From: Microbacterium salitolerans
GTDB lineage: Bacteria; Actinomycetota; Actinomycetes; Actinomycetales; Microbacteriaceae
Direction: 5' to 3'
DNA: 64,000 bases
Assembly: GCF_019720895.1 (NCBI RefSeq)
Contig: NZ_JAHKSH010000003.1
Location: 558,001 to 622,000 of the forward strand
Below are positions 1 to 64,000 of this stretch, one piece after another. Each line of letters starts with the position of its first letter. Position 1 is the first letter of the stretch. The notes beneath the pieces are model-generated. The model saw only the letters and a program-made list of their open reading frames with translations. It was not told where the DNA came from and searched no databases. A program made the translations under genes and the position numbers.

Positions 1-3000
1 ATCTCACTGACGAGCCTCAAGCAGGAGCTCATCCCCGCGGTCGAGCTCCCGGCCCTCGTCGTCACGACGAGCTACCCGGGTGCCTCGCCCGACGTCGTCG
101 AGGACGACGTGTCGACGCCGATCGAGACCGCGATCCAGGCGGTGCCCGGTCTCGACTCCTCGACGGCGACGAGCTCGTCGAACATGTCGACCGTTCAGGC
201 GATGTTCGACTACGGCACCGACATGGCCACGGCCGAGCAGAAGATGCAGCAGGCGATCAGCCGCATCTCCAGCCAGCTGCCGGAGGACGTCGACCCGCAG
301 GTGCTCGCGATCTCGCTCGACGACCTTCCTGTGATCCAGGTCGCGGTGTCGGGCTTCGACGACGCGGCGACCGTGCAGGATCAGCTCGACGCGATCGCGA
401 TTCCCGAGATCGAGGACGTCGACGGCGTCGGATCCGCGTCGGTCGTCGGCGCGACGGGCGAGCGCGTGACGATCACGCCCGTTCCCGAAAACATGCAGAC
501 CGCGGGCGTGACGCAGCAGGCGATTACCGACGCGCTGCAGCAGAACGGCATGCTGGCGCCGGGCGGCGAGATCACCGAGGGCGACGACACGCTCACCGTG
601 CAGACGGGCGAGAAGCTCGGCTCGGTGGACGACATCGGCAACCTGCCGCTCGTGTCGACGCAGCAGCCGCAGGTCGACCCGATCACGGGCCAGGTGGCGC
701 AGCCCGAGGTCTATCGCATCGCCGATGTCGCGAAGGTCGTGCGAGAGGACGACCCCGTCACGTCGATCTCCCGCGTCGACGGCCAGGACGCCATCTCGAT
801 CTCGGTCACGAAGCTGCCGGACGGCAACACGGTCGAGGTCTCCGAAGGCGTCCTCGCGGTGCTCGACGACCTCGGCGAGCAGATCCCCGGCGTCGAGTTC
901 ACGGTCGTGTTCGATCAGGCGCCGTTCATCGTGCAGTCGATCGAGACGCTCGCGGTCGAGGGCGTGCTGGGCCTCGTGTTCGCGGTGCTGGTGATCCTCG
1001 TGTTCCTGCTGTCGATCCGGTCGACCCTCGTCACGGCGATCTCGATCCCGACCAGCGTGCTGATCTCCTTCGCGAGCATGCAGGCGTTCGGGTACTCGCT
1101 CAACATGCTCACGCTCGGCGCGCTCACGATCTCGATCGGCCGCGTCGTCGACGACTCGATCGTGGTGATCGAGAACATCAAGCGACACTACGTCGAGGGC
1201 GCTGACAAGGGCGATGCGATCCGACTCGCGGTGCGCGAGGTGGCGGGCGCCATTACGGCGTCGACCGTCACGACGGTCGCCGTGTTCCTGCCGATCGCGT
1301 TCGTCGGCGATATGGTCGGCGAGCTCTTCCGTCCCTTCGCGATGACGGTGACGATCGCAATGCTCGCGTCGCTGCTCGTCGCGCTCACCATCGTCCCGGT
1401 GCTCGCGTACTGGTTCATGCGCCCCGGCAAGCCGCTGCTCGACGAGCAGGGCGAGCGCATCGACCCCGAGCACCCCGACGCGCCGCCGTCGCGCCTGCAG
1501 AAGGCGTACGCGCCCATCCTGTCGTGGACCCTGAAGCACTCGTGGTCCACGCTCGGAATCGCCGCGCTCGTCATGATCGGCACCGTCGCGATGTCGCCGC
1601 TCATGAAGATCAACTTCCTCGGCGACTCCGGTCAGAACTCGTTCACGGTCACCCAGGACATCGGCGAGGCTGCGAGCCTCGAGGCGCAGGACGCCGCGGC
1701 GCAGGACGTCGAGCAGACGCTCGACGGCATCGACGGCATCGAGAGCGTACAGGTCTCGATCGGCGGCGGATCCGGCATGGCCGGCCTGATGAGCGGCGGA
1801 GCCGGCATCACCTACTCGGTCATGACGGATGATGGCGCCGACCAGGAGGCCGTCCGGGCAGACGTCGAGAGCGCCGTCGCCGACATCCAGGGTGCTGGCG
1901 ACATCTCGGTGTCGGCGGCGCAGGCGATGGGCGGATCCAGCGACATCTCTGTGCAGGTCGAGGCCGCGAACGACACGGATCTGCGCGAGGCGACGGCCGC
2001 GCTCGTCTCCGAGCTCGACGGCCGCGACGGCATCGGAGTCGTCAGCGACGACCTCGAGACGGCCATGCCGTTCATCTCGGTCGATGTCGATCGCGAAGCG
2101 GCGGCAGAGCTCGGGCTCACAGAAGCCGCAGTGGGCGGCATCGTGAACGGAACGATGCAGCCGCAGCAGGCGGGATCGGTCGAGATCGACGACGCGTCGC
2201 TCACGATCTACGTGGCGAGCGAGGACCCGCCCGCGACCGTGCAGGAGCTGCGCGAGCTCGAGATCCCCAGCGCGACGGGCACCGTGCCGCTGAGCGACAT
2301 CGCGACGGTCGAAGAGGCCGAGAGCCCGACGTCGATCACGACGGTCGGCGGGCTGCGCACCGCGACGATCACGGTGCCGCCCGCGACAGACGACCTCGCG
2401 ACCGCGACGGCCTCGGTGCAGGCCGCGATCGACCAGGTGGACATGCCCGAGGGTGCGCGCGCCACGGTGGGCGGCGTCGCCGAGCAGCAGGCCGACGCGT
2501 TCGCGCAGCTCGGTCTCGCGATGCTCGCCGCGATCCTCATCATCTACATCGTGATGGTCGCGACGTTCAAGTCGCTGCGTCAGCCGCTCCTGCTGCTCGT
2601 CTCCGTGCCGTTCGCGGCCACGGGCGCGATCCTTCTGCAGGTTGTGACCGGCGTGCCGCTCGGCGTCGCCTCGCTCATCGGCGTGCTCATGCTCATCGGC
2701 ATCGTCGTGACGAACGCGATCGTGCTCGTCGACCTGGTGAATCAGTATCGGTCGCATCATGGGCTCTCCGCGCGCGACGCCACGCTCGCCGGATCCTCGA
2801 TGCGTCTGCGTCCGATCCTGATGACGGCGCTCGCGACGATCTTCGCGCTCACGCCGATGGCGCTCGGGATCACGGGCCACGGCGGCTTCATCTCGCAGCC
2901 GCTCGCGATCGTCGTGATCGGCGGACTCGTCTCGTCGACGTTCCTCACGCTCATCGTGCTGCCGACGCTCTACAACCTCGTCGAGGGCGCGAAGGAGCGG

Positions 3001-3150
3001 CGTCAGGCGAAGGGCAGCGGCGGATCCGCGTCGCCCGAGCAGGAGCCGGACCCGGAGCCTTCCTCGCCCGGCACAGTCACCGCGACGACCGAGACGCTCG
3101 GCGCCCCCATCTACCGCTCGCGTCGCACCCTCCGCGACCACACGCCCTGA
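1..3150 (+). CDS. RND-family efflux permease (AcrB/HAE1-like), 5' end outside window
   Basis: This is a proton-driven resistance-nodulation-division pump in the cytoplasmic membrane that exports drugs or lipophilic compounds. The reading frame is open from base 1, so the first few dozen codons, including TM1, lie outside the window; about 1049 residues remain. The visible part has the expected order: a first periplasmic porter domain, a membrane block with the signature GRVVDDSIVVIENI (about residues 380-393), a second porter domain, and a second membrane block ending near residue 995. The acidic pair in VDDS is the conserved proton-relay site. The tail after the last helix is Pro/Glu-rich, polar and unusual. 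No membrane-fusion partner is visible; it may lie upstream. Gram-positive members such as SwrC work without an outer-membrane channel. The substrate cannot be told. Confidence 0.93.
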   Translation: MSLTSLKQELIPAVELPALVVTTSYPGASPDVVEDDVSTPIETAIQAVPGLDSSTATSSSNMSTVQAMFDYGTDMATAEQKMQQAISRISSQLPEDVDPQVLAISLDDLPVIQVAVSGFDDAATVQDQLDAIAIPEIEDVDGVGSASVVGATGERVTITPVPENMQTAGVTQQAITDALQQNGMLAPGGEITEGDDTLTVQTGEKLGSVDDIGNLPLVSTQQPQVDPITGQVAQPEVYRIADVAKVVREDDPVTSISRVDGQDAISISVTKLPDGNTVEVSEGVLAVLDDLGEQIPGVEFTVVFDQAPFIVQSIETLAVEGVLGLVFAVLVILVFLLSIRSTLVTAISIPTSVLISFASMQAFGYSLNMLTLGALTISIGRVVDDSIVVIENIKRHYVEGADKGDAIRLAVREVAGAITASTVTTVAVFLPIAFVGDMVGELFRPFAMTVTIAMLASLLVALTIVPVLAYWFMRPGKPLLDEQGERIDPEHPDAPPSRLQKAYAPILSWTLKHSWSTLGIAALVMIGTVAMSPLMKINFLGDSGQNSFTVTQDIGEAASLEAQDAAAQDVEQTLDGIDGIESVQVSIGGGSGMAGLMSGGAGITYSVMTDDGADQEAVRADVESAVADIQGAGDISVSAAQAMGGSSDISVQVEAANDTDLREATAALVSELDGRDGIGVVSDDLETAMPFISVDVDREAAAELGLTEAAVGGIVNGTMQPQQAGSVEIDDASLTIYVASEDPPATVQELRELEIPSATGTVPLSDIATVEEAESPTSITTVGGLRTATITVPPATDDLATATASVQAAIDQVDMPEGARATVGGVAEQQADAFAQLGLAMLAAILIIYIVMVATFKSLRQPLLLLVSVPFAATGAILLQVVTGVPLGVASLIGVLMLIGIVVTNAIVLVDLVNQYRSHHGLSARDATLAGSSMRLRPILMTALATIFALTPMALGITGHGGFISQPLAIVVIGGLVSSTFLTLIVLPTLYNLVEGAKERRQAKGSGGSASPEQEPDPEPSSPGTVTATTETLGAPIYRSRRTLRDHTP

Positions 3151-3182
3151 CGCCGACGCGCTCCGCGGGGTCTGACGTCCGC

Positions 3183-3588
3183 TTCGAGTGACGCGAATGA
3201 CCCTTCGTCCGCTCGGGGAGGGTCGTGGGCGTCACGTGAGGGATCCGTGGGGCCTGGGGCGCGTTTCGAGTGACGCGTGAGGCCATTCGCGCGCTGGGTT
3301 ACGGGTGCGGGTGCCACTGGAAGGCCGGCGCCGGCTTCGCGTGACCCGTATGACCCTTTCTCGCGCCGGCGAAGGGGCGCGGGCGTCACATGAAGGATCC
3401 ACGGCGTCTGACGCCCGTTTCGAGTGGCGCGTACGACCCTTCGTTCGCTCGGGGAGAGTCGCGGGCGTCACTCCAGGGATCCGCGTCACCGATCCTCGCG
3501 CCGGGTGATCGACGCCGCGCGGGTCGGCCGCGCGCTTCCAATGACGCGTACGACCCTTCACGCGCGCGGGAAGGGTCGCGGGCGTCAC
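3183..3588. repeat. Hairpin repeat array A (five copies of a ~48-bp inverted repeat)
   Basis: Five diverged copies of one unit fill most of the gap between the RND gene and the DUF559 gene. Cores are at 3188-3235, 3270-3317 (degenerate), 3341-3389, 3424-3471 and 3541-3588. Each core begins near GTGACGC and ends near GCGTCAC, with an inner arm GACCCT / AGGGTC and a loop of about 10 bases, so each can fold as a two-step hairpin with a small internal bulge. Flanks are conserved too: TTCGA before the core and a TGArGGATCC-like string after it. There is no coding potential. The same unit returns at 4615-4908. I do not recognise it as a named family; it resembles REP/BIME-like repeats. Confidence 0.85.
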
Positions 3589-3600
3589 CCCCACACGGTT

Positions 3601-3609
3601 TGTGGATAA
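3601..3609 (+). other. Isolated perfect DnaA-box match
   Basis: TGTGGATAA is the exact complement of the consensus DnaA box TTATCCACA. It lies just after the last hairpin of array A and before the DUF559 gene. Only one copy is seen here, so this is not an origin. It may be chance or a DnaA-responsive promoter site. Confidence 0.3.
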
Positions 3610-3637
3610 CTTTCGAGTCGCCGGAAGTGAAACAGGC

Positions 3638-4606
3638 ATGCTCGTGCGCATGGGGTCGCGAATCGAGCTGCCGGAGCAACTGGGCGCACAGTTCCATGTG
3701 CGCGACGCGCGGGCGGCGGGCGTGAGCACCTCGCGGCTGCGCGGGGCGGATCTCGCCAGGCCGTTCCGCGGGATCCGGGCACGTCCCCATCGTGACGATG
3801 AGGCGACGGATCCCTGGGAAGCGGCGCGAGCGGATCACGCGTGGCGCGCGCGTGCGGCCGCGCGGCTGGTCGGGTCGGATCAGTTCGTCAGCCACGTGTC
3901 GTCCGCCGTGCTGTGGGGTGCGCCGGTGGTGGTGCGCTCCGACGCGGACGTCGACATCACGGTCGTCGGCGAGGGCAGCTTCCCTCGCGCAGCCGGCGTG
4001 CGGGGGCACCGCGTGCGCGCCGATATGGTATCCGTCCGCGATCTGGACGGCATATGCGTGTCATCTCCGGCATCGACGTGGGCGATGCTCGGGTCCGTGC
4101 TGTCGGTCGACGACCTCGTCATCGCGGGCGACTTCTTCTGCCGGGTGTGGCGGGATGGTCATCGCCGACGAGACGTCGGGCGGCTTTCGCTTGCGACGCC
4201 GGAACAGCTCGCGGGGGCGACGGAGGCGGGGCGCCGTCGAGGCGCGAAGAAGCTCCGAGAGGCGCTCCCGCAGATCCGGCTCGACTCGTGGTCGCCGAAG
4301 GAGACGCGCACGCGTCTCGTCCTGACTCGGGCGGGGCTTCCGGAGCCCGACCTCAACGTCGACGTGTTCGACGACTGGGGGCGCTTTCTGGCGTGCGTCG
4401 ATCTCTGCTTCCCGAGGCAGAAGGTCGCGGTCGAGTATCAGGGCTGGCACCACAGCGCCCAGTACGCGCAGGACATCGAGCGCATCGAACGCCTGCGTGC
4501 AGCCGGCTGGATCGTGATCCAGGTGACGAGCGAGCTGACCCTGCATCCGCAGGAGCTCGCACGCCGGGTCCACGCGGCGCTGCGCTCGCGCGGCTGGCGC
4601 GACTGA
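3638..4606 (+). CDS. AbiEi-like/DUF559 domain protein (VSR-type nuclease fold)
   Basis: The protein has 323 residues. The C-terminal ~90 residues match the DUF559 group, which has a PD-(D/E)XK/Vsr-like endonuclease fold: an Asp in CVDLCFPRQK, then VAVEYQGWHH, a QDIERIERLRAAGW helix and a closing strand. The N-terminal part has a small helical segment and a 'HVSSAVLWG' region like those in AbiEi-type (type IV toxin-antitoxin) proteins of actinobacteria. I chose ATG 3638 because GGAAG lies 10 bases upstream; an in-frame GTG at 3602 has no ribosome site. The gene stands alone between two hairpin arrays, with no toxin partner beside it. A role in DNA repair, restriction or phage defence is inference only. 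Confidence 0.75.
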   Translation: MLVRMGSRIELPEQLGAQFHVRDARAAGVSTSRLRGADLARPFRGIRARPHRDDEATDPWEAARADHAWRARAAARLVGSDQFVSHVSSAVLWGAPVVVRSDADVDITVVGEGSFPRAAGVRGHRVRADMVSVRDLDGICVSSPASTWAMLGSVLSVDDLVIAGDFFCRVWRDGHRRRDVGRLSLATPEQLAGATEAGRRRGAKKLREALPQIRLDSWSPKETRTRLVLTRAGLPEPDLNVDVFDDWGRFLACVDLCFPRQKVAVEYQGWHHSAQYAQDIERIERLRAAGWIVIQVTSELTLHPQELARRVHAALRSRGWRD

Positions 4607-4614
4607 GCGATCCG

Positions 4615-4908
4615 GTGACGCGTATGACCCGCCCCGGCTCGGGGGAGGGGTCGCGCGCGTCACGTGGGGTGTCCGCGGGGCGCGACGTCTGCTTCGCGTG
4701 ACGCGTACGACCCGTCGCGCGCCCGGGAAAGGTCGCGGGCGTCACCTGAGTGATCCCGGGTTCAGATGCCTGTTTCATATGCCTCGTGCGACCCGTCCCA
4801 TGCCGGAAAGGGGCCGCGCGCGTCACCCGAAGCGCCCACCGCGCCAGACGACCGCTTCGAATGACGCCTGTGGCCCGTCCCCCGCGCACGAAGGGGCACA
4901 GGCGTCAC
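4615..4908. repeat. Hairpin repeat array B (four copies of the same inverted repeat)
   Basis: Cores are at 4615-4663, 4698-4745, 4777-4826 (diverged left arm) and 4861-4908. The last copy is informative: its arms TGACGCCTGTG and CACAGGCGTCA pair perfectly over 11 bp, although the inner bases differ from every other copy, so both arms have changed together. That is what selection on the folded form would produce. The first hairpin begins 8 bases past the DUF559 stop codon and could act as its terminator. The rest of the gap (4909-5101) holds a separate hairpin and the helicase leader. Confidence 0.85.
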
Positions 4909-4933
4909 CCGAAGGATCCCCGGACCCCCCTTC

Positions 4934-4964
4934 CCGCGCCCCTCGAGAAGGGCGTGGGGCGCGG
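4934..4964. terminator. GC-rich hairpin upstream of the helicase
   Basis: CCGCGCCCC (4934-4942) pairs perfectly with GGGGCGCGG (4956-4964) across a 13-base loop. There is no T-run. It could end transcription from the repeat region or sit in the helicase upstream region. Nothing else is recognisable between here and 5101. Confidence 0.3.
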
Positions 4965-5101
4965 ATCCGACCTGACCCGGCGGTTTCTCAGGGCGGCGCG
5001 ATACTCTGTCCTGTCGGCTCTGGGATGCCGCGCCGTATGCGCGGGTGTGTGTTGTGTCCTATTTGGCCGCAACTACACCTATGGAAGGTGCGTACTTTCG
5101 C

Positions 5102-7126
5102 ATGCCCAAGAACACCAAGCCCAAGGGCGGACGCCCCGCGAAGAACTTCGATCCTCGCTACGCGAAGAAGAGCAGCACGGGCGGTCCGCACCGCGGCCAC
5201 GGCCGTGATGACGAGCGCAAGCCGCGCTGGTCGCGTGACGACCGCGACGCCCGCACGGGTGGCCGCGATGAGCGTCCCCGCAGCTTCGAAGGCCGCGGTG
5301 GCGAGCGCCGCTACGACGACCGCGCACCGCGTCGCGACAACGACGACCGTCCCCGTCGCTTCGACGACGACCGCCCGAAGCGTCGTTTCGACGACCGCGG
5401 CGACCGTGGCCCGCGCCGTGACGACCAGCGCGGTCGCGCTGGCGACGACCGTCCGAAGCGTCGTTTCGACGACCGCGATGACCGCGGCTTCCGCGGCAAC
5501 CGCGATGACCAGCGCCGCGAGCGCTTCGGCGATGACCGTCCGAAGCGTCGTTTCGATGACCGCAGCGAGCGCCCCGCGCGTCGCTTTGAAGACGACCGCC
5601 CGAAGCGTCGCTTCGACGACCGCGGTGACCGCGGCCCGCGTCAGGATGACCGTCCGAAGCGTCGTTTCGATGACCGCAGCGAGCGCCCCGCGCGCCGTTT
5701 CGAGGACGACCGTCCGAAGCGTCGCTTCGACGACCGCGACGAGCGTCCGAAGCGCCGTTTCGAGGACGACCGTCCCAAGCGCCGTTTCGACGACCGCGAT
5801 GCGCGCCCCGCGCGCCGCGAGTTCGACGGCGAGAAGAAGTGGCAGGACCGCCGCGATGAGCAGCGCCCGCAGCGCACGGCGCAGCAGGAGCAGCACATCG
5901 ACGTCGTGCACGAGCGCCTGACGGCGGACGCCGTCACGGCCGACGTCGTCGAGGGCCAGTCCTTCGGCGACCTCGGTCTGGGCGACAACATCGTCCGCGC
6001 CCTCGCCGACCTCGGCGCCCCGTCGCCCTTCCCGATCCAGTCGGCCACGATCGCTCCGATCATCAACGGCAAGGATGTTCTGGCACGCGGCCGCACCGGC
6101 TCCGGCAAGACGATCGCCTTCGGTGCCCCGCTCGTCGAGAGCCTGCTCCGTGGCCGTGCCGGCAAGACGCGTGAGTTCGGCCGCACGCCGCAGGCGCTGA
6201 TCCTGGCGCCGACGCGCGAGCTCGCACTGCAGATCGACCGCACGATCCAGCCGATCGCGCGCAGCGTCGGCCTCTTCACGACGCAGATCTACGGCGGCGT
6301 GCCCCAGGCGCGCCAGGTGGGTGCGCTCAAGAAGGGCGTCGACATCATCGTCGGCACGCCGGGCCGCATCGAGGACCTGCTCGAGCAGGGCAAGCTCGAC
6401 CTCAGCGACGTCCGCGTCGCGGTTCTCGACGAGGCCGACCACATGTGCGACCTCGGTTTCCTCGAGCCCGTGCAGCGCATCCTCCGTCGCACGAAGGACA
6501 ACAGCCAGAAGCTGCTGTTCAGCGCGACGCTGGACCGCGAGGTGTCGGCTCTCGTCGATGAGTTCCTCAAGGACCCTGAGGTCTACGAGGTCGCGGGCGA
6601 GGACCAGGACTCGGGCACGATCGACCACCAGGTGCTTGTCGTCGACCAGCGCTCCAAGCGCGACGTCATCGCGCAGCTGGCCGACCGTGACGGTCGCACC
6701 ATCGTCTTCACGCGCACTCGTGCGTTCGCCGACCAGCTCGTCGAGCAGCTCGAGGACGCCGACGTGCGCGCCATCGCTCTGCACGGCGACCTCAACCAGG
6801 CGAAGCGCTCGCGCAACATCGAGCGCTTCTCGCAGGGTCGGATCCGCGTTCTCGTCGCGACCGACGTCGCGGCACGAGGGATCCACGTCGACGACGTCGA
6901 CCTCGTCGTGCAGGCCGACGCCCCCGACGAGTACAAGACGTACCTGCACCGCTCGGGCCGCACGGGTCGTGCGGGCCGCGAGGGCCGCGTCGTCACGCTC
7001 ATCCCGCGCAACCGTCGTCGCCGCATGAGCGACCTGCTGCACCGCGCCGAGATCGAGGCGCCGTTCCGCGACGCCGCGCCGGGCGATGTCGTGATCGCCG
7101 AGATCGCGGGCGCCGCGCTCGTCTGA
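5102..7126 (+). CDS. DEAD-box ATP-dependent RNA helicase with repetitive charged N-terminus
   Basis: The protein has 674 residues. All core helicase motifs are present: Q motif (SPFPIQSATI), Walker A (RGRTGSGKT), PTRELALQ, TPGR, DEAD (LDEADHMCDLGF), SAT, and in the second RecA lobe TDVAARGIHVDDVD and HRSGRTGRAG. It should unwind RNA duplexes in ribosome assembly, mRNA decay or cold adaptation. Unusually, about 270 residues of Arg/Asp-rich repeat precede the core, whereas many actinobacterial paralogues carry such a tail at the C-terminus. ATG 5102 is chosen because GGAAGG lies at 5083-5088; an in-frame ATG at 5081 overlaps that site. A strong hairpin follows the gene. Confidence 0.93.
   Translation: MPKNTKPKGGRPAKNFDPRYAKKSSTGGPHRGHGRDDERKPRWSRDDRDARTGGRDERPRSFEGRGGERRYDDRAPRRDNDDRPRRFDDDRPKRRFDDRGDRGPRRDDQRGRAGDDRPKRRFDDRDDRGFRGNRDDQRRERFGDDRPKRRFDDRSERPARRFEDDRPKRRFDDRGDRGPRQDDRPKRRFDDRSERPARRFEDDRPKRRFDDRDERPKRRFEDDRPKRRFDDRDARPARREFDGEKKWQDRRDEQRPQRTAQQEQHIDVVHERLTADAVTADVVEGQSFGDLGLGDNIVRALADLGAPSPFPIQSATIAPIINGKDVLARGRTGSGKTIAFGAPLVESLLRGRAGKTREFGRTPQALILAPTRELALQIDRTIQPIARSVGLFTTQIYGGVPQARQVGALKKGVDIIVGTPGRIEDLLEQGKLDLSDVRVAVLDEADHMCDLGFLEPVQRILRRTKDNSQKLLFSATLDREVSALVDEFLKDPEVYEVAGEDQDSGTIDHQVLVVDQRSKRDVIAQLADRDGRTIVFTRTRAFADQLVEQLEDADVRAIALHGDLNQAKRSRNIERFSQGRIRVLVATDVAARGIHVDDVDLVVQADAPDEYKTYLHRSGRTGRAGREGRVVTLIPRNRRRRMSDLLHRAEIEAPFRDAAPGDVVIAEIAGAALV
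5342..5825 (+). repeat. Repeats encoding DRPKRRFDDR units inside the helicase
   Basis: Seven exact copies of the decapeptide DRPKRRFDDR, plus variants such as ERPARRFEDD, are encoded here. The DNA copies are near identical (CGTCCGAAGCGTCGTTTCGA is typical), which suggests recent expansion or gene conversion. The segment is disordered, strongly charged and RNA-binding in character, like the RGG/RD-rich tails of RNA helicases. Copy number is likely to vary between strains. Confidence 0.85.
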
Positions 7127-7142
7127 TCCGCAGCGCATCGAT

Positions 7143-7179
7143 ACGGGGCCGTCGGGAGTTCTTCTCCCGGCGGCCCCGT
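7143..7179 (+). terminator. Strong hairpin terminator after the helicase
   Basis: A 16-bp stem starting ACGGGGCCG, with one T-G wobble, closes a TTCTT loop (7159-7163) and lies 17 bases after the helicase stop. There is no clear T-run, as is common for actinobacterial terminators. Confidence 0.7.
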
Positions 7180-7251
7180 CGTGCTGCGCGCCGTGTTGGT
7201 CGCTCTCGCGCGGCACGACAGAATGGGTCAGCACCCCACGGAAGGACCTCC

Positions 7252-8169
7252 ATGCCGCTCGATCCCACTGGCCACCAGATCCGTCTCACGCGAGGCGGCG
7301 TCACGGCCCACATCGCGCAGGTGGGCGCGTCTCTTCGCGGACTCACGGTCGACGGCACCGCCGTCGTGGCCCCGTTCCCCGAGGGATCGCGCGCGCCGTT
7401 CGGATCGGGCATCGTGCTCGTGCCGTGGCCGAACCGCATCCGCGACGGACGCTGGACGCAAACGGATCCGCACGGCACGGAGTACGACGAGCAGCTCGCG
7501 ATCACCGAGCCGGCCCTCGCCAACGCCATCCACGGCCTGCTGAGCGCCACGCCGTACGTCGTCGAGGAGGGCGACGGATCCGCGACCCTCACGGCCGCGG
7601 TCGCGCCCCAGAACGGCTACCCGTTCGGGCTCGAGACACGCGTGACCTATGCCCTGGTCGACGATGGGATCCACGTGACGCACCGCATCGCGAACGTCGG
7701 ATCCGAGGCCGCGCCCGTGGCCGTCGGCACGCACCCGTTCTTCCAGATCGAGGGCGTCCGTCCCGCCGATCTCACGCTCACTGTTCCGGCCGCGACGTGG
7801 TTCGAGGTCGACGAGCGCCTGCTGCCGGTCGCCGAGCGACCGGTGACGGGCGACCGCGACCTGCGTGAGGGTGTCCGCCTCGGCGACGTGAGCCTCGACG
7901 ATGCGTTCGGCACGCTCTCCCGCGACGCCAACGGTCTGGCGGGAACGACGCTGCGCGCGCCCGACGGGCAGACCGTCACGATGTGGCAGGACGAGACGTT
8001 CGACTACGTGCAGGTGTTCACCACCGACAGCTACCCCGGGCAGGAGGTCGCGGTCGCGATCGAGCCCATGTCGGCGCCGGCCGAGGCCTTCAACTCGGGC
8101 CAGGGACTGCACTGGATCGAGCCGGGCGAGACGTGGGAGCTGCGCTGGGGCGTGGCGTACGCGGCCTGA
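7252..8169 (+). CDS. Aldose 1-epimerase (mutarotase) family protein
   Basis: The protein has 305 residues, a normal length for galactose-mutarotase-like enzymes that interconvert alpha and beta anomers of sugars in the cytoplasm. Family landmarks are the GSGIVLVPWPNRIRDGRW segment near residue 45, the NAIHGLL histidine, the THPFF motif holding the second catalytic histidine, and VAIEPMSAPAEAFN near the C-terminus with the catalytic Glu. A good ribosome site, GGAAGG, lies 6 bases before the ATG. The gene stands alone between a terminator and the VanY gene, so its sugar cannot be inferred from neighbours. Confidence 0.87.
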   Translation: MPLDPTGHQIRLTRGGVTAHIAQVGASLRGLTVDGTAVVAPFPEGSRAPFGSGIVLVPWPNRIRDGRWTQTDPHGTEYDEQLAITEPALANAIHGLLSATPYVVEEGDGSATLTAAVAPQNGYPFGLETRVTYALVDDGIHVTHRIANVGSEAAPVAVGTHPFFQIEGVRPADLTLTVPAATWFEVDERLLPVAERPVTGDRDLREGVRLGDVSLDDAFGTLSRDANGLAGTTLRAPDGQTVTMWQDETFDYVQVFTTDSYPGQEVAVAIEPMSAPAEAFNSGQGLHWIEPGETWELRWGVAYAA

Positions 8170-8197
8170 GGCCGGTGCCCCGAGTCACAATGGCGGT

Positions 8198-9199
8198 ATG
8201 ACGATGTCCGACGAGCACGCGCGCCGCGTTCAGCGACGCGAGCGCATCGCCGCGCGCCGGCGCCGTGCCGTGGCGACGATCGCGGCGTCCTTCGCCGCGT
8301 GCGTCATGGTGGTCGCAGGCGGCGTCATGGCCGCGGGGTGGGTCGATGGGTCGGCCGCGTCCGAGACCTCGGAGACCACGGCGGTGATCCCGTCGCTGAC
8401 GACGATCGTCGAGGAGAGCATCGAGGGCATCCAGGCGTCTGCGCCGGATTCGATGCCGGAGCCCGAGGACGACGCGGAGCCGTTCTGCACCCCCGCGGTG
8501 CGGGACGCGATCGCGACGGGCGACGCCGAAGCCGTGGTCGTGGCAGCGGGTGGCGGCGAGGCCTTCCGCTCAGGTGTGGTCGACGGCCGAGCGAGCGATT
8601 GCATCTCCCTCGAGCACCCGGCGTGGGCTTGGGTCGTCGTCAACAAGCAGCGTCCCGTCGAGCCGATCGACTACGAGCCGAACTCGCTCGTCGAGCCCGA
8701 GACGTTCAGCCCCGTCGGCGGGCACCTCACGCCCGCGGCTGCGACGGCGCTCGACGAGCTGGCCTCGGCGGCGCGCGAGGCGGGCGTCGGCGAGATCGCC
8801 CTCGAGAGCGGCTATCGCTCGCACGACATGCAGGTGACGACATACGACGCGCAGGTGGGCGCGCTCGGGCAGGCTGACGCCGACCTCACCTCTGCGCGCC
8901 CCGGATACAGCGAGCACCAGCTCGGGCTCGCCGCCGACGTCGTGGCGTGCGCGGACGGATCCTGCGGAACAATCTACGACGTGGGAGCGACGCCGCAGGG
9001 GTCCTGGGTGGCCGAGAACGCGTGGAAGCACGGCTGGATCGTGCGCTACGAGGAGGGCACCACCGACACGACAGGCTACGAACCCGAGCCGTGGCACCTG
9101 CGCTACGTCGGCCAGGAGCTGGCGCGGGCCTACAGCGAGGGCGGCTACGCGACCTACGAGGAGTTCTTCGGCCTGTCCGCCGCGCCGAGCTACGAGTGA
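8198..9199 (+). CDS. VanY-type D-alanyl-D-alanine carboxypeptidase, membrane-anchored
   Basis: The protein has 333 residues. A short Arg-rich cytoplasmic start is followed by one membrane segment (about residues 26-48), a linker and a peptidase M15B/VanY domain. The zinc and catalytic motifs are clear: SEHQLGLAADV (SxHxxGxAxD) and EPWHLRYVG (ExWHxR). It should trim the terminal D-Ala from peptidoglycan stem peptides outside the membrane. The start is ATG 8198 or ATG 8204; neither has a strong ribosome site, and the upstream gene ends only 28 bases earlier. The gene converges with the ECF transporter, 22 bases apart. Confidence 0.87.
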   Translation: MTMSDEHARRVQRRERIAARRRRAVATIAASFAACVMVVAGGVMAAGWVDGSAASETSETTAVIPSLTTIVEESIEGIQASAPDSMPEPEDDAEPFCTPAVRDAIATGDAEAVVVAAGGGEAFRSGVVDGRASDCISLEHPAWAWVVVNKQRPVEPIDYEPNSLVEPETFSPVGGHLTPAAATALDELASAAREAGVGEIALESGYRSHDMQVTTYDAQVGALGQADADLTSARPGYSEHQLGLAADVVACADGSCGTIYDVGATPQGSWVAENAWKHGWIVRYEEGTTDTTGYEPEPWHLRYVGQELARAYSEGGYATYEEFFGLSAAPSYE

Positions 9200-9221
9200 G
9201 GCGCCCCGCCGTTCGCGCTGA

Positions 9222-11333
9222 CTACAGCAGGATCCCGGCGGTGAACACCGCGGCCGTCATCACGATGCCGCCGATCACGAGCACCGTGTCGGCGGCGTGC
9301 CACTGCACGGCGTGCCGCTCTGTGCGCGTCGGGAATGCCCCGAAGGCGCGGGCGTCCATGGCGAGGGCGACGCGCTCGGCATGACGGATCGCGCCCGCGA
9401 GCAGGGGGACGAGCGTGCGGGAGGCAGCCCACGGACCGCGTCCGCCGATGCCGCGTACGCGGTGGGCCGCGCGGATCACCCGCAGCTCGTGCCGGAATCG
9501 CGGAACGAACCGCAGCGCCGCGAAGGCGGCGTAGCCGATGCGATACGGCACGCGCGCGTGAGCGACGAGAGCCCGCACGATGTCGACGCCCTCGCTCGTG
9601 AGCCCGGGGATGAGCGCGAGGGCGAGCAGCGCGGCCAGTCGGAGGCCCGTCGCGAGCCCGACGGCCGGCGTGCTCCACAGGCCGAAGCCGAGCGCGAGGA
9701 TCCCGACGATCGCGGGCAGCGCGATCAGCAGCCACATCGCGACGCGGCGCGTGAACCGCGTGCCGACGAGCAGTGCGGCGTACGCGATCACGAGGAAGAT
9801 CGCGGGCGTCAGCATGTCCCGGGTGAAGACGAGGCCGATCATCGCGGGGACGACGGCGGCGAGCTTCGCGAGGGGATCGCGGACTTCGAGTGGGCGCGTG
9901 CGCGCAGAAGCGGGGGCGACGGGAGCAGGCGGCCCCGCCGAGAGCTCGATGACGTGCGTCGCGTGCTGGGCGACGAGCCGCCGATCGTGCGTCACGACGA
10001 CGATCGTCGTGCCCTCCCGTCGCAGCTCCTCGAGCATCTCGACGAGTGCGTCCGCGCGTGCGCCGTCCTGGCCGTAGAGCGGCTCGTCGAGCACCAGGAC
10101 GCCGCCGGGACGCATGGCGATCAGCGCTGTGCCGACCGACAGCCGCCGCTTCTGCCCACCCGACAGTCGGAATGGGTGATCCTCCGCGTGCTCGGCGAGA
10201 CCGAGCCGGTCGAGCATGGCGGTGACGCGCTCGTCGTCCCCGCCCGCGCTGTGGGCGAGCTCGGCGCGGACCGTGTGCGCCACGAACTGATGTTCGGGGT
10301 TCTGGAACACGAACCCGATCCGCTCCGTGCGCCGACGCGTGCGCCAGGGATCGGCGCCCGCCACCGTCACGGATCCCCTCGGCGCGCGGATCACGCCCGC
10401 CATCGCCTGGGCGAGGGTCGTCTTGCCCGCGCCGTTGGGGCCGGTGACGGCCGTGAAGGATCCGCGGGGGACCTCGGCGGCGACGACGTGCAGCACCTCG
10501 CGTCCGCTGCGCGCGATCGTGAGTCCGCAGACGGTCACGACCGGCTCGGCAGCGTCGTCGTCCCGACCCGGTGCGTCGCCCGACTCGACGGGGTGGACGC
10601 CGAGATCGTGGAGCGCCTGCCCGTGATCCCGCATCACGTCGTCGGGCGCGCCGTCGAAGGCGAGCGCGCCGTCGTGATCGAGCACGAGGAGTCGCGTCGC
10701 GAGGGGGAGCGCGACGTCGAGGTCGTGTTCGATGAGCAGGAGCGAGCGGTCGCCCGCGGCGGCGATCTCGCGCAGCGCGGAGGCGACGTCGCGCACTCCG
10801 GCCGGATCGAGATTCGCGGTCGGCTCATCGAGCACGATGAGCGGGGACTCCATCGCGAGGGCGCACGCGATCGCGAGGCGCTGACGCCCACCGCCCGACA
10901 GCGTGTCGGGATCATCGCGGCGACGCTCCCACAGCTCGACGACCCGCAGAGCCCGCTCGACGCGATCCGCGATCTCGGACACGTCGAGCAGCAGGTTCTC
11001 GAGGGCGAAGGCGACCTCGTCGTACACGGATCCGGTCACGACCTGCGCGTCCGGATCCTGGAAGACCATCGCGACGCGCGTGCTCAGATGCGCGGGCGAC
11101 GACGCGGCGACGCTCTCGCCCAGGACGACGACGTCGCCCGCCACCTCGGCGTCGATCGCGTGCGGGACGATCCCGTTCAGCGTCTGGGCGAGCGTGGACT
11201 TGCCGGCGCCGCTCGGGCCCGCGAGCAGCACGACCTCGCCGTGACCGATCGAGAACGAGACGTCGCGGATCGCGGGACGCGAGGCCCCGACGTGCGTCAC
11301 GCTCACGTGGGACAGGCGAGCGAGAGGCTCCAT
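9222..11333 (-). CDS. ECF transporter: fused EcfA-EcfA'-EcfT energizing module
   Basis: The protein has 703 residues and joins three parts usually made separately. First ATPase: GPSGAGKST near residue 38 and signature LSGGGRQRLAIA. Second ATPase: GPNGAGKTT near residue 270 and signature LSGGQKRRLSVG, with Walker B VLVLDEPLYGQD. The C-terminal ~220 residues form an EcfT-like membrane domain with several helices. The unit powers uptake of a vitamin or metal through an S component, whose gene lies 11 bases upstream in the same direction. Two-ATPase fusions occur in YkoD-type systems; the extra fusion to EcfT is less common. The start ATG 11333 follows directly on the S-component gene. Confidence 0.88.
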   Translation of the reverse strand: MEPLARLSHVSVTHVGASRPAIRDVSFSIGHGEVVLLAGPSGAGKSTLAQTLNGIVPHAIDAEVAGDVVVLGESVAASSPAHLSTRVAMVFQDPDAQVVTGSVYDEVAFALENLLLDVSEIADRVERALRVVELWERRRDDPDTLSGGGRQRLAIACALAMESPLIVLDEPTANLDPAGVRDVASALREIAAAGDRSLLLIEHDLDVALPLATRLLVLDHDGALAFDGAPDDVMRDHGQALHDLGVHPVESGDAPGRDDDAAEPVVTVCGLTIARSGREVLHVVAAEVPRGSFTAVTGPNGAGKTTLAQAMAGVIRAPRGSVTVAGADPWRTRRRTERIGFVFQNPEHQFVAHTVRAELAHSAGGDDERVTAMLDRLGLAEHAEDHPFRLSGGQKRRLSVGTALIAMRPGGVLVLDEPLYGQDGARADALVEMLEELRREGTTIVVVTHDRRLVAQHATHVIELSAGPPAPVAPASARTRPLEVRDPLAKLAAVVPAMIGLVFTRDMLTPAIFLVIAYAALLVGTRFTRRVAMWLLIALPAIVGILALGFGLWSTPAVGLATGLRLAALLALALIPGLTSEGVDIVRALVAHARVPYRIGYAAFAALRFVPRFRHELRVIRAAHRVRGIGGRGPWAASRTLVPLLAGAIRHAERVALAMDARAFGAFPTRTERHAVQWHAADTVLVIGGIVMTAAVFTAGILL

Positions 11334-11344
11334 GGGGCCGCCCG

Positions 11345-11902
11345 TCACCGCGCGACGCGTCGGCGCGGCGCCACCCCCGCGCGCTCGAGCGAGTGGCCGA
11401 TCGCGAGACCGACCATCGTCCAGACGACGGGGCCGAGCAGGGACAGTGAGACGTAGATCACGCGCGCCCACGGGGGAAGCGTCGAGAGGTCGGCCGCCAT
11501 CCACACGACGACCGCGATGACGCCGCCGATCGCGAGTGCCGAGAGCAGATAGCGCCACCACGCCCATGCCCGGTAGCGGAACGCCGCCGCGATGCCCTCC
11601 TGGATCCCGCCGAACAGCAGCGCCGTTCCGAGGAACTGCGGCGCGTACACCGGAGCGATCGCGCAGCCGACGAGGGCGGCGAGCACGTGCGTCAGCAGTG
11701 CGACCCACGGCGCGCGGAACAGCTCCTGGGCGATGATCCCGGGCAGCACGTGCACGCCGAGGAGGAAGCCGTAGAGGAACGGCACCGTCGCGAGAACGGG
11801 GATCGTCAGCCAGCCCTCGATGCCGCCGATGAGCCCCGTGGCGACGCCGATCGCGGCGCACACGAGGAGCACGCGGGTCGAGAGCGCGGCGGGCTTGGTC
11901 AC
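11345..11902 (-). CDS. ECF transporter S component (YkoE-like)
   Basis: This is a hydrophobic protein of about 185 residues with five or six predicted helices. It is the substrate-binding subunit for the fused ATPase/EcfT protein encoded immediately downstream. Sequence character and gene order resemble YkoE, the hydroxymethylpyrimidine/thiamine S component, but no TPP riboswitch is visible and the substrate is uncertain. I prefer GTG 11902: TAGGCT lies exactly 7 bases before it on the coding strand, the pattern of a leaderless actinobacterial transcript. ATG 11941 is an in-frame alternative adding 13 residues. Confidence 0.7.
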   Translation of the reverse strand: MTKPAALSTRVLLVCAAIGVATGLIGGIEGWLTIPVLATVPFLYGFLLGVHVLPGIIAQELFRAPWVALLTHVLAALVGCAIAPVYAPQFLGTALLFGGIQEGIAAAFRYRAWAWWRYLLSALAIGGVIAVVVWMAADLSTLPPWARVIYVSLSLLGPVVWTMVGLAIGHSLERAGVAPRRRVAR

Positions 11903-11979
11903 GCCTTCGAGCCTACGGGGTAAGGCGACCCTCACCGCCATGCGCCGGGTGGGGATCCGCTGGGGGTCGTGCGAGCGAG

Positions 11980-12978
11980 CTACACGCGCCGACGTCGAGG
12001 GGTGAGCCGCACGTTCGGCAACGGTGGGGCGGGGATCCGGTCTTCGTCATGCGGCCCGTCGACGACGCCGTACCTCACGTTGTCCTGCGACTCCCAGTCA
12101 TCGCGCGCCCGCTGGATCTCCTCGTGGCTGCGGCCGACGAAGTTCCACCACATGACGATGTCGTCCTCGAACGGCTCGCCGCCCAGCAGGAACAGCAGGG
12201 CGCCGTGCTCGCTCGAGACCTCGACGCCCGTGCGATGTCGCCCCACGTAGAGCAGATCGAGCTCGTGCACCTCGGTCGGCTGCCCCTCCGCACCTGCCTC
12301 GACGGCGATGTCGCCGTCGATCGCCGTGATCGCGTATTCCCATTCAGGAATGAACGGCAGGCGCACGCGAGAACCGGGCGCGAGGCGCACTTCGGCGCCC
12401 ACGATGGGGGTGTGCGTCTCGGCGGGAGATCGCACGCCGCCGAGCTCGCCGACGACGACCGTGATCTGCGGATCCGCCCCGGTCAGGGCCGGCAGCGCGA
12501 GCGACGGGAGCGACGTGTGCTGTCGGAAGTCGCGGGGTCCGTGCCGGCGCGACTCGGGAAGGGCGATCCAGAGCTGCAGGGCATCGATCGGACCCGGCTC
12601 GTCGCCGATCGAGTACTCGGAATGGCTGATGCCGTCGCCCGCCGTCATCAGGTTGAGCGCGCCGCGGCGGATGGCGACGTCGTTGCCGATCGCGTCGCGG
12701 TGTCGCACCTCGCCGACGAGCGGCCACGTCACGGTCTGCAGGCCGATGTGCGGGTGGGGATCCACGCGCATCCGCGCCACCTGCGGACCAAAGCGATCGA
12801 GGAAGCACCAGGCGCCGACCATCGGCAGGTCGCGCTGCGGGAGCGCACGGGACACGTTCATCGCCCGAATGCCCCCGAGCGGCACCTCGCGGGAGGTCAG
12901 CAGGAGCTCGCGCGGACCGTCGCAGACGACGGATCCGCCCTCGACGTGGGCCGACTGATCGACGTCGTATCGCGTCAT
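11980..12978 (-). CDS. Pirin family protein
   Basis: The protein has 332 residues and two cupin barrels. The pirin metal site is intact: HPHIGLQTVTW supplies two His ligands, and MTAGDGISHSE supplies the third His and the Glu. Pirins bind iron or another divalent metal; bacterial members act as quercetin dioxygenases, redox sensors or regulators of pyruvate metabolism, and the role here is not shown. The ATG lies 7 bases after the acetyltransferase stop, so the two are probably cotranscribed. The upstream in-frame extension overlaps that gene and is rejected. Confidence 0.9.
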   Translation of the reverse strand: MTRYDVDQSAHVEGGSVVCDGPRELLLTSREVPLGGIRAMNVSRALPQRDLPMVGAWCFLDRFGPQVARMRVDPHPHIGLQTVTWPLVGEVRHRDAIGNDVAIRRGALNLMTAGDGISHSEYSIGDEPGPIDALQLWIALPESRRHGPRDFRQHTSLPSLALPALTGADPQITVVVGELGGVRSPAETHTPIVGAEVRLAPGSRVRLPFIPEWEYAITAIDGDIAVEAGAEGQPTEVHELDLLYVGRHRTGVEVSSEHGALLFLLGGEPFEDDIVMWWNFVGRSHEEIQRARDDWESQDNVRYGVVDGPHDEDRIPAPPLPNVRLTPRRRRV

Positions 12979-12985
12979 CGCCGCG

Positions 12986-13336
12986 TCAGTCCGTGTTCGG
13001 CGTCGCCGCACCGACCGGCTGTCCGAAGGGCCAGTGCACGCGCAGGCCCTCGACGAGATGCGTCGTGAGGTGCTTCGCGTAGAACGGGCAGAGCGGCCAC
13101 AGCACCTCGTCACGCGCGATGATGTCGGCCAGCGAGCGCTCGGCGAGCACCTGGGCGTAGCCGCGACCGCGGAACGCGTTGTCGATCTCGGTGTGGACGA
13201 TCTTGATCGCGTCGCCGGACGTCTCGAACTGGGCGAATCCCGCCATCGTCGGCTCGGCCCCGAGCTCGTCGTCCCAGATCTCGTAGCGGGCCTCGGCGCG
13301 CACGACGCGGAGATGCGCCGTCGAATCAGTGCTCAT
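12986..13336 (-). CDS. Small GNAT-type N-acetyltransferase (YjdJ-like)
   Basis: The protein has 116 residues. It matches the short single-domain acetyltransferase group related to YjdJ: the acetyl-CoA loop is AFRGRGYAQVLAERSL, followed by the conserved LCPFYAKHL strand with its Cys-Pro. The substrate is unknown. The start is ATG 13336, from which the protein reads MSTDSTAHLRVV; an upstream start would add Arg-rich non-conserved residues. It is the first gene of a two-gene unit with pirin and diverges from recQ across about 100 bases that must hold both promoters. Confidence 0.82.
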   Translation of the reverse strand: MSTDSTAHLRVVRAEARYEIWDDELGAEPTMAGFAQFETSGDAIKIVHTEIDNAFRGRGYAQVLAERSLADIIARDEVLWPLCPFYAKHLTTHLVEGLRVHWPFGQPVGAATPNTD

Positions 13337-13438
13337 GCCGCCACGGTACCGGCGGATCCGGCCCGTGGACACCCTTCCCGATCAGGAGTTGTCCACAGTC
13401 CGAGAACAGGCATCAGCGGTCCCTTCTACGCTGGAGTC

Positions 13439-15418
13439 ATGACGAATCAGCCGCCGTACGACACCGCGCTCGACGACGGCTGGATCCCGCCGGAGGAGCC
13501 TCCCGAGGAGCAGTACGCCGAGTACGAGGGCGGGCCGATCGAATGGGCCGACCCGTTTGCGGGCTCGGCGACGGCGTCGGCCGCCTCCGCGCGCTCCTCT
13601 CGGTATGCGACGGGTCTCGAGGCGCTGCAGACGGTGTACGGGTTCGACGCCTTCCGCGGGGATCAGGCCGAGATCGTCGATCAGGTCATCGCCGGCGGCG
13701 ACGCCGTCGTGCTCATGCCCACCGGCGGTGGCAAGAGCGTCTGCTATCAGATCCCCGCGCTCGTTCGGGAGGGAACCGGGCTCGTCGTCTCGCCCCTCAT
13801 CGCCCTCATGCGCGATCAGGTCGACGCGCTGCGCGCGAACGGCGTGCAGGCGGCCTTCCTCAACTCGACCCAGTCGCCCGCCGAGCGCGCCGACGTCGAG
13901 CGCGCGTACATCGCCGGAGAGCTCGACCTGCTGTACGTTGCGCCCGAGCGACTCAGCGGCCAGCAGACGCGGGATCTCCTCGCACGCGGCACGCTCAGCG
14001 TCATCGCGATCGACGAGGCCCACTGCGTGAGCCAGTGGGGCCACGACTTCCGGCCCGACTACCTCACGCTCGGCGACCTCGGCTCGCAGTTCCCGGGCGT
14101 TCCGCGCCTCGCGCTGACGGCGACGGCGACGCGCGAGACCCATCGCGAGATCACCGAGCGGCTTCACCTGTCCGACGCTCGCCACTACGTCGCGAGCTTC
14201 GACCGCCCCAACATCCAGTACCGCATCGAGGCCAAGACCGATGCGCGCCGCCAGCTGCTGCAGTTCATCCGCTCGCAGCCCGAGCGCTCGGCCGGCATCG
14301 TCTACGCGCTCAGTCGCAAGTCGGTCGAACAGACGGCGACCTACCTCGCGGGGCAGGGCATCGACGCGATCCCGTATCACGCGGGCCTCGACGGCGAGAC
14401 GCGTGCGCACCATCAGGGCCGGTTCCTCCGCGAGGACGGCGTCGTCGTCGTGGCGACGATCGCGTTCGGCATGGGAATCGACAAGCCCGACGTGCGTTTC
14501 GTCGCGCACATCGACCTGCCCAAGTCCGTCGAGGGCTACTACCAGGAGACGGGGCGCGCGGGTCGGGACGGTGAGCCGAGCGTGGCGTGGATGGCATATG
14601 GCCTGGGCGATGTCGTGCAGCAGCGCCGCATGATCCAGCAGGGAGAGGGCAACCGCGCGATCCAGATGCGTCAGCAGCAGCACCTCGACGCCATGCTCGC
14701 GCTCTGCGAGACGGTGTCCTGCCGGCGGCAGAACCTGCTGGACTACTTCGGCCAGACATCGGACCCGTGCGGCAACTGCGACACCTGCCTCGAGCCGCCC
14801 CAGACCTGGGACGGGCTGATCGCGGCGCAGAAGCTCATGTCGACGATCGTGCGCCTGCAGCGAGAGCGCGGGCAGTCGTTCGGAGCCGGGCACCTCATCG
14901 ACATCCTGCGCGGGGCGTCGACGGACCGCATGCGCAAGTTCGGCCACGATCAGCTCTCGACGTACGGCGTCGGCGCCGATCTCTCCGAACAGGACTGGCG
15001 CAGCGTGATCCGGCAGCTGCTCGCGCGGGGCCTCCTCATGCCGCAGGGGGAATACAACACGCTGGGTCTCAGTGAGGGATCGGCCGGTGTGCTTCGAGGC
15101 GAGACGCCCGTCCCGCTTCGACAGGACGTCATCGGCCGGAAGTCCCGCCCCGAGCGCGCCAAGAAGTCGACGGCCGCCGACACGCTGGCGCCCGAGGACC
15201 GCGACCTGTTCGAGAAGCTGCGCGAATGGCGCGGCACCCAAGCACGTACCCAGGGAGTGCCCGCGTACGTCGTCTTCGGCGATGCGACGCTGCGTGCTCT
15301 CGCCGAGCATCGACCGTCGAGCCTGGCCGAGCTCGACGGCATCAGCGGCATCGGCGCGAGGAAGCGAGAAGCCTACGGCGCGCAGGTTCTCGAGATCGTG
15401 GGCGCGCACCGCGGCTGA
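13439..15418 (+). CDS. recQ: ATP-dependent DNA helicase RecQ
   Basis: The protein has 659 residues. It is a 3'-to-5' DNA helicase acting in recombination and replication-fork repair. Walker A is MPTGGGKSVCYQ (about residue 98), and the DEAH box is in IDEAHCVSQWGHDFRPDY. The helicase C lobe includes GRAGRDGEPS. The RQC zinc ligands are in CRRQNLLDYFG and CGNCDTC, and a HRDC domain with HRPSSLAELDGISGIG closes the protein. The first ~55 residues are acidic and Pro-rich, without conserved motifs. ATG 13439 is the natural start; longer forms would overlap the divergent acetyltransferase gene. Confidence 0.95.
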   Translation: MTNQPPYDTALDDGWIPPEEPPEEQYAEYEGGPIEWADPFAGSATASAASARSSRYATGLEALQTVYGFDAFRGDQAEIVDQVIAGGDAVVLMPTGGGKSVCYQIPALVREGTGLVVSPLIALMRDQVDALRANGVQAAFLNSTQSPAERADVERAYIAGELDLLYVAPERLSGQQTRDLLARGTLSVIAIDEAHCVSQWGHDFRPDYLTLGDLGSQFPGVPRLALTATATRETHREITERLHLSDARHYVASFDRPNIQYRIEAKTDARRQLLQFIRSQPERSAGIVYALSRKSVEQTATYLAGQGIDAIPYHAGLDGETRAHHQGRFLREDGVVVVATIAFGMGIDKPDVRFVAHIDLPKSVEGYYQETGRAGRDGEPSVAWMAYGLGDVVQQRRMIQQGEGNRAIQMRQQQHLDAMLALCETVSCRRQNLLDYFGQTSDPCGNCDTCLEPPQTWDGLIAAQKLMSTIVRLQRERGQSFGAGHLIDILRGASTDRMRKFGHDQLSTYGVGADLSEQDWRSVIRQLLARGLLMPQGEYNTLGLSEGSAGVLRGETPVPLRQDVIGRKSRPERAKKSTAADTLAPEDRDLFEKLREWRGTQARTQGVPAYVVFGDATLRALAEHRPSSLAELDGISGIGARKREAYGAQVLEIVGAHRG

Positions 15419-15598
15419 CTCACCGTTGCGGCCTCCTGAGGGCTGGCCCCATCTGGGCGTTACACCTTCGTTATCAATTCGCGATATTCAGCCTGGACAT
15501 CGCGCCGGAATACCGACAGGCTGGCCGTTGGCTGTGAAAGCCGATCGTCGTGTCCGGGTACCTATCCGGTGATCTCGACGAATGTTGATTGACGAGAG
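15419..15598 (+). promoter_or_regulatory. Probable promoter region of the surface-protein operon
   Basis: This 180-base gap is AT-rich relative to its surroundings in the middle (about 15459-15490). A weak pair TTACAC and GATATT spaced by 17 bases is one possible promoter. GGCTGGCC occurs twice, near 15441 and 15520. Nothing resembles a riboswitch I could name. Confidence 0.3.
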
Positions 15599-18500
15599 AT
15601 GGGGCTCACGTTGCGAAGGTCAGACCAAGTACAACTACCGCGCGGGGCATCGCGCTGGTTCACGAAGCGAAGGCTCGCCACCACTGCCGTCGTCACGACG
15701 GCCGCGGTCGCAGGCGCAGCGATGGGGGCGATCCCGGCCACAGCTGCCGAGACAGACGTCGCAGAGGCGGAAGGACGCCTCATCACGTTCGACGGCGGCT
15801 TTATCGACGCGAACCAGCTGGCGGCGCTCGCGCCGGCCTACTCGGCGACGCCGAGCGGCGACGCCGAGCAGTCGAGCCCGCTTGAACTCTCCCTGCTGAA
15901 CGCCCTGGACATCGACCTCGGCGACGGACTGCAGCTGTTCGGCGACAACGGCGTGCTCGAACTCGGCGCACTCGGACAGTACGCGAGCAGCGACGAGAGC
16001 TCGGCGTACGCGTCCTCGGGTCTCGTCGGAGAGGACGGGTCGATCTCGATCGGCACCGGCGATCCTTCCGAGAACGCCTACCTCGACCTCTCGCCGCTCC
16101 TCGGTCAGGCAGGCCTCGATGAGCTGCTGACCCAGGCGCGTCTGGAGCTCGGCGCGATCTCGGCCTCGGCGACAGCGGAAGCCGGTGCCGAGCCCGAGGG
16201 CGACTACCAGCTCGCCGGCGCGAACCTCATCCTCCAGAGCGACACGGTCGGCGACATCGTCACCGATCTGAACGGTGTGCTCGGGCAGGTCTCCGACCCC
16301 ATCAACGGCATCGTCGGTGACGGGGGAGTCGTCGAGAGCACGATCACCCCGCTGCTCGACACTCTGGAAGGGGTGATCAACCCGCTGCTGCTCGGCCTCG
16401 GCCAGGTGAACGACCTCGGCGTCACGGCGACGCTGGATGTCGACCTCGAGGCGGCCGTCGCTTCCGTCTTCGCCGAGCCGATCACGAGCGAAGACAGTGC
16501 GCTCACGATCGACTTCAGCACCGGTGAGATCAGCGTCGACCTCGCGAGGCTCGTCGCCGACAGCCAGGGCGGCGACTACGACGGCACGCTGAACGGCCTT
16601 CCTGCCAACACTGAGCTGCTCGGTCCCGACGTCATCCAGGCGGCACTCGACGGCGCTATCGGAAGTGTCTTCGACCAGATTCCGGCGCTCCTCGTGACGG
16701 CCGTGACGGATGCGATGAACAACGCGGATCTGCAGATCGCGATCGGCGGAGCGGTGACGCTGCTGGGCGCGCCCGTTGGCTCGATCGGCATCGACCTCGA
16801 GGGCACGCTGGGAGACTTCATCGGGGCTCCGGGCTCGGAGAACCCGTCGACGGACGTCAGCCTGGACCTCGTCGGACTGGAGGTCGGCGAGATCGTCGGC
16901 CCGATCGTCGAAGCTGTGACGAACGAGATCCTTCCGGCGCTCGTGACCCCGATCGCCGACGCGATCACCGATGAGGGCACGCTCGACACGATCTTCCGAC
17001 CGGTCGTCGAGGCTGCGAATGGACTGATCTCGCCAGTCGCCGAGCTCATCACGAACAACCTGATCTCCGCGACAGTGAACGTCAAGGAGACCGACGGCGA
17101 CTTCACGACGCCGTCTGGCTACGACGTGGGTTCCTTCACCGAGCGAGCCCTTCAGATCTCCCTCTTGCCCGCACTCGCGCAGCCGCTCGTCGAGCTCTCG
17201 CTCGGCTCGGCCACCGTGCGCGCTGCGGCTGAGGTCATCTACGACACGGCGATCACCGTGGACCCGGCGGAGGTAGAGCCGGGCCAGTCGACGACCGTCA
17301 CGGGGTCCGGCTTCGCACCGAATGAGACTGTGACGATCACGGTCGATGGTGAGGATGTCGGAACGGCGACCACCGACGACAGCGGTGCGTTCACGTTCGA
17401 GTACGACGTGCCCGCGGATGCTGCGCCTGCCACTGTCGAGGTCGTCGCAGAGGGCGACGTCTCGCAGACGCCGGCCACGGACCAGCTGATCATCGGCGAG
17501 CCCGGTGCCGAGGCTGACGTGGACGCGGATGCTTCGGTTGACGCGGATGCTTCGGTGGACGCGGATGCTTCGGTTGACGCGGATGCTTCGGTTGACGCGG
17601 ATGCTTCGGTTGACGCGGATGCTTCGGTTGACGCGGATGCTTCGGTTGACGCGGATGCTTCGGTTGACGCGGATGCTTCGGTTGACGCTGACGCTTCGGT
17701 GGACGCTGACGCCTCGGTGGACGCTGACGCCTCGGCGGATGCGGATGCTGGTGTGAACGCGAATGCGGCGGCGTCGGCGTCGGCTTCGGCCAACGCGGAT
17801 GACGACAGCAACGCGTCGGCTGAGGTCGCGGCGCAGGCTGCGGCTCTGGCGGATGCGACGTCGACGGCTTCGGCTGCGTCGAACGCGGATGCCACGGCAG
17901 CTGCGGAGTCGGCGGCCACGGCGGATGCCTCGAACGACACGACGGCGGATGTCTCGAGCGACGTGAACGCGTCGGCCGAGACGGCTGCGGACGCGGCGGC
18001 TCTGGCCGATGCGTCGTCGGCGTCGAACGCGGATGCGTCGAGTGCTGTGGAGGGCAACGCGGCGGCTGCTGCGGAGGCCGCTTCGACGGCGGACTCGTCG
18101 ATGGACGCGTCGGCGGAGGCTGCGGCGAACGCCGACAGCTCGGCGGATGCGGATGCCGGTGTGAACGCGAATGCGGCGGCGTCGGCGTCGGCTTCGGCCA
18201 ACGCGGATGACGACAGCAACGCGTCGGCTGAGGTCGCGGCGCAGGCTGCGGCTCTGGCGGATGCGACGTCGACGGCTTCGGCTGCGTCGAACGCGGATGC
18301 CACGGCAGCTGCCGAGTCGGCGGCCACGGCGGATGCCTCGAATGATGCTTCCGCGGACATCTCGAGCGAGGCGAACGCCTCGGCGCAGACGGCGGCTCAG
18401 GCTGCGGCTCTGGCCGATGCGTCGTCGGCGTCGAACGCGGATGCGTCGAGTGCGGCGGAGGGCAACGCGGCGGCTGCTGCGGAGGCCGCTTCGACAGCGG

Positions 18501-18982
18501 ACTCGTCGATGGACGCCTCGGCTCAGGCCGCGGCGAACGCCGACGGCGACGCCGACGGTGAGAGCAACCAGCCTTCCGTCGAGGTCGAGCACCCGAGCGT
18601 TCAGACGGGCGATCAGCAGATCGCCTACGGCTACGGGTTCGTGCCGGGCGAGAAGGTCACCGGAACGATGCTCTCCATGCCGCAGGCGCTGGGGACTCAG
18701 ACGGCCGACGAGAACGGTGAGGTGACCTTCACCTGGACGGTTGCTGATTACCACGCCGATGGCACGCACTTCGTCGAGCTCGATGGAGCGCAGTCCGGGA
18801 CCGTGTCGACCGACTTCGAGGTGACATCTGTCGCCGGCGGCGGCGGTGGCGACGATGATGATCTCGCCGCAACCGGTGGCGGGATCTCGGATCTCGTCCT
18901 CCCGGTCGCTGTCATGCTGCTCCTCACCGGCGCCACCCTGTTCGTGTACGCACGACGCCGTGGTGGCATGCTGACGGAGTGA
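15599..18982 (+). CDS. Sortase-anchored surface protein with Asp/Ala/Ser repeat stalk
   Basis: The protein has 1127 residues. A signal peptide occupies about residues 1-50 (basic start, AVVTTAAVAGAAMGA core). Residues ~55-540 resemble the 'choice-of-anchor G' exported-protein family. An Ig-like domain follows (~550-635: VEPGQSTTVTGSGFAPNETV). Next are 12 tandem VDADAS units and about 270 residues of Ala/Asp/Ser/Asn stalk made from a 136-residue tandem duplication. A second beta domain contains YGYGFVPGEKVTGTM. The end is a sortase signal: LAATG, a hydrophobic helix and YARRRGG. It is therefore covalently wall-attached. The stop overlaps the next gene's GTG by 4 bases, tying it to the DUF5819 and HTTM genes. 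The function is unknown; adhesion or an S-layer-like coat is possible. Confidence 0.82.
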   Translation: MGLTLRRSDQVQLPRGASRWFTKRRLATTAVVTTAAVAGAAMGAIPATAAETDVAEAEGRLITFDGGFIDANQLAALAPAYSATPSGDAEQSSPLELSLLNALDIDLGDGLQLFGDNGVLELGALGQYASSDESSAYASSGLVGEDGSISIGTGDPSENAYLDLSPLLGQAGLDELLTQARLELGAISASATAEAGAEPEGDYQLAGANLILQSDTVGDIVTDLNGVLGQVSDPINGIVGDGGVVESTITPLLDTLEGVINPLLLGLGQVNDLGVTATLDVDLEAAVASVFAEPITSEDSALTIDFSTGEISVDLARLVADSQGGDYDGTLNGLPANTELLGPDVIQAALDGAIGSVFDQIPALLVTAVTDAMNNADLQIAIGGAVTLLGAPVGSIGIDLEGTLGDFIGAPGSENPSTDVSLDLVGLEVGEIVGPIVEAVTNEILPALVTPIADAITDEGTLDTIFRPVVEAANGLISPVAELITNNLISATVNVKETDGDFTTPSGYDVGSFTERALQISLLPALAQPLVELSLGSATVRAAAEVIYDTAITVDPAEVEPGQSTTVTGSGFAPNETVTITVDGEDVGTATTDDSGAFTFEYDVPADAAPATVEVVAEGDVSQTPATDQLIIGEPGAEADVDADASVDADASVDADASVDADASVDADASVDADASVDADASVDADASVDADASVDADASVDADASVDADASADADAGVNANAAASASASANADDDSNASAEVAAQAAALADATSTASAASNADATAAAESAATADASNDTTADVSSDVNASAETAADAAALADASSASNADASSAVEGNAAAAAEAASTADSSMDASAEAAANADSSADADAGVNANAAASASASANADDDSNASAEVAAQAAALADATSTASAASNADATAAAESAATADASNDASADISSEANASAQTAAQAAALADASSASNADASSAAEGNAAAAAEAASTADSSMDASAQAAANADGDADGESNQPSVEVEHPSVQTGDQQIAYGYGFVPGEKVTGTMLSMPQALGTQTADENGEVTFTWTVADYHADGTHFVELDGAQSGTVSTDFEVTSVAGGGGGDDDDLAATGGGISDLVLPVAVMLLLTGATLFVYARRRGGMLTE
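17519..17734 (+). repeat. Twelve tandem 18-bp units encoding VDADAS
   Basis: Units run without gaps from 17519 to 17734. The usual form is GTTGACGCGGATGCTTCG, with GTG/GTT and GCG/GCT variants toward the ends. The middle copies are identical, so slippage could change copy number in frame and alter stalk length. Confidence 0.95.
17735..18550 (+). repeat. Tandem duplication of a 408-bp block in the stalk
   Basis: The block at 17735-18142 is repeated at 18143-18550 with an offset of exactly 408 bases (136 codons). The first ~200 bases are almost identical, and the rest shows scattered changes, such as CAG for GAG at the Ala-rich turns. The phase is kept, so the protein simply gains a second stalk segment. 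Confidence 0.9.
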
Positions 18983-19818
18983 CCAGCGAGAACAAACGCC
19001 TGACGGCAGGCAGTGGCGGTCCGGGAACATCCCGGGCCGCCACGGCCGTCGCCGCAGGCGATGAGCCGACACCGAACCCCCCTCGACGCCGCCCGTGGGT
19101 GCGCATCGTGATGATCGTCCTCGCGGCGTTCACGGCATGGCACGTGTTCGCCTCGTTCCTGTGGATCGCCCCGTGGTCGCCGGCGCGCGAGGTCGTGTCG
19201 TACAAGATGCTTTCGGGCTACATGATCCCGATGTTCGGACAGTCGTGGAGCGTCTTCGCCCCCGAGCCGATCAACGGCGACTACCGCTTCGAGGTGCGGG
19301 CCATCGTCGACGACGAGACGACCGACTGGGTCAGCGCCTCCGACGTCGAGCTGTCGATGATCCAGTACAACCTCTTCCCGCCCCGTGCGGGGATCCAGGC
19401 GATGGACGTGTCGAGCCAGTTCAAGGGCGCGTGGGCCGACCTCAACGAGGAGCAGCGCGAGGTCGCGGAGCTCAACTACTTCAAGTCCGAGTGGGAGCCC
19501 CGCATGACCGAGGCGATGACGACGCTGGGCGAGGATCCCGTCCTCGTCGAGGAATACGTCGAGCAGGAGCACCGTGCCACGGCCTATGCGACCCAGGTCG
19601 CCTATGCGGTGTGGGGCGATGACGTCGAGCGCGTGCAGTTCCGAGCGACGCGGCAGAACGTGATCCCGTTCGCCGACCGGCACGATCCCGAAGCCGAGCG
19701 TCCCGGGATCCAGTACTCGCCCACCGGCTGGCGCGGTCTGGTCGTCAATGAGGGGCAGTCGCAGGAGGACTTCACCGACGTCTTCCGCCCGACGTGGGAA
19801 CGGATGAACGACGAGTGA
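18979..19818 (+). CDS. DUF5819 family membrane-anchored protein
   Basis: The protein has 279 residues: a ~35-residue disordered cytoplasmic start, one membrane helix (about 42-62, IVMIVLAAFTAWHVFASFLW) and an extracytoplasmic domain with the family's PMFGQSWSVFAPEPINGDYR segment. The biochemical role is not known. Genes of this family often precede an HTTM gene, as here. The GTG start overlaps the surface-protein stop (GTGA at 18979), and its own stop overlaps the HTTM start in the same way, so the three are very likely translated together. By analogy SdpA/SdpB of Bacillus are a similar small-protein/HTTM pair. Confidence 0.8.
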   Translation: MTSENKRLTAGSGGPGTSRAATAVAAGDEPTPNPPRRRPWVRIVMIVLAAFTAWHVFASFLWIAPWSPAREVVSYKMLSGYMIPMFGQSWSVFAPEPINGDYRFEVRAIVDDETTDWVSASDVELSMIQYNLFPPRAGIQAMDVSSQFKGAWADLNEEQREVAELNYFKSEWEPRMTEAMTTLGEDPVLVEEYVEQEHRATAYATQVAYAVWGDDVERVQFRATRQNVIPFADRHDPEAERPGIQYSPTGWRGLVVNEGQSQEDFTDVFRPTWERMNDE

Positions 19819-20918
19819 GTGCCCGCAGGACAACCGCCGGCCGTGTGGCCGCCGACGTGGGGACGTTCGTCGTCCGCACGCCCCGCGCCGTCGGGCGCCT
19901 CATCGCGGCCGTCTGGGCCGCGGTCATCGATATCGTGCGCCGTGGCTGGCTCTTCGCAGAGGCGTGGCTGCTCGATTCGAAGAAGTCGCTCTACGGCCTC
20001 GCCATGACGCGCATCGTGCTGGGCCTCACGGGCATCGGCCTGCTGCTGTCGAACTTCTCTACGCGCCTCTACACGTTCGGCGCCGGATCCGCGTGGAACG
20101 GCGAATCGGCGGAGCCCGTCAGCGACTTCCCGAAGATCTGGATCTTCAGCCTGTTCGACAGCGTGCGGCTCGACGATGGCGCGTTCACGACGATGTATCT
20201 CGTGCTCCTCGCCCTCGCCGTCCTGTTCACACTCGGCTGGCGGACGAAGATCGTCCTGCCGATCTACTTCGTCCTCTGGGTGAGCTTCATCGAGATGACG
20301 GATGCCGTGGGAGACCAGGGCGACAACATGTATCGGATCGTGCTGCTTCTCCTGCTGTTCGCGGATCCGGCCGCCCGCTGGTCGATCGATGCACGACGTC
20401 GCGCCGCGAGCGGTGATCCGACGGTCCTGCCGCGCGAGATCAGCAACCTCCTCCACAATCTCGTCCTCGTCGCGATGACCGCGCAGGTCTGCTTCGTCTA
20501 CGTGTCCGGCGGTCTGTACAAGGCGGGCGGGGAGCCCTGGTCGGGCGGCTGGGCGGTCTACGATCCCCTCATGACGGAGCGCTTCGGCACGTGGCCCGTC
20601 CTGAGCGAGCTCGTCACGGCATGGGGTCCCATGGTCACGATCGCCGCCTGGGGCTCGATCGTGCTGCAGGTCGCGTTCCCGTTCATGCTCCTCACGCGCC
20701 CCACGCGCGTGATCGCGCTGATCGGGATCATGAGCTTCCACGTCGGAATCGGCGTGCTCATGGGGCTGCCGTGGTTCTCGCTCGCGATGATCGGCATCGA
20801 CTTCATCTTCATCCGCGATCGCACCTGGAAGCACCTGGCCGACGTGGTGCGCCGCAGCTACCGCAGGGATCCGAGCGGGCAGATCGACAACGAGGAGGCG
20901 GCACGCGTCCGCGCGTGA
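19815..20918 (+). CDS. HTTM domain membrane protein (gamma-carboxylase/SdpB-like)
   Basis: The protein has 367 residues with about seven or eight membrane helices. The core matches the HTTM family: LYGLAMTRIVLGLTGIGLLL opening, GDNMYRIVLLLLLFADP, and VYVSGGLYKAGGEPWSGG with a following helix. The family includes the membrane half of vitamin K-dependent gamma-glutamyl carboxylase and bacterial SdpB, needed to mature the SdpC toxin. Bacterial members are poorly understood; whether this one modifies or exports a protein is inference. GTG 19815 is chosen for its GTGA overlap with the DUF5819 gene. The operon ends here. Confidence 0.83.
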   Translation: MSARRTTAGRVAADVGTFVVRTPRAVGRLIAAVWAAVIDIVRRGWLFAEAWLLDSKKSLYGLAMTRIVLGLTGIGLLLSNFSTRLYTFGAGSAWNGESAEPVSDFPKIWIFSLFDSVRLDDGAFTTMYLVLLALAVLFTLGWRTKIVLPIYFVLWVSFIEMTDAVGDQGDNMYRIVLLLLLFADPAARWSIDARRRAASGDPTVLPREISNLLHNLVLVAMTAQVCFVYVSGGLYKAGGEPWSGGWAVYDPLMTERFGTWPVLSELVTAWGPMVTIAAWGSIVLQVAFPFMLLTRPTRVIALIGIMSFHVGIGVLMGLPWFSLAMIGIDFIFIRDRTWKHLADVVRRSYRRDPSGQIDNEEAARVRA

Positions 20919-20935
20919 TTGTCGGCGTACGACAA
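20919..20935. promoter_or_regulatory. Perfect inverted repeat TTGTCG-N5-CGACAA
   Basis: The 6-bp arms with a 5-base centre begin directly after the HTTM stop codon and lie about 80 bases before the acyl-CoA oxidase start. It could be a weak terminator hairpin or a dimeric repressor operator for the fatty-acid gene. No TetR-type regulator is encoded nearby. Confidence 0.35.
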
Positions 20936-21013
20936 ACAATCCTCCCGATGTGAGGGGAAGGGCATAGATTCGTGCCGCAATCACCCCTCATCACCGTGGA
21001 GAGGACCACCCCC

Positions 21014-23074
21014 GTGGCCGACACAGCCGTTCGCCCTGACACCGCAGCCCTCGCAACCGTGAGCGACGACGCGCTCGACGCGCGCATCGACGTCGAGGGG
21101 CTCACGCCCATCCTGCTCGGGAAGTGGCGTGACATCCGCCTCGAGGCGCGGGAGCTGATCAAGGACGAAGCGTTCTGGCGTATCGAGGGGCAGCACTACC
21201 TCGAGCACCGCGAGCGCGTCTTCGAGCAGTGCCGCATGCTGGCGCAGAAGGGTGCGGGCGGCCGCGCGCTGCCGAAGGAGTACGGAGGCCTCGACACGCA
21301 GGGCGGCAACCTGGCCGGCTTCGAAGAGCTCGTGCTCGCGGATCCGAGCCTGCAGATCAAGTCGGGCGTGCAGTGGGGTCTCTTCGCGTCGGCGATCTTC
21401 CAGCTCGGCACGAAGAAGCACTACGACCGGTGGCTCCGCGACGCGACCGACATGATCCTTCCGGGTGCGTTCGCGATGACGGAGACGGGCCACGGATCCG
21501 ATGTGCAGGCGATCGGCACGACGGCGACGTACGACGTCGAGAAGCAGGAGTTCGTGATCCACACGCCGTTCCGCGGCGCCTACAAGGACTACCTCGGAAA
21601 CGCCGCGACGCACGGTCGTGCGGCGACGGTGTTCGCGCAGCTCATCACGGGCGGTGTGAACTACGGCGTGCACTGCTTCTTCGTGCCGATCCGGGATGAG
21701 AGCGGCGAGAACCTCCCCGGCATCACGAGCGAGGACGACGGGCCGAAGGGCGGACTGAACGGCATCGACAACGGCCGCCTCGCCTTCGATCACGTGCGCG
21801 TTCCGCGCGAGAACCTCCTCAACCGCTACGGCGACGTCGCGGCAGACGGCACCTACTCGAGTCCCATCAAGAGCCCGGGGCGCCGCTTCTTCACGATGCT
21901 CGGCGCGCTCGTGCAGGGCCGCGTGTCGCTCGACGGCGCGGCCACATGGGCATCCGCCCTCGCCCTCAAGATCGCCGTGACCTACGGCAACGAGCGTCGT
22001 CAGTTCGATGGCGCGACGGGCGAGGAGACCCTGATCCTCGACTACGGCAAGCACCAGCGCCGCCTCCTTCCGCGTCTCGCTCAGACGTTCGCGCAGGCGT
22101 TCGCGCACGAGGAGCTCCTCCAGAAGTTCGACGGGGTCTTCAGCGGCGAAGCCGACACCGACGAGAACCGGCAGGACCTCGAGACGCTCGCGGCCGCGCT
22201 GAAGCCGCTGTCGTCGTGGCACGCGCTCGACACGATCCAGGAGGCGCGCGAGGCGTGCGGCGGTCAGGGCTACCTCGCCGAGAACCGCCTCGTCGGTCTG
22301 CACCAGGATCTCGACGTCTACGCGACGTTCGAGGGCGACAACAACGTCCTCCTCCAGCTCGTCGGCAAGCGCCTGCTCGGCGACTTCGGCGCGCAGTTCA
22401 AGGGCAAGGATCAGAGGGCGCTCGCGGCCTATGCGGCGAAGCAGGGCGCGTCGAAGTTCTTCCACGGCGCGGGACTGCGCCGTCTGGGGCAGACGGTCGC
22501 CGATTTCGGATCCACGGCGCGCTCGGTCGAGTTCGGCCTGCGCGGCGAGGACCAGCACCACCTGCTCGCCGACCGCGTGGAGCAGATGGTCGCCGACGTC
22601 GGCACGCGCCTCAACGCCGCGCGCCGACTCGATCCGGTCGAGGCGCAGCGCGTATTCAACGAGAACCAGGTCGAGCTGCTCGAGGCGGCGCGCGCCCACG
22701 GCGAGCTGCTGCAGTGGGAGGCGTTCAGCGACGCGCTCGACCAGATCGACGATGAGGGGACGCGCACCGTCATGACGTGGGTCCGGGACCTCTTCGGTCT
22801 GTCGCTCATCGAGCGTCACCTGTCGTGGCACATCATCAACGGACGACTCTCGACGCAGCGTGCGTCCGCCGTCACGCGGTACATCGACCGCCTCTGCACG
22901 CGCCTGCGCCCGCATGCGCAGGATCTCGTCGACGCCTTCGGGTTCGCTCCGGAGCATGTCCGCGCGCCGATCGCGTCGGGCGTCGAGAGCGAGCGACAGG
23001 ACGAGGCGCGGGCGCACTACCGTCGCCTGCGCGAGAGCGGCGAGGCGCCGACGCCCGAGAAGAAGGCGCGCTGA
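21014..23074 (+). CDS. Acyl-CoA oxidase/dehydrogenase family flavoprotein
   Basis: The protein has 686 residues, longer than classic acyl-CoA dehydrogenases and typical of the peroxisomal-type acyl-CoA oxidase group. It should carry FAD and introduce the 2,3-trans double bond in acyl-CoA. Landmarks are FAMTETGHGSDVQAIGTTA in the flavin/substrate region, GALVQGRVSLDGAA, CGGQGYLAENR, and the presumed catalytic Glu in YATFEGDNNVLLQ. The C-terminal ~250 residues form the extra helical domain seen in oxidases. I favour GTG 21014 because GGAGAGG lies 9 bases upstream; an in-frame GTG at 20972 is possible and would add 14 residues. A strong hairpin follows. Confidence 0.85.
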   Translation: MADTAVRPDTAALATVSDDALDARIDVEGLTPILLGKWRDIRLEARELIKDEAFWRIEGQHYLEHRERVFEQCRMLAQKGAGGRALPKEYGGLDTQGGNLAGFEELVLADPSLQIKSGVQWGLFASAIFQLGTKKHYDRWLRDATDMILPGAFAMTETGHGSDVQAIGTTATYDVEKQEFVIHTPFRGAYKDYLGNAATHGRAATVFAQLITGGVNYGVHCFFVPIRDESGENLPGITSEDDGPKGGLNGIDNGRLAFDHVRVPRENLLNRYGDVAADGTYSSPIKSPGRRFFTMLGALVQGRVSLDGAATWASALALKIAVTYGNERRQFDGATGEETLILDYGKHQRRLLPRLAQTFAQAFAHEELLQKFDGVFSGEADTDENRQDLETLAAALKPLSSWHALDTIQEAREACGGQGYLAENRLVGLHQDLDVYATFEGDNNVLLQLVGKRLLGDFGAQFKGKDQRALAAYAAKQGASKFFHGAGLRRLGQTVADFGSTARSVEFGLRGEDQHHLLADRVEQMVADVGTRLNAARRLDPVEAQRVFNENQVELLEAARAHGELLQWEAFSDALDQIDDEGTRTVMTWVRDLFGLSLIERHLSWHIINGRLSTQRASAVTRYIDRLCTRLRPHAQDLVDAFGFAPEHVRAPIASGVESERQDEARAHYRRLRESGEAPTPEKKAR

Positions 23075-23096
23075 CGGGCGGACGTCGATCACCCGG

Positions 23097-23131
23097 CCGG
23101 TGCGCTCGGAGAAGTCTTCCGAGCGCGCCGG
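23097..23131 (+). terminator. Hairpin terminator between the acyl-CoA oxidase gene and the envelope locus
   Basis: A 14-bp stem (outer CCGG pair, one T-G wobble, then GCGCTCGGA with TCCGAGCGC) closes a 7-base loop. It is followed at once by TTAGAGTATTG, in which TAGAGT could serve as the -10 box for the giant gene 90 bases downstream. Confidence 0.6.
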
Positions 23132-23221
23132 TTAGAGTATTGAGGTTGAGGGCTCCGGCGATCGCGCCCTCGAGGTCGATACCGCTGCGGTCGCACTCAC
23201 CTGCTTGGGGGAGCAGCTCGG

Positions 23222-26200
23222 ATGACGGCGATGACATGGCTGCGCGCGCGCAAGAGCACGGTTGCGGGCGCGGCGATCGTGGTCGCCGGTGCCGTCACGC
23301 TCACGGGCTTCGCCGTCGCGTACGACGGCAACCCGACTGCTGAGGTCGAGCTCGACGACGGCAGCGTGTGGGTCACGAAGACCTCCAGCGAGGTCATGGG
23401 GCATCTCAACACCGAATCGGCTCTGCTCGACGGGCAGATGCGCATCGAGTCGACGGACACCATCGACATCATGCAGGAGGGCGACGACGTCCTCTATCTC
23501 GACCACGGCTCCGATCAGCTCTCGCGCGTCGACGCCGTGAGCATGGTGCCGGGGGATGAGACAGACGTCGTCGCCGGTTCCCAGGTCCAGCGCGGGGGCG
23601 ACACCGTCGCGATCCTGGGCCCCGATGACGGCCAGCTGTACGTGGTCCCGATCAGCGAGCTGGGCACGTTCGACCCCGAGGAGAGAGACGCGGCAGCCGA
23701 GGTCTCGCCGGATGCGGCGCTCACCGTCTCCGCCGACGGCACGGTGCACGCGTTCGCGCCGAGCGACCGCACGCTGACGACGATCGACACGTCGTCGACG
23801 GGCGAGACCGTCGGCGAACCCGAGACGCGCACGCTCGAGAACATCGAGGCGGGAGCCGCGGTCCAGCTCACGACGGTGGGCGAGACGCCCGTCGTCTTCG
23901 ACGAGTCCAGCGGCCTCGTGCAGTCACCGGAGGGCCTGTCGACGTCGATCGGCTCCGCGGAGCAGGTCAGGCTGGCCGCCGACGCGGCATCGGGCCGGTC
24001 CGTGCGTCTCGCGAGCGCATCGGCGCTCATCGAGGTTCCGCTCGACGGCGCCGAGCCGACGCGAGTCGCGGCGGCCGCCGAGGGTGAGGCGGTCGAGCCT
24101 CTCGTCGTCGACGGATGCGCCTACGCGGCCTGGCGAGGCACCAACCAGGTCATCCGCGACTGCCTCGGCGCCGATGACGACCTGCAGAAGGTGGTCGAGA
24201 GCGCGCCGGCGGAGGCTTCGCTCGTCCTGCGTTCGAACGGTGACGACGTCGTCCTCAACGACGCGGCGGGCGGCGCGTCCTGGCTCGCCTCCGACGAGAT
24301 GCAGGCCGTGAACAACTGGGACGATCTCACGCCGCCCGAGGGCGATTCGCGTCAGTCGGATGAGACGGTCGAGACCGACCTCGCCGAGATCCAGCCGCCC
24401 GATCGCACGCAGGGCAACCGGGCGCCGATCGCCGAAGACGACGAGTACGGCGTCCGCGCCGGGCGCTCTGCGGTCCTGCCCGTGCTGGACAACGACAACG
24501 ATCCCGACGGCGACGTCCTGACGATCGCGGTCGACGAGGATCCGGCGATCGGCAGCGTCGAGCCGATTCAGGACGGGCGCGCGCTTCAGATCACCCTGGC
24601 GCCGAGCGAGACGAGCGGCTCTGCGACGTTCCGCTACACGGTCGACGACGGCGCGGGCGGAAGTGACTCCGCGACGGTGCGCATCGATGTGCACCCGGAG
24701 GAGGAGAACGCGGCACCGGTGCAGAAGGAGCTGCGTCCCACCGTCGCGGTCGAGACGGGCGGATCCGTCACGTACAACGTGCTCCCCGACTGGATCGATC
24801 CGGATGGCGACGACATCTATCTCGCCGCGGTCCAGCCGCAGGAGGGCGACGAGGTCGACTTCACGGCCGACGGGCAGGTGACGTACCGCTCGCTGACCCC
24901 GCGTCAGGGCCCCATCGACGTGCAGGTGACGGTGTCGGACGGTCAGGACACGGGCACGGGGACGCTGAGTCTCTCCGTGCGTCCCGTGGGCACGGTGAAA
25001 CCCGTCACCAACGCCGATCACGTCGTGATGTACGCGGGCGAGACGGCGCGTGTGGAGCCGCTCGTGAACGACATCAACGCGGCGAGCGAGTCGCTCGGCC
25101 TGTCCGGCGTCGCACCACACGCGCAGGTCACGACCGAACTCGACGCCCAGGGCGAGGCATTCACCGTCGCCGGCGAGACGCCCGGCACCTTCTACCTCGA
25201 TTACACGGCCTCGGCGGGGATGCAGTCGGCTGCGGGCCTCGTCCGCGTCGACGTGCTCGAGCGCGAGGACACGAGCGATGAGCCTCCCGTCGCCGTGCGT
25301 GATACCGCCTATCTGCCGGCCGGCGGCGAGGTGCTCATCGACGTGCTGCAGAACGACCAGGATCCGTCGGGCGGAGTGCTCGTCGTCCAGTCGGCGGCGG
25401 TGCAGGAGGCGCAGGGCGTCTCGGCCGCCGTACTCGGGCAGTCGACCGTGCAGATCACGGACAGGGCGATGCTCGAGGAGCAGGCGGTCATCACCTACAA
25501 CATCCACAACGGGTCGAAGCAGGCGACGGGCGAGATCATCGTGATCCCCGTGCCGCCGACCGACCGGGCACGCGCTCCGATCGCCATGAACGACTCCGCC
25601 ACCGTGCGCGCCGGCGACGTCGTCACGATTCCCGTCACCGACAACGACCACCATCCGAATGGCGAGTCGTTCTCGGTGGACCCGGAGTTCGTCGAGCAGC
25701 CGTCCGACGAGATGGGCCAGATCTTCGTCGCGCAGGATGACGTGCGCTTCCGGGCGGCACCCGATGCCCAGGGCCAGGTGCGCGCGATCTACACGGTGGT
25801 CGATGCGAAGGGCCAGGAGGCGTCGGCCGCGGTGACGATCGACATCGTCCCCTGGAACGAAGAGATCAACAGCGCGCCGATCCCGCAGACGGTCACGGCG
25901 CGCACGCTCGCGGGCTCCGACGCGCGCATCGAGATCCCTCTCGATCAGATCGATCCCGACGGAGACTCCGTCGACCTCGTCGGCCCGGCAGACGCCTCCG
26001 CGAAGGGGCGGATCACCGAGCAGGGCGCCGACTACCTCACCTACGCGGCGGACCGCGACGCCACGGGCGTGGACACGTTCCAGTATCGCGTCGTCGACAC
26101 ATTCGGCGAGGAGGCGATCGGCACGATCCGCGTGGGCATCGCTCCGCCCGAGAGCATCAATCAGGCTCCCAACGCGATGAGCGACGAGGTGGCGATGCGT

Positions 26201-29200
26201 CCGGGGCGCACCGTATCGATTCCCGTCCTCGCGAATGACACCGATCCCGATGGAGATCGTGTCGGACTCGTGCCCGACTCGATCGAGCTGGTCCCCGATG
26301 ACGCCGACTACAGCGTCGAGACGACGAGTGATCGCGTGCTGTTCACGGCTCCCGATCGTGAGATGACGACGCAGTTCCAGTACACGATCGAGGATGAGGT
26401 CGGAAACCCCGCGAAGGGCGTGGTGCAGGTCACGGTCGGCAAGGACGTGCCGCTCGAGCTGCCCATCGCGCGCGACGATCGAGTGCTGATCGATGCGGTG
26501 TCGGGCGACTTCACGGCGGAGATCGATCTGCTCGCGAACGACGAGGATCCCGACGGCACCGTCGACGACCTCACGCTCGACGTCGCGAGCGTCGAACCGC
26601 TTCCCGGGAAGGGCCCCGGCGTCGTGCGGGCCTCGGTCGAGGACCGCCGCCAGACCATCCCGTACACGGTGACGGATCCGGACGGCGGCGAGGCGACCGC
26701 GTTCCTCATCGTGCCGGCCAAGGACGATCTGCGACCCGTCCTCAAGGAGGGCGCGCACATCGAGATCAGCGACCATCACCCGTCGGATCCGCCCGTCGAG
26801 ATCCCCCTCGCCGACTACGTCGAGGTGGCGGAGGGGCGCGAGCCGCGTGTCACGTCTGCCGACTCGGTGACGGCGAAGAACAGCACCGGCGCGCTCGTGA
26901 AGGACCCGCAGACGCTGCAGTACAAGCCCACGCACCGGCTCGAGGGCTCCGCCGACATCACCTTCGAGGTCACGGACGGCGACGATCCGGACGATCCCGA
27001 CGGCCGCAAGTCGGTTCTCACGATCCCGATCACCGTCTCCGATCCGGCGAATGAGAAGCCCGAGTTCACGAACACGTCCACGACGCTCGGCGCGGGCGAT
27101 GATCCGGTCTCCGTCGATCTGGCGCAGCGCTCGTACGACATCGACGGCGACGCGCTGACGTATTCGTTCTCCGGGCCCCGAGAGTTCGGCGGGGTCACGG
27201 CGAAGATCGAGGGCGACGTGCTGACGGTCGCGGCCGATGCGGAGTCGCGCGGGCAGTCGGCGTCGTTCGACATCCTCATCGACGACCAGGAAGCCGGGAC
27301 GGTGGACGGGCAGATCCACGTGACGGTCTCCGCATCGAACCGGCCGCTCCCGGCGGCGAACGATGACGACCTCGGACGGGTCCACCAGGGCGAGCCGCAG
27401 GAGGTCCCCGTCCTGCAGAACGACTCGAACCCCTTCGAGGGCGAGGCGCCTCTCCGGATCATCGACGCCGAGGTCATCGAGGGGGAGGCCTCCGTCAGCT
27501 TCACGGATTCGGGAGTGACGCTCACCCCGAACGACGGGACGAGCGGGTACGTCACCGCGCGCTACACGATCGCCGACGTGACGGACGACGCGGATCGGTA
27601 CGTGCAGGGAGCGATCACGGCGACCGTTCTCGGGGTCCCGGACCAGCCGGGAACTCCCTCGGCGAATGACGTCGGCAACCGCGAGGCGACGCTCACCTGG
27701 ACGGCGCCGACGAACAACGGCGCGAAGATCACGGAGTACCTCGTCGAGGACTACCTCGGCAGCGGCTACACCGAGACGTGCACGGCGACCGTCTGCCACC
27801 TCACGGGGCTGACGAACAACCGCGAGTACCAGTTCCGCGTGACGGCCGTGAACGAGGTCGGCCCGTCGACCGCGTCCGAACTGAGCCAGGTCGTGCGCCC
27901 CGACGTGAAGCCGCAGGCCCCGAACCCGCCGCAGTTCACGCTCGAGCCGGGCAGCCGCGACCAGCGACTCGGCATCCGCTGGAACACCCCCGAGAACGAG
28001 GGGTCCCCGATCAAGGGCTACCTCGTGCGGCTCGAGGGAGGCGGAGAGACGCGGCTCGTCGATGCGCTCACGGACTCGACCTCGACGTCGCACATCTTCT
28101 CCGGGCTGAAGAACGGCACGCAGTACCGCTTCCAGATCGCCGCGATCAATGACGCGGACATCCGCGACCCCGAGGGGTGGTCGTGGAGCGGATGGTCGGC
28201 CGCCGAGAAGCCGGCGACGGTGCCGTCGACTCCCGGGAAGCCGTCGGTCGAGCGCACGGACCAGCCCTACGGCGAGAACGAATTCCGTGTGACCTGGGGC
28301 GCGCCCGACAGCAACGGCGGCGACGGCATCTCGAGTTGGACGATCCGCGTGCACCACGGCGACGACGTCGTCGATCGCATCTCGCGTCCGAACGAGGGAC
28401 GGGCGACGACGATCGTGCTCGCGAACTCTCCGACGGAGTACCGGTTCTCCGTGGTCGCGACGAACCGCGAGGGCAGCAGCAAGGCGAGCTCCGCGAGCGC
28501 CCCGGTCCGCTCCTACAGTCCTCCGGGCCCCGTGACGGATGTCTCGGCGAAGGCCGGGGACGGATCCATCGACGTCTCGTGGAAGAAGGCCGATCCGAAC
28601 GGCGTCCGCGATGGCGACGTCCAGTACGACTACCGCCTCAACGGAGGCTCGTGGGCGGCGCTCCCGAACGGATACCGCGATCAGGGAGGGAAGGCGGCGG
28701 CGACCCTCCCCGCGCAGAACGGCGTGGACACGGTCGTCTCGATCCGCGCGCGCACCTCGATCGACGGCTCGAACTGGAAGACGGGCCCCGCCGGCACTCT
28801 CGACGAGCCCGTGCGTCCCTTCGGCCCGCCGCCGAAGCCCACGATCACCCGCTGGTCGGGGACGACGCACGCGCAGAACTTCGGCGTCGATGTCACGACG
28901 CAGTACAACGGCCGCAACATCGAGTACATGCGGGTGCGCGTGACCGCCGCCAACGGAAAGGTCTTCGAGGAGACGAAGGGCGGCAACGGCAATTCCGCGC
29001 GCGAGCCGTCGATCTCGATGCGCATCGACAAGCTCCTCCCTCCCGCGACCTACGCCACCGTGGAGACGGTGATCCGTAACACGGAGGGCCAGGAGGCGAC
29101 GGCGAGCGCCGAATACTGGGTGCCACGGCCGGAGTTCACGATCGACTATCGCGACACCGACACGACCCGTCCGAGCGGCAACGAGTTCACCCTGCGGTGG

Positions 29201-29470
29201 AAGAACCTCGCGCCGCCGTCCCAGCCCTGGTCGGGGTTCATGTACCAGTGCCAGGAGAAGGATCCGGACAGCGGTGAATTCCGCGACGCCGGGAGCGGCT
29301 ACTTCGGCTATGAGAGCGCCTCCGGCTCGGGATCCGACGACATCGAGTGCCTCCGCAACCGTCAGGATCCGGGCACCTACCGCATCGCGATCACGCACGA
29401 CTACCCGCAGGTGCCCTGGGGTTCGCGCCTGACCAACGAGGTCACCGTGAAACCGACGCCCCAGAGCTGA
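23222..29470 (+). CDS. Giant Ig-like/fibronectin-III surface protein, N-terminally anchored
   Basis: The protein has 2082 residues. A basic start and one hydrophobic helix (about 12-35) anchor it; no sortase motif is present. Residues ~40-390 look like a beta-propeller (repeated VVD/VDG and TLTTIDT-like strands). From ~400 to ~1465 there are nine or ten cadherin-like/Big_9 Ig modules of about 95 residues, several marked by a calcium-type loop such as VLDNDNDPDGD or LANDTDPDGDRV. From ~1473 to ~1900 there are several FN3 domains with SWTIRV- and YRFSVVATNREG-type strands, then two less clear beta domains. It heads an eight-gene locus with MoxR, DUF58 and a Ser/Thr kinase. Start ATG 23222 has GGGGGAG upstream. 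The role is unknown; an extracellular scaffold or wall-sensing rod is plausible. Confidence 0.85.
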   Translation: MTAMTWLRARKSTVAGAAIVVAGAVTLTGFAVAYDGNPTAEVELDDGSVWVTKTSSEVMGHLNTESALLDGQMRIESTDTIDIMQEGDDVLYLDHGSDQLSRVDAVSMVPGDETDVVAGSQVQRGGDTVAILGPDDGQLYVVPISELGTFDPEERDAAAEVSPDAALTVSADGTVHAFAPSDRTLTTIDTSSTGETVGEPETRTLENIEAGAAVQLTTVGETPVVFDESSGLVQSPEGLSTSIGSAEQVRLAADAASGRSVRLASASALIEVPLDGAEPTRVAAAAEGEAVEPLVVDGCAYAAWRGTNQVIRDCLGADDDLQKVVESAPAEASLVLRSNGDDVVLNDAAGGASWLASDEMQAVNNWDDLTPPEGDSRQSDETVETDLAEIQPPDRTQGNRAPIAEDDEYGVRAGRSAVLPVLDNDNDPDGDVLTIAVDEDPAIGSVEPIQDGRALQITLAPSETSGSATFRYTVDDGAGGSDSATVRIDVHPEEENAAPVQKELRPTVAVETGGSVTYNVLPDWIDPDGDDIYLAAVQPQEGDEVDFTADGQVTYRSLTPRQGPIDVQVTVSDGQDTGTGTLSLSVRPVGTVKPVTNADHVVMYAGETARVEPLVNDINAASESLGLSGVAPHAQVTTELDAQGEAFTVAGETPGTFYLDYTASAGMQSAAGLVRVDVLEREDTSDEPPVAVRDTAYLPAGGEVLIDVLQNDQDPSGGVLVVQSAAVQEAQGVSAAVLGQSTVQITDRAMLEEQAVITYNIHNGSKQATGEIIVIPVPPTDRARAPIAMNDSATVRAGDVVTIPVTDNDHHPNGESFSVDPEFVEQPSDEMGQIFVAQDDVRFRAAPDAQGQVRAIYTVVDAKGQEASAAVTIDIVPWNEEINSAPIPQTVTARTLAGSDARIEIPLDQIDPDGDSVDLVGPADASAKGRITEQGADYLTYAADRDATGVDTFQYRVVDTFGEEAIGTIRVGIAPPESINQAPNAMSDEVAMRPGRTVSIPVLANDTDPDGDRVGLVPDSIELVPDDADYSVETTSDRVLFTAPDREMTTQFQYTIEDEVGNPAKGVVQVTVGKDVPLELPIARDDRVLIDAVSGDFTAEIDLLANDEDPDGTVDDLTLDVASVEPLPGKGPGVVRASVEDRRQTIPYTVTDPDGGEATAFLIVPAKDDLRPVLKEGAHIEISDHHPSDPPVEIPLADYVEVAEGREPRVTSADSVTAKNSTGALVKDPQTLQYKPTHRLEGSADITFEVTDGDDPDDPDGRKSVLTIPITVSDPANEKPEFTNTSTTLGAGDDPVSVDLAQRSYDIDGDALTYSFSGPREFGGVTAKIEGDVLTVAADAESRGQSASFDILIDDQEAGTVDGQIHVTVSASNRPLPAANDDDLGRVHQGEPQEVPVLQNDSNPFEGEAPLRIIDAEVIEGEASVSFTDSGVTLTPNDGTSGYVTARYTIADVTDDADRYVQGAITATVLGVPDQPGTPSANDVGNREATLTWTAPTNNGAKITEYLVEDYLGSGYTETCTATVCHLTGLTNNREYQFRVTAVNEVGPSTASELSQVVRPDVKPQAPNPPQFTLEPGSRDQRLGIRWNTPENEGSPIKGYLVRLEGGGETRLVDALTDSTSTSHIFSGLKNGTQYRFQIAAINDADIRDPEGWSWSGWSAAEKPATVPSTPGKPSVERTDQPYGENEFRVTWGAPDSNGGDGISSWTIRVHHGDDVVDRISRPNEGRATTIVLANSPTEYRFSVVATNREGSSKASSASAPVRSYSPPGPVTDVSAKAGDGSIDVSWKKADPNGVRDGDVQYDYRLNGGSWAALPNGYRDQGGKAAATLPAQNGVDTVVSIRARTSIDGSNWKTGPAGTLDEPVRPFGPPPKPTITRWSGTTHAQNFGVDVTTQYNGRNIEYMRVRVTAANGKVFEETKGGNGNSAREPSISMRIDKLLPPATYATVETVIRNTEGQEATASAEYWVPRPEFTIDYRDTDTTRPSGNEFTLRWKNLAPPSQPWSGFMYQCQEKDPDSGEFRDAGSGYFGYESASGSGSDDIECLRNRQDPGTYRIAITHDYPQVPWGSRLTNEVTVKPTPQS

Positions 29471-29505
29471 CCGGCCCCACCAGCCAATCGAAAGCGAGAT
29501 ACACC

Positions 29506-30489
29506 ATGACGATGACCCCGCAGCAGGCCGGGTGGTTCCAGGGCACCTTCAACCGCCTCGTCGACAACGTCGACCGCGCCCTCATGGGGAAGCGCGACGT
29601 CGTGAGCCTCGTGCTGGCGTCGATGCTGGCCGAGGGGCACGTCCTGCTCGAGGACGCGCCGGGCACGGGCAAGACCAGCCTGGCGAAGTCGCTCGCGGCC
29701 ACGGTGCAGGGCACGTCGAGCAGGATCCAGTTCACCCCCGACCTGCTGCCGAGCGACGTGACGGGCGTGACGATCTACGACCAGAAGACCCAGTCGTTCG
29801 AGTTCCACAAGGGGCCGGTCTTCACATCGATCCTGCTCGCGGATGAGATCAACCGCGCCTCGCCGAAGACGCAGTCGGCCCTGCTCGAGGTCATGGAGGA
29901 GGGTCGCGTCACGGTGGACGGGGTGACGCACGATGTGGGGCGTCCGTTCCTCGTCGTCGCGACGCAGAACCCGATCGAGACGGCGGGAACGTACAAGCTG
30001 CCCGAGGCGCAGCTCGACCGCTTCCTCATCAAGGCGTCCATCGGCTACCCCACCGTCGACGTCACCGAGCGGATCCTCCTGGGCTCCGCGGAGCGCAATC
30101 CGTCGTCGAAGCTCACACCGCTCATCACGACCGAGGCGATCGCCGACATGGCCGACCTCGGCGCGACGGTGCACGTCGACGGCGCCGTGCTGCGCTACAC
30201 GGCCGAGCTGGCAGAGGCGACGCGCGCGGATCAGGACACACGCCTGGGCGTCTCGGTTCGCGGCGCGATCTCGATGATCCGCCTCGCGAAGGTGTGGGCC
30301 GGCGCACAGGGCCGCCACTACGTCATCCCCGACGACATCAAGGTGCTGGCGCAGCCCGCCTGGGCGCACCGTCTCGTGATGGATCCGGAGGCCGAGTTCT
30401 CCGGTGTGCAGCAGAGCACCGTGATCCAGCGCGTGCTGAGCGAGGTGCCCGCGCCCCAGAACCGCGCGCAGCAGGAGCCTGTCGACTGA
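29506..30489 (+). CDS. MoxR family AAA+ ATPase
   Basis: The protein has 327 residues. Motifs: Walker A DAPGTGKTS, Walker B SILLADEINRASPKTQ, sensor region ATQNPIETAGTYKLPEAQLDRF and a C-terminal lid. MoxR ATPases act as chaperones that fold or activate complexes, usually with a DUF58/VWA partner, which is exactly what lies 2 bases downstream. In this locus it probably matures the membrane complex formed by the DUF58, transglutaminase-like and giant Ig-like proteins (inference). ATG 29506 follows an AAAGCGAG ribosome site; an upstream in-frame ATG lies inside the giant gene and is rejected. Confidence 0.92.
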   Translation: MTMTPQQAGWFQGTFNRLVDNVDRALMGKRDVVSLVLASMLAEGHVLLEDAPGTGKTSLAKSLAATVQGTSSRIQFTPDLLPSDVTGVTIYDQKTQSFEFHKGPVFTSILLADEINRASPKTQSALLEVMEEGRVTVDGVTHDVGRPFLVVATQNPIETAGTYKLPEAQLDRFLIKASIGYPTVDVTERILLGSAERNPSSKLTPLITTEAIADMADLGATVHVDGAVLRYTAELAEATRADQDTRLGVSVRGAISMIRLAKVWAGAQGRHYVIPDDIKVLAQPAWAHRLVMDPEAEFSGVQQSTVIQRVLSEVPAPQNRAQQEPVD

Positions 30490-30491
30490 GC

Positions 30492-31811
30492 ATGACGATT
30501 CCCTCCGCGACGCCGATGAGCGCCGTGCCGGCCGGCATGGCGCCGTCGGACGCGCCCGTGGATCCGCAGACTCCCGAGTTCTCCCGTCCGGAGGAGAGCC
30601 GCGCTCCCTGGTGGCGCGTGGCCGTGTACCTGCTCGCGGAGGCCGGGCGCGGACTGCTCTCGGGCGCCCGCGTCATCCGGCCGATCGGGTGGATGGCGAT
30701 CATCGGCGCGATCGTCCTGTGGATCCTCGGCCCGGCGTACGGGTGGCGGGAGATGACGACCGGCGCGATCGTGCTCACAGTGATCGTCGTCGTGTGCGCC
30801 CTGTTCCTCATCGGTCGCACCGGCTATGACGTCGCGCTCGATCTGCACCGCGACCGCGTGATCGTCGGCGAGCACGCCGAGGGCGGCCTGATCCTCACGA
30901 ATCCCGCGAAGAGGCCGATCGCCGCGTCGCGCGTGGTCCTGCCCGTGGGGGAGGGCCGCGGCATCTTCGCCGTGCGCCGCCTCGCGGCGGGCGAGAGCGA
31001 GACCGAGCTCTTCCAGATCCCGACGCACCGCCGCGGCGTGCTCGAGGTCGGCCCGGTGAGCGTGCTGCGCGGGGATCCGCTCGGGCTGTTCGAGCGCATC
31101 GAACGCAAGGACGACCCGACGGATCTCTACGTGCACCCGCGCACGGTGCGATTCGAGGGGGAGTCGCTGGGGTTCGTGCGCGACCTCGAGGGTCTTCCGA
31201 CGACGGACCTCGCGCGCGACGACATCTCGTTCCACGCGCTCACGGAGTACCAGCCCGGCGACGATCTGCGGCACGTGCACTGGCGCTCGTCTGCGCGCAC
31301 CGGCACTCTCATGATGCGCACGTACGAGCAGACCAGACGCTCGCACTTCGTCATCGCGATCTCGCGCGCGGCGCACGAATACCGCACGGATGCCGAGTTC
31401 GAGCTCGCGGTGTCGATCGCGGCGTCGATCGGACGCCGGGCGATGCGCGATTCGTTCGAGGTCGATCTGCGCACGCAGTCGCGGGCTCTCCGCGCGGGCA
31501 ACGAGCGTCAGATGCTCGACTCCCTCTCCGACATCGAGCCCGAGCGCACGCGCGAGCGCATCGACGAGCTCGGCGCGTTCGTGGGCTCGAACATCCCGTC
31601 CGCCAGCTTCGTCGTCCTCGTCACCGGGCGCGGCGCGACGGCGACCGACCTCAAGTCGGCGGCCGCGCGGATCCCTCCGGGGGCGCGCACGCTCGTGTGC
31701 GTCGCCGACGAGGGCGCGGACCCCGAGCTGCGTCGCATCGCCGACGCGCACGTCGTCTCGCTCGGCACGCTCGACCAGCTTCCCCGCGTGCTGAGGAAGG
31801 CGCTCGCATGA
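30492..31811 (+). CDS. DUF58 domain membrane protein
   Basis: The protein has 439 residues: a ~40-residue proline-rich cytoplasmic start, two membrane helices (about 68-85 and 93-113), a beta domain with TLPVxEGRG-like strands, then the DUF58 signature YQPGDDLRHVHWRSSARTG (about residue 252) and a VWA-like C-terminal fold. DUF58 proteins pair with MoxR ATPases. The ATG lies 2 bases after the moxR stop, and the stop overlaps the next ATG (ATGA), so coupling is strong. Confidence 0.9.
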   Translation: MTIPSATPMSAVPAGMAPSDAPVDPQTPEFSRPEESRAPWWRVAVYLLAEAGRGLLSGARVIRPIGWMAIIGAIVLWILGPAYGWREMTTGAIVLTVIVVVCALFLIGRTGYDVALDLHRDRVIVGEHAEGGLILTNPAKRPIAASRVVLPVGEGRGIFAVRRLAAGESETELFQIPTHRRGVLEVGPVSVLRGDPLGLFERIERKDDPTDLYVHPRTVRFEGESLGFVRDLEGLPTTDLARDDISFHALTEYQPGDDLRHVHWRSSARTGTLMMRTYEQTRRSHFVIAISRAAHEYRTDAEFELAVSIAASIGRRAMRDSFEVDLRTQSRALRAGNERQMLDSLSDIEPERTRERIDELGAFVGSNIPSASFVVLVTGRGATATDLKSAAARIPPGARTLVCVADEGADPELRRIADAHVVSLGTLDQLPRVLRKALA

Positions 31812-34288
31812 CCACGCCGCCCCTCACCCGCCGGGCCGCCTCGCGCGCGGCGTCGGCGCGTCCGGCGCCGACCCGTCCGGCTCCACTGTCGGCTCGCCGA
31901 TGGATCCTCGACCTCGCCGCGATGGTCCTCCTCCTCACGGTGCCGATTCTCGTGCTCGCCCCCGTCTTCGACGCGGGCCGATTCTTCGTGGGCGCCTATG
32001 GTGGCCTCCTCGTCGGGCTCGCGCTCGCCGCCGCGGGCGCGCTGTGGCGGTGGCACATCCTCGTCCTCGCTCCGGCGACGGTCGCGGCCTACTTCCTGTT
32101 CGGCGGAGCGCTGGCGCTCCCGTCGACGACGATCGGCGGCGTCGTCCCCACGCTCACGACCCTGCGTGAGCTGGCGGTGGGGTCCGTCACGATGTGGAAG
32201 TCCTTCGTGACGACGGTCGTCCCCGTCGCGGTCGACGACGGCCACCTGCTCGTGCCGTTCGCGATGCTGCTCGTCGCGGGCGTCCTCGCGGGCAGTCTCG
32301 CGCTGCGCGTCACACCGCCGGTATGGGCTCTCCTTCCGGTGCTCGCGACCGTCGTGCTGGCGATCGTCCTCGGCACGCCGGATCCGCCCGTGTGGCTGCC
32401 GTACCTGCTCGGCGCGTGCTTCGTCGTCGTCGCCATCGTGTGGCTCGCGCTGCGCGAGGCCTGGTCGCCCAAGCGCGAAGCGGTGTCGGTCGCAGGCCGC
32501 GCCGCGGGAGGTTCGACCGGCGGGACCGGCGCCAGAGTCGTCGCGGGGATCGCCATCATCGCGGTCGCCGCGGGCATCGGCCTCGCATCGCAGCTCGCCG
32601 CCCCGCGCAACGAGGTGCGCGAGGTCGCCCGCGACACGATCGTGCCGCCGTTCGAGCTCTACGACTATGCGAGTCCGCTGCAGTCGTGGCGCTCGATCGT
32701 GCGCGATCACCCGACGCCCGACGAGCCGCTCTTCTCGGTGGCCGGCCTGCCGGAGGGGGCGCGCGTGCGCCTCGCTGTCCTCGACGGCTACGACGGTCTC
32801 GTCTACAACGTCTCCGACGCGGGTGACGCGCGATCGAGTGACTTCTCTCCGCTCCGCAGCAACATGGCGGAGGGCGAGACGGGTGACGAGGTGACGGTCG
32901 ACATCGAGATCCAGGAGTACGCCGGTCCCTGGCTGCCCGGCACGGGCGTCATCGACGCGGTCGAGTTCGCCGGCGACGGCGAGCGCGTCGACGAGCTGCG
33001 CCGCTCGACGTACATCAACGAGGAGACCGGCACCGGAATCGCGGTCGGCGGACTGCGTTCCGGCGACGTCTACGCCGTCACCGCGGTGCTTCCAGAGGTG
33101 CCTGCGCCCGAGGACCTGGCGGATGCGGCATTCGCGAAGCCCGAGCTGCCGCCCATGGGCCAGACGCCCTCGGATTCGGCTTCGGTCGCCGCCGACATCG
33201 TGGATCGGGCCGAGGCGGCCGAGGCAGGAGCGCTGTCGCAGTACGACAGCGTCGTCGCGATCGAGGAGTGGCTGCGCAACAGCTACTTCAGCCACGGCCT
33301 CGCGAAGGAGGACACGGGGCGCTCGGAGGACGATCCGCAGTCGCGAGCCGGGCACGGCGCGCAGCGCATCAGCGAACTCCTGGGGGCAGAGCAGCGCGTC
33401 GGCGACGACGAGCAGTACGCCGTCGCGATGGCGATCCTCGCGCGCGAGCTCGGCATCCCCGCCCGCGTCGTCATGGGGTTCCACGCCGACGAGAACGACC
33501 CCCACGTGGATCCGTTCGTCGCCTCGGGGGCGAACGTGCACGCGTGGGTCGAGGTCGCGTTCCAGGGGCACGGATGGGTGCCGTTCGATCCCACGCCCCC
33601 GGAGGACAACGAGCCCGATGAGATCACGGAGCAGCCGCGCCAGGAGCCGCGGCCGCAGGTGCTCCAGCCGCCGCCCCCGCCGCAGGAGCCCGCCGACGAG
33701 CCGCCGCTCGTGCCGAACGAGCGCGAGGAGAACGACGACGACGAGCCGCTGCTGTCGCCGTTCGTGTGGCAGATCATCGCGATCTCGGGCGTCAGTCTGC
33801 TCGTCATCGCGCTGGTGCTGTCACCGTTCCTGATCGTCGCCGCGATCAAGCTCGCGCGTCGCCGAGAGCGGCTGCAGGCCGCCGAGCGCGCCGACCGCAT
33901 CGCGGGTGGGTGGAGCGAGCTCATCGATCGCGCAACCGACCTCGGCGCCTACCGACGCGTGCCGCTCCCCGCGGGCGAGACGCGCCACGAGGAGGCGCGG
34001 ACGGTCGCGGCGCGATTCCATGAGCCGCGGGTCGTGCAGCTGGCGGTCGAGGCCGATTCGCGGGTATTCGCGCCCGCCGATCCGACCGACGATGATGTCG
34101 CCCGCTATTGGGACGACGTCGACGCGGTCGTCGGCGACATGCGCCAGAAGTCGACGCGATGGGCCCGATTCCGGGCGCGGCTCAGCGTGCGCTCCGTGTC
34201 GAAGAACTCCCCGATCCGTCGCGGGTTCCGCGCACTTCGTGAGAAAGTCGCAGAAGCACGAGAAGTCGTGAGCAGAAGGGGGAGCTGA
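31808..34288 (+). CDS. TgpA-like transglutaminase-domain membrane protein, catalytic Cys absent
   Basis: The protein has 826 residues. Six or seven helices (~30-245) form the DUF3488/TgpA-type membrane part, followed by an extracellular region. The transglutaminase-like core is at ~470-600, and a Pro/Glu-rich linker, one more helix (~655-680) and a ~145-residue cytoplasmic tail come after it. In active enzymes a Cys sits at the start of the AxxxLARxLGIPARVVMGF helix; here the sequence is RVGDDEQYAVAMAILAREL, with Asp534 in its place. The His strand (ANVHAWVEV) and Asp strand (GWVPFDPTPPE) remain. It may bind rather than cut or crosslink peptides. The ATG overlaps the DUF58 stop. Confidence 0.87.
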   Translation: MTTPPLTRRAASRAASARPAPTRPAPLSARRWILDLAAMVLLLTVPILVLAPVFDAGRFFVGAYGGLLVGLALAAAGALWRWHILVLAPATVAAYFLFGGALALPSTTIGGVVPTLTTLRELAVGSVTMWKSFVTTVVPVAVDDGHLLVPFAMLLVAGVLAGSLALRVTPPVWALLPVLATVVLAIVLGTPDPPVWLPYLLGACFVVVAIVWLALREAWSPKREAVSVAGRAAGGSTGGTGARVVAGIAIIAVAAGIGLASQLAAPRNEVREVARDTIVPPFELYDYASPLQSWRSIVRDHPTPDEPLFSVAGLPEGARVRLAVLDGYDGLVYNVSDAGDARSSDFSPLRSNMAEGETGDEVTVDIEIQEYAGPWLPGTGVIDAVEFAGDGERVDELRRSTYINEETGTGIAVGGLRSGDVYAVTAVLPEVPAPEDLADAAFAKPELPPMGQTPSDSASVAADIVDRAEAAEAGALSQYDSVVAIEEWLRNSYFSHGLAKEDTGRSEDDPQSRAGHGAQRISELLGAEQRVGDDEQYAVAMAILARELGIPARVVMGFHADENDPHVDPFVASGANVHAWVEVAFQGHGWVPFDPTPPEDNEPDEITEQPRQEPRPQVLQPPPPPQEPADEPPLVPNEREENDDDEPLLSPFVWQIIAISGVSLLVIALVLSPFLIVAAIKLARRRERLQAAERADRIAGGWSELIDRATDLGAYRRVPLPAGETRHEEARTVAARFHEPRVVQLAVEADSRVFAPADPTDDDVARYWDDVDAVVGDMRQKSTRWARFRARLSVRSVSKNSPIRRGFRALREKVAEAREVVSRRGS

Positions 34289-34289
34289 C

Positions 34290-35720
34290 ATGAGCATGTC
34301 GACCGGGCAGTCCGGATACTCCAGCCAGCCGTCGTACGGGCACCAGCCGCAGGGCGGTGGGTACGGGGCGATTCCGCCCGTTCCGCCGCAGCCGCAGGAT
34401 CCCGCTCCTCAGTCGTCTGCGCCCGCGACGCGTGAGCCCCTCGCGACGATCGGCAAGCGCGTCGGCGTGTACGTCGTCGACATGCTGCTCATCGCCTTCG
34501 TCGTCGGCGTGGTGTCCGCGGCGATCGCGTGGCCAGTGATGAGCGCGTTCCTCAACGGTGAGATGGGTGTCATGGCGGCGCTCGCCATGATTCCCGGGCT
34601 CGTGTCGATCGCCCTGATCGTCGTCTACACGTGGATGCAGGGATCCGGCGGGTCGCTCGCCCAGCGGTGGTTCAAGGTGCGTCTCGTGCGCGCGGATTCG
34701 GGCGCGCGGCTCGGGTTCGGCCGGGCGCTGCTGCGGCACATCATCTGGGCGCTCGCGGCGGCGATCATCGTCGGGTACTTCTCGGTGTTCTTCGATCGGT
34801 CGGGCCGCCAGCAGGGCTGGCACGACAAGGTCGGTGGGGCGCTCGTCATCGACGTCTCGGGTCGCGGGCCCGCCGAGCCGGCTCCTGCTCCCGAGCAGGG
34901 ACAGGCACCGCAGGGCTGGGCGCAGGATCCGACGCTCGCGGCACCTCCCGCTCCGCCCGCGCCCCCGGCGGCGCCCGCATACGGCTACGCGGCGCCTCCC
35001 ATCGTGGACGCGCAGGCGGCGCCCGCAGGCGACCAGCCGGCGCCGCAGCCAGCTCCCGCCCCGGCGGATCCGTTCGCGAACGTCCCGCCGGCGCCGCCCG
35101 CTCCTGAGCAGCCCGCTGCCGATGCCTCCGTGATGCCGCCGGCACCGGGGGTTCCTGAGCCCTCCGCACCGCCCTCGCAGTTCGAGGTGCCCGCCGAGCC
35201 GATCGCCTTCGTGCCGGGCGTGACCGGCGATCCGCGTGCGGAGGAGCAGCCCCCGCCCGCCGTCGACTTCGGCGAGCCGGCACCGGCACCGGCACCGGCA
35301 TCTGCGCCCGCCCCGGCGCCGCCCGCTCCCGTCGACGACGAGTTCCCCGACGACACGGTCGTCGTGAACCGGCGCCCCGCCGCGGCGCCCGAACCGTCGG
35401 CGACGCTGGTGTGGGATGACGGCTTCCGCGTCGAGGCGACGGGCCGCACCGTGTTCGGCCGCAACCCGGTCGCGGAGGACGGCGCGCAGTCGGTCAGGAT
35501 CGACGATACGACCATGTCGCTGTCGAAGACGCACTTCGAGCTGACGGTCACGGCGGACCAGGTGACGCTCACCGATCGCCACTCGACGAACGGCGTCGTG
35601 ATCGCCCGCCACGGATCGTCGTTCACGGCGACGCCCGGCGAGCCGACGCCGCTCGCGGCAGGAGACGAGCTGACGATCGGCGACCGCACCGTCGCGATCG
35701 AGAGGGCGGGGCTCGCCTGA
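34290..35720 (+). CDS. RDD membrane protein with C-terminal FHA domain
   Basis: The protein has 476 residues. A Gly/Pro/Gln-rich start (~1-48) leads into an RDD domain (~50-190, TIGKRVGVYVVDMLLIAF opening and three helices), then about 170 residues of Ala/Pro linker. The motif PDDTVVVNRR follows (near residue 352) and then an FHA domain (~370-476) with GRTVFGRNP, the loop Ser/His pair in LSKTHFEL and HSTNGVVI. FHA domains bind phosphothreonine; PDDTVVV is a likely kinase target and FHA ligand. There is a one-base gap to both neighbours. It probably links the kinase to the membrane complex. Confidence 0.88.
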   Translation: MSMSTGQSGYSSQPSYGHQPQGGGYGAIPPVPPQPQDPAPQSSAPATREPLATIGKRVGVYVVDMLLIAFVVGVVSAAIAWPVMSAFLNGEMGVMAALAMIPGLVSIALIVVYTWMQGSGGSLAQRWFKVRLVRADSGARLGFGRALLRHIIWALAAAIIVGYFSVFFDRSGRQQGWHDKVGGALVIDVSGRGPAEPAPAPEQGQAPQGWAQDPTLAAPPAPPAPPAAPAYGYAAPPIVDAQAAPAGDQPAPQPAPAPADPFANVPPAPPAPEQPAADASVMPPAPGVPEPSAPPSQFEVPAEPIAFVPGVTGDPRAEEQPPPAVDFGEPAPAPAPASAPAPAPPAPVDDEFPDDTVVVNRRPAAAPEPSATLVWDDGFRVEATGRTVFGRNPVAEDGAQSVRIDDTTMSLSKTHFELTVTADQVTLTDRHSTNGVVIARHGSSFTATPGEPTPLAAGDELTIGDRTVAIERAGLA

Positions 35721-35721
35721 C

Positions 35722-36561
35722 ATGACCCCCGCGATCCTCACGGCGAGCGGCGTCGCCACCGACATCGGCCAGCGTCGCTCCCTCAACGAAGACGCGGCGC
35801 TGGCGTCGGCGCCGTGCTTCCTCGTCGCCGACGGCATGGGCGGCCACGACTCGGGCGACGTCGCGGCCGCGACGGCCGTCAGCGCGTTCCAGCGCTTCGC
35901 CGGGCGCGCGTCGCTCACGGTCGATGAGGTGCGCGACGCGATCGACGAGGTGCGCGCGTGCCTGGAGGAGTTCTCGGAGGGGCACGCCGGCGGGGCGGGC
36001 ACGACGCTGTCGGGTGTCGCCGTCGCCGACGTGCGGGGCGAGGGATACTGGATGGTGCTCAACGTCGGCGACTCGCGCACCTACCGGCTGCAGGACGGAT
36101 CGCTGACCCAGCTCACCGTCGATCATTCGCTCGTGCAGGAGATGATCGAGCAGGGCGTCCTCACGCCGGAGGCGGCCCGCCGGGATCAGCGTCGCAACGT
36201 CGTCACGCGCGCGCTCGGCGCATCGAGCAACGGCGTGGCCGACACGTGGATGCTGCCCGCGCACCGCGGCGACCGCATCCTCGTGTGCTCGGACGGGCTC
36301 TCCGATGAGCTCACGCACGAACGGATCGAGCAGATCCTTCTCACGGAGCGGGATCCGCAGGTCGCGGCGACGCTGCTCGTGCACGAGGCGCACCACACGG
36401 GCGGTCGCGACAACATCACGGCCATCGTCGTCGACGCCGTCGACGTGACCCATGCCGCGCCGACGGGGGACGACGACGTCGAGATCGCGACGCTCGACCG
36501 CGGTGCCGATGGATCCGTCGACACCAGGCCGCGCTCCGCCGTCACGGGGAGCGGCTCGTGA
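35722..36561 (+). CDS. PP2C-type Ser/Thr protein phosphatase
   Basis: The protein has 279 residues, a single PPM/PP2C catalytic domain with no membrane segment. Metal-binding motifs are intact: LNEDAAL, VADGMGGHDSGD, VLNVGDSRTYRL, LVCSDGLSDEL and GRDNITAIVV. It should reverse phosphorylation by the kinase encoded two genes downstream. It starts one base after the FHA/RDD stop, and its own stop overlaps the next GTG by 4 bases. Confidence 0.93.
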   Translation: MTPAILTASGVATDIGQRRSLNEDAALASAPCFLVADGMGGHDSGDVAAATAVSAFQRFAGRASLTVDEVRDAIDEVRACLEEFSEGHAGGAGTTLSGVAVADVRGEGYWMVLNVGDSRTYRLQDGSLTQLTVDHSLVQEMIEQGVLTPEAARRDQRRNVVTRALGASSNGVADTWMLPAHRGDRILVCSDGLSDELTHERIEQILLTERDPQVAATLLVHEAHHTGGRDNITAIVVDAVDVTHAAPTGDDDVEIATLDRGADGSVDTRPRSAVTGSGS

Positions 36562-37427
36562 CCGCCGAGATCGCGGTCGTCACCGCCGCCCAGCGCGTCG
36601 CCGTCGTGCCGGCGGCATGCGACGTCGACGCGGTGCGCGCGGCGCTCGCCGAGTCCGTCGCGGCCGCACGGGAGGTGCTGACAGGGGCGGCGTGGTACGC
36701 GGTCGTCGACCAGTCCGAGACCCCGTCGCGGGTCGTTCGCCACGGGGAGATGCCCGCGGTGCTCGTCGCCGCGGACGACGCGATCAGCGAGACGCTCGTC
36801 GACGCGCAGGACACCTCGGACCCCCCGGCGTCGGACGAGCCGGACGCCGCCGCGGCGTCCGTTTCTGAGCCGGTCGACGGCGCAGGCTCCGAGACCGCTC
36901 CCGTCGCCGACGACGTGGCAGGGACCCCCGTCGTCCGACCCGGCGATCACGACGGCGCCACGATGACGCTGGCGCAGCTGCGCGCGTTGCGAACTCGACG
37001 CGGGGCGTCCGCCGGCGACCACGACGGCGCGACGCTCTCGCGCGACGAGCTGCGCGCCCGCCGCGTGGCGGCCCAGCCCGTCCGCGCGACCGGCCGGATC
37101 CGCCTCTCGACCGGGGAGGTGCACGATCTCGATCGCCCGATCGTCATCGGACGGAGCCCACGGGCGACGCGCGTCGCGATCGACGAGGCGCCGCTGCTGC
37201 TCGCGGTGCGGAGTCCCGAATTCGACATCTCGCGCAACCATGTCGAGATCATCCCCGAGCCCGATGCCGTCGTCGTCACGGACCTGCGCACGACCAACGG
37301 CACCCAGCTCCGGCGTGCGGGGGCGGATCCGGTGCGACTGCGTCCCAGCGAGCGCACGGTGGTCGTGTCGGGCGACGTGCTCGATCTCGGCGACGGCGTC
37401 ACGGTCGCGTTCGAGGAGCTGCCGTGA
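36558..37427 (+). CDS. Soluble FHA-domain protein with duplicated GDHDGAT motif
   Basis: The protein has 289 residues. The first ~80 form a compact domain I do not recognise, followed by an acidic linker. Near residues 134-170 a 20-residue motif occurs twice: GDHDGATMTLAQLRALR and GDHDGATLSRDELRARR. The FHA domain is at ~175-289 (RPIVIGRSPRATRV, DISRNHVEI, LRTTNGTQL). The repeated acidic-Gly-Ala-Thr stretch resembles the phospho-switch segments of actinobacterial FHA proteins such as GarA, where kinase-modified Thr is bound by the protein's own FHA domain. GTG 36558 overlaps the phosphatase stop. Confidence 0.87.
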   Translation: MTAEIAVVTAAQRVAVVPAACDVDAVRAALAESVAAAREVLTGAAWYAVVDQSETPSRVVRHGEMPAVLVAADDAISETLVDAQDTSDPPASDEPDAAAASVSEPVDGAGSETAPVADDVAGTPVVRPGDHDGATMTLAQLRALRTRRGASAGDHDGATLSRDELRARRVAAQPVRATGRIRLSTGEVHDLDRPIVIGRSPRATRVAIDEAPLLLAVRSPEFDISRNHVEIIPEPDAVVVTDLRTTNGTQLRRAGADPVRLRPSERTVVVSGDVLDLGDGVTVAFEELP

Positions 37428-39547
37428 GCAGACGCACCGCGTCTGAGCCTCCCGAGATCCCCGGATTCACCTACCTGGAGCTGCTGGGGTCGGGCGGCTT
37501 CGCCGACGTCTTCCTGTACGAGCAGAAGATGCCGCGCCGTCGCGTCGCGATCAAGGTGCTCCTGCCGGATCGCATCTCGACGTCGGCTGCGCAGTTCACG
37601 GCCGAGGCGAATGTCATGGCGATGCTGTCGACGCATCCCGCGATCGCCGCCGTCTACCAGGCCGGCGTCGCCGACGACGGGCGTCCGTACCTCGTCATGG
37701 AGTACTGCCCGCGCCCGAATCTGCAGGTGCGGTATCGGCGCGAGCGCTTCTCGGTCGGCGAGGCCCTCCACACGGGGATCCCCGTCGCGGCGGCCGTCGA
37801 GACGGCCCATCGTGCCAATGTCCTGCACCGCGACATCAAGCCCGCGAACATCCTCGTCACCGAGTACAACCGGCCCGCGCTCACCGACTTCGGCATCGCC
37901 TCGTCATCGGCGGATCCCGATGAGAGCCTGGGCGTCTCCGTCCCGTGGTCGCCGCCCGAGGCGTTCGCCGAGCCGCCGCGCAGCGATCCCCGCAGCGACG
38001 TCTACCAGCTGGGCGCGACCGTCTACACGCTCCTCGCGGGCCGGTCGCCGTTCGAGGTCGCGGGCGAGAGCAACACCAGCACGGCGCTGATCGATCGCAT
38101 CGAGACGATGCCCCTGCCGCCGCTCGGACGCTCGGACGTGCCGCGCTCGCTCGTGGCGGTGCTTGAGAAGGCCATGGCCAAGGATCCCGATGAGCGCTTC
38201 CGCACCGCGGCGGCGTTCGCGCGCGCCCTCCAGAAGGTGCAGATCGAACGCGGGGATCCGGTCACCCAGATCGACATCCTCGACGACGGATACGAGCACG
38301 ACGAGGGCTTCGAGGACGACGAGATCGACGAGCTCGGGTCCACGCAGATCCGTCGCATCCCGGGCAGCACGACCGTCCTCCCGGGAGACCACGCCGGTGG
38401 TGGCTCCTTCGCGCCGCCATCGCCCGGCCCGGCGGATCCGTTCGAGATCCCGGCGCAGGAGACGCAGGCGGATCATTCGGCGTTCGCCCCTCCGTCCGCT
38501 GGCGGCGACGCGGGGGCGCTGCCGGCGTGGGCCGACGAGCTGCCCGCCGTGCCGGAGCCCCAGGAGGTCAGCGAGGAGGCGGCCGCAGCGCAGAGCGGCG
38601 CGCCGGAACACGGCCCGTCCGACGCCGATGCCACCGTCGCGCGTCCCTCGCGCGACGACGACGAGGCAGCACTCGACGGGGCGCCCGATGACGCGACGCG
38701 AGCCCGCGCACCGCGCGCCGACTCACCGGTTCGAGAGGACTCGCCGCGCGCGGAGCCGCCGGCCGACGACGAGACCGCCGTCCGTCCGCCGCGCACCGTC
38801 GAGCCGGCCGACGACGAGACCGCCGTCCGTCCGCCGCGCACCGTCGAGCCGGCCGACGACGAGACCGCCATCCGTTCGTCACGCACCGCGGCTGCGGCCG
38901 ACGACGTCACGCGGGCGCGTCCCCCGGCATCGTCTGCTCCGGCGGACGACACGACGGCTGCCCGCCCCCGTCGGGCGGCGTCGCAGGCTCCCGCCGCCTA
39001 CACGTTCGATTCGCGCGTCGAGTTCGGCGCGGGCAGCGTGCCGAAGGCGGATCCGTCGCAGTTCCGCGTCGTGAGCCGCATCCCCTCGGGGGGAGCGGTG
39101 GGTCCCGCCGTGACGAAGTCGACGCCGACGGTCGTCGATCGGCGCTCGCGGCGGCGCCTCGTGATCGGCATCATCATCGCCGGGCTCGCGGTTCTCGGGG
39201 GCGTCGCGGCGCTCGCTGTCTTCCTCGTGACGCAGACCGGCGGCGCTCCGAACGACGAGATCCCCGACGAAGACGTGGCGGCCGTCACCGACCTGCAGGG
39301 GAGAGCCGAGGCGACAGGCGAGCAGGTCACGTTCACCTGGAACAACCCGGATCCCTCCGCCGGCGACACCTACGAGTACGGCGTCATCGTCGAGGACCAG
39401 CTCGGATCCTTCGAGAACTCGACGAGCGAGGCGACCGCGACGGTCGACCTTGAGTCGGGCGCGGAGACCTGCATCCAGGTGCGGATCGTGCGCGCCAACG
39501 GAGCGCCGTCGCTCCCGGAATCGGCGTGCGTCTCCCACTCCGACTGA
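37424..39547 (+). CDS. Transmembrane Ser/Thr protein kinase (PknB-like fold)
   Basis: The protein has 707 residues. The kinase domain (~12-275) has the Gly loop GSGGFADVF, VAIKVLLPD, HRDIKPANI and LTDFGIAS. A long acidic, Pro-rich juxtamembrane region (~290-570) contains seven Asp-Asp-x-Thr-type repeats. One membrane helix (~578-603) precedes an extracellular FN3-like domain of ~95 residues (VTDLQGRAEATGEQVTFTWNNP opening, C-terminal Cys pair). The external domain resembles the FN3 units of the giant protein at the head of the locus, so both may bind the same wall material. Its GTG overlaps the FHA gene stop; a terminator follows the gene. Confidence 0.92.
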   Translation: MSRRTASEPPEIPGFTYLELLGSGGFADVFLYEQKMPRRRVAIKVLLPDRISTSAAQFTAEANVMAMLSTHPAIAAVYQAGVADDGRPYLVMEYCPRPNLQVRYRRERFSVGEALHTGIPVAAAVETAHRANVLHRDIKPANILVTEYNRPALTDFGIASSSADPDESLGVSVPWSPPEAFAEPPRSDPRSDVYQLGATVYTLLAGRSPFEVAGESNTSTALIDRIETMPLPPLGRSDVPRSLVAVLEKAMAKDPDERFRTAAAFARALQKVQIERGDPVTQIDILDDGYEHDEGFEDDEIDELGSTQIRRIPGSTTVLPGDHAGGGSFAPPSPGPADPFEIPAQETQADHSAFAPPSAGGDAGALPAWADELPAVPEPQEVSEEAAAAQSGAPEHGPSDADATVARPSRDDDEAALDGAPDDATRARAPRADSPVREDSPRAEPPADDETAVRPPRTVEPADDETAVRPPRTVEPADDETAIRSSRTAAAADDVTRARPPASSAPADDTTAARPRRAASQAPAAYTFDSRVEFGAGSVPKADPSQFRVVSRIPSGGAVGPAVTKSTPTVVDRRSRRRLVIGIIIAGLAVLGGVAALAVFLVTQTGGAPNDEIPDEDVAAVTDLQGRAEATGEQVTFTWNNPDPSAGDTYEYGVIVEDQLGSFENSTSEATATVDLESGAETCIQVRIVRANGAPSLPESACVSHSD
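38621..38972 (+). repeat. Seven DD-x-T motifs in the kinase juxtamembrane region
   Basis: The motifs read DADATVARP, DDATRARAP, DDETAVRPP (twice), DDETAIRSS, DDVTRARPP and DDTTAARPR. The two DDETAVRPP units and the third DDETAI unit come from a 45-bp tandem DNA repeat at about 38762-38893. All place one Thr after acidic residues and before an Arg, which suits autophosphorylation and FHA binding. Confidence 0.8.
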
Positions 39548-39553
39548 GAAGGA

Positions 39554-39580
39554 GCCCCGCTCACGTGGCGTGAGCGGGGC
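39554..39580. terminator. Bidirectional terminator hairpin
   Basis: GCCCCGCTCA (39554-39563) pairs perfectly with TGAGCGGGGC (39571-39580) around a 7-base loop. It sits in the 39-base gap between the convergent kinase and resolvase-like genes and probably serves both. Confidence 0.8.
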
Positions 39581-39586
39581 GTCACC

Positions 39587-39955
39587 TCACGGCGCGGGTT
39601 CGCTGTGCGCCAGGACCTTGATCATGATGCCGCGGCGGCCGAGCTCGGCGATCGTCTGGGCTTCCTCGGTCGCGTCGCGTCCGAAGACGCGGGCGCTGAC
39701 CACGACGACCACATCACCGCGGTCGAGCCGGCCGAACAGGCGGTTGAGGCGCTCCTCCCACGTCTCGATGACGTTGGGTGCCGGGTGGCGGAAGCCGCCG
39801 ATCGGGACGCCGAAGCTCGTGAGCTGCCGGCGCTGCTCGACGATCGACGGCATGCCTGCGCGCGCGACGACGATGCCGACGAGTCGGGAGCCGATCGGGC
39901 GAGCGCGCCAGATGTCGCCCGGAGTGCTGACCTCTTCGACATGCTCGGTGCTCAC
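39587..39955 (-). CDS. Resolvase-like N-terminal domain protein, degenerate
   Basis: The protein has 122 residues. Its second half follows the serine-recombinase N-terminal fold: EQRRQLTSFGV, ERLNRLFGRLDRGDVVVVVSARVFGRDATEEAQTIAELGRRGIMIKVL, matching the family's 'LxxGDxLVVxxLxRLGR' and 'LxxRGV' segments. The catalytic Ser region is replaced by VGIVVARAG, and there is no C-terminal DNA-binding domain, so it should not recombine DNA. Close relatives in this bacterial family appear to keep this short form, suggesting a domesticated role rather than decay; that is inference. GTG 39955 is the likely start. Confidence 0.6.
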   Translation of the reverse strand: MSTEHVEEVSTPGDIWRARPIGSRLVGIVVARAGMPSIVEQRRQLTSFGVPIGGFRHPAPNVIETWEERLNRLFGRLDRGDVVVVVSARVFGRDATEEAQTIAELGRRGIMIKVLAHSEPAP

Positions 39956-40005
39956 TCGACCATTCTGCCGCACGGCGCCGAGAATGTACGGCGCCGCACA
40001 GTCCG

Positions 40006-40269
40006 TCAGAGAAGGGCGAGCTCGCGCAGCTTCGTCTCGACGTCGGCGTTCGACGGCTCGACCTGGTGGCTCGCGTCCGGGTAGAGCACGACGGGGATGT
40101 TCGTGCGTCCCGAGATGTCCTTGGCGACGTCGGCGGCGGTCGGGTCGGTCTCGAGATCGACATAGGTGTACTCGATGCCGAGTCCGTCGAGCTGCGCCTT
40201 CGTGCGGCGGCAGTCGCGGCACCACTCGGCGCCGAACAGGGTGATGGTGTCGTTCGCGGGAGTCGTCAT
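40006..40269 (-). CDS. Glutaredoxin-like protein (mycoredoxin type)
   Basis: The protein has 87 residues with a thioredoxin fold. The active site is GAEWCRDCRRTK (CxxC), and the cis-Pro region is RTNIPVVLYPD. Actinobacterial mycoredoxins of this size reduce mycothiol mixed disulfides in the cytoplasm; the CRDC centre differs from the CGYC of characterised mycoredoxin-1, so the electron donor is not certain. It diverges from the glycosyltransferase gene across about 105 bases. Confidence 0.85.
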   Translation of the reverse strand: MTTPANDTITLFGAEWCRDCRRTKAQLDGLGIEYTYVDLETDPTAADVAKDISGRTNIPVVLYPDASHQVEPSNADVETKLRELALL

Positions 40270-40375
40270 GGTCCCAGAATATGTCCGCTCGGAGCGGGGT
40301 GGATCCGCTTTCGGGGACCGCTCAGGCGCCCGCTCTCGTGCGAATGGCGGCGTATGCGCGTGCGACGATGGACCC

Positions 40376-41503
40376 GTGACAGCAGGGGAAGAGGAGCGCG
40401 CCGTCGACCTGACGGTGATCGTTCCGACGTTCAACGAGGCGGGCAACGTCGAGGAGCTCGTGCGACGCGTCACCGCGTCGGTCGGCGCGCATCGCGCGGA
40501 GATCCTCTTCGTCGACGACTCGTCGGACGGCACAGAGCTCGAGGTCGCGCGCGTGGCGCTGACGGCGATGCTGCCCGTGCGGGTCATCCATCGTGACGTG
40601 CCGGAGGGGGGCCTCGGCGGCGCCGTCCTGCTGGGCATGCGCGAGGCGCGCGCCGACACGTGCGTCGTGATGGACGGCGACCTGCAGCACCCGCCCGAGA
40701 AGATCCCCGAGATCGTCGAGCGCCTGCACCAGGGCGACGTGCAGATCGTCGTCGCGTCGCGGTACGTCGGGTCCGGCACGTCGGCCGGCCTCGCCGATGC
40801 GACGCGCCGCATGATCTCGCGCGGATCCAACCTGGTCACGCGGGCCATGTTCCCGGTCCGCCTGCGCCGTGTCACGGATCCCATGACGGGGTTCTTCGGC
40901 ATCGACCGATCGCGCCTCGACCTGGAGACGCTGCGTCCCCGCGGGTTCAAGATCCTGCTCGAGATCATCGTGCGCACGCCCCTGCGTGTCGCCGAGGTCC
41001 CATTCGACTTCGCCGATCGGTTCGCCGGCGCGTCCAAGGCGAGCCTGCGTCAGGGCGTCTGGTTCCTGCAGCAGCTCACGATGCTGCGGTTCGGCAAGAT
41101 GAGCGCGTACGCGCTGATCGGCGCCGTGGGGGCGGTGGCCAACGTCGCCATCGTGTGGGCGCTCACCGCGCTCGGCATGGGCTATCTGTGGGCGGCGATC
41201 GTGGCGGCCGAGGTCACGATCGTCGGCAACTTCCTGCTCGCCGAGCACTTCGTGTTCCGCGATCTCAGAGGGCAGGCGCGCGCGTTCTGGCGGCGCTTCG
41301 CGATCTCGTTCACGTTCAACAACGTCGAGTCGGCCGTGCGGATCCCGATCATGGCGGTCATGGTCGAGCGGCTGGGCATGGCGAGTCCCGTCGCGACGGC
41401 CATCACGCTCGCGGTGGCGTTCCTGGTCCGCTTCACGTTCCATTCACTCGTCGTCTACGCGCCGCGCAACGATGTGCGCGAGACGCGGTCGGTCCGCACA
41501 TGA
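40376..41503 (+). CDS. GT2 glycosyltransferase fused to GtrA domain (polyprenyl-phosphate sugar transferase)
   Basis: The protein has 375 residues. The N-terminal DPM1-like GT2 domain (~10-230) has VIVPTFNEAGNVEEL, ILFVDDSSDGT, VVMDGDLQHPPEK and VTDPMTGFFGIDR. The C-terminal GtrA domain (~240-365) has four helices and the FLLAEHFVFRD segment. Such proteins charge polyprenyl phosphate with a sugar on the inner face and help to flip it. The lipid-linked sugar could feed wall glycopolymers or protein mannosylation. GTG 40376 precedes the conserved domain by a few residues. The two membrane proteins downstream may belong to the same unit. Confidence 0.88.
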   Translation: MTAGEEERAVDLTVIVPTFNEAGNVEELVRRVTASVGAHRAEILFVDDSSDGTELEVARVALTAMLPVRVIHRDVPEGGLGGAVLLGMREARADTCVVMDGDLQHPPEKIPEIVERLHQGDVQIVVASRYVGSGTSAGLADATRRMISRGSNLVTRAMFPVRLRRVTDPMTGFFGIDRSRLDLETLRPRGFKILLEIIVRTPLRVAEVPFDFADRFAGASKASLRQGVWFLQQLTMLRFGKMSAYALIGAVGAVANVAIVWALTALGMGYLWAAIVAAEVTIVGNFLLAEHFVFRDLRGQARAFWRRFAISFTFNNVESAVRIPIMAVMVERLGMASPVATAITLAVAFLVRFTFHSLVVYAPRNDVRETRSVRT

Positions 41504-41572
41504 CGGCCTGCGCGCGACGGCCCCTCGCAGCCGATTTATCGTCGTCTTAGAGAGACCCGGGAAGATATCGGT

Positions 41573-42340
41573 GTGCTGAACTCCGCCGCCGCCGTGCGAC
41601 CGTCTCGTCGGGACGCGATCGCCGCGTTCTTCGGCCTCGACGCCCGTCCGGTGCGCGTGCTTCTCGTCGTCCTCCTGGCGCTCGATGCCGTGCTCCTCGT
41701 CGCGCACGTCTCCCACTGGGCGTTCGGCGAACCGAGCGACCCGCTCCTGAACCTCGACCTCGAGCGCGGCTACGGCGAGCAGCTGTTCACCTTCACGATG
41801 TTCGGCGTCTGCGTGCTGCTGCTCTGGGCGGCGCGGCGATTCCGGGCGCCCGTCCTCGTCGGGTGGCTCGCGCTGTTCGCCTTCATCGTGCTCGACGACT
41901 GGTTCCTGGTGCACGAGCGCATGGGGGAGCACGTCGCCGAGACCTTCGCGGCCGTTTCTCATCGCATGATCGGCGAGCTGATCTACCTCGCCGCCGCCGG
42001 CCTCGTCCTGGCCATCGTGATCGCCGTCCTGCACGTTCTCACGCGAGGCATCGGCCGGGCGATCTCCGCGAACCTCCTCGTGCTGTTCCTCTGGCTCGTC
42101 GTTCTGAGCGTCGGAGTGGATCCGCTCCACGAGCTCCTGCACGAGATCCCGGTCATGGACGCCTCGCTGGCGCTGATCGAGGACGGCGGCGAGATCGTCA
42201 TGGCGAGCCTCCTGTTCGTCTCCCTGTTCGCGCTCGTGGCGTGCGATCACGTGCCGGTCGTCGGCGCGCGTCTCGGGCGGCTTCTGGGCGTCGCGGAGGA
42301 CTGGCGCGTCGCCGGGCGGACGCGCCTGGCGAGCGTGTGA
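41573..42340 (+). CDS. Polytopic membrane protein of unknown function
   Basis: The protein has 255 residues with about six hydrophobic helices (near 28-48, 72-90, 96-115, 135-160, 170-190 and 208-228). I do not recognise a family. His- and acid-rich loops stand out: LDDWFLVHERMGEH and VDPLHELLHEIPVMD, two HExxxH-like clusters that could face each other and bind metal. The GTG start has GGGAAG 9 bases upstream. Its stop overlaps the next gene's GTG (GTGA), so the two probably work together. Confidence 0.7.
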   Translation: MLNSAAAVRPSRRDAIAAFFGLDARPVRVLLVVLLALDAVLLVAHVSHWAFGEPSDPLLNLDLERGYGEQLFTFTMFGVCVLLLWAARRFRAPVLVGWLALFAFIVLDDWFLVHERMGEHVAETFAAVSHRMIGELIYLAAAGLVLAIVIAVLHVLTRGIGRAISANLLVLFLWLVVLSVGVDPLHELLHEIPVMDASLALIEDGGEIVMASLLFVSLFALVACDHVPVVGARLGRLLGVAEDWRVAGRTRLASV

Positions 42341-43872
42341 CCGCCGACGCCCACGAGACGCGCCCGGCCTCGGCCGCGCGGCGGCGCGGGGGAGAGCTCG
42401 CCGCCTGGCTCATCGCCGCCGGCCTCGCGACGGCGACGACGGCATGGCTGGCGACGCCGCGTGCCGACATGATGTTCCTCGACGCCGACTCGCTCGCGAC
42501 CGCACTCATCTCGTCGTCGCTCCACGCGGGCCACGTACAGCACTGGGCGATGTCGCCCGTGCTGTTCCTCCCGGAGGCGGCGCTGTTCCACCTGCTGTCG
42601 TTCCTCGGCGCGGGGGTGCGCGGGACGCTCATCCTCAGCGCGATCGCGAACCTCCTGCTGATGTACGGCGCGATCCGGGTTCTCGCGGGATCCTCGCAGC
42701 GGCACCCGCACGCCGCTCGCGGCGCGCTCGCGGCGTTCACGGTCCTGTGCGCACTGGCGGCGCTCGAGGGTCCCGGCTCCCGCTTCTTCATGTGGGCGTC
42801 GCTCAATGTGCTCACGACGTACTACGTGGCGACGATCGTGGCGACCATCATGGTCGTCGGGCTCGTCCGGAGGTACGTCGAGGAGGTGCGGGCCGGCGCG
42901 GATCCGCGGGGGATCCCTCCGCTGATCGCGGCGATCACCCTGCTGTCGCTGCTCACGAATCCGATCTTCGCGGGGTGGTGCCTCGCGCCGCTGGGCATCA
43001 TGATCCTCGTCGTGTGCGGCCGCGAGAGACGTCTGCCCTGGCGTCTGCTGATCTGGATCGGCGCGGGCGCGGCCTCGGGCCTCGTCGTCCGCGCGGTGGT
43101 GTCGCACTGGTTCGTGATGGCGGTCGGGCAGGACTACGTGCGCGTCGACCAGGTGGCGGGGGCCACAGCCTTCTACGCTCGCGCCGCGGCAGCGCTGCCG
43201 CGGGAGCCGTTCGGCCTGCTCTGGATCGCGGTCGTCGTGACGATCGGGGCGGCCGTCGTCGCGGCGGGCGTCTCGGCCTGGCGGCGTCGCGACGCGGGCG
43301 GCGCCATCGTCGCCGGCACCGCGCTTCTCTCGGGGCCGCTGATGCTCGCCGTCGCGATCGCGACGGGTTCCGAGGCGCTGCGCTATCTCCAGCCGCTCGT
43401 CGTGTTCCCGATCGCCGCGCTCGTGCTCGTCGCGGGCCGCGCGTGGCCGGCATCTCTCCCGCGAGCGGCCGTCGCGGGGATGGTGGCGGCCTGCGTCGGG
43501 CTCGGGATCGTCGCGACTCCGAGCCTCGTCCGCGCCGCGCAGGTCACCGATGCCGATATCGCCTGCGTCGGCGCCTGGATCGACGAGTCGGGGCAGAGCG
43601 GGGTCGGCGACTTCTGGACGGTCCGCCCGGTGAAGGCGTACCTCGCCGATCCGTCGCCCCTCATCCAGATCACGGATGACTTCATCGTCTGGCCGTGGGT
43701 CATGAACAGGTCCGACTACCTCGATGCCGAGGCGACCTTCGTCCTGCTCGACGAGAAGTCGCCGGAGTTCCGGTATCCACCCGGGTTCGAGCCCGAGACC
43801 GCCGAGGCGATCTCCTGCGGGCGCTACACGATCCTCGACTACGGGGAGCGAGTGATCCCGCTCGAGTCGTGA
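42337..43872 (+). CDS. Polytopic membrane protein (possible GT-C-like), unknown function
   Basis: The protein has 511 residues with roughly ten helices up to residue ~405, then a ~100-residue extracellular C-terminal part with two Cys (IACVGAWIDESG, AISCGRYTIL). A large loop after the first helix contains FLDADSLATALISSSL with an early Asp, the layout of many GT-C lipid-linked glycosyltransferases, but no diagnostic motif is present. It follows a GT2-GtrA enzyme that could supply a polyprenyl-linked sugar, which supports the idea weakly. GTG 42337 overlaps the preceding stop. Confidence 0.7.
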   Translation: MTADAHETRPASAARRRGGELAAWLIAAGLATATTAWLATPRADMMFLDADSLATALISSSLHAGHVQHWAMSPVLFLPEAALFHLLSFLGAGVRGTLILSAIANLLLMYGAIRVLAGSSQRHPHAARGALAAFTVLCALAALEGPGSRFFMWASLNVLTTYYVATIVATIMVVGLVRRYVEEVRAGADPRGIPPLIAAITLLSLLTNPIFAGWCLAPLGIMILVVCGRERRLPWRLLIWIGAGAASGLVVRAVVSHWFVMAVGQDYVRVDQVAGATAFYARAAAALPREPFGLLWIAVVVTIGAAVVAAGVSAWRRRDAGGAIVAGTALLSGPLMLAVAIATGSEALRYLQPLVVFPIAALVLVAGRAWPASLPRAAVAGMVAACVGLGIVATPSLVRAAQVTDADIACVGAWIDESGQSGVGDFWTVRPVKAYLADPSPLIQITDDFIVWPWVMNRSDYLDAEATFVLLDEKSPEFRYPPGFEPETAEAISCGRYTILDYGERVIPLES

Positions 43873-43950
43873 CGACCAGGGTTTTCTTGTCGAGAGCCCT
43901 TGTCAGCAGCCGCGCGGACCGCGAGGATGGCTCGCGGGGGAGGATCTTCG

Positions 43951-45192
43951 ATGACGACACCGCGGTGGAAGAGGCGCGTTCGGCCTCCGCGCATCGCGGG
44001 TGCGGCCGTGGCGGTCGGCACGGTCGTGGCGGTCTGCAGCGCGTCTCTGCTGGGGGCGGCCTTCTTGTCCGATCCGGCCCCGCAGAAGGCGGCGCCGGCA
44101 GAGGTCACCACCCTCGCGTCCGGTCCGAGCGTCGCGGGCGCGCCGGCGCCCGGCGCGAGCGACCACGCGCACGGCGGCGTCACCGAGGAGGACGTGGCCG
44201 CGAGCGCCGCGCAGCTCATGCACAGCGAGTACGCGGCCTCGACGAAGAAGGAGCTCGAGCAGCTCCGTCGCGAGGCGCGCGAGAAGCTCATCGCCGAGGC
44301 GAAAGCCTCCGGTCTGCCCATCGACCTCGACGATCTCCCCGCTCTCGGGGATCTCCGCACGGGCGGCCGTCTCGCGTGGCCGCTCGCGAACTACTGGATC
44401 AGCGACGTCTTCGGTACGCGGGGCGGTCATCACATGGGCATCGACCTCGCGGCGGCGGGTGGCGAGCCGATCGGCGCCGCCGCGCCCGGCGTGGTGGTCG
44501 TCTCGAGCGAAGGGCACTTCGGCTACGGCGTCGCCGTCATCATCCAGCACATCGACGGCCTGCAGACCGTATACGGCCACCTGACGCACGGCAGCCGCAC
44601 GGTGGAGGTCGGCGACTGGGTCGAGACGGGCGATCACATCGGCGCCGTGGGCAACACAGGTCGCAGCTTCGGCAATCATCTGCACTTCGAGCTGCGTCGG
44701 CACGGCGTGCCCATCGACCCCTATCCGCTCCTCACGGGCGGGTCCGCGGCACCCGACGAGCTGCGTCCGTCCGTCCCCGCGCCTCCCGTTCCGGCACCCG
44801 TGCCGGCGACGCCGGAGAAGCCGTCCCCCGAGTCGCCGAAGACGCCCGATCCGAAGCCCTCCCCGAAGCCGTCCCCGTCGCCCGATCCGACGCCCACGAA
44901 GGATCCGCAGCCGACTCCGACGAAGAAGCCCACGCCGACTCCGACGAAGACGCCGAAGCCGACCCCGACGGAGGAGCCGCCGAAGCCGACGCCGACGGCC
45001 ACACCGAAACCGACTCCGCCGGCCCCGACGCCGGATCCTGAGGTGCCGACGCCGGACCCCGAGGAGCCGACCACGACACCGGAGCCCGAGGCGCCGTCGC
45101 CGTCGCCTTCGCAGGCCCCGCAGCAGACGCCGCCAGCGGAGCCGAGCCAGGCGCCGACGGAGCCCGAGGCGTCAGAGACTCCGGCGGCGTAG
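43951..45192 (+). CDS. M23 family metallopeptidase (peptidoglycan endopeptidase)
   Basis: The protein has 413 residues. A basic start and one hydrophobic helix (~14-38) act as signal or anchor; a coiled, Lys/Glu-rich region (~75-115) follows, then the LytM/M23 domain (~130-260). Zinc ligands are visible in HHMGIDLA (HxxxD) and NHLHFEL (HxH). The last ~150 residues are Pro/Thr/Lys repeats of KPTPTPT type, probably a wall-spanning tail; there is no LPXTG. It should cut peptide cross-links in the wall. ATG 43951 has a strong GGGGGAGG 7 bases upstream. The gene converges with trhO. Confidence 0.9.
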   Translation: MTTPRWKRRVRPPRIAGAAVAVGTVVAVCSASLLGAAFLSDPAPQKAAPAEVTTLASGPSVAGAPAPGASDHAHGGVTEEDVAASAAQLMHSEYAASTKKELEQLRREAREKLIAEAKASGLPIDLDDLPALGDLRTGGRLAWPLANYWISDVFGTRGGHHMGIDLAAAGGEPIGAAAPGVVVVSSEGHFGYGVAVIIQHIDGLQTVYGHLTHGSRTVEVGDWVETGDHIGAVGNTGRSFGNHLHFELRRHGVPIDPYPLLTGGSAAPDELRPSVPAPPVPAPVPATPEKPSPESPKTPDPKPSPKPSPSPDPTPTKDPQPTPTKKPTPTPTKTPKPTPTEEPPKPTPTATPKPTPPAPTPDPEVPTPDPEEPTTTPEPEAPSPSPSQAPQQTPPAEPSQAPTEPEASETPAA

Positions 45193-45213
45193 CACGCCGG
45201 GCGCGGCGCGCGG

Positions 45214-46113
45214 TCAGGCCTCGGCGGGAGCGTGGCGACGGCACACGGCCGTCTCACCGCAGGCGGCGCAGAGCACAGTGCGGGCGCGGCAGTCGTCGTC
45301 GGCGCAATTGACCATCCGGTCGCTCGATGCGCCGCACGAGACGCAGCGCCCGATGATCGTGGCGTCGTCGCCGAAGGTGGTCGTCTCACGCCCGTCGAAC
45401 ACGTAGAGGGATCCCTCCCACAGGCCCGTGTTGCCGAACGTCTCGCCGTAGCGGACGATGCCGCCCTCGAGCTGGTACACCTCGCCGAAGCCGCGCGAGG
45501 TCATCAGGCTCGAGAGCACCTCGCAGCGCACCCCGCCCGTGCAGTAGGTGACGACGGGCTTGTCCTTGAGGTGGTCGTAGCGGCCGGAGTCGAGCTCGGC
45601 GATGAAGTCGCGCGTGGTCTCGGTGTTCGGTACGACGGCGTTCTTGAACCGGCCGATCTCTGCTTCGAAGGCGTTGCGGCCGTCGAAGAAGGTCACGTCG
45701 TCACCTCGCTCCGCGACGAGTCTGTGCAGCTCACCGGGCTTGAGATGCGTGCCGCCGCCGACGACGCCGTTCTCGTCGATGCGCAGCTCGTCGGGCGTTC
45801 CGAACGACACGATCTCGTCGCGCACCTTCACCGTGAGCCGCGGGAAATCGAGGCTGAACCCGTCGTCGTCGAGGCCCGTTCCCGGTGACCACTTCATGTC
45901 GACGCCCCGGAAGGGCGCGTACTGCTTGGTCTTGCGCACGTAGGTCTTGAGTGCGTCCATGTCGCCGCCGACCGTGCCGTTGATCCCGTGCTCCGAGATG
46001 AGGATCCGCCCCCGCAGCCCGAGCAGCTCGCACAGGTCGCGCTGCCACAGCCGGATCGCGTCGGGGTCGGCGATCGGTGTGAACACGTAGTAGAGCAGGA
46101 TCTTCGCAGGCAC
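45214..46113 (-). CDS. trhO: tRNA uridine-34 hydroxylase TrhO (rhodanese-domain protein)
   Basis: The protein has 299 residues. An N-terminal ferredoxin-like domain ([12 protein letters not shown]) precedes a rhodanese domain with the active Cys in [14 protein letters not shown], and a Cys-rich C-terminal end (CVSCG, CAACG) that can hold zinc. TrhO/YceA proteins use oxygen and prephenate-independent chemistry to make 5-hydroxyuridine at the wobble base of tRNA. GTG 46113 is chosen because homology begins at once ([12 protein letters not shown]); the upstream extension has no conserved residues and runs into the divergent gene. Confidence 0.9.
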
Positions 46114-46193
46114 GTGACCAGGGTAATTCGAGCGACTGAGCGGATCCCCACTCCACCGCCCCGGTGAGCACTCGGGCACGATACCGTCGCCGC

Positions 46194-46607
46194 ATGGCAA
46201 CCGATCATGTGGTGAAGCTGCTGGACGAGACGAAGGTCGTCGCGATCGTGACGACGCGCCAGAAGGGGGAGCCCGCGGCGACCGCGATCTGGTCGATGGT
46301 CGTCGACGGCGTCCCCTATGTGCGCTCCGCGTACGGCGGCGGATCCTGGTGGTACCGGCACGTGATGGCGGGCCGACCCGTGTCGTTCGTCGACGGCGAC
46401 GGCAGCATCGCCGAGCGCGACCGCGCGGCGGCGCTCGAGCTCCCGCGCGTCGACGTCTCGCTCGTCGAGGTGCCGCAGGACGATCCGATCCACCCGGCGC
46501 TCGATGCCGAGATCGAGCGCAAGTACGAGGGTTCCCCCGCGTCGTCGATCGGCGCCATGCTCAGCCCGGAGGCGATCGCCTGCACGTTCCGGGTCGAACG
46601 AGCCTGA
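46194..46607 (+). CDS. DUF2255 family protein
   Basis: The protein has 137 residues and no membrane segment. The family pattern is present: [21 protein letters not shown], then [20 protein letters not shown]. The fold resembles split-barrel flavin-binding proteins such as deazaflavin-dependent nitroreductases, but no cofactor site can be read with confidence. It lies between trhO (divergent) and the S8 peptidase gene (same strand, 105 bases downstream). It could share transcription with the protease module, though a palindrome separates them. Confidence 0.72.
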
Positions 46608-46670
46608 GATCGCTTGTGTGCTGAGCCCTCTTCCTTTTCGGGGGAGAGGTGCGGGATGATACCGCCGAGC

Positions 46671-46690
46671 AGGTAGTACCCGGACTACCT
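46671..46690. promoter_or_regulatory. Perfect inverted repeat AGGTAGT-N6-ACTACCT before the S8 peptidase gene
   Basis: The 7-bp arms with a 6-base centre end 22 bases before the ATG of the subtilase gene. Position and symmetry suit an operator for a dimeric regulator; it is too short and too close to the start codon for a terminator. Confidence 0.5.
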
Positions 46691-46712
46691 GGGCACCCGG
46701 GGAGTTGCATCC

Positions 46713-48344
46713 ATGGCGACCGATCACCACAGCATCCCCCAGCCCGAGGGCTGGACCTGGCGCGACCGCGCACGCGGCACGATCCCCGTCGGCCGCGTGC
46801 TCGACCCGATCGAAGACGCGTCGCCCGGTGACAACGTCTTCCCGACCGTGTACGTCCCCGATCGTCTGCTCGTGAGCCGTCGGAACGAGAAGACCACGGC
46901 CGACGACGACCTCGATGTCCTGCGCGAGGCGGCAGAGAGCTTCGGGTGGACGATCGTGCCCGAGACGCTCGCGGGTGAGCGCCTCGCGGAGGGCGAAGAG
47001 CCGGATCCGCTCGTCGAGGGAATCCCCGGCGTCCTGCGTGCCCGACTCACGACGCCCGACGAGCGCGTACGCGGCGAGTCGCCGGTCGCCGCCGACGCGT
47101 GGCGCGTGCTGCAGAAGGCGCGTCAGCTCGCCAAGGATCCGCTGGCCGATGTTGGGCTGGATCACGTGCTGGCCGTCGACCCGATCGGCGTCAATCCGTT
47201 CACGCGGACGAACCCGTTCACCAGGACCAACCCGTTCACGCGCACCAATCCCTTCACGCGCACCAACCCGTTCGGAACCGAGCAGTACGCGGAAGCGGGG
47301 CTCGGCGGACGGCAGCCGATCGCGCGCCTCGGGGCGGGGCCGGTCCGGAGCGCGAATCCGCGCAAGAGCGAACGCCGTGCCGTCGTTGCGTATCTCGACA
47401 CCGGGTGCGGCGAGCACACGTGGCTCCCGGACAGCATCGTCACGCGCCAGCTCGAGATCGACGGGCGTCCGATCGGTTTGACCGACGATGCGGATCCTGA
47501 GCGCTATCCGGATCTGTACGGCCCGCTCGACGGCGAGATCGACGCGGTGTCGGGGCACGGCACGTTCATCGCCGGAGTCCTCCGGCAGCTCGCGCCCGAC
47601 GCCGACATCGTCTCGGTGCGCGTCGCCGACGCTCGCGGCATCGTCTCCGAGAGCGCACTGCTCGCGTCGCTCGGCGACGTGGTCGAGCTCATGGTGCGTG
47701 CGGCCGCGGGGAAGGCCGACGGCCAGCCGATCGACGTGCTGAACCTGTCGCTCGGCTACTACCACGAGACGCCGGAGGACGGATTCTTCACGACCGTGCT
47801 CTTCGAGCTCCTGCGTGCCGCACGTGGGCTGGGCTGCGCTGTCGTGTGCTCGGTCGGCAACGACACGACCGATCGGCCGACGTTCCCCGCGTCTCTCTGG
47901 CCGTGGGACGGAGCGCACAACGGCATCGAGGGCGACGACGCCGCGCCGCACGTCTCGATCGGGGCGCTGAACCCGGCGTGCTCGTCGCTCGCGCTGTTCT
48001 CGAACATCGGCCCGTGGGTGCAGGCGTACGCGCCCGGAGCGTCCGTCGTCAGCACCATGCCCGCTTTCGACGGCGGGCGGCAGGCCTCGTCGCGCGACGA
48101 CCAGTACGACCACCGTCGCGAGACGATCGCGCCCGACGCGTACGTGGGCGGATTCGCCGCCTGGAGCGGCACGTCGTTCGCGGCCCCGTACGCGGCGGGG
48201 CTGATCGCGGCGAACCTCGGCATGGTCCCTGCTCGCCCGCGATCCCGTCGTGCGGCCTGCGAGCGGGTCACGCGAGCCGCCGGTGCCGCGATCGATGCGC
48301 TGCACGCCATCGATCATTCGCCGACGGCAGCTCCCGGCTCATGA
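46713..48344 (+). CDS. S8 family (subtilisin-like) serine peptidase, probably cytoplasmic
   Basis: The protein has 543 residues and neither a signal peptide nor a membrane segment. The catalytic triad is intact: Asp229 in VAYLDTGCG, His282 in SGHGTFIAGV and Ser488 in SGTSFAAPYAAG; the oxyanion Asn region is CSVGNDT. Residues ~25-160 form an N-terminal domain that could act as a propeptide. It is joined to the protease by four and a half NPFTRT units (161-187). The stop overlaps the ATG of a TPR-CHAT gene, and a convergent sigma-factor pair lies beyond it. A subtilase kept inside the cell beside a second protease suggests regulated proteolysis. The target is unknown. Confidence 0.88.
   Translation: MATDHHSIPQPEGWTWRDRARGTIPVGRVLDPIEDASPGDNVFPTVYVPDRLLVSRRNEKTTADDDLDVLREAAESFGWTIVPETLAGERLAEGEEPDPLVEGIPGVLRARLTTPDERVRGESPVAADAWRVLQKARQLAKDPLADVGLDHVLAVDPIGVNPFTRTNPFTRTNPFTRTNPFTRTNPFGTEQYAEAGLGGRQPIARLGAGPVRSANPRKSERRAVVAYLDTGCGEHTWLPDSIVTRQLEIDGRPIGLTDDADPERYPDLYGPLDGEIDAVSGHGTFIAGVLRQLAPDADIVSVRVADARGIVSESALLASLGDVVELMVRAAAGKADGQPIDVLNLSLGYYHETPEDGFFTTVLFELLRAARGLGCAVVCSVGNDTTDRPTFPASLWPWDGAHNGIEGDDAAPHVSIGALNPACSSLALFSNIGPWVQAYAPGASVVSTMPAFDGGRQASSRDDQYDHRRETIAPDAYVGGFAAWSGTSFAAPYAAGLIAANLGMVPARPRSRRAACERVTRAAGAAIDALHAIDHSPTAAPGS
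47193..47273 (+). repeat. NPFTRT hexapeptide repeat in the subtilase linker
   Basis: Four NPFTRT units plus a final NPF are encoded back to back. Each copy uses different synonymous codons (for example CGG, AGG and CGC for Arg), so the repeat is old and kept at protein level rather than being a fresh DNA expansion. Confidence 0.9.
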
Positions 48345-50827
48345 AGCTCACCGCGGAAGAGCTCCATCAGCGGGCCATCGACGACGTCAACGGCCGCCGT
48401 CTCAGCGCGGGGGAGCACAATCTCGACAGGGCCGAGGCGCGCGCGCAGACGAACGACGTCCGCGCGCGGATCGCGGCGACTCGGTCGTACGCGCTCTCGC
48501 TCCGAGGCGCGCACGCCGAGGCCGAGCGCGCGAGCCGCGCAGCTCTGCGCCTGCGCGATCTCGGAGAGCAGACGCGCGCGATCCTCCACGGTGAGCTGGG
48601 AGCTGTCCTCCTCACGGCGGGACGCTGGAAGGCCGCGATCTCGTCGCTCGACATCGCGCTCGCGATGCTCGACGATTCTCCGCAGGAGCGCGCGAACCTC
48701 CTCATGAATCGGGCCACGGCGAACATGGATCTCGGCGCACTCGACGACGCGATGCGCGACTGCGCGGAGGCGGTGGCGACGTTCACGGCCGACGGTGACA
48801 CCATCGGCGCCGCCCAGGCGCGCCACAACCTCGGGTACGTGGCCATGCTGCGGGGCGACCTGGCCCTCGCCCTGCGGGAGATGTCGGCGGTGCGCGACGA
48901 GCTCGAACGGGAGTCGCCCGCTCTCGCGGCGATCGCGGGTCTCGACCGCGCGGAGGTGCTGCGGGAGGCCGGTCAGCTGCGCGAGGCGGAAGCGCTCTTC
49001 GAGCGCGTCGCCCGCACCTTCGGCGCGCAGCGCATGCGTCAGTCCCGCGCCGAGGCCGAGTTCCGGCTCGCGCAGACGCTGCTCGCCCACGACCCCGGCC
49101 GCGCGGCGGGCGTGGCGAAGCTCGCGGCGAAGCGGTTCCGTGCACAGGGCAGCACGCCGTGGGCCCTGCGGGCGGATGGAGTGCGCCTGCGCGCCCTGCT
49201 TGCGCCCTCGCGCCGCCGGTTCGCCCAGACGGTCTCCGACGAGGTGCGCGCGAGCTGCGTGACGACGGCCCGTGCGCTCCTGCGCCTCGGATTCCGCAGC
49301 GAGTCGCGCGCGTTGCGGTTCGCGCGCGACGCCGCCCTTGCGCGCGCGGGTTCGCCGCCGCGCGTCACCCCACGCGCAGACGACACGGCCCCGCTGAACG
49401 TGCGCCTGCTCGCGTTCGAGGCGCAGGCGGCGCAGGCCGCGGCACGCGGCGACGACGCGGGTGCGCGGCGCGCCGCATACGAGGGCATCGCGCAGCTGGC
49501 GGGCTGGCAGCGCACGTTCGGCTCAATCGAGATGCTGTCCTCCGCCGCGATGCACGGCACCGGTGTCTTCCTCGAGGGCATCGACGCCGCGGTGCGCTCG
49601 GGGGATCCGGAGATCGTGTTCGAATGGTCGGAGATCACGCGGCATTTCAGCCAACAGGTCACTCCCGTGCGTCCTCCGCGAGACGACGAGCACGCCGCCG
49701 ATCTCAGCCGGCTGCGGTCGCTGCGCGCCGAGCTGGATGACGCCGCATGGGACACGGATCCGCGCGTCATCGGCCTGCGCCAGCGCGTCAGCGAGCGACG
49801 GTGGATGGATACCCAGGGCCAGGAAGGGCCGGCGCACGTCACCCTCGGCGCGCTGCGAGCCGCGCTCGACGAGGAGACGGCGCTGATGTCGTTCGTCTAT
49901 GTGCGAGAACGACTCCTCTGCCTCGTCGTGCCGCACACCGCGCCCCCGAGGATCGTCGATCTGTCGTGGCGTCGGGTCCGGGCTCTGCGCGATGGTCTCT
50001 TCCCCGACCTGAATGCGGCGGCCGAGACGCACGGGACGCCGACGGGGGCGCTCGTGCGCGACGCGCTGGACGTACGTCTCGCCGACCTGTCCGACGCCCT
50101 GCTCGTCGATGCGCTCCGTGTCGCCGGCGACCCGCGGCGCGTGATCATCACGGCGCCGGGGGAGCTGCAGGGCACGCCGTGGAGCATTCTCCCGGCGATG
50201 CGGGGTCGGGTCATGACGCTGAGCAGATCGGCGTCGAGGTGGGTCAACACCTGTCGCGCCGCCCGTCCGATCGAGCGGGTCGGCTTCGCCGTCGGCCCTG
50301 ACGTGCCGCGCGGAGGAGAGGAGGCGCGTGATGCCGCGGACATCTGGCGGCGGGCGCTTCCGCATCACGATGCTGCTCGGGTGCTCGACGGCGCCACGGC
50401 GACGGTCGACGCCGTCTCGCGTCTCGCGCGCGACGTCGATGTCCTGCACATCGTCGCGCACGGTCACCACTCGATCGACTCGCCGATGCTGTCCGCGTGC
50501 GCCCTCGCGGACGGCTCGCTGTTCGGCTACGACGTCGACGAGATCCCCTCACCGCCGGAGATCGTGCTGCTCTCCGCCTGCGAGCTCGGTCGATCGAGCG
50601 TGCAGTGGGGGGAGGAGGCGGTCGGCATGACGCGCGCGTGGCTGCATTCGGGAGTGCGCACCGTCATCGCGTCGCCGGTCGTCGTCGCGGACGACGTCGC
50701 CTGCGATCTGCTCTGCGCGCTGCACGAGCACCTGGCGGACGGGGCCGGGCCGGCGGAAGCGCTCGCGCTCGCCGCGGAGGAGACGGGGCACCTCGCGCCC
50801 TTCCTCTGCTACGGCTCCGGCTTCTGA
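48341..50827 (+). CDS. TPR-CHAT protein (caspase-like cysteine protease)
   Basis: The protein has 828 residues. The first ~330 are helical TPR-like repeats (ALDDAMRDCAEAVATF, ARHNLGYVAMLRGDLALAL and others), followed by a ~170-residue helical middle part. The C-terminal CHAT domain (~520-828) has an intact dyad: His707 in LHIVAHGHHS and Cys747 in VLLSACELGRS; GELQGTPWSILP is also typical. CHAT proteases are caspase relatives used in bacterial defence, as in TPR-CHAT of type III-E CRISPR and gasdermin activation. ATG 48341 overlaps the subtilase stop (ATGA), so the two are coproduced. The gene converges on a sigma-factor pair. Confidence 0.88.
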   Translation: MKLTAEELHQRAIDDVNGRRLSAGEHNLDRAEARAQTNDVRARIAATRSYALSLRGAHAEAERASRAALRLRDLGEQTRAILHGELGAVLLTAGRWKAAISSLDIALAMLDDSPQERANLLMNRATANMDLGALDDAMRDCAEAVATFTADGDTIGAAQARHNLGYVAMLRGDLALALREMSAVRDELERESPALAAIAGLDRAEVLREAGQLREAEALFERVARTFGAQRMRQSRAEAEFRLAQTLLAHDPGRAAGVAKLAAKRFRAQGSTPWALRADGVRLRALLAPSRRRFAQTVSDEVRASCVTTARALLRLGFRSESRALRFARDAALARAGSPPRVTPRADDTAPLNVRLLAFEAQAAQAAARGDDAGARRAAYEGIAQLAGWQRTFGSIEMLSSAAMHGTGVFLEGIDAAVRSGDPEIVFEWSEITRHFSQQVTPVRPPRDDEHAADLSRLRSLRAELDDAAWDTDPRVIGLRQRVSERRWMDTQGQEGPAHVTLGALRAALDEETALMSFVYVRERLLCLVVPHTAPPRIVDLSWRRVRALRDGLFPDLNAAAETHGTPTGALVRDALDVRLADLSDALLVDALRVAGDPRRVIITAPGELQGTPWSILPAMRGRVMTLSRSASRWVNTCRAARPIERVGFAVGPDVPRGGEEARDAADIWRRALPHHDAARVLDGATATVDAVSRLARDVDVLHIVAHGHHSIDSPMLSACALADGSLFGYDVDEIPSPPEIVLLSACELGRSSVQWGEEAVGMTRAWLHSGVRTVIASPVVVADDVACDLLCALHEHLADGAGPAEALALAAEETGHLAPFLCYGSGF

Positions 50828-50855
50828 GAATCGTTCCCCGCGTGAGTGTGCCTCT

Positions 50856-51326
50856 TCACACCTCGAACCACTGTGTCATGACCTCACGCAGGTTCTCGTC
50901 CTGCTTGACGACCATGCGCATGTGAGACGGCCCCGGTGGGACCTCGTCGAACGTGAAGCGCCCGTCGCCCGCAGTATCGGCCTTCCTCTCCACCTCCGGC
51001 TGGGCCAGTCGCGCGGCGAGAACCGCGGGCCTCGACCAGCCGTCGACCCGGCGCGTTCCGTTCCTCTCGGCCGAGACTCGGATGAGCACCTCCGCATCGT
51101 CGTCCGCGAAGTGCACCGTGCGCGGGGCGCTCCCTCGGCGCACGGATCCGGTCTTGTCGCCTTCAACGATCGTGAGGAGTTCGAACTCCCGGTTGAGGTC
51201 ATCGACCGCTGCGGCCGCGACCATGCGATCGGCGAGGCCGCTGGGAGCCGGATCTTCGGCGTCCCAGACCATGCGCAGTTCGCCGAGGAGCTCCTCGTCT
51301 TCCTTCGGCTCATCGATGTCAGGCAT
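50856..51326 (-). CDS. Small acidic protein coupled to the sigma factor (possible anti-sigma or protease target)
   Basis: The protein has 156 residues, is soluble and has no signal peptide. The first ~45 residues are acidic and helical (DEPKEDEELLGELRMVWDAE). The C-terminal half looks like a carboxypeptidase-regulatory/Ig-like beta domain (DTAGDGRFTFDEVPPGPSHM). ATG 51326 has a very strong GAGGAGGAG site lying inside the end of the sigma gene, and the two genes overlap by 8 bases. Sigma and anti-sigma pairs are arranged in this way, but no zinc-type or membrane anti-sigma motif is present, so that role is inference. It converges with the TPR-CHAT gene 28 bases away. Confidence 0.7.
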   Translation of the reverse strand: MPDIDEPKEDEELLGELRMVWDAEDPAPSGLADRMVAAAAVDDLNREFELLTIVEGDKTGSVRRGSAPRTVHFADDDAEVLIRVSAERNGTRRVDGWSRPAVLAARLAQPEVERKADTAGDGRFTFDEVPPGPSHMRMVVKQDENLREVMTQWFEV

Positions 51327-52008
51327 TGTCTCCTCCTCTTCGCACATCATTCATTCCAGCATCCAGGAAATTCCGCAGCTTCGCCAGACACCTGCTGCGT
51401 GTGGGTCCGATGCTTCCGACGGGCATGTGCAGCGCCTTCGAGATCTCCGCGTAGTCCGGCCGCTCGTCGAATGCGATGATGCGCAGCAGTCGCTGGCAAC
51501 GGGGATCGAGCCGTGCGACGGCGTTCCACAGATGTTGCCGCTCGTCGGACTCGGACACGTCGTGGTCGACTCCACGCCGCGCGGGCGCGAGGCGCTCGAG
51601 GCGCTCGTCCTCGGTGTCGTCGTCGCGCCCGTCGCGCTTCGAGGCGCGCCAGGCTTCGCGGCGGGCCGTGATCGTCAGCCACGCGGACACCGCCTGCGGC
51701 TCATCGATCGATTCATGCTTGCGCACGAGCGTGAGCCATGTCGTCTGAATCACGTCCTCCGCCACGGACGTGCGCAGTCCATAGGCGCGGACGACGTGCC
51801 ACAGCACCGGCGTCATGAGTCGCACCAGATCGTCGATGGCCCGCGGATCCCCGCCGCGCCAGCGCACGAAGAGAGCCGCGGCCCTGGCCCAGCGCTCGCC
51901 CGAGCGCCCGAGCGCGTCGGCAGTCCCGTCCGCAGCACGCTCGGGAGGCGAGGCGGAAGAATCGGCGGGCTGGCCGCCAGAAGGTGCCGATCGGGAATCG
52001 TCCTCCAT
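51319..52008 (-). CDS. ECF-type RNA polymerase sigma factor
   Basis: The protein has 229 residues. Its first ~50 are disordered (Ser/Asp/Pro-rich). Region 2 (~58-125) has LVRLMTPVLWHVVRAYGL and AEDVIQTTWLTLVRKHESI; region 4 (~165-215) has LDPRCQRLLRIIAFDERPDYAEISKALHM and the recognition helix GSIGPTRSRCLAKLR. It should direct RNA polymerase to a small regulon, perhaps the facing protease genes. ATG 52008 is the only start that leaves an upstream gap (109 bases to the next gene) for a promoter; longer in-frame forms lack conserved sequence. Confidence 0.88.
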   Translation of the reverse strand: MEDDSRSAPSGGQPADSSASPPERAADGTADALGRSGERWARAAALFVRWRGGDPRAIDDLVRLMTPVLWHVVRAYGLRTSVAEDVIQTTWLTLVRKHESIDEPQAVSAWLTITARREAWRASKRDGRDDDTEDERLERLAPARRGVDHDVSESDERQHLWNAVARLDPRCQRLLRIIAFDERPDYAEISKALHMPVGSIGPTRSRCLAKLRNFLDAGMNDVRRGGDNA

Positions 52009-52117
52009 ATTGTTCTCATTGTGCCCATACCAGTGAAGAGCGGCGCAACCCCCTGGTGATACGGCGTTCAGACGACATCGAGCATTCGTCGAGGTGAACT
52101 CCAGCGGAACCGTTCGG

Positions 52118-52561
52118 TCAGACGGCCGCGCGGACGGCACCTGCCGTCGTCAGGGCGTCGAGGGCGTGACGCAGGCGTGTGCTCGAGGTATGGGCCGTGT
52201 AGGGGAAGTAGACGACCTCGACGCCCACGGCTCCGAGCTCGCGCTCGAGGCGGATCCCCTTGTCGGTCCCGCGCCAGTCGTCGCCCTTGAAGAAGTGCGT
52301 GAAGCCCACGTCGCGCCAGGCGTCGATCTTGTCGGGGGTCGTCTCGACGTGCACGGCGTCGACGCACGCGAGGCTCCCGACGATCTCGGCCCGCTCGACT
52401 GCCGGGATCACGGGGGCGATGCCCTTCACAGCGCGGAGCATCTCATCGCTGACGACGCCTGCGACGAGGACGTCGCAGCGTTCCTTCGCGTGCCGCAGCA
52501 GGTTGAGGTGGCCGATGTGGAAGAGGTCGAACGCCCCGGCGGCGTACCCGATGCGAGTCAC
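52118..52561 (-). CDS. Glycerol-3-phosphate cytidylyltransferase-like nucleotidyltransferase
   Basis: The protein has 147 residues. Nucleotidyltransferase motifs: GAFDLFHIGHLNLL (HxGH) near residue 10, FKGDDWRGTDKG, and SSTRLRHAL at the C-terminus (the ISTTxL-like element). TagD relatives make CDP-glycerol from CTP and glycerol-3-phosphate for wall teichoic acids; similar enzymes activate other polyol phosphates. A CDP-alcohol transferase in the same run of genes could use its product. The GTG start overlaps the upstream acetyltransferase stop by 4 bases. It is the last gene of the glycopolymer run. Confidence 0.83.
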   Translation of the reverse strand: MTRIGYAAGAFDLFHIGHLNLLRHAKERCDVLVAGVVSDEMLRAVKGIAPVIPAVERAEIVGSLACVDAVHVETTPDKIDAWRDVGFTHFFKGDDWRGTDKGIRLERELGAVGVEVVYFPYTAHTSSTRLRHALDALTTAGAVRAAV

Positions 52562-53106
52562 GCGGAGATTCCCATCTGTCGCGATGCCCGTCGTCTGCCG
52601 GGTGAGAGGATATCGGCACCGGGCGAGAGCACGGTCGCGCCCGGCGGAACGTCGCGCACGACGACGGCGTTCGGGCCGATGCGCGCCCCGCGCCCGACGG
52701 TGATGGCGCCGATGATGACGGCGCCGACGCCGATCTCGACATCGGCTTCGATGACGGGGCAGTCGTCGCGTTCGCGCCGGTTGCCGAGCGTCACGCCGTG
52801 GCGGAGCATGACCCCGGATCCGATGACCGTGTGCGGATTGACGACGATCCCGATCCCGTGCCGCAGGCGCAGGCCCGGTCCGACCGAGGTCGACGTGGGC
52901 AGCTCGATGCCGAGGAACCCCTCCGTCACGAGGCGATACGGCACCGCGTAGACGAGGAAGAGCGCACGCCCCAGCCGTCCCGGCGTCTCACGCCAGCGCT
53001 GACAGCGGCGGAACCACGCGAGCACCAACCGGCTCTTCGGATAGGCCGCGTTCGCCGCGCGGTCCGCCGCACACGCGGCGCGCATGCGGTCGCGGGGGGC
53101 GCTCAT
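52558..53106 (-). CDS. Hexapeptide-repeat (CysE-like) acetyltransferase
   Basis: The protein has 182 residues. The left-handed beta-helix pattern is clear: LRLRHGIGIVVNPHTVIGSGVMLRHGVTLGNR, then IEADVEIGVGAVIIGAITVGRGARIGPNAVVVRDV, with the catalytic His in the LRHG turns. It is similar in layout to serine O-acetyltransferase, but the genes on both sides make an exported polysaccharide, so O-acetylation of a sugar or repeat unit is more likely. Its ATG overlaps the stop of the upstream GT2 gene. Confidence 0.82.
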   Translation of the reverse strand: MSAPRDRMRAACAADRAANAAYPKSRLVLAWFRRCQRWRETPGRLGRALFLVYAVPYRLVTEGFLGIELPTSTSVGPGLRLRHGIGIVVNPHTVIGSGVMLRHGVTLGNRRERDDCPVIEADVEIGVGAVIIGAITVGRGARIGPNAVVVRDVPPGATVLSPGADILSPGRRRASRQMGISA

Positions 53107-54038
53107 CGTGCCGGCCCTGCCAGAGCCGTCGCGGAATCGAACGGCAGCGTCGGCGGTGAGGAGAGGATCCGCTCCCACAGCCACGCGCAGCGACGGTCGA
53201 GCACCCCGATGAGGCGGCGCCGCGCCGGGAACGGCAGGGGCGAGACGGCCGCACGGACGTCGCGTTCGAACGCCGCGAAGCGCTCGAACGCCTCGGCGCG
53301 CGGCAGAGGCGCGACCGCGAGGGTCGTGATGCGCGTGTGCGGGCGGCCGAGAAGTCGCACTGAGAGCCGTTCGAACGCCTCCTGCGTCTCCGGATCCTGC
53401 CAGGAGCGTCGGCGCCAGGCGTCGGCGGCCGTCACCTGGTCGTCGTGTGTGCGGTAGAGGACCGCCGGCGCCGCGAGGCGCCGCATCGACGTGCCGCGAT
53501 GCGCGAGCCGAAGCCAGAGGTCGTAGTCCTCGCTGGGGACGACACGGTATCCGTCGCAGGCGGCGAGCGAAGCGCGCCGTGCCGCCATCGTCGAGTGGGC
53601 GACGGGGTTCGTCAGCAGCAGGTGGAACGGGAACGCGGCGGATCCGATCGGCGGCGAGAACGACGGACGCGGGGCGCCCCGGCCCGTCCACGCGGCGACC
53701 GAGGAGAAGACGACGTCCGCGGACTGCAGCGCGCGCAGCTGGTGGCGGAACCGGCCGGGCAGCGTGACGTCGTCGGCGTCCATGCGCGCGATGAACTCGC
53801 TGTCGGTGGCCTCGAGGAGTCCGTTGAGGGTGCGGGCGACGCCGCGATTCGGCCCGGAGATGACGCGCAGGCGCCGGTCATCGATTGCGGCGAGGACGTC
53901 GGCCGTGCCGTCGCGCGATCCGTCGTCGGCAACGACGAGCTCGGCGTCGCGGGGCAGCGCGCGGAGCGTCGACCGCACGGCGAGATCGATTGTTCCGGCG
54001 GCGTCGAAGGCGGGCAGCAGAACGCTGAGACGAGGCAT
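53103..54038 (-). CDS. Family 2 glycosyltransferase
   Basis: The protein has 311 residues with a GT-A fold: LSVLLPAFDAAGTIDLAVRS, ELVVADDGSRDGT, FIARMDADDVTLPGRF (DxD) and VPSEDYDLWLRLAHRG. It should add one sugar to the lipid-linked repeat unit on the inner membrane face. The C-terminal ~90 residues are Arg- and Phe-rich and not conserved. The ATG lies one base after the next GT2 gene's stop; its own stop overlaps the acetyltransferase start. Confidence 0.88.
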   Translation of the reverse strand: MPRLSVLLPAFDAAGTIDLAVRSTLRALPRDAELVVADDGSRDGTADVLAAIDDRRLRVISGPNRGVARTLNGLLEATDSEFIARMDADDVTLPGRFRHQLRALQSADVVFSSVAAWTGRGAPRPSFSPPIGSAAFPFHLLLTNPVAHSTMAARRASLAACDGYRVVPSEDYDLWLRLAHRGTSMRRLAAPAVLYRTHDDQVTAADAWRRRSWQDPETQEAFERLSVRLLGRPHTRITTLAVAPLPRAEAFERFAAFERDVRAAVSPLPFPARRRLIGVLDRRCAWLWERILSSPPTLPFDSATALAGPAR

Positions 54039-54039
54039 G

Positions 54040-54945
54040 TCACACGCCCCTTCCCCGGGCGTTGAGCGCCCGGACGATGCGCGGACCGGAGACGAGCCGC
54101 AGGCCGACGCACAGCGCGAGGTACGCCCGTGCCTGTCGCCGGTCGTCGCGCAGGGCGCGGCCCGCCCAGTGGCGCGCGTCGGCGAGCGACCCGAGGGCGC
54201 CGTGGGCGAAGGCGATCTGGCCCTCGACCCGTGCGCGGCCTGTCGCGGATCCCGCGAACTCCGGATGCTTGTCGAGCAGGTAGCCGAGCCCGTCGACGAT
54301 CCCCTGCCAGCGCTCGGTGAAGAACGAGGCGCGATCCCAGTGGACGATCGTGAGCGGATCCGGGACGGCGGCGACGGCGCCGATCCGTGCGGCCCGGAGC
54401 AGCAGATCGTAGTCCTCGCCGTAGCCCGTCGGGAGCTCCTCGTCGACCAGACCGAGCCTGCCGCGCAGATCGTGCGTGCGGAGCAGGAACGACGAGGGGT
54501 GCAGCTCGGTGATCCGCGAGCGCACGAGATCGTCGAGTCGCGTCGTCGCCGGCGGCGTGCGCACATGCGACCCACCGCTCGAGAGGATCCGGATCCCCGT
54601 GGCGGCGAGCACGACGTCCGGATCCTCGAGGAGCGGCAGCTGCGACGCGAGCTTGCCCGGTTCCCATTCGTCGTCGTCATCGCAGAACGCGACGGCCTCG
54701 GCCCTCGCGGCGAGGATCCCGGTGTTGCGCGCGCCGGCGAGACCCGGTGTGCGCGTGTTGGCGACGGTGCGGAGCATGTGCCGCCCCGGGCCGACGTCGT
54801 CGAGCGGGTCCACCGGAGAGCCGTCGAACACGACGACGATCTCGAGGAACCCCGCGACATCCTGCGCGAGGACGGAGCGGATCGCGCGCCGCAGCAGCTC
54901 TGCGCGATCGCGCGTCGCGATGACGACCGTGACGAGGGGACTCAT
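54040..54945 (-). CDS. Family 2 glycosyltransferase
   Basis: The protein has 301 residues. Motifs: TVVIATRDRAELLRRAIRS, EIVVVFDGSPVD, GLAGARNTGILAA, VAFCDDDDEWEPGKL (extended DxD) and GYGEDYDLLLRAARIG. It differs from its neighbour at 53103 in both acceptor-side sequence and C-terminal helices, so the two probably add different sugars. A good AGG-type ribosome site precedes ATG 54945, which overlaps the stop of the ligase-like gene. Confidence 0.88.
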   Translation of the reverse strand: MSPLVTVVIATRDRAELLRRAIRSVLAQDVAGFLEIVVVFDGSPVDPLDDVGPGRHMLRTVANTRTPGLAGARNTGILAARAEAVAFCDDDDEWEPGKLASQLPLLEDPDVVLAATGIRILSSGGSHVRTPPATTRLDDLVRSRITELHPSSFLLRTHDLRGRLGLVDEELPTGYGEDYDLLLRAARIGAVAAVPDPLTIVHWDRASFFTERWQGIVDGLGYLLDKHPEFAGSATGRARVEGQIAFAHGALGSLADARHWAGRALRDDRRQARAYLALCVGLRLVSGPRIVRALNARGRGV

Positions 54946-56243
54946 GAGGACCTCCGGGGGTGTGGGACGACGGATGGATGTGACGATTCCGAGTACGGGA
55001 TGACGGTCGCCGCGGGGAGGAGCGCGAGCGCGAGCCCGTGCGGCAGGACGCCGTAGTAGAAGACCTCCACGAACAGGACGACCTGGATCACGTGGATGGG
55101 CATCGCCAGGGGTCCGCGATGGCGCGAGGTGGCCCAGGCGAGCCAGAGGATCGCCGCGAGGAAGAGGAACAGGGCCGGGAATCCGTGGGAGAACAGGACC
55201 ATCCAGACGTGTCCCTGCGTTCCTGCCGAGGGCGCCCCGGGCGTCCACGACGGGCGGGGCGCTCCGTAGCCGAACAGAGGAGACTCGAGCGTTCGGGCGA
55301 ACGTCTCCTGGTACAGGTCGGCGCGGTTCTCAGTCGATGAGCTGTTCTCCATGCGTCCTGTCAGGCGGTCCCACACGTCCAGCGCCGTCGCGGCGATGAG
55401 TCCCGCGGCGCAGGCGCCCGCGAGCCCCGCGAGGGCGCGCATCCGTCCGGAACCGAGCGCGAGCAGCCCGCTGTATACGACGGCGATGCCGAGCCCGATG
55501 AACATTCCGCGATTGAGCGTGAGGAACGCCGGGACGAGAGACGCCGCGATGGCGACGACGAGCCCGAGGAACCGGAGGTCGCGGGGCATGCGCGTCAGCC
55601 GCGCGATCACGAGCGGGAGCAGCAGGGAGTACGCGTTGCCCCATCCGTTCGTGTACAGGAACGGCGCCGACGGGCGCGGATCGAGCGCGGCCCATGCGTC
55701 GGGATTCCACTGCGTGGCTCGGCGCTCGACCATCTCGCCGACGAGCTCGTTGGCCTGGAGGGAGGCAGGCAGCACGTACCCCAGGGGCGTGCGGAAAGAG
55801 AACTCCGGTGCGAGGATGCCGAGCCAGCCGCCGGCTACGACGAAGAGCCAGAACACGGTGAGGATCCCGAGCATCCGGTCGGGCGTCAGCGTGCGCCGTG
55901 CGTTGTAGACGTAGACGAACGCGATCGTGAGCGCGAGGTACTGCGCGGCGCGATAGACGAATCCGATGAGTCGTCCCGACGAGTCGATGCCGATCACCGA
56001 GACGGCGACGCACGCGAGGAAGAGCAGCCAGATGCCGAGTCCGCGCGGCGCGCGGATGTCGCCCCGCCGCGCCATGAGGATCGCCATGGCGCCCGCCAGG
56101 GGGAGCCAGGCCATCTCCCCGACGCCGAGCAGCCACCACAGGGGGAAGGCCGCGAACATGGCGGTCACGGGCCAGCTGGGCAGCTCGGTGCGGACGAGGA
56201 GCGCCGGGCCCGATGCGGTGCGCGCGAGCGTGTCAGACCGCAT
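54942..56243 (-). CDS. O-antigen ligase/polymerase-like membrane protein (Wzy_C family)
   Basis: The protein has 433 residues and ten to twelve helices. The large external loop and flanking helices carry the family's features: LTLNRGMFIGLG, ENRADLYQETFARTLESPLFGYG and HVWMVLFSHGFPALFLF. Such proteins polymerise or ligate lipid-linked repeat units outside the membrane. A flippase and a Wzz-like regulator in the same run make a Wzx/Wzy-type pathway likely. It overlaps the Wzz-like gene by 11 bases. Confidence 0.87.
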   Translation of the reverse strand: MRSDTLARTASGPALLVRTELPSWPVTAMFAAFPLWWLLGVGEMAWLPLAGAMAILMARRGDIRAPRGLGIWLLFLACVAVSVIGIDSSGRLIGFVYRAAQYLALTIAFVYVYNARRTLTPDRMLGILTVFWLFVVAGGWLGILAPEFSFRTPLGYVLPASLQANELVGEMVERRATQWNPDAWAALDPRPSAPFLYTNGWGNAYSLLLPLVIARLTRMPRDLRFLGLVVAIAASLVPAFLTLNRGMFIGLGIAVVYSGLLALGSGRMRALAGLAGACAAGLIAATALDVWDRLTGRMENSSSTENRADLYQETFARTLESPLFGYGAPRPSWTPGAPSAGTQGHVWMVLFSHGFPALFLFLAAILWLAWATSRHRGPLAMPIHVIQVVLFVEVFYYGVLPHGLALALLPAATVIPYSESSHPSVVPHPRRSS

Positions 56244-57717
56244 CGGCGAGCTCCGTCATCCTGTCGTCGGCGCGCGGCGCGCGTCCGACCGGGAGGGAGC
56301 GCCGGCTCGCGGCGCCGGGCCGTGGGGCCCGCGGCAGCACGATCGTTCCGAGCAGGGGGCGATCCAGCTGCTCGGTCGCCTCGCGGATCCTGTCGACCGT
56401 CGTCGTGGTCACGTCGCCCTCGCGCACGACGGCGACAGCGACGTCGGCGCACCGCAGGACGGCCAGCATGTCCGCCTCGTCGTGAGCGGAGACCGCGACC
56501 AGCACGATCGCGCCCGCCGGCGCGGAGGCGACGGCATCGCGGACCTGGGCGGCGGGACTCGTCGCGGGGGACGGCGCGATGCACGTGCGGACGGTGAGGC
56601 CCGGCACGCCCTCGCGGTCGTCGGGGCGCGCCGAGGGGGCGCCGCGCAGGGCCGTGACACGCGGGCGGCTCTCGGGCGGCAGAAGCAGGAGCGTCTCCTG
56701 ACCGCTGTCAGCGAGTGCGTGCGCGAGGCCTCGGGCGGTCGCGCCGGGCTGCTCCGTGTCATCGATCACCCCGATCGTCGACGCTCCGAGGGGCAGGTCG
56801 CCGAGCAGTCGCTCGCGGGCGATGTCGAACTCCGCGCCGCCGTGCGCGGCAGGGCGCGCCGTTCGCAGGTGCGCGAGGATCCTCCGACCCGAACGGCGCT
56901 CGATCTCGGCGGGTGTGCGCAGGCGGCGGTCGAACGGATCGCGCACGAATGCGAACACGATGCCGAGCAGGAGCCCGGCCGCGCCGCCCGTCGCCAGCAC
57001 CATCGTGCGCGAGGGCGCGGACACGAGGGGGCTGTCGGCGGCACGCGTGAGCACGCTTCCGCCCGTCGTGTCGACGCTCTGCAGGGTGTTGCGCTGCGTC
57101 GTGAGCCCCGTGAGCTCGGCGAGGATCTGCTCGCGCTCGCTGGCGGCCTGGACGCTCTGGGGATCCGCCGCGATGGTCGCGTTCGCCTCGCTGAGGTCGG
57201 CGCGCAGGTCGCCCACGCGGTCATCGATGCGCGTGATCATGACGTCGAGGCGCTCCTGCGCCGTCTCGCTGCGGTAGGCGAGGTACGCGGCGGCGACGGC
57301 GTCCGCACGGGCGATCGCCTCCGTGCTCGACGCGCCCACGGCGGCGATGCCCGCGACGGTTCCGCCATCGGAGACCGTCACCTCGACGCCATCGTGGAGC
57401 TCGGGTGCCGCGACCTCGCCCCCCAACAGGAGCGCGGCACGGTCGGCGACCGCGAACGATTCGGCGATCGCCGTCTCGGTGGCGGTGTCGACGAGGCCCG
57501 ACGCCGAACGCTGGGCGCCGAACGGATCCGTTGTGATGACCGACAGGTTCACGTGCGTCGTCGCCGTGATGCGGGCGGGCATGACGAGCAGAGCGGCGCA
57601 GGCGGTGGCGACTCCCAGCGCCGTCGTGAGGCAGATGATCACCCAGTGCCGAGCGATCACGCGGGCGTAGTGCTCGAGTCCGAGCGTCGTGGTGCGGTCC
57701 ATCGGAGCGTCCTCCAT
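56233..57717 (-). CDS. Wzz-like chain-length protein fused to a degenerate tyrosine-kinase domain
   Basis: The protein has 494 residues. It has a Wzz layout: helix ~27-47, an external alpha/beta and coiled region, and a second helix ~250-272. A cytoplasmic domain follows where BY-kinases (CpsD/Wzc) sit. The Walker A position reads IGVIDDTEQPGATARGLAHAL, without Lys and without a GKS/T, and the Walker A' position reads TLLLLPPESRP instead of LLIDAD. ATP binding is therefore unlikely. It may still regulate chain length with a separate kinase. A second ATG at 57702 is also possible. Confidence 0.85.
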   Translation of the reverse strand: MEDAPMDRTTTLGLEHYARVIARHWVIICLTTALGVATACAALLVMPARITATTHVNLSVITTDPFGAQRSASGLVDTATETAIAESFAVADRAALLLGGEVAAPELHDGVEVTVSDGGTVAGIAAVGASSTEAIARADAVAAAYLAYRSETAQERLDVMITRIDDRVGDLRADLSEANATIAADPQSVQAASEREQILAELTGLTTQRNTLQSVDTTGGSVLTRAADSPLVSAPSRTMVLATGGAAGLLLGIVFAFVRDPFDRRLRTPAEIERRSGRRILAHLRTARPAAHGGAEFDIARERLLGDLPLGASTIGVIDDTEQPGATARGLAHALADSGQETLLLLPPESRPRVTALRGAPSARPDDREGVPGLTVRTCIAPSPATSPAAQVRDAVASAPAGAIVLVAVSAHDEADMLAVLRCADVAVAVVREGDVTTTTVDRIREATEQLDRPLLGTIVLPRAPRPGAASRRSLPVGRAPRADDRMTELADAV

Positions 57718-57724
57718 CGGGTGG

Positions 57725-58444
57725 TCAGCGGGCGAGCAGGCGGTGCTTGCGGCGCATCGAAGCGGCGGTGTGGATGAGGTTCGCGACGAAGAGCGCCGCG
57801 TAGACGAGGCCGAACGCCGTCGGGGCGGCCCAGAGCAGGAAGGCCCAGCAGAGGGCGCCGGGGTCGGTGGGGAGAAGGGCGATCGACTTCGCGATGCCCG
57901 GCCCCTCGGAGCGATCGCGGCCGTGACGGGTGGCGAGCTGCTCGGCGAGGATCTGGCTCATGAACTGACCGGAGCTGAGCACCGCGTACGAGAGCGCGAC
58001 GATCATGAGCCACTCCTCGTCGGGGCGGTGGAGGAAGACGGCGATCGCGACGGCCGTGTGGATGAGCGGCGTGCGGATGGCGTCGACGACGTGATCGAGC
58101 CATTCGCCCGCTGGACCGGCGCGCCCCGTGAGACGTGCGACCTGGCCGTCGGCGGAGTCGAGCACGTACCCGGCGGCGAGCAGGACGGCGGCGACGACCG
58201 CGCTCGGGAGAGACGCGGGTGCGGCGACGAGGACGACGAGACCCGCGACCGAGAGGCCCGCGCTGGCCAGGGTGACCGCGTTCGGCCCGAGCCCCGCGCT
58301 CGCCGCGGCGGCCGCGACGCCGCGCGCGAGGCGGCGGTTGATCCAGCGCGTGTAGGCAGGCACTCCTGCGCCCGACTTCTGCGCGCTCCGCAGGGCCTGG
58401 AGGCGGTCGCGAAGGGTCGCGGAGTCCGCGAATCCCACGGTCAC
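57725..58444 (-). CDS. CDP-alcohol phosphatidyltransferase family enzyme
   Basis: The protein has 239 residues with about six helices. The catalytic motif DGQVARLTGRAGPAGEWLDH continues to VVD and fits D-G-x2-A-R-x8-G-x3-D-x3-D. It transfers an alcohol phosphate from a CDP-alcohol to an acceptor. The TagD-like enzyme at the end of the same run could supply CDP-glycerol or a related donor, so the product may be part of the exported glycopolymer rather than a phospholipid. GTG 58444 has GGAGG 7 bases upstream and overlaps the preceding stop (GTGA). Confidence 0.87.
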   Translation of the reverse strand: MTVGFADSATLRDRLQALRSAQKSGAGVPAYTRWINRRLARGVAAAAASAGLGPNAVTLASAGLSVAGLVVLVAAPASLPSAVVAAVLLAAGYVLDSADGQVARLTGRAGPAGEWLDHVVDAIRTPLIHTAVAIAVFLHRPDEEWLMIVALSYAVLSSGQFMSQILAEQLATRHGRDRSEGPGIAKSIALLPTDPGALCWAFLLWAAPTAFGLVYAALFVANLIHTAASMRRKHRLLAR

Positions 58445-61356
58445 GATGTCGCCTCCGCCGTGAGCTCGAAGCTGTGGGACTTCGCCGAGCGGTAGTTCGA
58501 GTGCACCTCGACGGCGATCGTGTTCGCGCCGGCGACCAGGAGGTCGGTCGGAACCGCGACGGTGACGGGGTTCGCGACCGCCGCACCGCCCGAGACGCCG
58601 GCGTTCGCGAAGGTCCCCGCCGTGAGGGGGCCGTCGTCGAGGTTCTCGCGCAGCACCTCCGTGCCGTTCACGTACACGACGATGCCGTCGTCGACACGCA
58701 CGCTCAGGTCGAGCGCGGCGGGGACCTCGGCCAGGTCGAAGCCGTGCCGGTAGTAGCTCGTCACAGGGCGCGGCGAGAGCGATATGTCGAGCGGCGTCGC
58801 GATATCGCTCGTGCCCCAGCCGATCGGGGCGGGCGCGGCGGCCCACGTCGCGTCGTCGAAGTCCGGGGACCCCCAGCCCTCCGCGGCGCCGTCGATCGAC
58901 CACAGGTGGCGCCAGTCGGATCCGCCCGCGATGACCAGACCGATCGCGGGACCGGGGTCGGGATCCGGATCCGGGTCCGGTTCGGGATCCGGGTCCGGTT
59001 CGGGGTCGGGGTCCGGTTCGGGATCCGGCTCCGTCGGCGCAGCAGCGGCGATCGGGTCGGAGCTCGCGGAGACGTTGCCGGCGGCGTCGGAGGCCCGGAC
59101 GGCGTAGGTCGTGTCACCAGGCGCGAGCGGCAGCTCCAGCGAGCGGGCGTCGGTCGACGCGGCGACGCGTCCGTTCCGGATCACCTGATAGGCCGTCACA
59201 CCTCTGTCATCCGTCGCCTCCTCCCAGGAGAGGTCGACGCCGTCGGCGGTCCGCTGCGCTTGCAGGCCGGCCGGTGTGCTCGGCGCGGTGACGTCTGCGG
59301 CGGCGTGCCGCACGAACCCGCCCGACCACTGCCGGGTGTATCCCTCGCGCGTCGAGTGCGTGAAGTCCCCGCCCTGCCAGAGCGACCCGGCGGAGTCGAC
59401 GAAGAGCGCCCAGGTGCCCGCGCCGCCGCGCGTGTTGAACGCGCCGTTGAATGACGGCCGGTATTCGCCCGTCGCGGCATCCCACGCCCCGCTGCCGTAG
59501 ATGGCGTGCGAGCCGCTCCACCCGGTCCCGACCGAGGGCCACCGCGTGGCGCCCTCGTAGACGGTTTCGAAGCAGTGGCACCCCCCGTACACCGTCGTGC
59601 CGTCGGAGGCGATCGCCTGGAAGTCGCCGCCCCGCAGCGTGATGGCGGCGCTGAGCACGTCCAGCGTGTCGCGTGAGTAGCTCATGAGCGAGTGCTCGGA
59701 TCCGCCGAGCCATACGCGGTCTCCGACCTCGCGAACGGCCTGCTGATACCCGGTTCGTCCTCCGGAGCGGTTCGAGAACACCGGCTCCCACGGGAAGAGC
59801 GTCTCGTCGGCGGACGCGAGCGCGGCGGCGTGATCGGCGGTCCGTCCGCGCGACTGCGAGAAGAACCCTGCGGCGTACACGCGGTCGCCCTGCTCCGAGG
59901 CGTCGAGACTCATCACGGTGCCGTTGAACTCGGGGTTCCACGTGCCCGGGAGTCCGGTCGAGAGGGAGAAGCGCGCCGCGCCGCGGGCGTAGGCCTGCCC
60001 GGATCCCTCGGCGGTGGCGTGGGTGAAGGTCCCGGCGACGTAGAGCCAGTCGTCCTGCACATCCATCGAACGCACGGAGGGCACGCCGCCCGAGAGGTAG
60101 TTGATCAGGGCGCCCGTGAAGGATGCGTCGACGGCCCCCGTCGCGGCATCGAGCACGACGAGGCCGGCGTGCGGCTCGTCGTTGACGGTGGAGAAGAATC
60201 CGCCCACCGCGATGCGTCCGTCGCCGAGCCCCACGACCGCCTTCACCTGATTGTCGAAGACGGGACGAAAGGCCGGATTCCAGTCGCCGGAGTCGCGGTC
60301 GAACGACGCGAGATACGACTGCTGTACCGCGCCAGCGCCGGACGACGAGCGCTGCACGGTGGTGAAGTTGCCGCCGACGAAGACGCGACCGCCCTCTTCG
60401 CCGAACGCCGACACCTCGTTGCTGCCCTCGGTCGTGGTGGGGCCGGCGCCGAGGCCCGTGACGCCCCAGGTCTGCCGCCGAGCGAAGGCCTCGGCGACCG
60501 GCTCGCGCGTCGCCGCCGGGAGCGCCTCGGCGGCGGGCGTCTCGGGAGTGGTGAGCTGCGGGCGCAGGAGCACCTGGGTGAAGGGGCGTGCGTAGCCCGA
60601 CGACGGCGTACGCGACCAGAGGTGGCTCGAGGCCGCGGTCGAGCCCGAGATGTCGGCGCCGTAGCCGAACCCCATCGCCCATCCCTCTGCGGCGCCCGTG
60701 ATCGTGCGCACGCGACTCGTGCCGTTGCCGGAGCCGAAGTTGCTCGTGAAGCCACCCGAATAGCTGCTGCCGTCGATCGTGAACGCGCCGACGCGCTGCT
60801 CGCTGTTGAACTGCCATGTCCATTCGTCGCGCGGGCTCGTCAGGTGGAATCGCACGTCCTGGTGGGCGGTGCCGGCCGCGTTCGTGGCGCGCACGAGCCG
60901 GATCCCGTCCTCGAGATCCGTGATCGGCTGGTGGCCGACGAGGTCGTCGATGATCGCGCCGGACAGCTGACGCGGCTGGAAGGCCGCGGCGCCCGTGACG
61001 ACGTCGCGGACCTGCGCGGGGGTGCCCGACCCGAGGATCGACTCCGACCAGCGCTCGCGTCCGCGCCCGACGAGTACCCATCCGCCGCCATCGGTCTCCT
61101 GATCGCAGTGGAAGCGCTCCGGGGACACCATCGCGGGAGTGAGAAGCCAGTACACGCCGCTCGGGGCGTCCGGATCCGTCTGCGCGATCTCCCAGCACGA
61201 GGCGGCTGCCGTCTGCTCGGTGAGCCCGTCGGGAGCCGGAATCGCCGGTTCGTCGGCTGCCGCGCCCGTTGGGACGAGCAGGGCGACCGCGAGGCCGAGG
61301 AGTGCGGGACCGGCGGCAGAGGCGCCGCGCCGAGCGGCGGGGGTGAAAAGAGTCAT
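58441..61356 (-). CDS. Secreted protein with fibrinogen-C-like, propeller, FN3 and C-terminal beta domains
   Basis: The protein has 971 residues. A signal peptide (~1-34, ending near GAAADE) is followed by a fibrinogen C-terminal-like domain (~50-270) with SGVYWLL and the hallmark CDQETDGGGWVLVGRG. Next come repeated VFVGGNF / IAVGGFF / LYVAGTF strands of a beta-propeller (~300-680), an FN3 domain (~695-775), a PDPEP-type linker and a beta-sandwich resembling galactose-binding modules (~815-965, VRVDDGIVVYVNGTEVL). There is no wall-sorting motif. It lies inside the glycopolymer run, overlapping the CDP-alcohol gene. It probably binds the polymer or a host/other glycan; the function is unproven. 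Confidence 0.82.
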   Translation of the reverse strand: MTLFTPAARRGASAAGPALLGLAVALLVPTGAAADEPAIPAPDGLTEQTAAASCWEIAQTDPDAPSGVYWLLTPAMVSPERFHCDQETDGGGWVLVGRGRERWSESILGSGTPAQVRDVVTGAAAFQPRQLSGAIIDDLVGHQPITDLEDGIRLVRATNAAGTAHQDVRFHLTSPRDEWTWQFNSEQRVGAFTIDGSSYSGGFTSNFGSGNGTSRVRTITGAAEGWAMGFGYGADISGSTAASSHLWSRTPSSGYARPFTQVLLRPQLTTPETPAAEALPAATREPVAEAFARRQTWGVTGLGAGPTTTEGSNEVSAFGEEGGRVFVGGNFTTVQRSSSGAGAVQQSYLASFDRDSGDWNPAFRPVFDNQVKAVVGLGDGRIAVGGFFSTVNDEPHAGLVVLDAATGAVDASFTGALINYLSGGVPSVRSMDVQDDWLYVAGTFTHATAEGSGQAYARGAARFSLSTGLPGTWNPEFNGTVMSLDASEQGDRVYAAGFFSQSRGRTADHAAALASADETLFPWEPVFSNRSGGRTGYQQAVREVGDRVWLGGSEHSLMSYSRDTLDVLSAAITLRGGDFQAIASDGTTVYGGCHCFETVYEGATRWPSVGTGWSGSHAIYGSGAWDAATGEYRPSFNGAFNTRGGAGTWALFVDSAGSLWQGGDFTHSTREGYTRQWSGGFVRHAAADVTAPSTPAGLQAQRTADGVDLSWEEATDDRGVTAYQVIRNGRVAASTDARSLELPLAPGDTTYAVRASDAAGNVSASSDPIAAAAPTEPDPEPDPDPEPDPDPEPDPDPDPDPGPAIGLVIAGGSDWRHLWSIDGAAEGWGSPDFDDATWAAAPAPIGWGTSDIATPLDISLSPRPVTSYYRHGFDLAEVPAALDLSVRVDDGIVVYVNGTEVLRENLDDGPLTAGTFANAGVSGGAAVANPVTVAVPTDLLVAGANTIAVEVHSNYRSAKSHSFELTAEATS

Positions 61357-61373
61357 TCGATGCTCCGGTCGCG

Positions 61374-62078
61374 TCAGCAGGTCGGGTCGTCGGGAAAGGA
61401 TCGAGCGGTGATGCGCCAGACGCCCTTTTCGCGTACGAAATCGAAGACGCTCGCCGCGCGGACGCTCCGCGCGTCGAGCGAGCCCACCGGGTCGCCGGCG
61501 TCGTCGCGCATCACGACATCGCTCGAGTCGATGCAGGCGCGCACGCTCGCATCGCGGCCGTGGTGAGAGAGGATCTCGACGCTTTCGACGACGGGATCGC
61601 CCTCGAGGGTCCACCCGTTCTCGGCGAGCTCGGCATCCTGCGCCTCGAGCTCGGCGAGGTACGATCCGGCCACGGCATCCGAGAGCTGGCGGATGAGGCC
61701 GACCCTGTTTCCTTTGTCCCCACGCGTCGAGGGGAGGAGCGCGCTGTCGATGAGATCGCGCACGGCGTCCTCTTCGAGGTCGCCGGTCACCGGCGCGGCC
61801 GTCGGCTCGGGGGTCGGTGGGGCCGTCCGCGGCGCCGCGGTGGGAGACGGCCCCGGCGTGGCGACGGGAGTCGCCGCCGGGGCCGCGGGAGGCGCAGAGG
61901 CGCTCTCCCTCACCTCGGCCGTCGCCGAGGGCACCGGGTCGGACGCTGCCGGGGAGAGCGCAGCGTCGTCGCCGGAGACTGGGGGCGCCACGCTGCCGAA
62001 GGCGATCGCGGCGCCCGTCACCGCGAGGATCGCGACGCAGGCGGCGCCGATCACGACGGATCGGGGAGTGAAGGTCAT
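61374..62078 (-). CDS. Membrane-anchored protein with Pro/Ala linker, unknown function
   Basis: The protein has 234 residues. One helix (~10-30, VVIGAACVAILAVTGAAIAFG) is followed by a ~70-residue Ala/Pro/Thr linker and a ~125-residue extracellular domain with two Cys (RACIDSSDV and the terminal DPTC), which may form a disulfide. The domain has the look of a small NTF2/SnoaL-type or lipoprotein-like fold: helices with LIRQLSDAVAGSYLAELEAQ, then strands ending in GVWRITARSF. I do not recognise a family. Its ATG overlaps the flippase stop; the gap to the next gene is 17 bases. Confidence 0.72.
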   Translation of the reverse strand: MTFTPRSVVIGAACVAILAVTGAAIAFGSVAPPVSGDDAALSPAASDPVPSATAEVRESASAPPAAPAATPVATPGPSPTAAPRTAPPTPEPTAAPVTGDLEEDAVRDLIDSALLPSTRGDKGNRVGLIRQLSDAVAGSYLAELEAQDAELAENGWTLEGDPVVESVEILSHHGRDASVRACIDSSDVVMRDDAGDPVGSLDARSVRAASVFDFVREKGVWRITARSFPDDPTC

Positions 62079-63565
62079 GAGGGCGCTCCGGTCGTGGTGC
62101 GGCGCAGAAGCGCTGTGAAGTGGTCGAGATGGAGAAGCCGCGGTGCTCGCGCCGCGCAGATGGTGAGACAGATCCCACCCAGGGCGGCGCCGATGAGCAG
62201 TCCCTCCCACGTGGCGCCGAACACGGCGCGGCTGACGGCGGCGGGCAGACCGACGCAGCCGATGGCGATCGCAAGCGGCACGAAGCCGGCCGACAGGGGG
62301 AGCGGGAGACGGAGGATCCGCCTCACCTGGAAGGTCGCGAGTGCCGCGTCGACGAGGATCGCGACGGCCCACGCGACGGCCGCGCCCGTGATCCCCCAGA
62401 GGGGCACGAGGACGAGGAGCAGGAGGACGTCGACGGCGACCGCGACGATCTTGTTCAGGGCGGCGAGACCGCTTCGGCCGCTCATGAGGAGAACCGAGTG
62501 CACGTTTCCGGCGAGGAAGGTGACGATCGCCGCCGCGCTGAGCATCGCGAGCGCCGGCGCGCCGATGGCGAAATCTCGCCCGAGGATCCCGAGCCAGACG
62601 GGAGCGAAGATCGCCAGCAGCAGGTAGATGGGCGCGCTGAAGAGCACGAGCCAGCAGGTCGCGGTGCGGAAGAGCGCGCGGATGCCGTCGTGGTCGTTGC
62701 GGTGGAGCAGGCCGCTGAAGCGGGGAGCGACGACGACGCGCAGGGCCGAGTCGACGAGCGTGCCGGCGGCCGCGATGCGCGTCGCGGCGCCGTAGATCCC
62801 GGCGGCGGCCGGTCCGGCGATCGCCCCGACCAGGACGACGTCGAGCCAGGCGAGCGCCTGCGAGAGCGTCTCGGAGGCGACGCGCGGGGCGGCGTAGCGC
62901 GCGAGGCGAGGCGCGGATCCGACCGGTGCGGCGCCGTGCGGAGGCGCGTCCGCGAGTCGGAGGCGCAGCGCGAGCAGCCACAGCGCGGCGGCGCAGGCGA
63001 GTGCCGCGGGAGCCGCCCACGCGGCCGCGACGCCCGCGACGCCGGCGCCGACGGCGACGGCCGCGATGACGGCGAGCACTCGTGCGAGAGGAAGCCCGAC
63101 GTTCCCGATCCCGACGTAGGCGCCGAGATCTCCCAGCGCCCGGGAAGCGGCGAGGGCGACCGCGAGGACCGCAGCGAAGGGCAGCACCCAGGCGGAGGCG
63201 ACGACGGCCTCGGCGACCGGCCCGACCAGAAGTGCGGATGCGATCGTGAGGATCACCGCGACGAGGGTCCCGGCCGCGGCGGCGGTCGCGACGAGCCGGC
63301 CCGTGGTGCCACGGAGTCCGGCGGTGCCGTCGATCGCGAGCCGGGGGAGGATCCACAGGGCCGTCGAGTCCATGCCGGCGCGGGCGACCGCGAGGGCGAT
63401 GGTGAGCACCGCGATCGCCTGCAGGACGACACCGGCGCCGGCGTCGCCGAGGAGCCGACCGAGGACGACGATGAGGGCGAGTCCGAGGGCGGATCCGGCC
63501 GCGGCGCCGCCGAAGCTCACGAGGCCGCCTCGTGCGAGCGTGGCCTGCGGGGCGACGGCCGTCAT
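62075..63565 (-). CDS. Polysaccharide flippase (Wzx/MATE-like)
   Basis: The protein has 496 residues and about fourteen helices, as in Wzx/MurJ-type lipid-linked oligosaccharide flippases. The opening GGLVSFGGAAAGSALGLALI and the middle SETLSQALAWLDVVLVGAIAG with IYGAATRIAAAGTLVDSALR are typical of this superfamily. It should move the finished repeat unit across the membrane for the ligase-like protein. ATG 63565 overlaps the stop of the TagA-type gene (ATGA). Confidence 0.87.
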   Translation of the reverse strand: MTAVAPQATLARGGLVSFGGAAAGSALGLALIVVLGRLLGDAGAGVVLQAIAVLTIALAVARAGMDSTALWILPRLAIDGTAGLRGTTGRLVATAAAAGTLVAVILTIASALLVGPVAEAVVASAWVLPFAAVLAVALAASRALGDLGAYVGIGNVGLPLARVLAVIAAVAVGAGVAGVAAAWAAPAALACAAALWLLALRLRLADAPPHGAAPVGSAPRLARYAAPRVASETLSQALAWLDVVLVGAIAGPAAAGIYGAATRIAAAGTLVDSALRVVVAPRFSGLLHRNDHDGIRALFRTATCWLVLFSAPIYLLLAIFAPVWLGILGRDFAIGAPALAMLSAAAIVTFLAGNVHSVLLMSGRSGLAALNKIVAVAVDVLLLLVLVPLWGITGAAVAWAVAILVDAALATFQVRRILRLPLPLSAGFVPLAIAIGCVGLPAAVSRAVFGATWEGLLIGAALGGICLTICAARAPRLLHLDHFTALLRRTTTGAPS

Positions 63566-64000
63566 GCGGAGCGTCCCGTGAGAGACGCCGAGGCAGTGCG
63601 GCGGGAGAAGCGCTGGCGCAGGACGGCGCCGATGAACGACGGGTTGCCGAGCAGGTAGCGGCGCGCGAGACGACGCGGCTCGATGAGGAGCCGCCAGGCC
63701 CACTCGAGACCCGCCTGCATCATCCAGCGCGGTGCGCGCCTGTGCGCTCCGCTCAGCCAGTCGAAGAGACCGCCGCAGGTGAGGACGACGGGAGGGAGCT
63801 CGTCGCGGTGCGCCTGCACCCAGCGCTCCTGGAGAGGATCCCCGAGGCCCACGAACAGGATGCGTGTGTCGTGCGCGCGGATGTCATCGAGCAGCGCGGG
63901 GACATCGTCATCGGCGACGAAGCCGTGCGAGGTGCGGATCCGCAGACCCGGGACGTGCTCGACCATCTTCTCGGCCGCACGGGCGGCGACGCCCTCGGCC
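63562..64000 (-). CDS. WecG/TagA/CpsF family glycosyltransferase, 5' end outside window
   Basis: The frame stays open to base 64000, so only the C-terminal ~145 residues are visible. They are diagnostic: LFVGLGDPLQERWVQAH, VLTCGGLFDWLSGAHRRAP and the C-terminal amphipathic EWAWRLLIEPRRLARRYL segment that binds the membrane. TagA-type GT26 enzymes add N-acetylmannosamine (or a similar sugar) to lipid-linked GlcNAc as the second step of teichoic-acid or enterobacterial-antigen linkage units. This fits with the TagD-like gene at the other end of the run. Confidence 0.88.
   Translation of the reverse strand, partial: AEGVAARAAEKMVEHVPGLRIRTSHGFVADDDVPALLDDIRAHDTRILFVGLGDPLQERWVQAHRDELPPVVLTCGGLFDWLSGAHRRAPRWMMQAGLEWAWRLLIEPRRLARRYLLGNPSFIGAVLRQRFSRRTASASLTGRSA

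Follow-up and report, generated by a model that had tools for sequence, protein, structure and literature searches.

Conserved actinobacterial gene set of ECF54 type and its possible function as a protease-controlled sigma-factor switch

Results

Four genes and their products

The window is the whole 64,000-nucleotide stretch of Microbacterium salitolerans DNA that was analysed. It carries four neighbouring genes, whose predicted positions were all confirmed. On the forward strand, the gene of an intracellular-type S8 subtilase (543 aa, 46713–48344) overlaps that of a TPR-CHAT protease (828 aa, 48341–50827) through an ATGA at 48341–48344. On the reverse strand, the gene of an ECF-type sigma factor (229 aa, 51319–52008) overlaps by 8 nt that of a small acidic partner (156 aa, 50856–51326), which has the ribosome site GAGGAGGAG.

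Both proteases had been predicted to be catalytically intact and not secreted, and both points held. The subtilase (Pfam Peptidase_S8, 1e-19) has the catalytic residues D229 and H282, conserved in 145/145 sequences, and S488, conserved in 144/145. The TPR-CHAT protease (Pfam CHAT, 1e-23, match at 50123–50773) has H707 and C747, each conserved in 138/140. The exceptions are gapped or frame-shifted sequences. No hydrophobic N-terminus was found in either protein, and the subtilase has no signal sequence. In searches against the PDB, the subtilase profile matched CylA, intracellular serine proteases and subtilisin BPN'. The CHAT protein matched chains named 'CHAT domain protein' (E 3e-8), which we take to be Craspase entries, and a chain named Csx29 (E 6e-5). 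By these matches, the CHAT domain shows a detectable relation to the TPR-CHAT proteins solved for Craspase.

The N-terminal region of the subtilase matched no Pfam family, and no I9 prodomain was matched by Pfam. Between this region and the catalytic domain lies a tandem NPFTRT array (47192–47281, forward strand) of 18-nt units, with four exact peptide copies and a partial one. Tandem NP[FYH]-type peptides with at least three exact copies were found in 84 of 90 subtilase genes, in which exact peptide copies differ by a median of 13% in their nucleotides. The peptides are the same within one protein while the codons vary, and they differ from species to species. Such arrays are new as far as searched. 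Deeper relatives of the subtilase (from L180 on) showed no array although they still accompany sigma factor and partner, so the array is not essential to the scheme everywhere.

The sigma factor has regions 2 and 4. Its match to Pfam Sigma70_r2 (2e-9) and to TIGR02937 (64.8 bits) was over the cut-off and the r4 match was below it; ECF sigma factors were matched in the PDB, and region 4 carries GSIGPTR.RC. A subtilase, a CHAT protein and a carboxypeptidase-like protein lie beside it, the last being represented by a sub-threshold regulatory-domain match only. The protein set fits ECF54 (model member SFT86700.1), so it is not new; this assignment was made by gene context.

The partner is acidic as predicted (pI 4.5) and has no cysteine in the window. 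Its N-terminal half has a DPxP motif, and its C-terminal half is weakly like CarboxypepD_reg, which is the sole Pfam signal and sub-threshold (E 0.026). Arg63, between the two halves (codon at 51138–51140, reverse strand), was invariant in 120/120 sequences, an observation that is new as far as searched. The stretch around Arg63 is a candidate cleavage region; the role of the residue may also be structural. Pfam, profile and PDB sequence searches found no known anti-sigma signature, and no PDB chain was a credible sequence match (best E 0.38).

Gene order and co-inheritance

Relatives were counted in two Microbacterium sets, L057–L136 (n = 80) and L017–L056 (n = 40), which were kept apart because species are common to both; kinship among the sequences inflates all counts. 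The convergent layout described for the window is real there, but was found in none of the relatives (0/80 and 0/40). In Microbacterium-type relatives, the module genes all lie on one strand, usually in the order sigma factor, small protein, S8, CHAT, and this exact order was found in 70 of the 80 loci of L057–L136. The sigma gene stands directly before the partner gene in all 79 loci of this set with settable starts and overlaps it in 70; L019, one of the 40 loci of the other set, has the two in reverse order. Among loci fetched around the partner, the sigma gene was present in 80/80 (L057–L136) and in 39 of 40 distant regions; among these 40 regions, 29 had S8 and 29 had CHAT. The small protein is a constant neighbour of the sigma factor.

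The small protein and CHAT are also inherited together. Within the genus, 79 of 149 genomes have both, 67 have neither and 3 are discordant. In the class, both were found in 121 of 394 genomes, neither in 263 and one alone in 10 (phi 0.94), which means joint presence or joint absence in 384. Counted by best matches only, the two genes were more than 6 kb apart or unlinked in 24 of 110 class genomes, 20 of these on different contigs; the 110 are those outside the window's genus that have both genes (112 less G199 and G266). In four single-contig genomes, the distance was 1.8–4.7 Mb. In eight f27 genomes where CHAT lies away from the sigma-partner pair, plus one where it is on another contig, the subtilase adjoins CHAT (L207–L215). 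Genomes of the genus that carry the module have a single copy, except one fragmented draft, and some large class genomes have up to four. The co-occurrence across actinobacterial genomes and the shared synteny show that the four genes are a conserved and widespread actinobacterial module, probably a signalling unit, and not a chance grouping.

Conserved promoter element

An ECF-type promoter element, CGTATCA-N16-CTC, lies upstream of the sigma gene in the window (52038–52063, reverse strand). In the form [CT]GTATCA-N16-CTC, derived from the same loci in which it was counted, the element was found upstream of the sigma gene in 68/79 loci of L057–L136, and a second copy was found just after the CHAT stop in 63/74. 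Reversed and opposite-strand controls at these sites gave 0. In the window, no copy stands ahead of S8-CHAT. In distant genera (spacer 15–17), the element was found upstream of the sigma gene in 7/38, S8 in 8/29 and CHAT in 0/27, against 1/38, 3/29 and 3/27 for the opposite-strand control; overall it was present in 15/39 loci, with 0/39 for the reversed control. The starts of unlinked S8 and CHAT genes had none (0/10 each). The conserved promoter and its second copy are new as far as searched, and we infer that this sigma factor reads [CT]GTATCA-N16-CTC.

Whole-genome enrichment of the element was weak, with 6 matches versus 4 for the reversed control in the window's genome and 40 versus 29 in 13 relatives. 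Regulon claims therefore rest on position and not on number. As read from coordinates, 19 of the 40 matches in relatives are no more than 2 kb away from a module gene. In the window's genome, the element recurs before a sugar transferase gene, and polysaccharide genes in its nearest relatives are a candidate output of the sigma factor.

Structured RNA after CHAT in relatives

The frames downstream of CHAT, considered as a possible protein-coding target, have no common protein, and several were judged by eye to be the antisense of a convergent gene; this led to the RNA reading. What follows the element after CHAT in relatives is a non-coding, structured RNA, whose hairpin loops read GGGG and whose terminator shows covariation. 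Double changes were found at 7 of 12 pairs of the terminator hairpin, and GGGG hairpin loops numbered 52 versus 6.7 expected in 59 RNA sequences (72 before removal of near-identical ones; 10 of the 59 from L017–L056). RNAalifold recovered the terminator but not the body from a 33-sequence alignment, and hence no consensus fold is claimed for the body. RNAs of three loci had no Rfam match at the gathering score, and a lenient search with two RNAs gave only mir-621, MIR477 and istR, all sub-gathering.

A model of the RNA (R1) was made from 13 sequences belonging to a single clade and searched in 38 Microbacterium loci that have the element and lie outside the model. In eight of them (L026, L029, L050, L077, L085, L090, L095 and L104) it recovered the other-type RNA over its full length and where it was expected, but the matches were weak (E 0.005 to 0.7 over 75 sources). 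Another match of full length fell elsewhere (L073:10522, E 0.98). Of 18 more element sites, all in distant loci, only those of L172, L175 and L178 were followed by an RNA-like stretch with two GGGG loops, and that of L205 by one with a single loop. No such RNA was found in the window's module; an R1 match at 7145 of the window was dismissed, as it covers the terminator part only. In many relatives, the second promoter thus seems to drive a small RNA next to CHAT that is undescribed and new as far as searched.

CRISPR genes and defence neighbours

The module was proposed to be CRISPR-independent, and this stands because neither RAMP (PF03787) nor cas1 (PF01867) was matched in the window's genome. 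An enrichment in defence islands was not supported. PADLOC searches of the neighbours matched 48 families at E <= 1e-5, with generic matches and no control set, and none of the 25 families listed matched more than 3 of 125 neighbour-cluster representatives. Among the module proteins, S8 gave weak subtilase and IetS matches in PADLOC (best E 5e-5) and the other three gave none. The neighbour families met most often occur in 35, 34 and 30 of 73 loci, so the module sits at a few stable chromosomal places. No match to the small protein was found in phages, and CHAT had only two low-identity matches among plasmid records, one of which is as large as a chromosome.

Discussion

For ECF54, carboxypeptidase, subtilase and CHAT neighbours have already been described (Huang 2015, Casas-Pastor 2021, as outlined in the review PMC8999054), and control by proteolysis without an anti-sigma factor is proposed there.

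We give an even chance to the module being an ECF54-type switch in the cytoplasm, in which proteases control the sigma factor. The partner is likely an anti-sigma factor, new as far as searched and presumably soluble, because it stays beside the sigma factor even where the proteases have moved away. From these patterns, we infer the following order of events. The partner would bind the sigma factor and hold it off promoters. The TPR part of the TPR-CHAT protease would sense an internal signal, and this protease would act alone or together with the subtilase, whose activity may be restrained by its own N-terminal region and NP[FYH] array. A cut in the partner's linker around Arg63 would free the sigma factor, which would then transcribe its own operon from the element in a positive feedback. 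Further targets would be the polysaccharide genes in the window's nearest relatives and, in many relatives, the GGGG-loop RNA directly 3' of CHAT; this RNA likely regulates by feedback or acts as a protein sponge.

It is rather unlikely that the proteases instead degrade the sigma factor itself until a signal stops them, the small protein being an adaptor or chaperone. This would be near the published ECF54 proposal as the review presents it (PMC8999054), and would agree with the partner's lack of a known anti-sigma signature. However, the partner keeps to the sigma factor when the proteases lie elsewhere, its gene overlaps in most loci, and it diverges faster (35–61% identity to the window protein versus 53–67% for the sigma factor), as a regulator may; none of these points is decisive. 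Similarly doubtful is a zymogen cascade, in which CHAT would cut the array and switch on the subtilase to destroy the partner, or the subtilase would activate CHAT. S8 and CHAT remain neighbours when both are away from the sigma gene, and the array separates the N-terminal region from the catalytic domain and keeps its peptides despite differing codons. NPF and NPY may resemble preferred subtilisin substrates and LIPY/F, the inhibitory motif of intracellular subtilisins. The absence of the array from deeper relatives speaks against such a cascade.

Less probable still is a CRISPR-free, RNA-tuned caspase circuit, where a sigma factor set free by TPR-CHAT proteolysis would make the GGGG-loop RNA, which would bind TPR-CHAT or its trigger and toggle the protease, and the array, specific to each species and diverged in its codons, would be the matched recognition tag of that same complex. 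A role in phage defence, raised in the original prediction, is improbable. Under it, TPR-CHAT would sense phage and the freed sigma factor would launch a protective programme of abortive infection, by analogy to Craspase and to predicted conflict systems in which caspase-domain proteins are found together with ECF sigma factors (PMC8195603). The recurring chromosomal positions, the neighbour search and the phage and plasmid results argue against it, as does the single copy per genome in the genus, despite the higher numbers in large class genomes. That the genes are unrelated neighbours, a module in appearance alone, would suit the unusual convergent layout of the window but is refuted by co-occurrence and synteny in genus and class.

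Returning to the protease-controlled switch, the sigma-partner and CHAT set is spread widely in the class, yet no tested function was found for it. The question can now be tested with the promoter element as a reporter, the candidate anti-sigma factor and its cut region, the candidate polysaccharide output and the short RNA. If CHAT proteolysis does free the sigma factor here, the logic of Craspase would have branched off from a far wider, CRISPR-free type of bacterial caspase signalling.

Comparison with known systems

Like intracellular subtilisins, the window subtilase is an S8 protease without a signal sequence, but it differs in its own N-terminal region, its NP[FYH] array and its genetic tie to a sigma factor. 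The RNA resembles sponge RNAs of the CsrB/RsmZ type in being short, in its repeated G-rich hairpin loops, and in apparently being made under the control of a system on which it possibly feeds back. The loops of those RNAs are GGA, whereas the RNA here has GGGG loops, no known binding protein and no Rfam match.

ECF54 shares with the module an ECF sigma factor near proteins annotated as carboxypeptidase, subtilase and CHAT, and proteolysis is proposed for it (PMC8999054). The published view, as far as the review gives it, has no anti-sigma factor, whereas the 'carboxypeptidase' is read here as a non-enzymatic sigma partner; the parts of PMC8999054 available to us hold no unlinked co-inheritance, repeat array, second promoter or small RNA. 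Craspase (Csx29, Csx30 and CASP-sigma) likewise unites a related TPR-CHAT protease with a small protein and a sigma factor of the ECF type, and its substrate Csx30 is described as restraining the sigma factor (PMC10028731). The window's TPR-CHAT is related to Csx29, but its genome has neither the Cas7-11-type effector nor the adaptation genes of CRISPR, as judged by RAMP and cas1. The module also differs by its extra subtilase, by a partner with no PDB sequence match, and by the small RNA that relatives of the window have of their own.

Conservation of the four-gene module

The four genes form a module. They lie at 46713–52008 of the window, as originally predicted, and encode a subtilase (S8) of 543 aa without a signal sequence, a TPR-CHAT protease of 828 aa, an ECF sigma factor of 229 aa and a small acidic protein of 156 aa, here called the partner. 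The ATGA overlap of the subtilase and CHAT genes and the 8-nt overlap of the sigma and partner genes were also confirmed. The predicted convergence of the two gene pairs holds for the window, where 28 nt separate the CHAT and partner genes, but is found in neither the 40-locus nor the 80-locus set of Microbacterium-type relatives. A perfect inverted repeat, CAGGTAGT-N6-ACTACCTG, is located 5' of the subtilase gene (46670–46691), and is a possible operator or leader hairpin.

The proposed co-occurrence was borne out in the window's genus, where both partner and CHAT were found in 79 of 149 genomes and neither in 67 (partner in 81, CHAT in 80). The three discordant genomes are two drafts of only 79 and 88% completeness and one whose CHAT gene lies 1 kb from the start of its contig. 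All the regions of the 40-locus set, fetched by the partner, carry the sigma and CHAT genes (CHAT truncated in one, where the region ends), and the subtilase is present in 39; one locus (L019) has the partner first. No subtilase was seen within the 16 kb fetched around the module of L018 (genome G032). In the 80-locus set (GTDB genomes, fetched by the partner, 77 labelled Microbacterium), the order sigma > partner > S8 > CHAT on a single strand was found in 70 loci, and the others were 3 shorter sets, 4 with split frames and 3 with S8 after CHAT. By profile match, sigma was ahead of the partner in 80/80; the partner followed directly in all 79 loci with assigned starts, overlapping in 70. One Microbacterium-typical module came from a record labelled Planococcus sp. 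APC 4015, an assembly that is probably contaminated or mislabelled.

Across the class, the partner (broader alignment) was found in 129 and CHAT of this type (E ≤ 1e-60) in 123 of 394 genomes: 121 had both, 8 the partner alone, 2 CHAT alone and 263 neither (phi 0.94, for related species and searches of differing threshold). In 40 distant regions fetched by the partner, sigma was present in 39, S8 in 29 and CHAT in 29. Linkage was counted in 110 of the 112 two-gene genomes outside the window's genus; the best hits were ≤6 kb apart in 86 and not in 24, four of which have them on one contig at distances of 1.8, 3.2, 3.5 and 4.7 Mb. In one family of the survey (f27), the CHAT gene is away from sigma and partner, which stand amid ordinary genes such as thymidine kinase (two regions scanned). 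CHAT was present in 8 of the 9 f27 genomes searched, the ninth being 75% complete, and a subtilase of the module's type was ≤1.5 kb from CHAT in those 8 as well as in a genome from a different family. Sigma-partner and S8-CHAT are thus two fixed pairs, which are kept together in genomes, not always in loci. One genome that already has a CHAT-subtilase pair carries a second, weaker one (locus L216, genome G391, contig C239).

The proteases and the partner

The predicted active sites proved to be conserved, D229 and H282 of S8 in 145/145 sequences and S488 in 144, and H707 and C747 of CHAT each in 138/140. Judged by these residues, both proteases look alive. The profile of the subtilase finds CylA, intracellular serine proteases and subtilisins; that of the CHAT domain finds chains named 'CHAT domain protein' (E 3e-8), which we take to be Craspase, and a chain named Csx29 (6e-5). 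Its best match, ahead of the Craspase chains, is the CHAT protein of a solved structure, 8rot (9e-12); a literature search turned up no paper naming this closest solved CHAT by sequence (8rot / 8rw5).

Tandem NP[FYH]-type units follow directly on a conserved 'GLDHVLSVDP'-like stretch in the window's subtilase and in each of the 39 relatives of the first alignment; the units of the window are four copies of NPFTRT (47192–47281). Among 90 subtilase genes (the window, 77 from the 80-locus set and 12 distant), 84 contain three or more copies that are exact in peptide, with 34 different unit sequences; in the other 6 the units are imperfect or lacking or the gene is truncated. In distant relatives the units are GYGDGV, GHPITG, PFTRGA or none. 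The copies are identical in peptide and differ by a median of 13% in nucleotides. Because the peptides are uniform and the codons diverged, the arrays point to selection on the peptide, which might serve as a pseudo-substrate, cut site or docking tag.

The partner family has a nearly invariant DPxP motif in its N-terminal half, and its C-terminal half is weakly like a carboxypeptidase regulatory domain. As the partner matched no peptidase family and has no cysteine in the window, it is unlikely to be a carboxypeptidase or a zinc-type anti-sigma factor. P28, R63, F73, G96, F124 and G132 are identical in 120/120 sequences, and R63 sits between the two halves. Separase-like CHAT relatives favour Arg ahead of the cut. 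We consider it rather probable that the partner acts as an anti-sigma factor, and give about even chances to the release of sigma being brought about by one of the two proteases.

A shared promoter element and a structured RNA

The element [CT]GTATCA-N16-CTC, derived from the relatives' loci, was found 5' of sigma in 68/79 loci of the 80-locus set, and in the window at 52063–52038 (minus strand). With a spacer of 15–17, it was found in distant genera 5' of sigma in 7/38, of S8 in 8/29 and of CHAT in 0/27; the reversed pattern gave 0 throughout and the opposite strand 1, 3 and 3, respectively. The element tends to mark the operon's first gene, the pattern expected from an autoregulating ECF sigma factor, and is presumably read by the module's sigma. 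A published promoter motif may exist for ECF54, the known sigma group fitted by gene context. A one-mismatch search of the window returned the sigma promoter and four other sites, below chance expectation.

The element also stands shortly 3' of the CHAT stop codon in 63/74 loci of the 80-locus set (at +17 in 28; reversed and opposite-strand controls 0). Behind it is a stretch of ~100–195 nt with no conserved protein gene and a strong hairpin at its end, such as L075:14311–14463 and L032:3358–3507, with covarying terminator and repeated GGGG loops. Double changes were observed at 7/12 pairs of the terminal hairpin (33 sequences) and, in a second clade (13 sequences), at 14/34 predicted pairs, including the stem that closes a GGGG loop (for example CGCACU/AGUGCG). 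In 59 sequences, 52 hairpin loops held GGGG versus 6.7 in dinucleotide shuffles, and the median folding z-score was -2.9 (below -2 in 47). No Rfam family matched at gathering score in three RNA-bearing loci; in a lenient search with two RNAs, the only matches, to microRNA families and istR, were below that score. Similar stretches follow 3/18 further element sites in distant loci (L172, L175 and L178), and none was found in the window, with its 28 nt after CHAT. That the RNA acts on CHAT is improbable in our estimate. In four f27 loci (L182, L183, L186 and L189), five or six G in a row occur upstream of sigma or at its start, in L183 partly within hairpins; these runs are perhaps the f27 form of the RNA in another place.

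Polysaccharide genes as a possible output

The window's genome has six copies of the element versus four of the reversed control. The six comprise the sigma promoter, a copy outside the window, at a distance of 13 kb and 5' of a bacterial sugar transferase gene (PF02397), and four that look by eye like coding sequence. Among the nearest relatives, chosen by partner identity, G148 likewise has a copy 5' of a sugar transferase-type gene, and G032 has copies 5' of two glycosyltransferase genes and a polysaccharide flippase; at its module (L018), CHAT is followed by two sigma-type copies, one of them in front of a polysaccharide flippase gene. M. barkeri (L017) has a copy ahead of a frame that, judged by eye, starts like the window's cytidylyltransferase gene. 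That gene belongs to a polysaccharide cluster adjoining the module (52118–56243; cytidylyltransferase, hexapeptide transferase, glycosyltransferase 2 and Wzy_C). Because the element copies and this cluster both involve polysaccharide genes, control of polysaccharide synthesis in the window's nearest relatives is a fair but unproven reading.

Comparison with known systems

For Craspase, excerpts of PMC10028731 describe a TPR-CHAT protease whose cleavage target binds an ECF sigma factor and inhibits it. The window's genome has no RAMP or cas1 match, so Craspase is a working analogy for the module, not a system to which it belongs. For ECF54, excerpts of PMC8999054 say, citing Casas-Pastor 2021 and Huang 2015, that proteolytic control without an anti-sigma factor has been proposed on the grounds that carboxypeptidase, subtilase and CHAT proteins are conserved in its vicinity. 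Judged by titles, a literature search gave no other paper describing this module or RNA, and excerpts of PMC8103513 and PMC5994538 hold nothing on the module. The protein content of the module is already known; the unlinked co-inheritance, the partner assignment, the repeat array, the promoter pair and the small RNA are additions that make the module testable.
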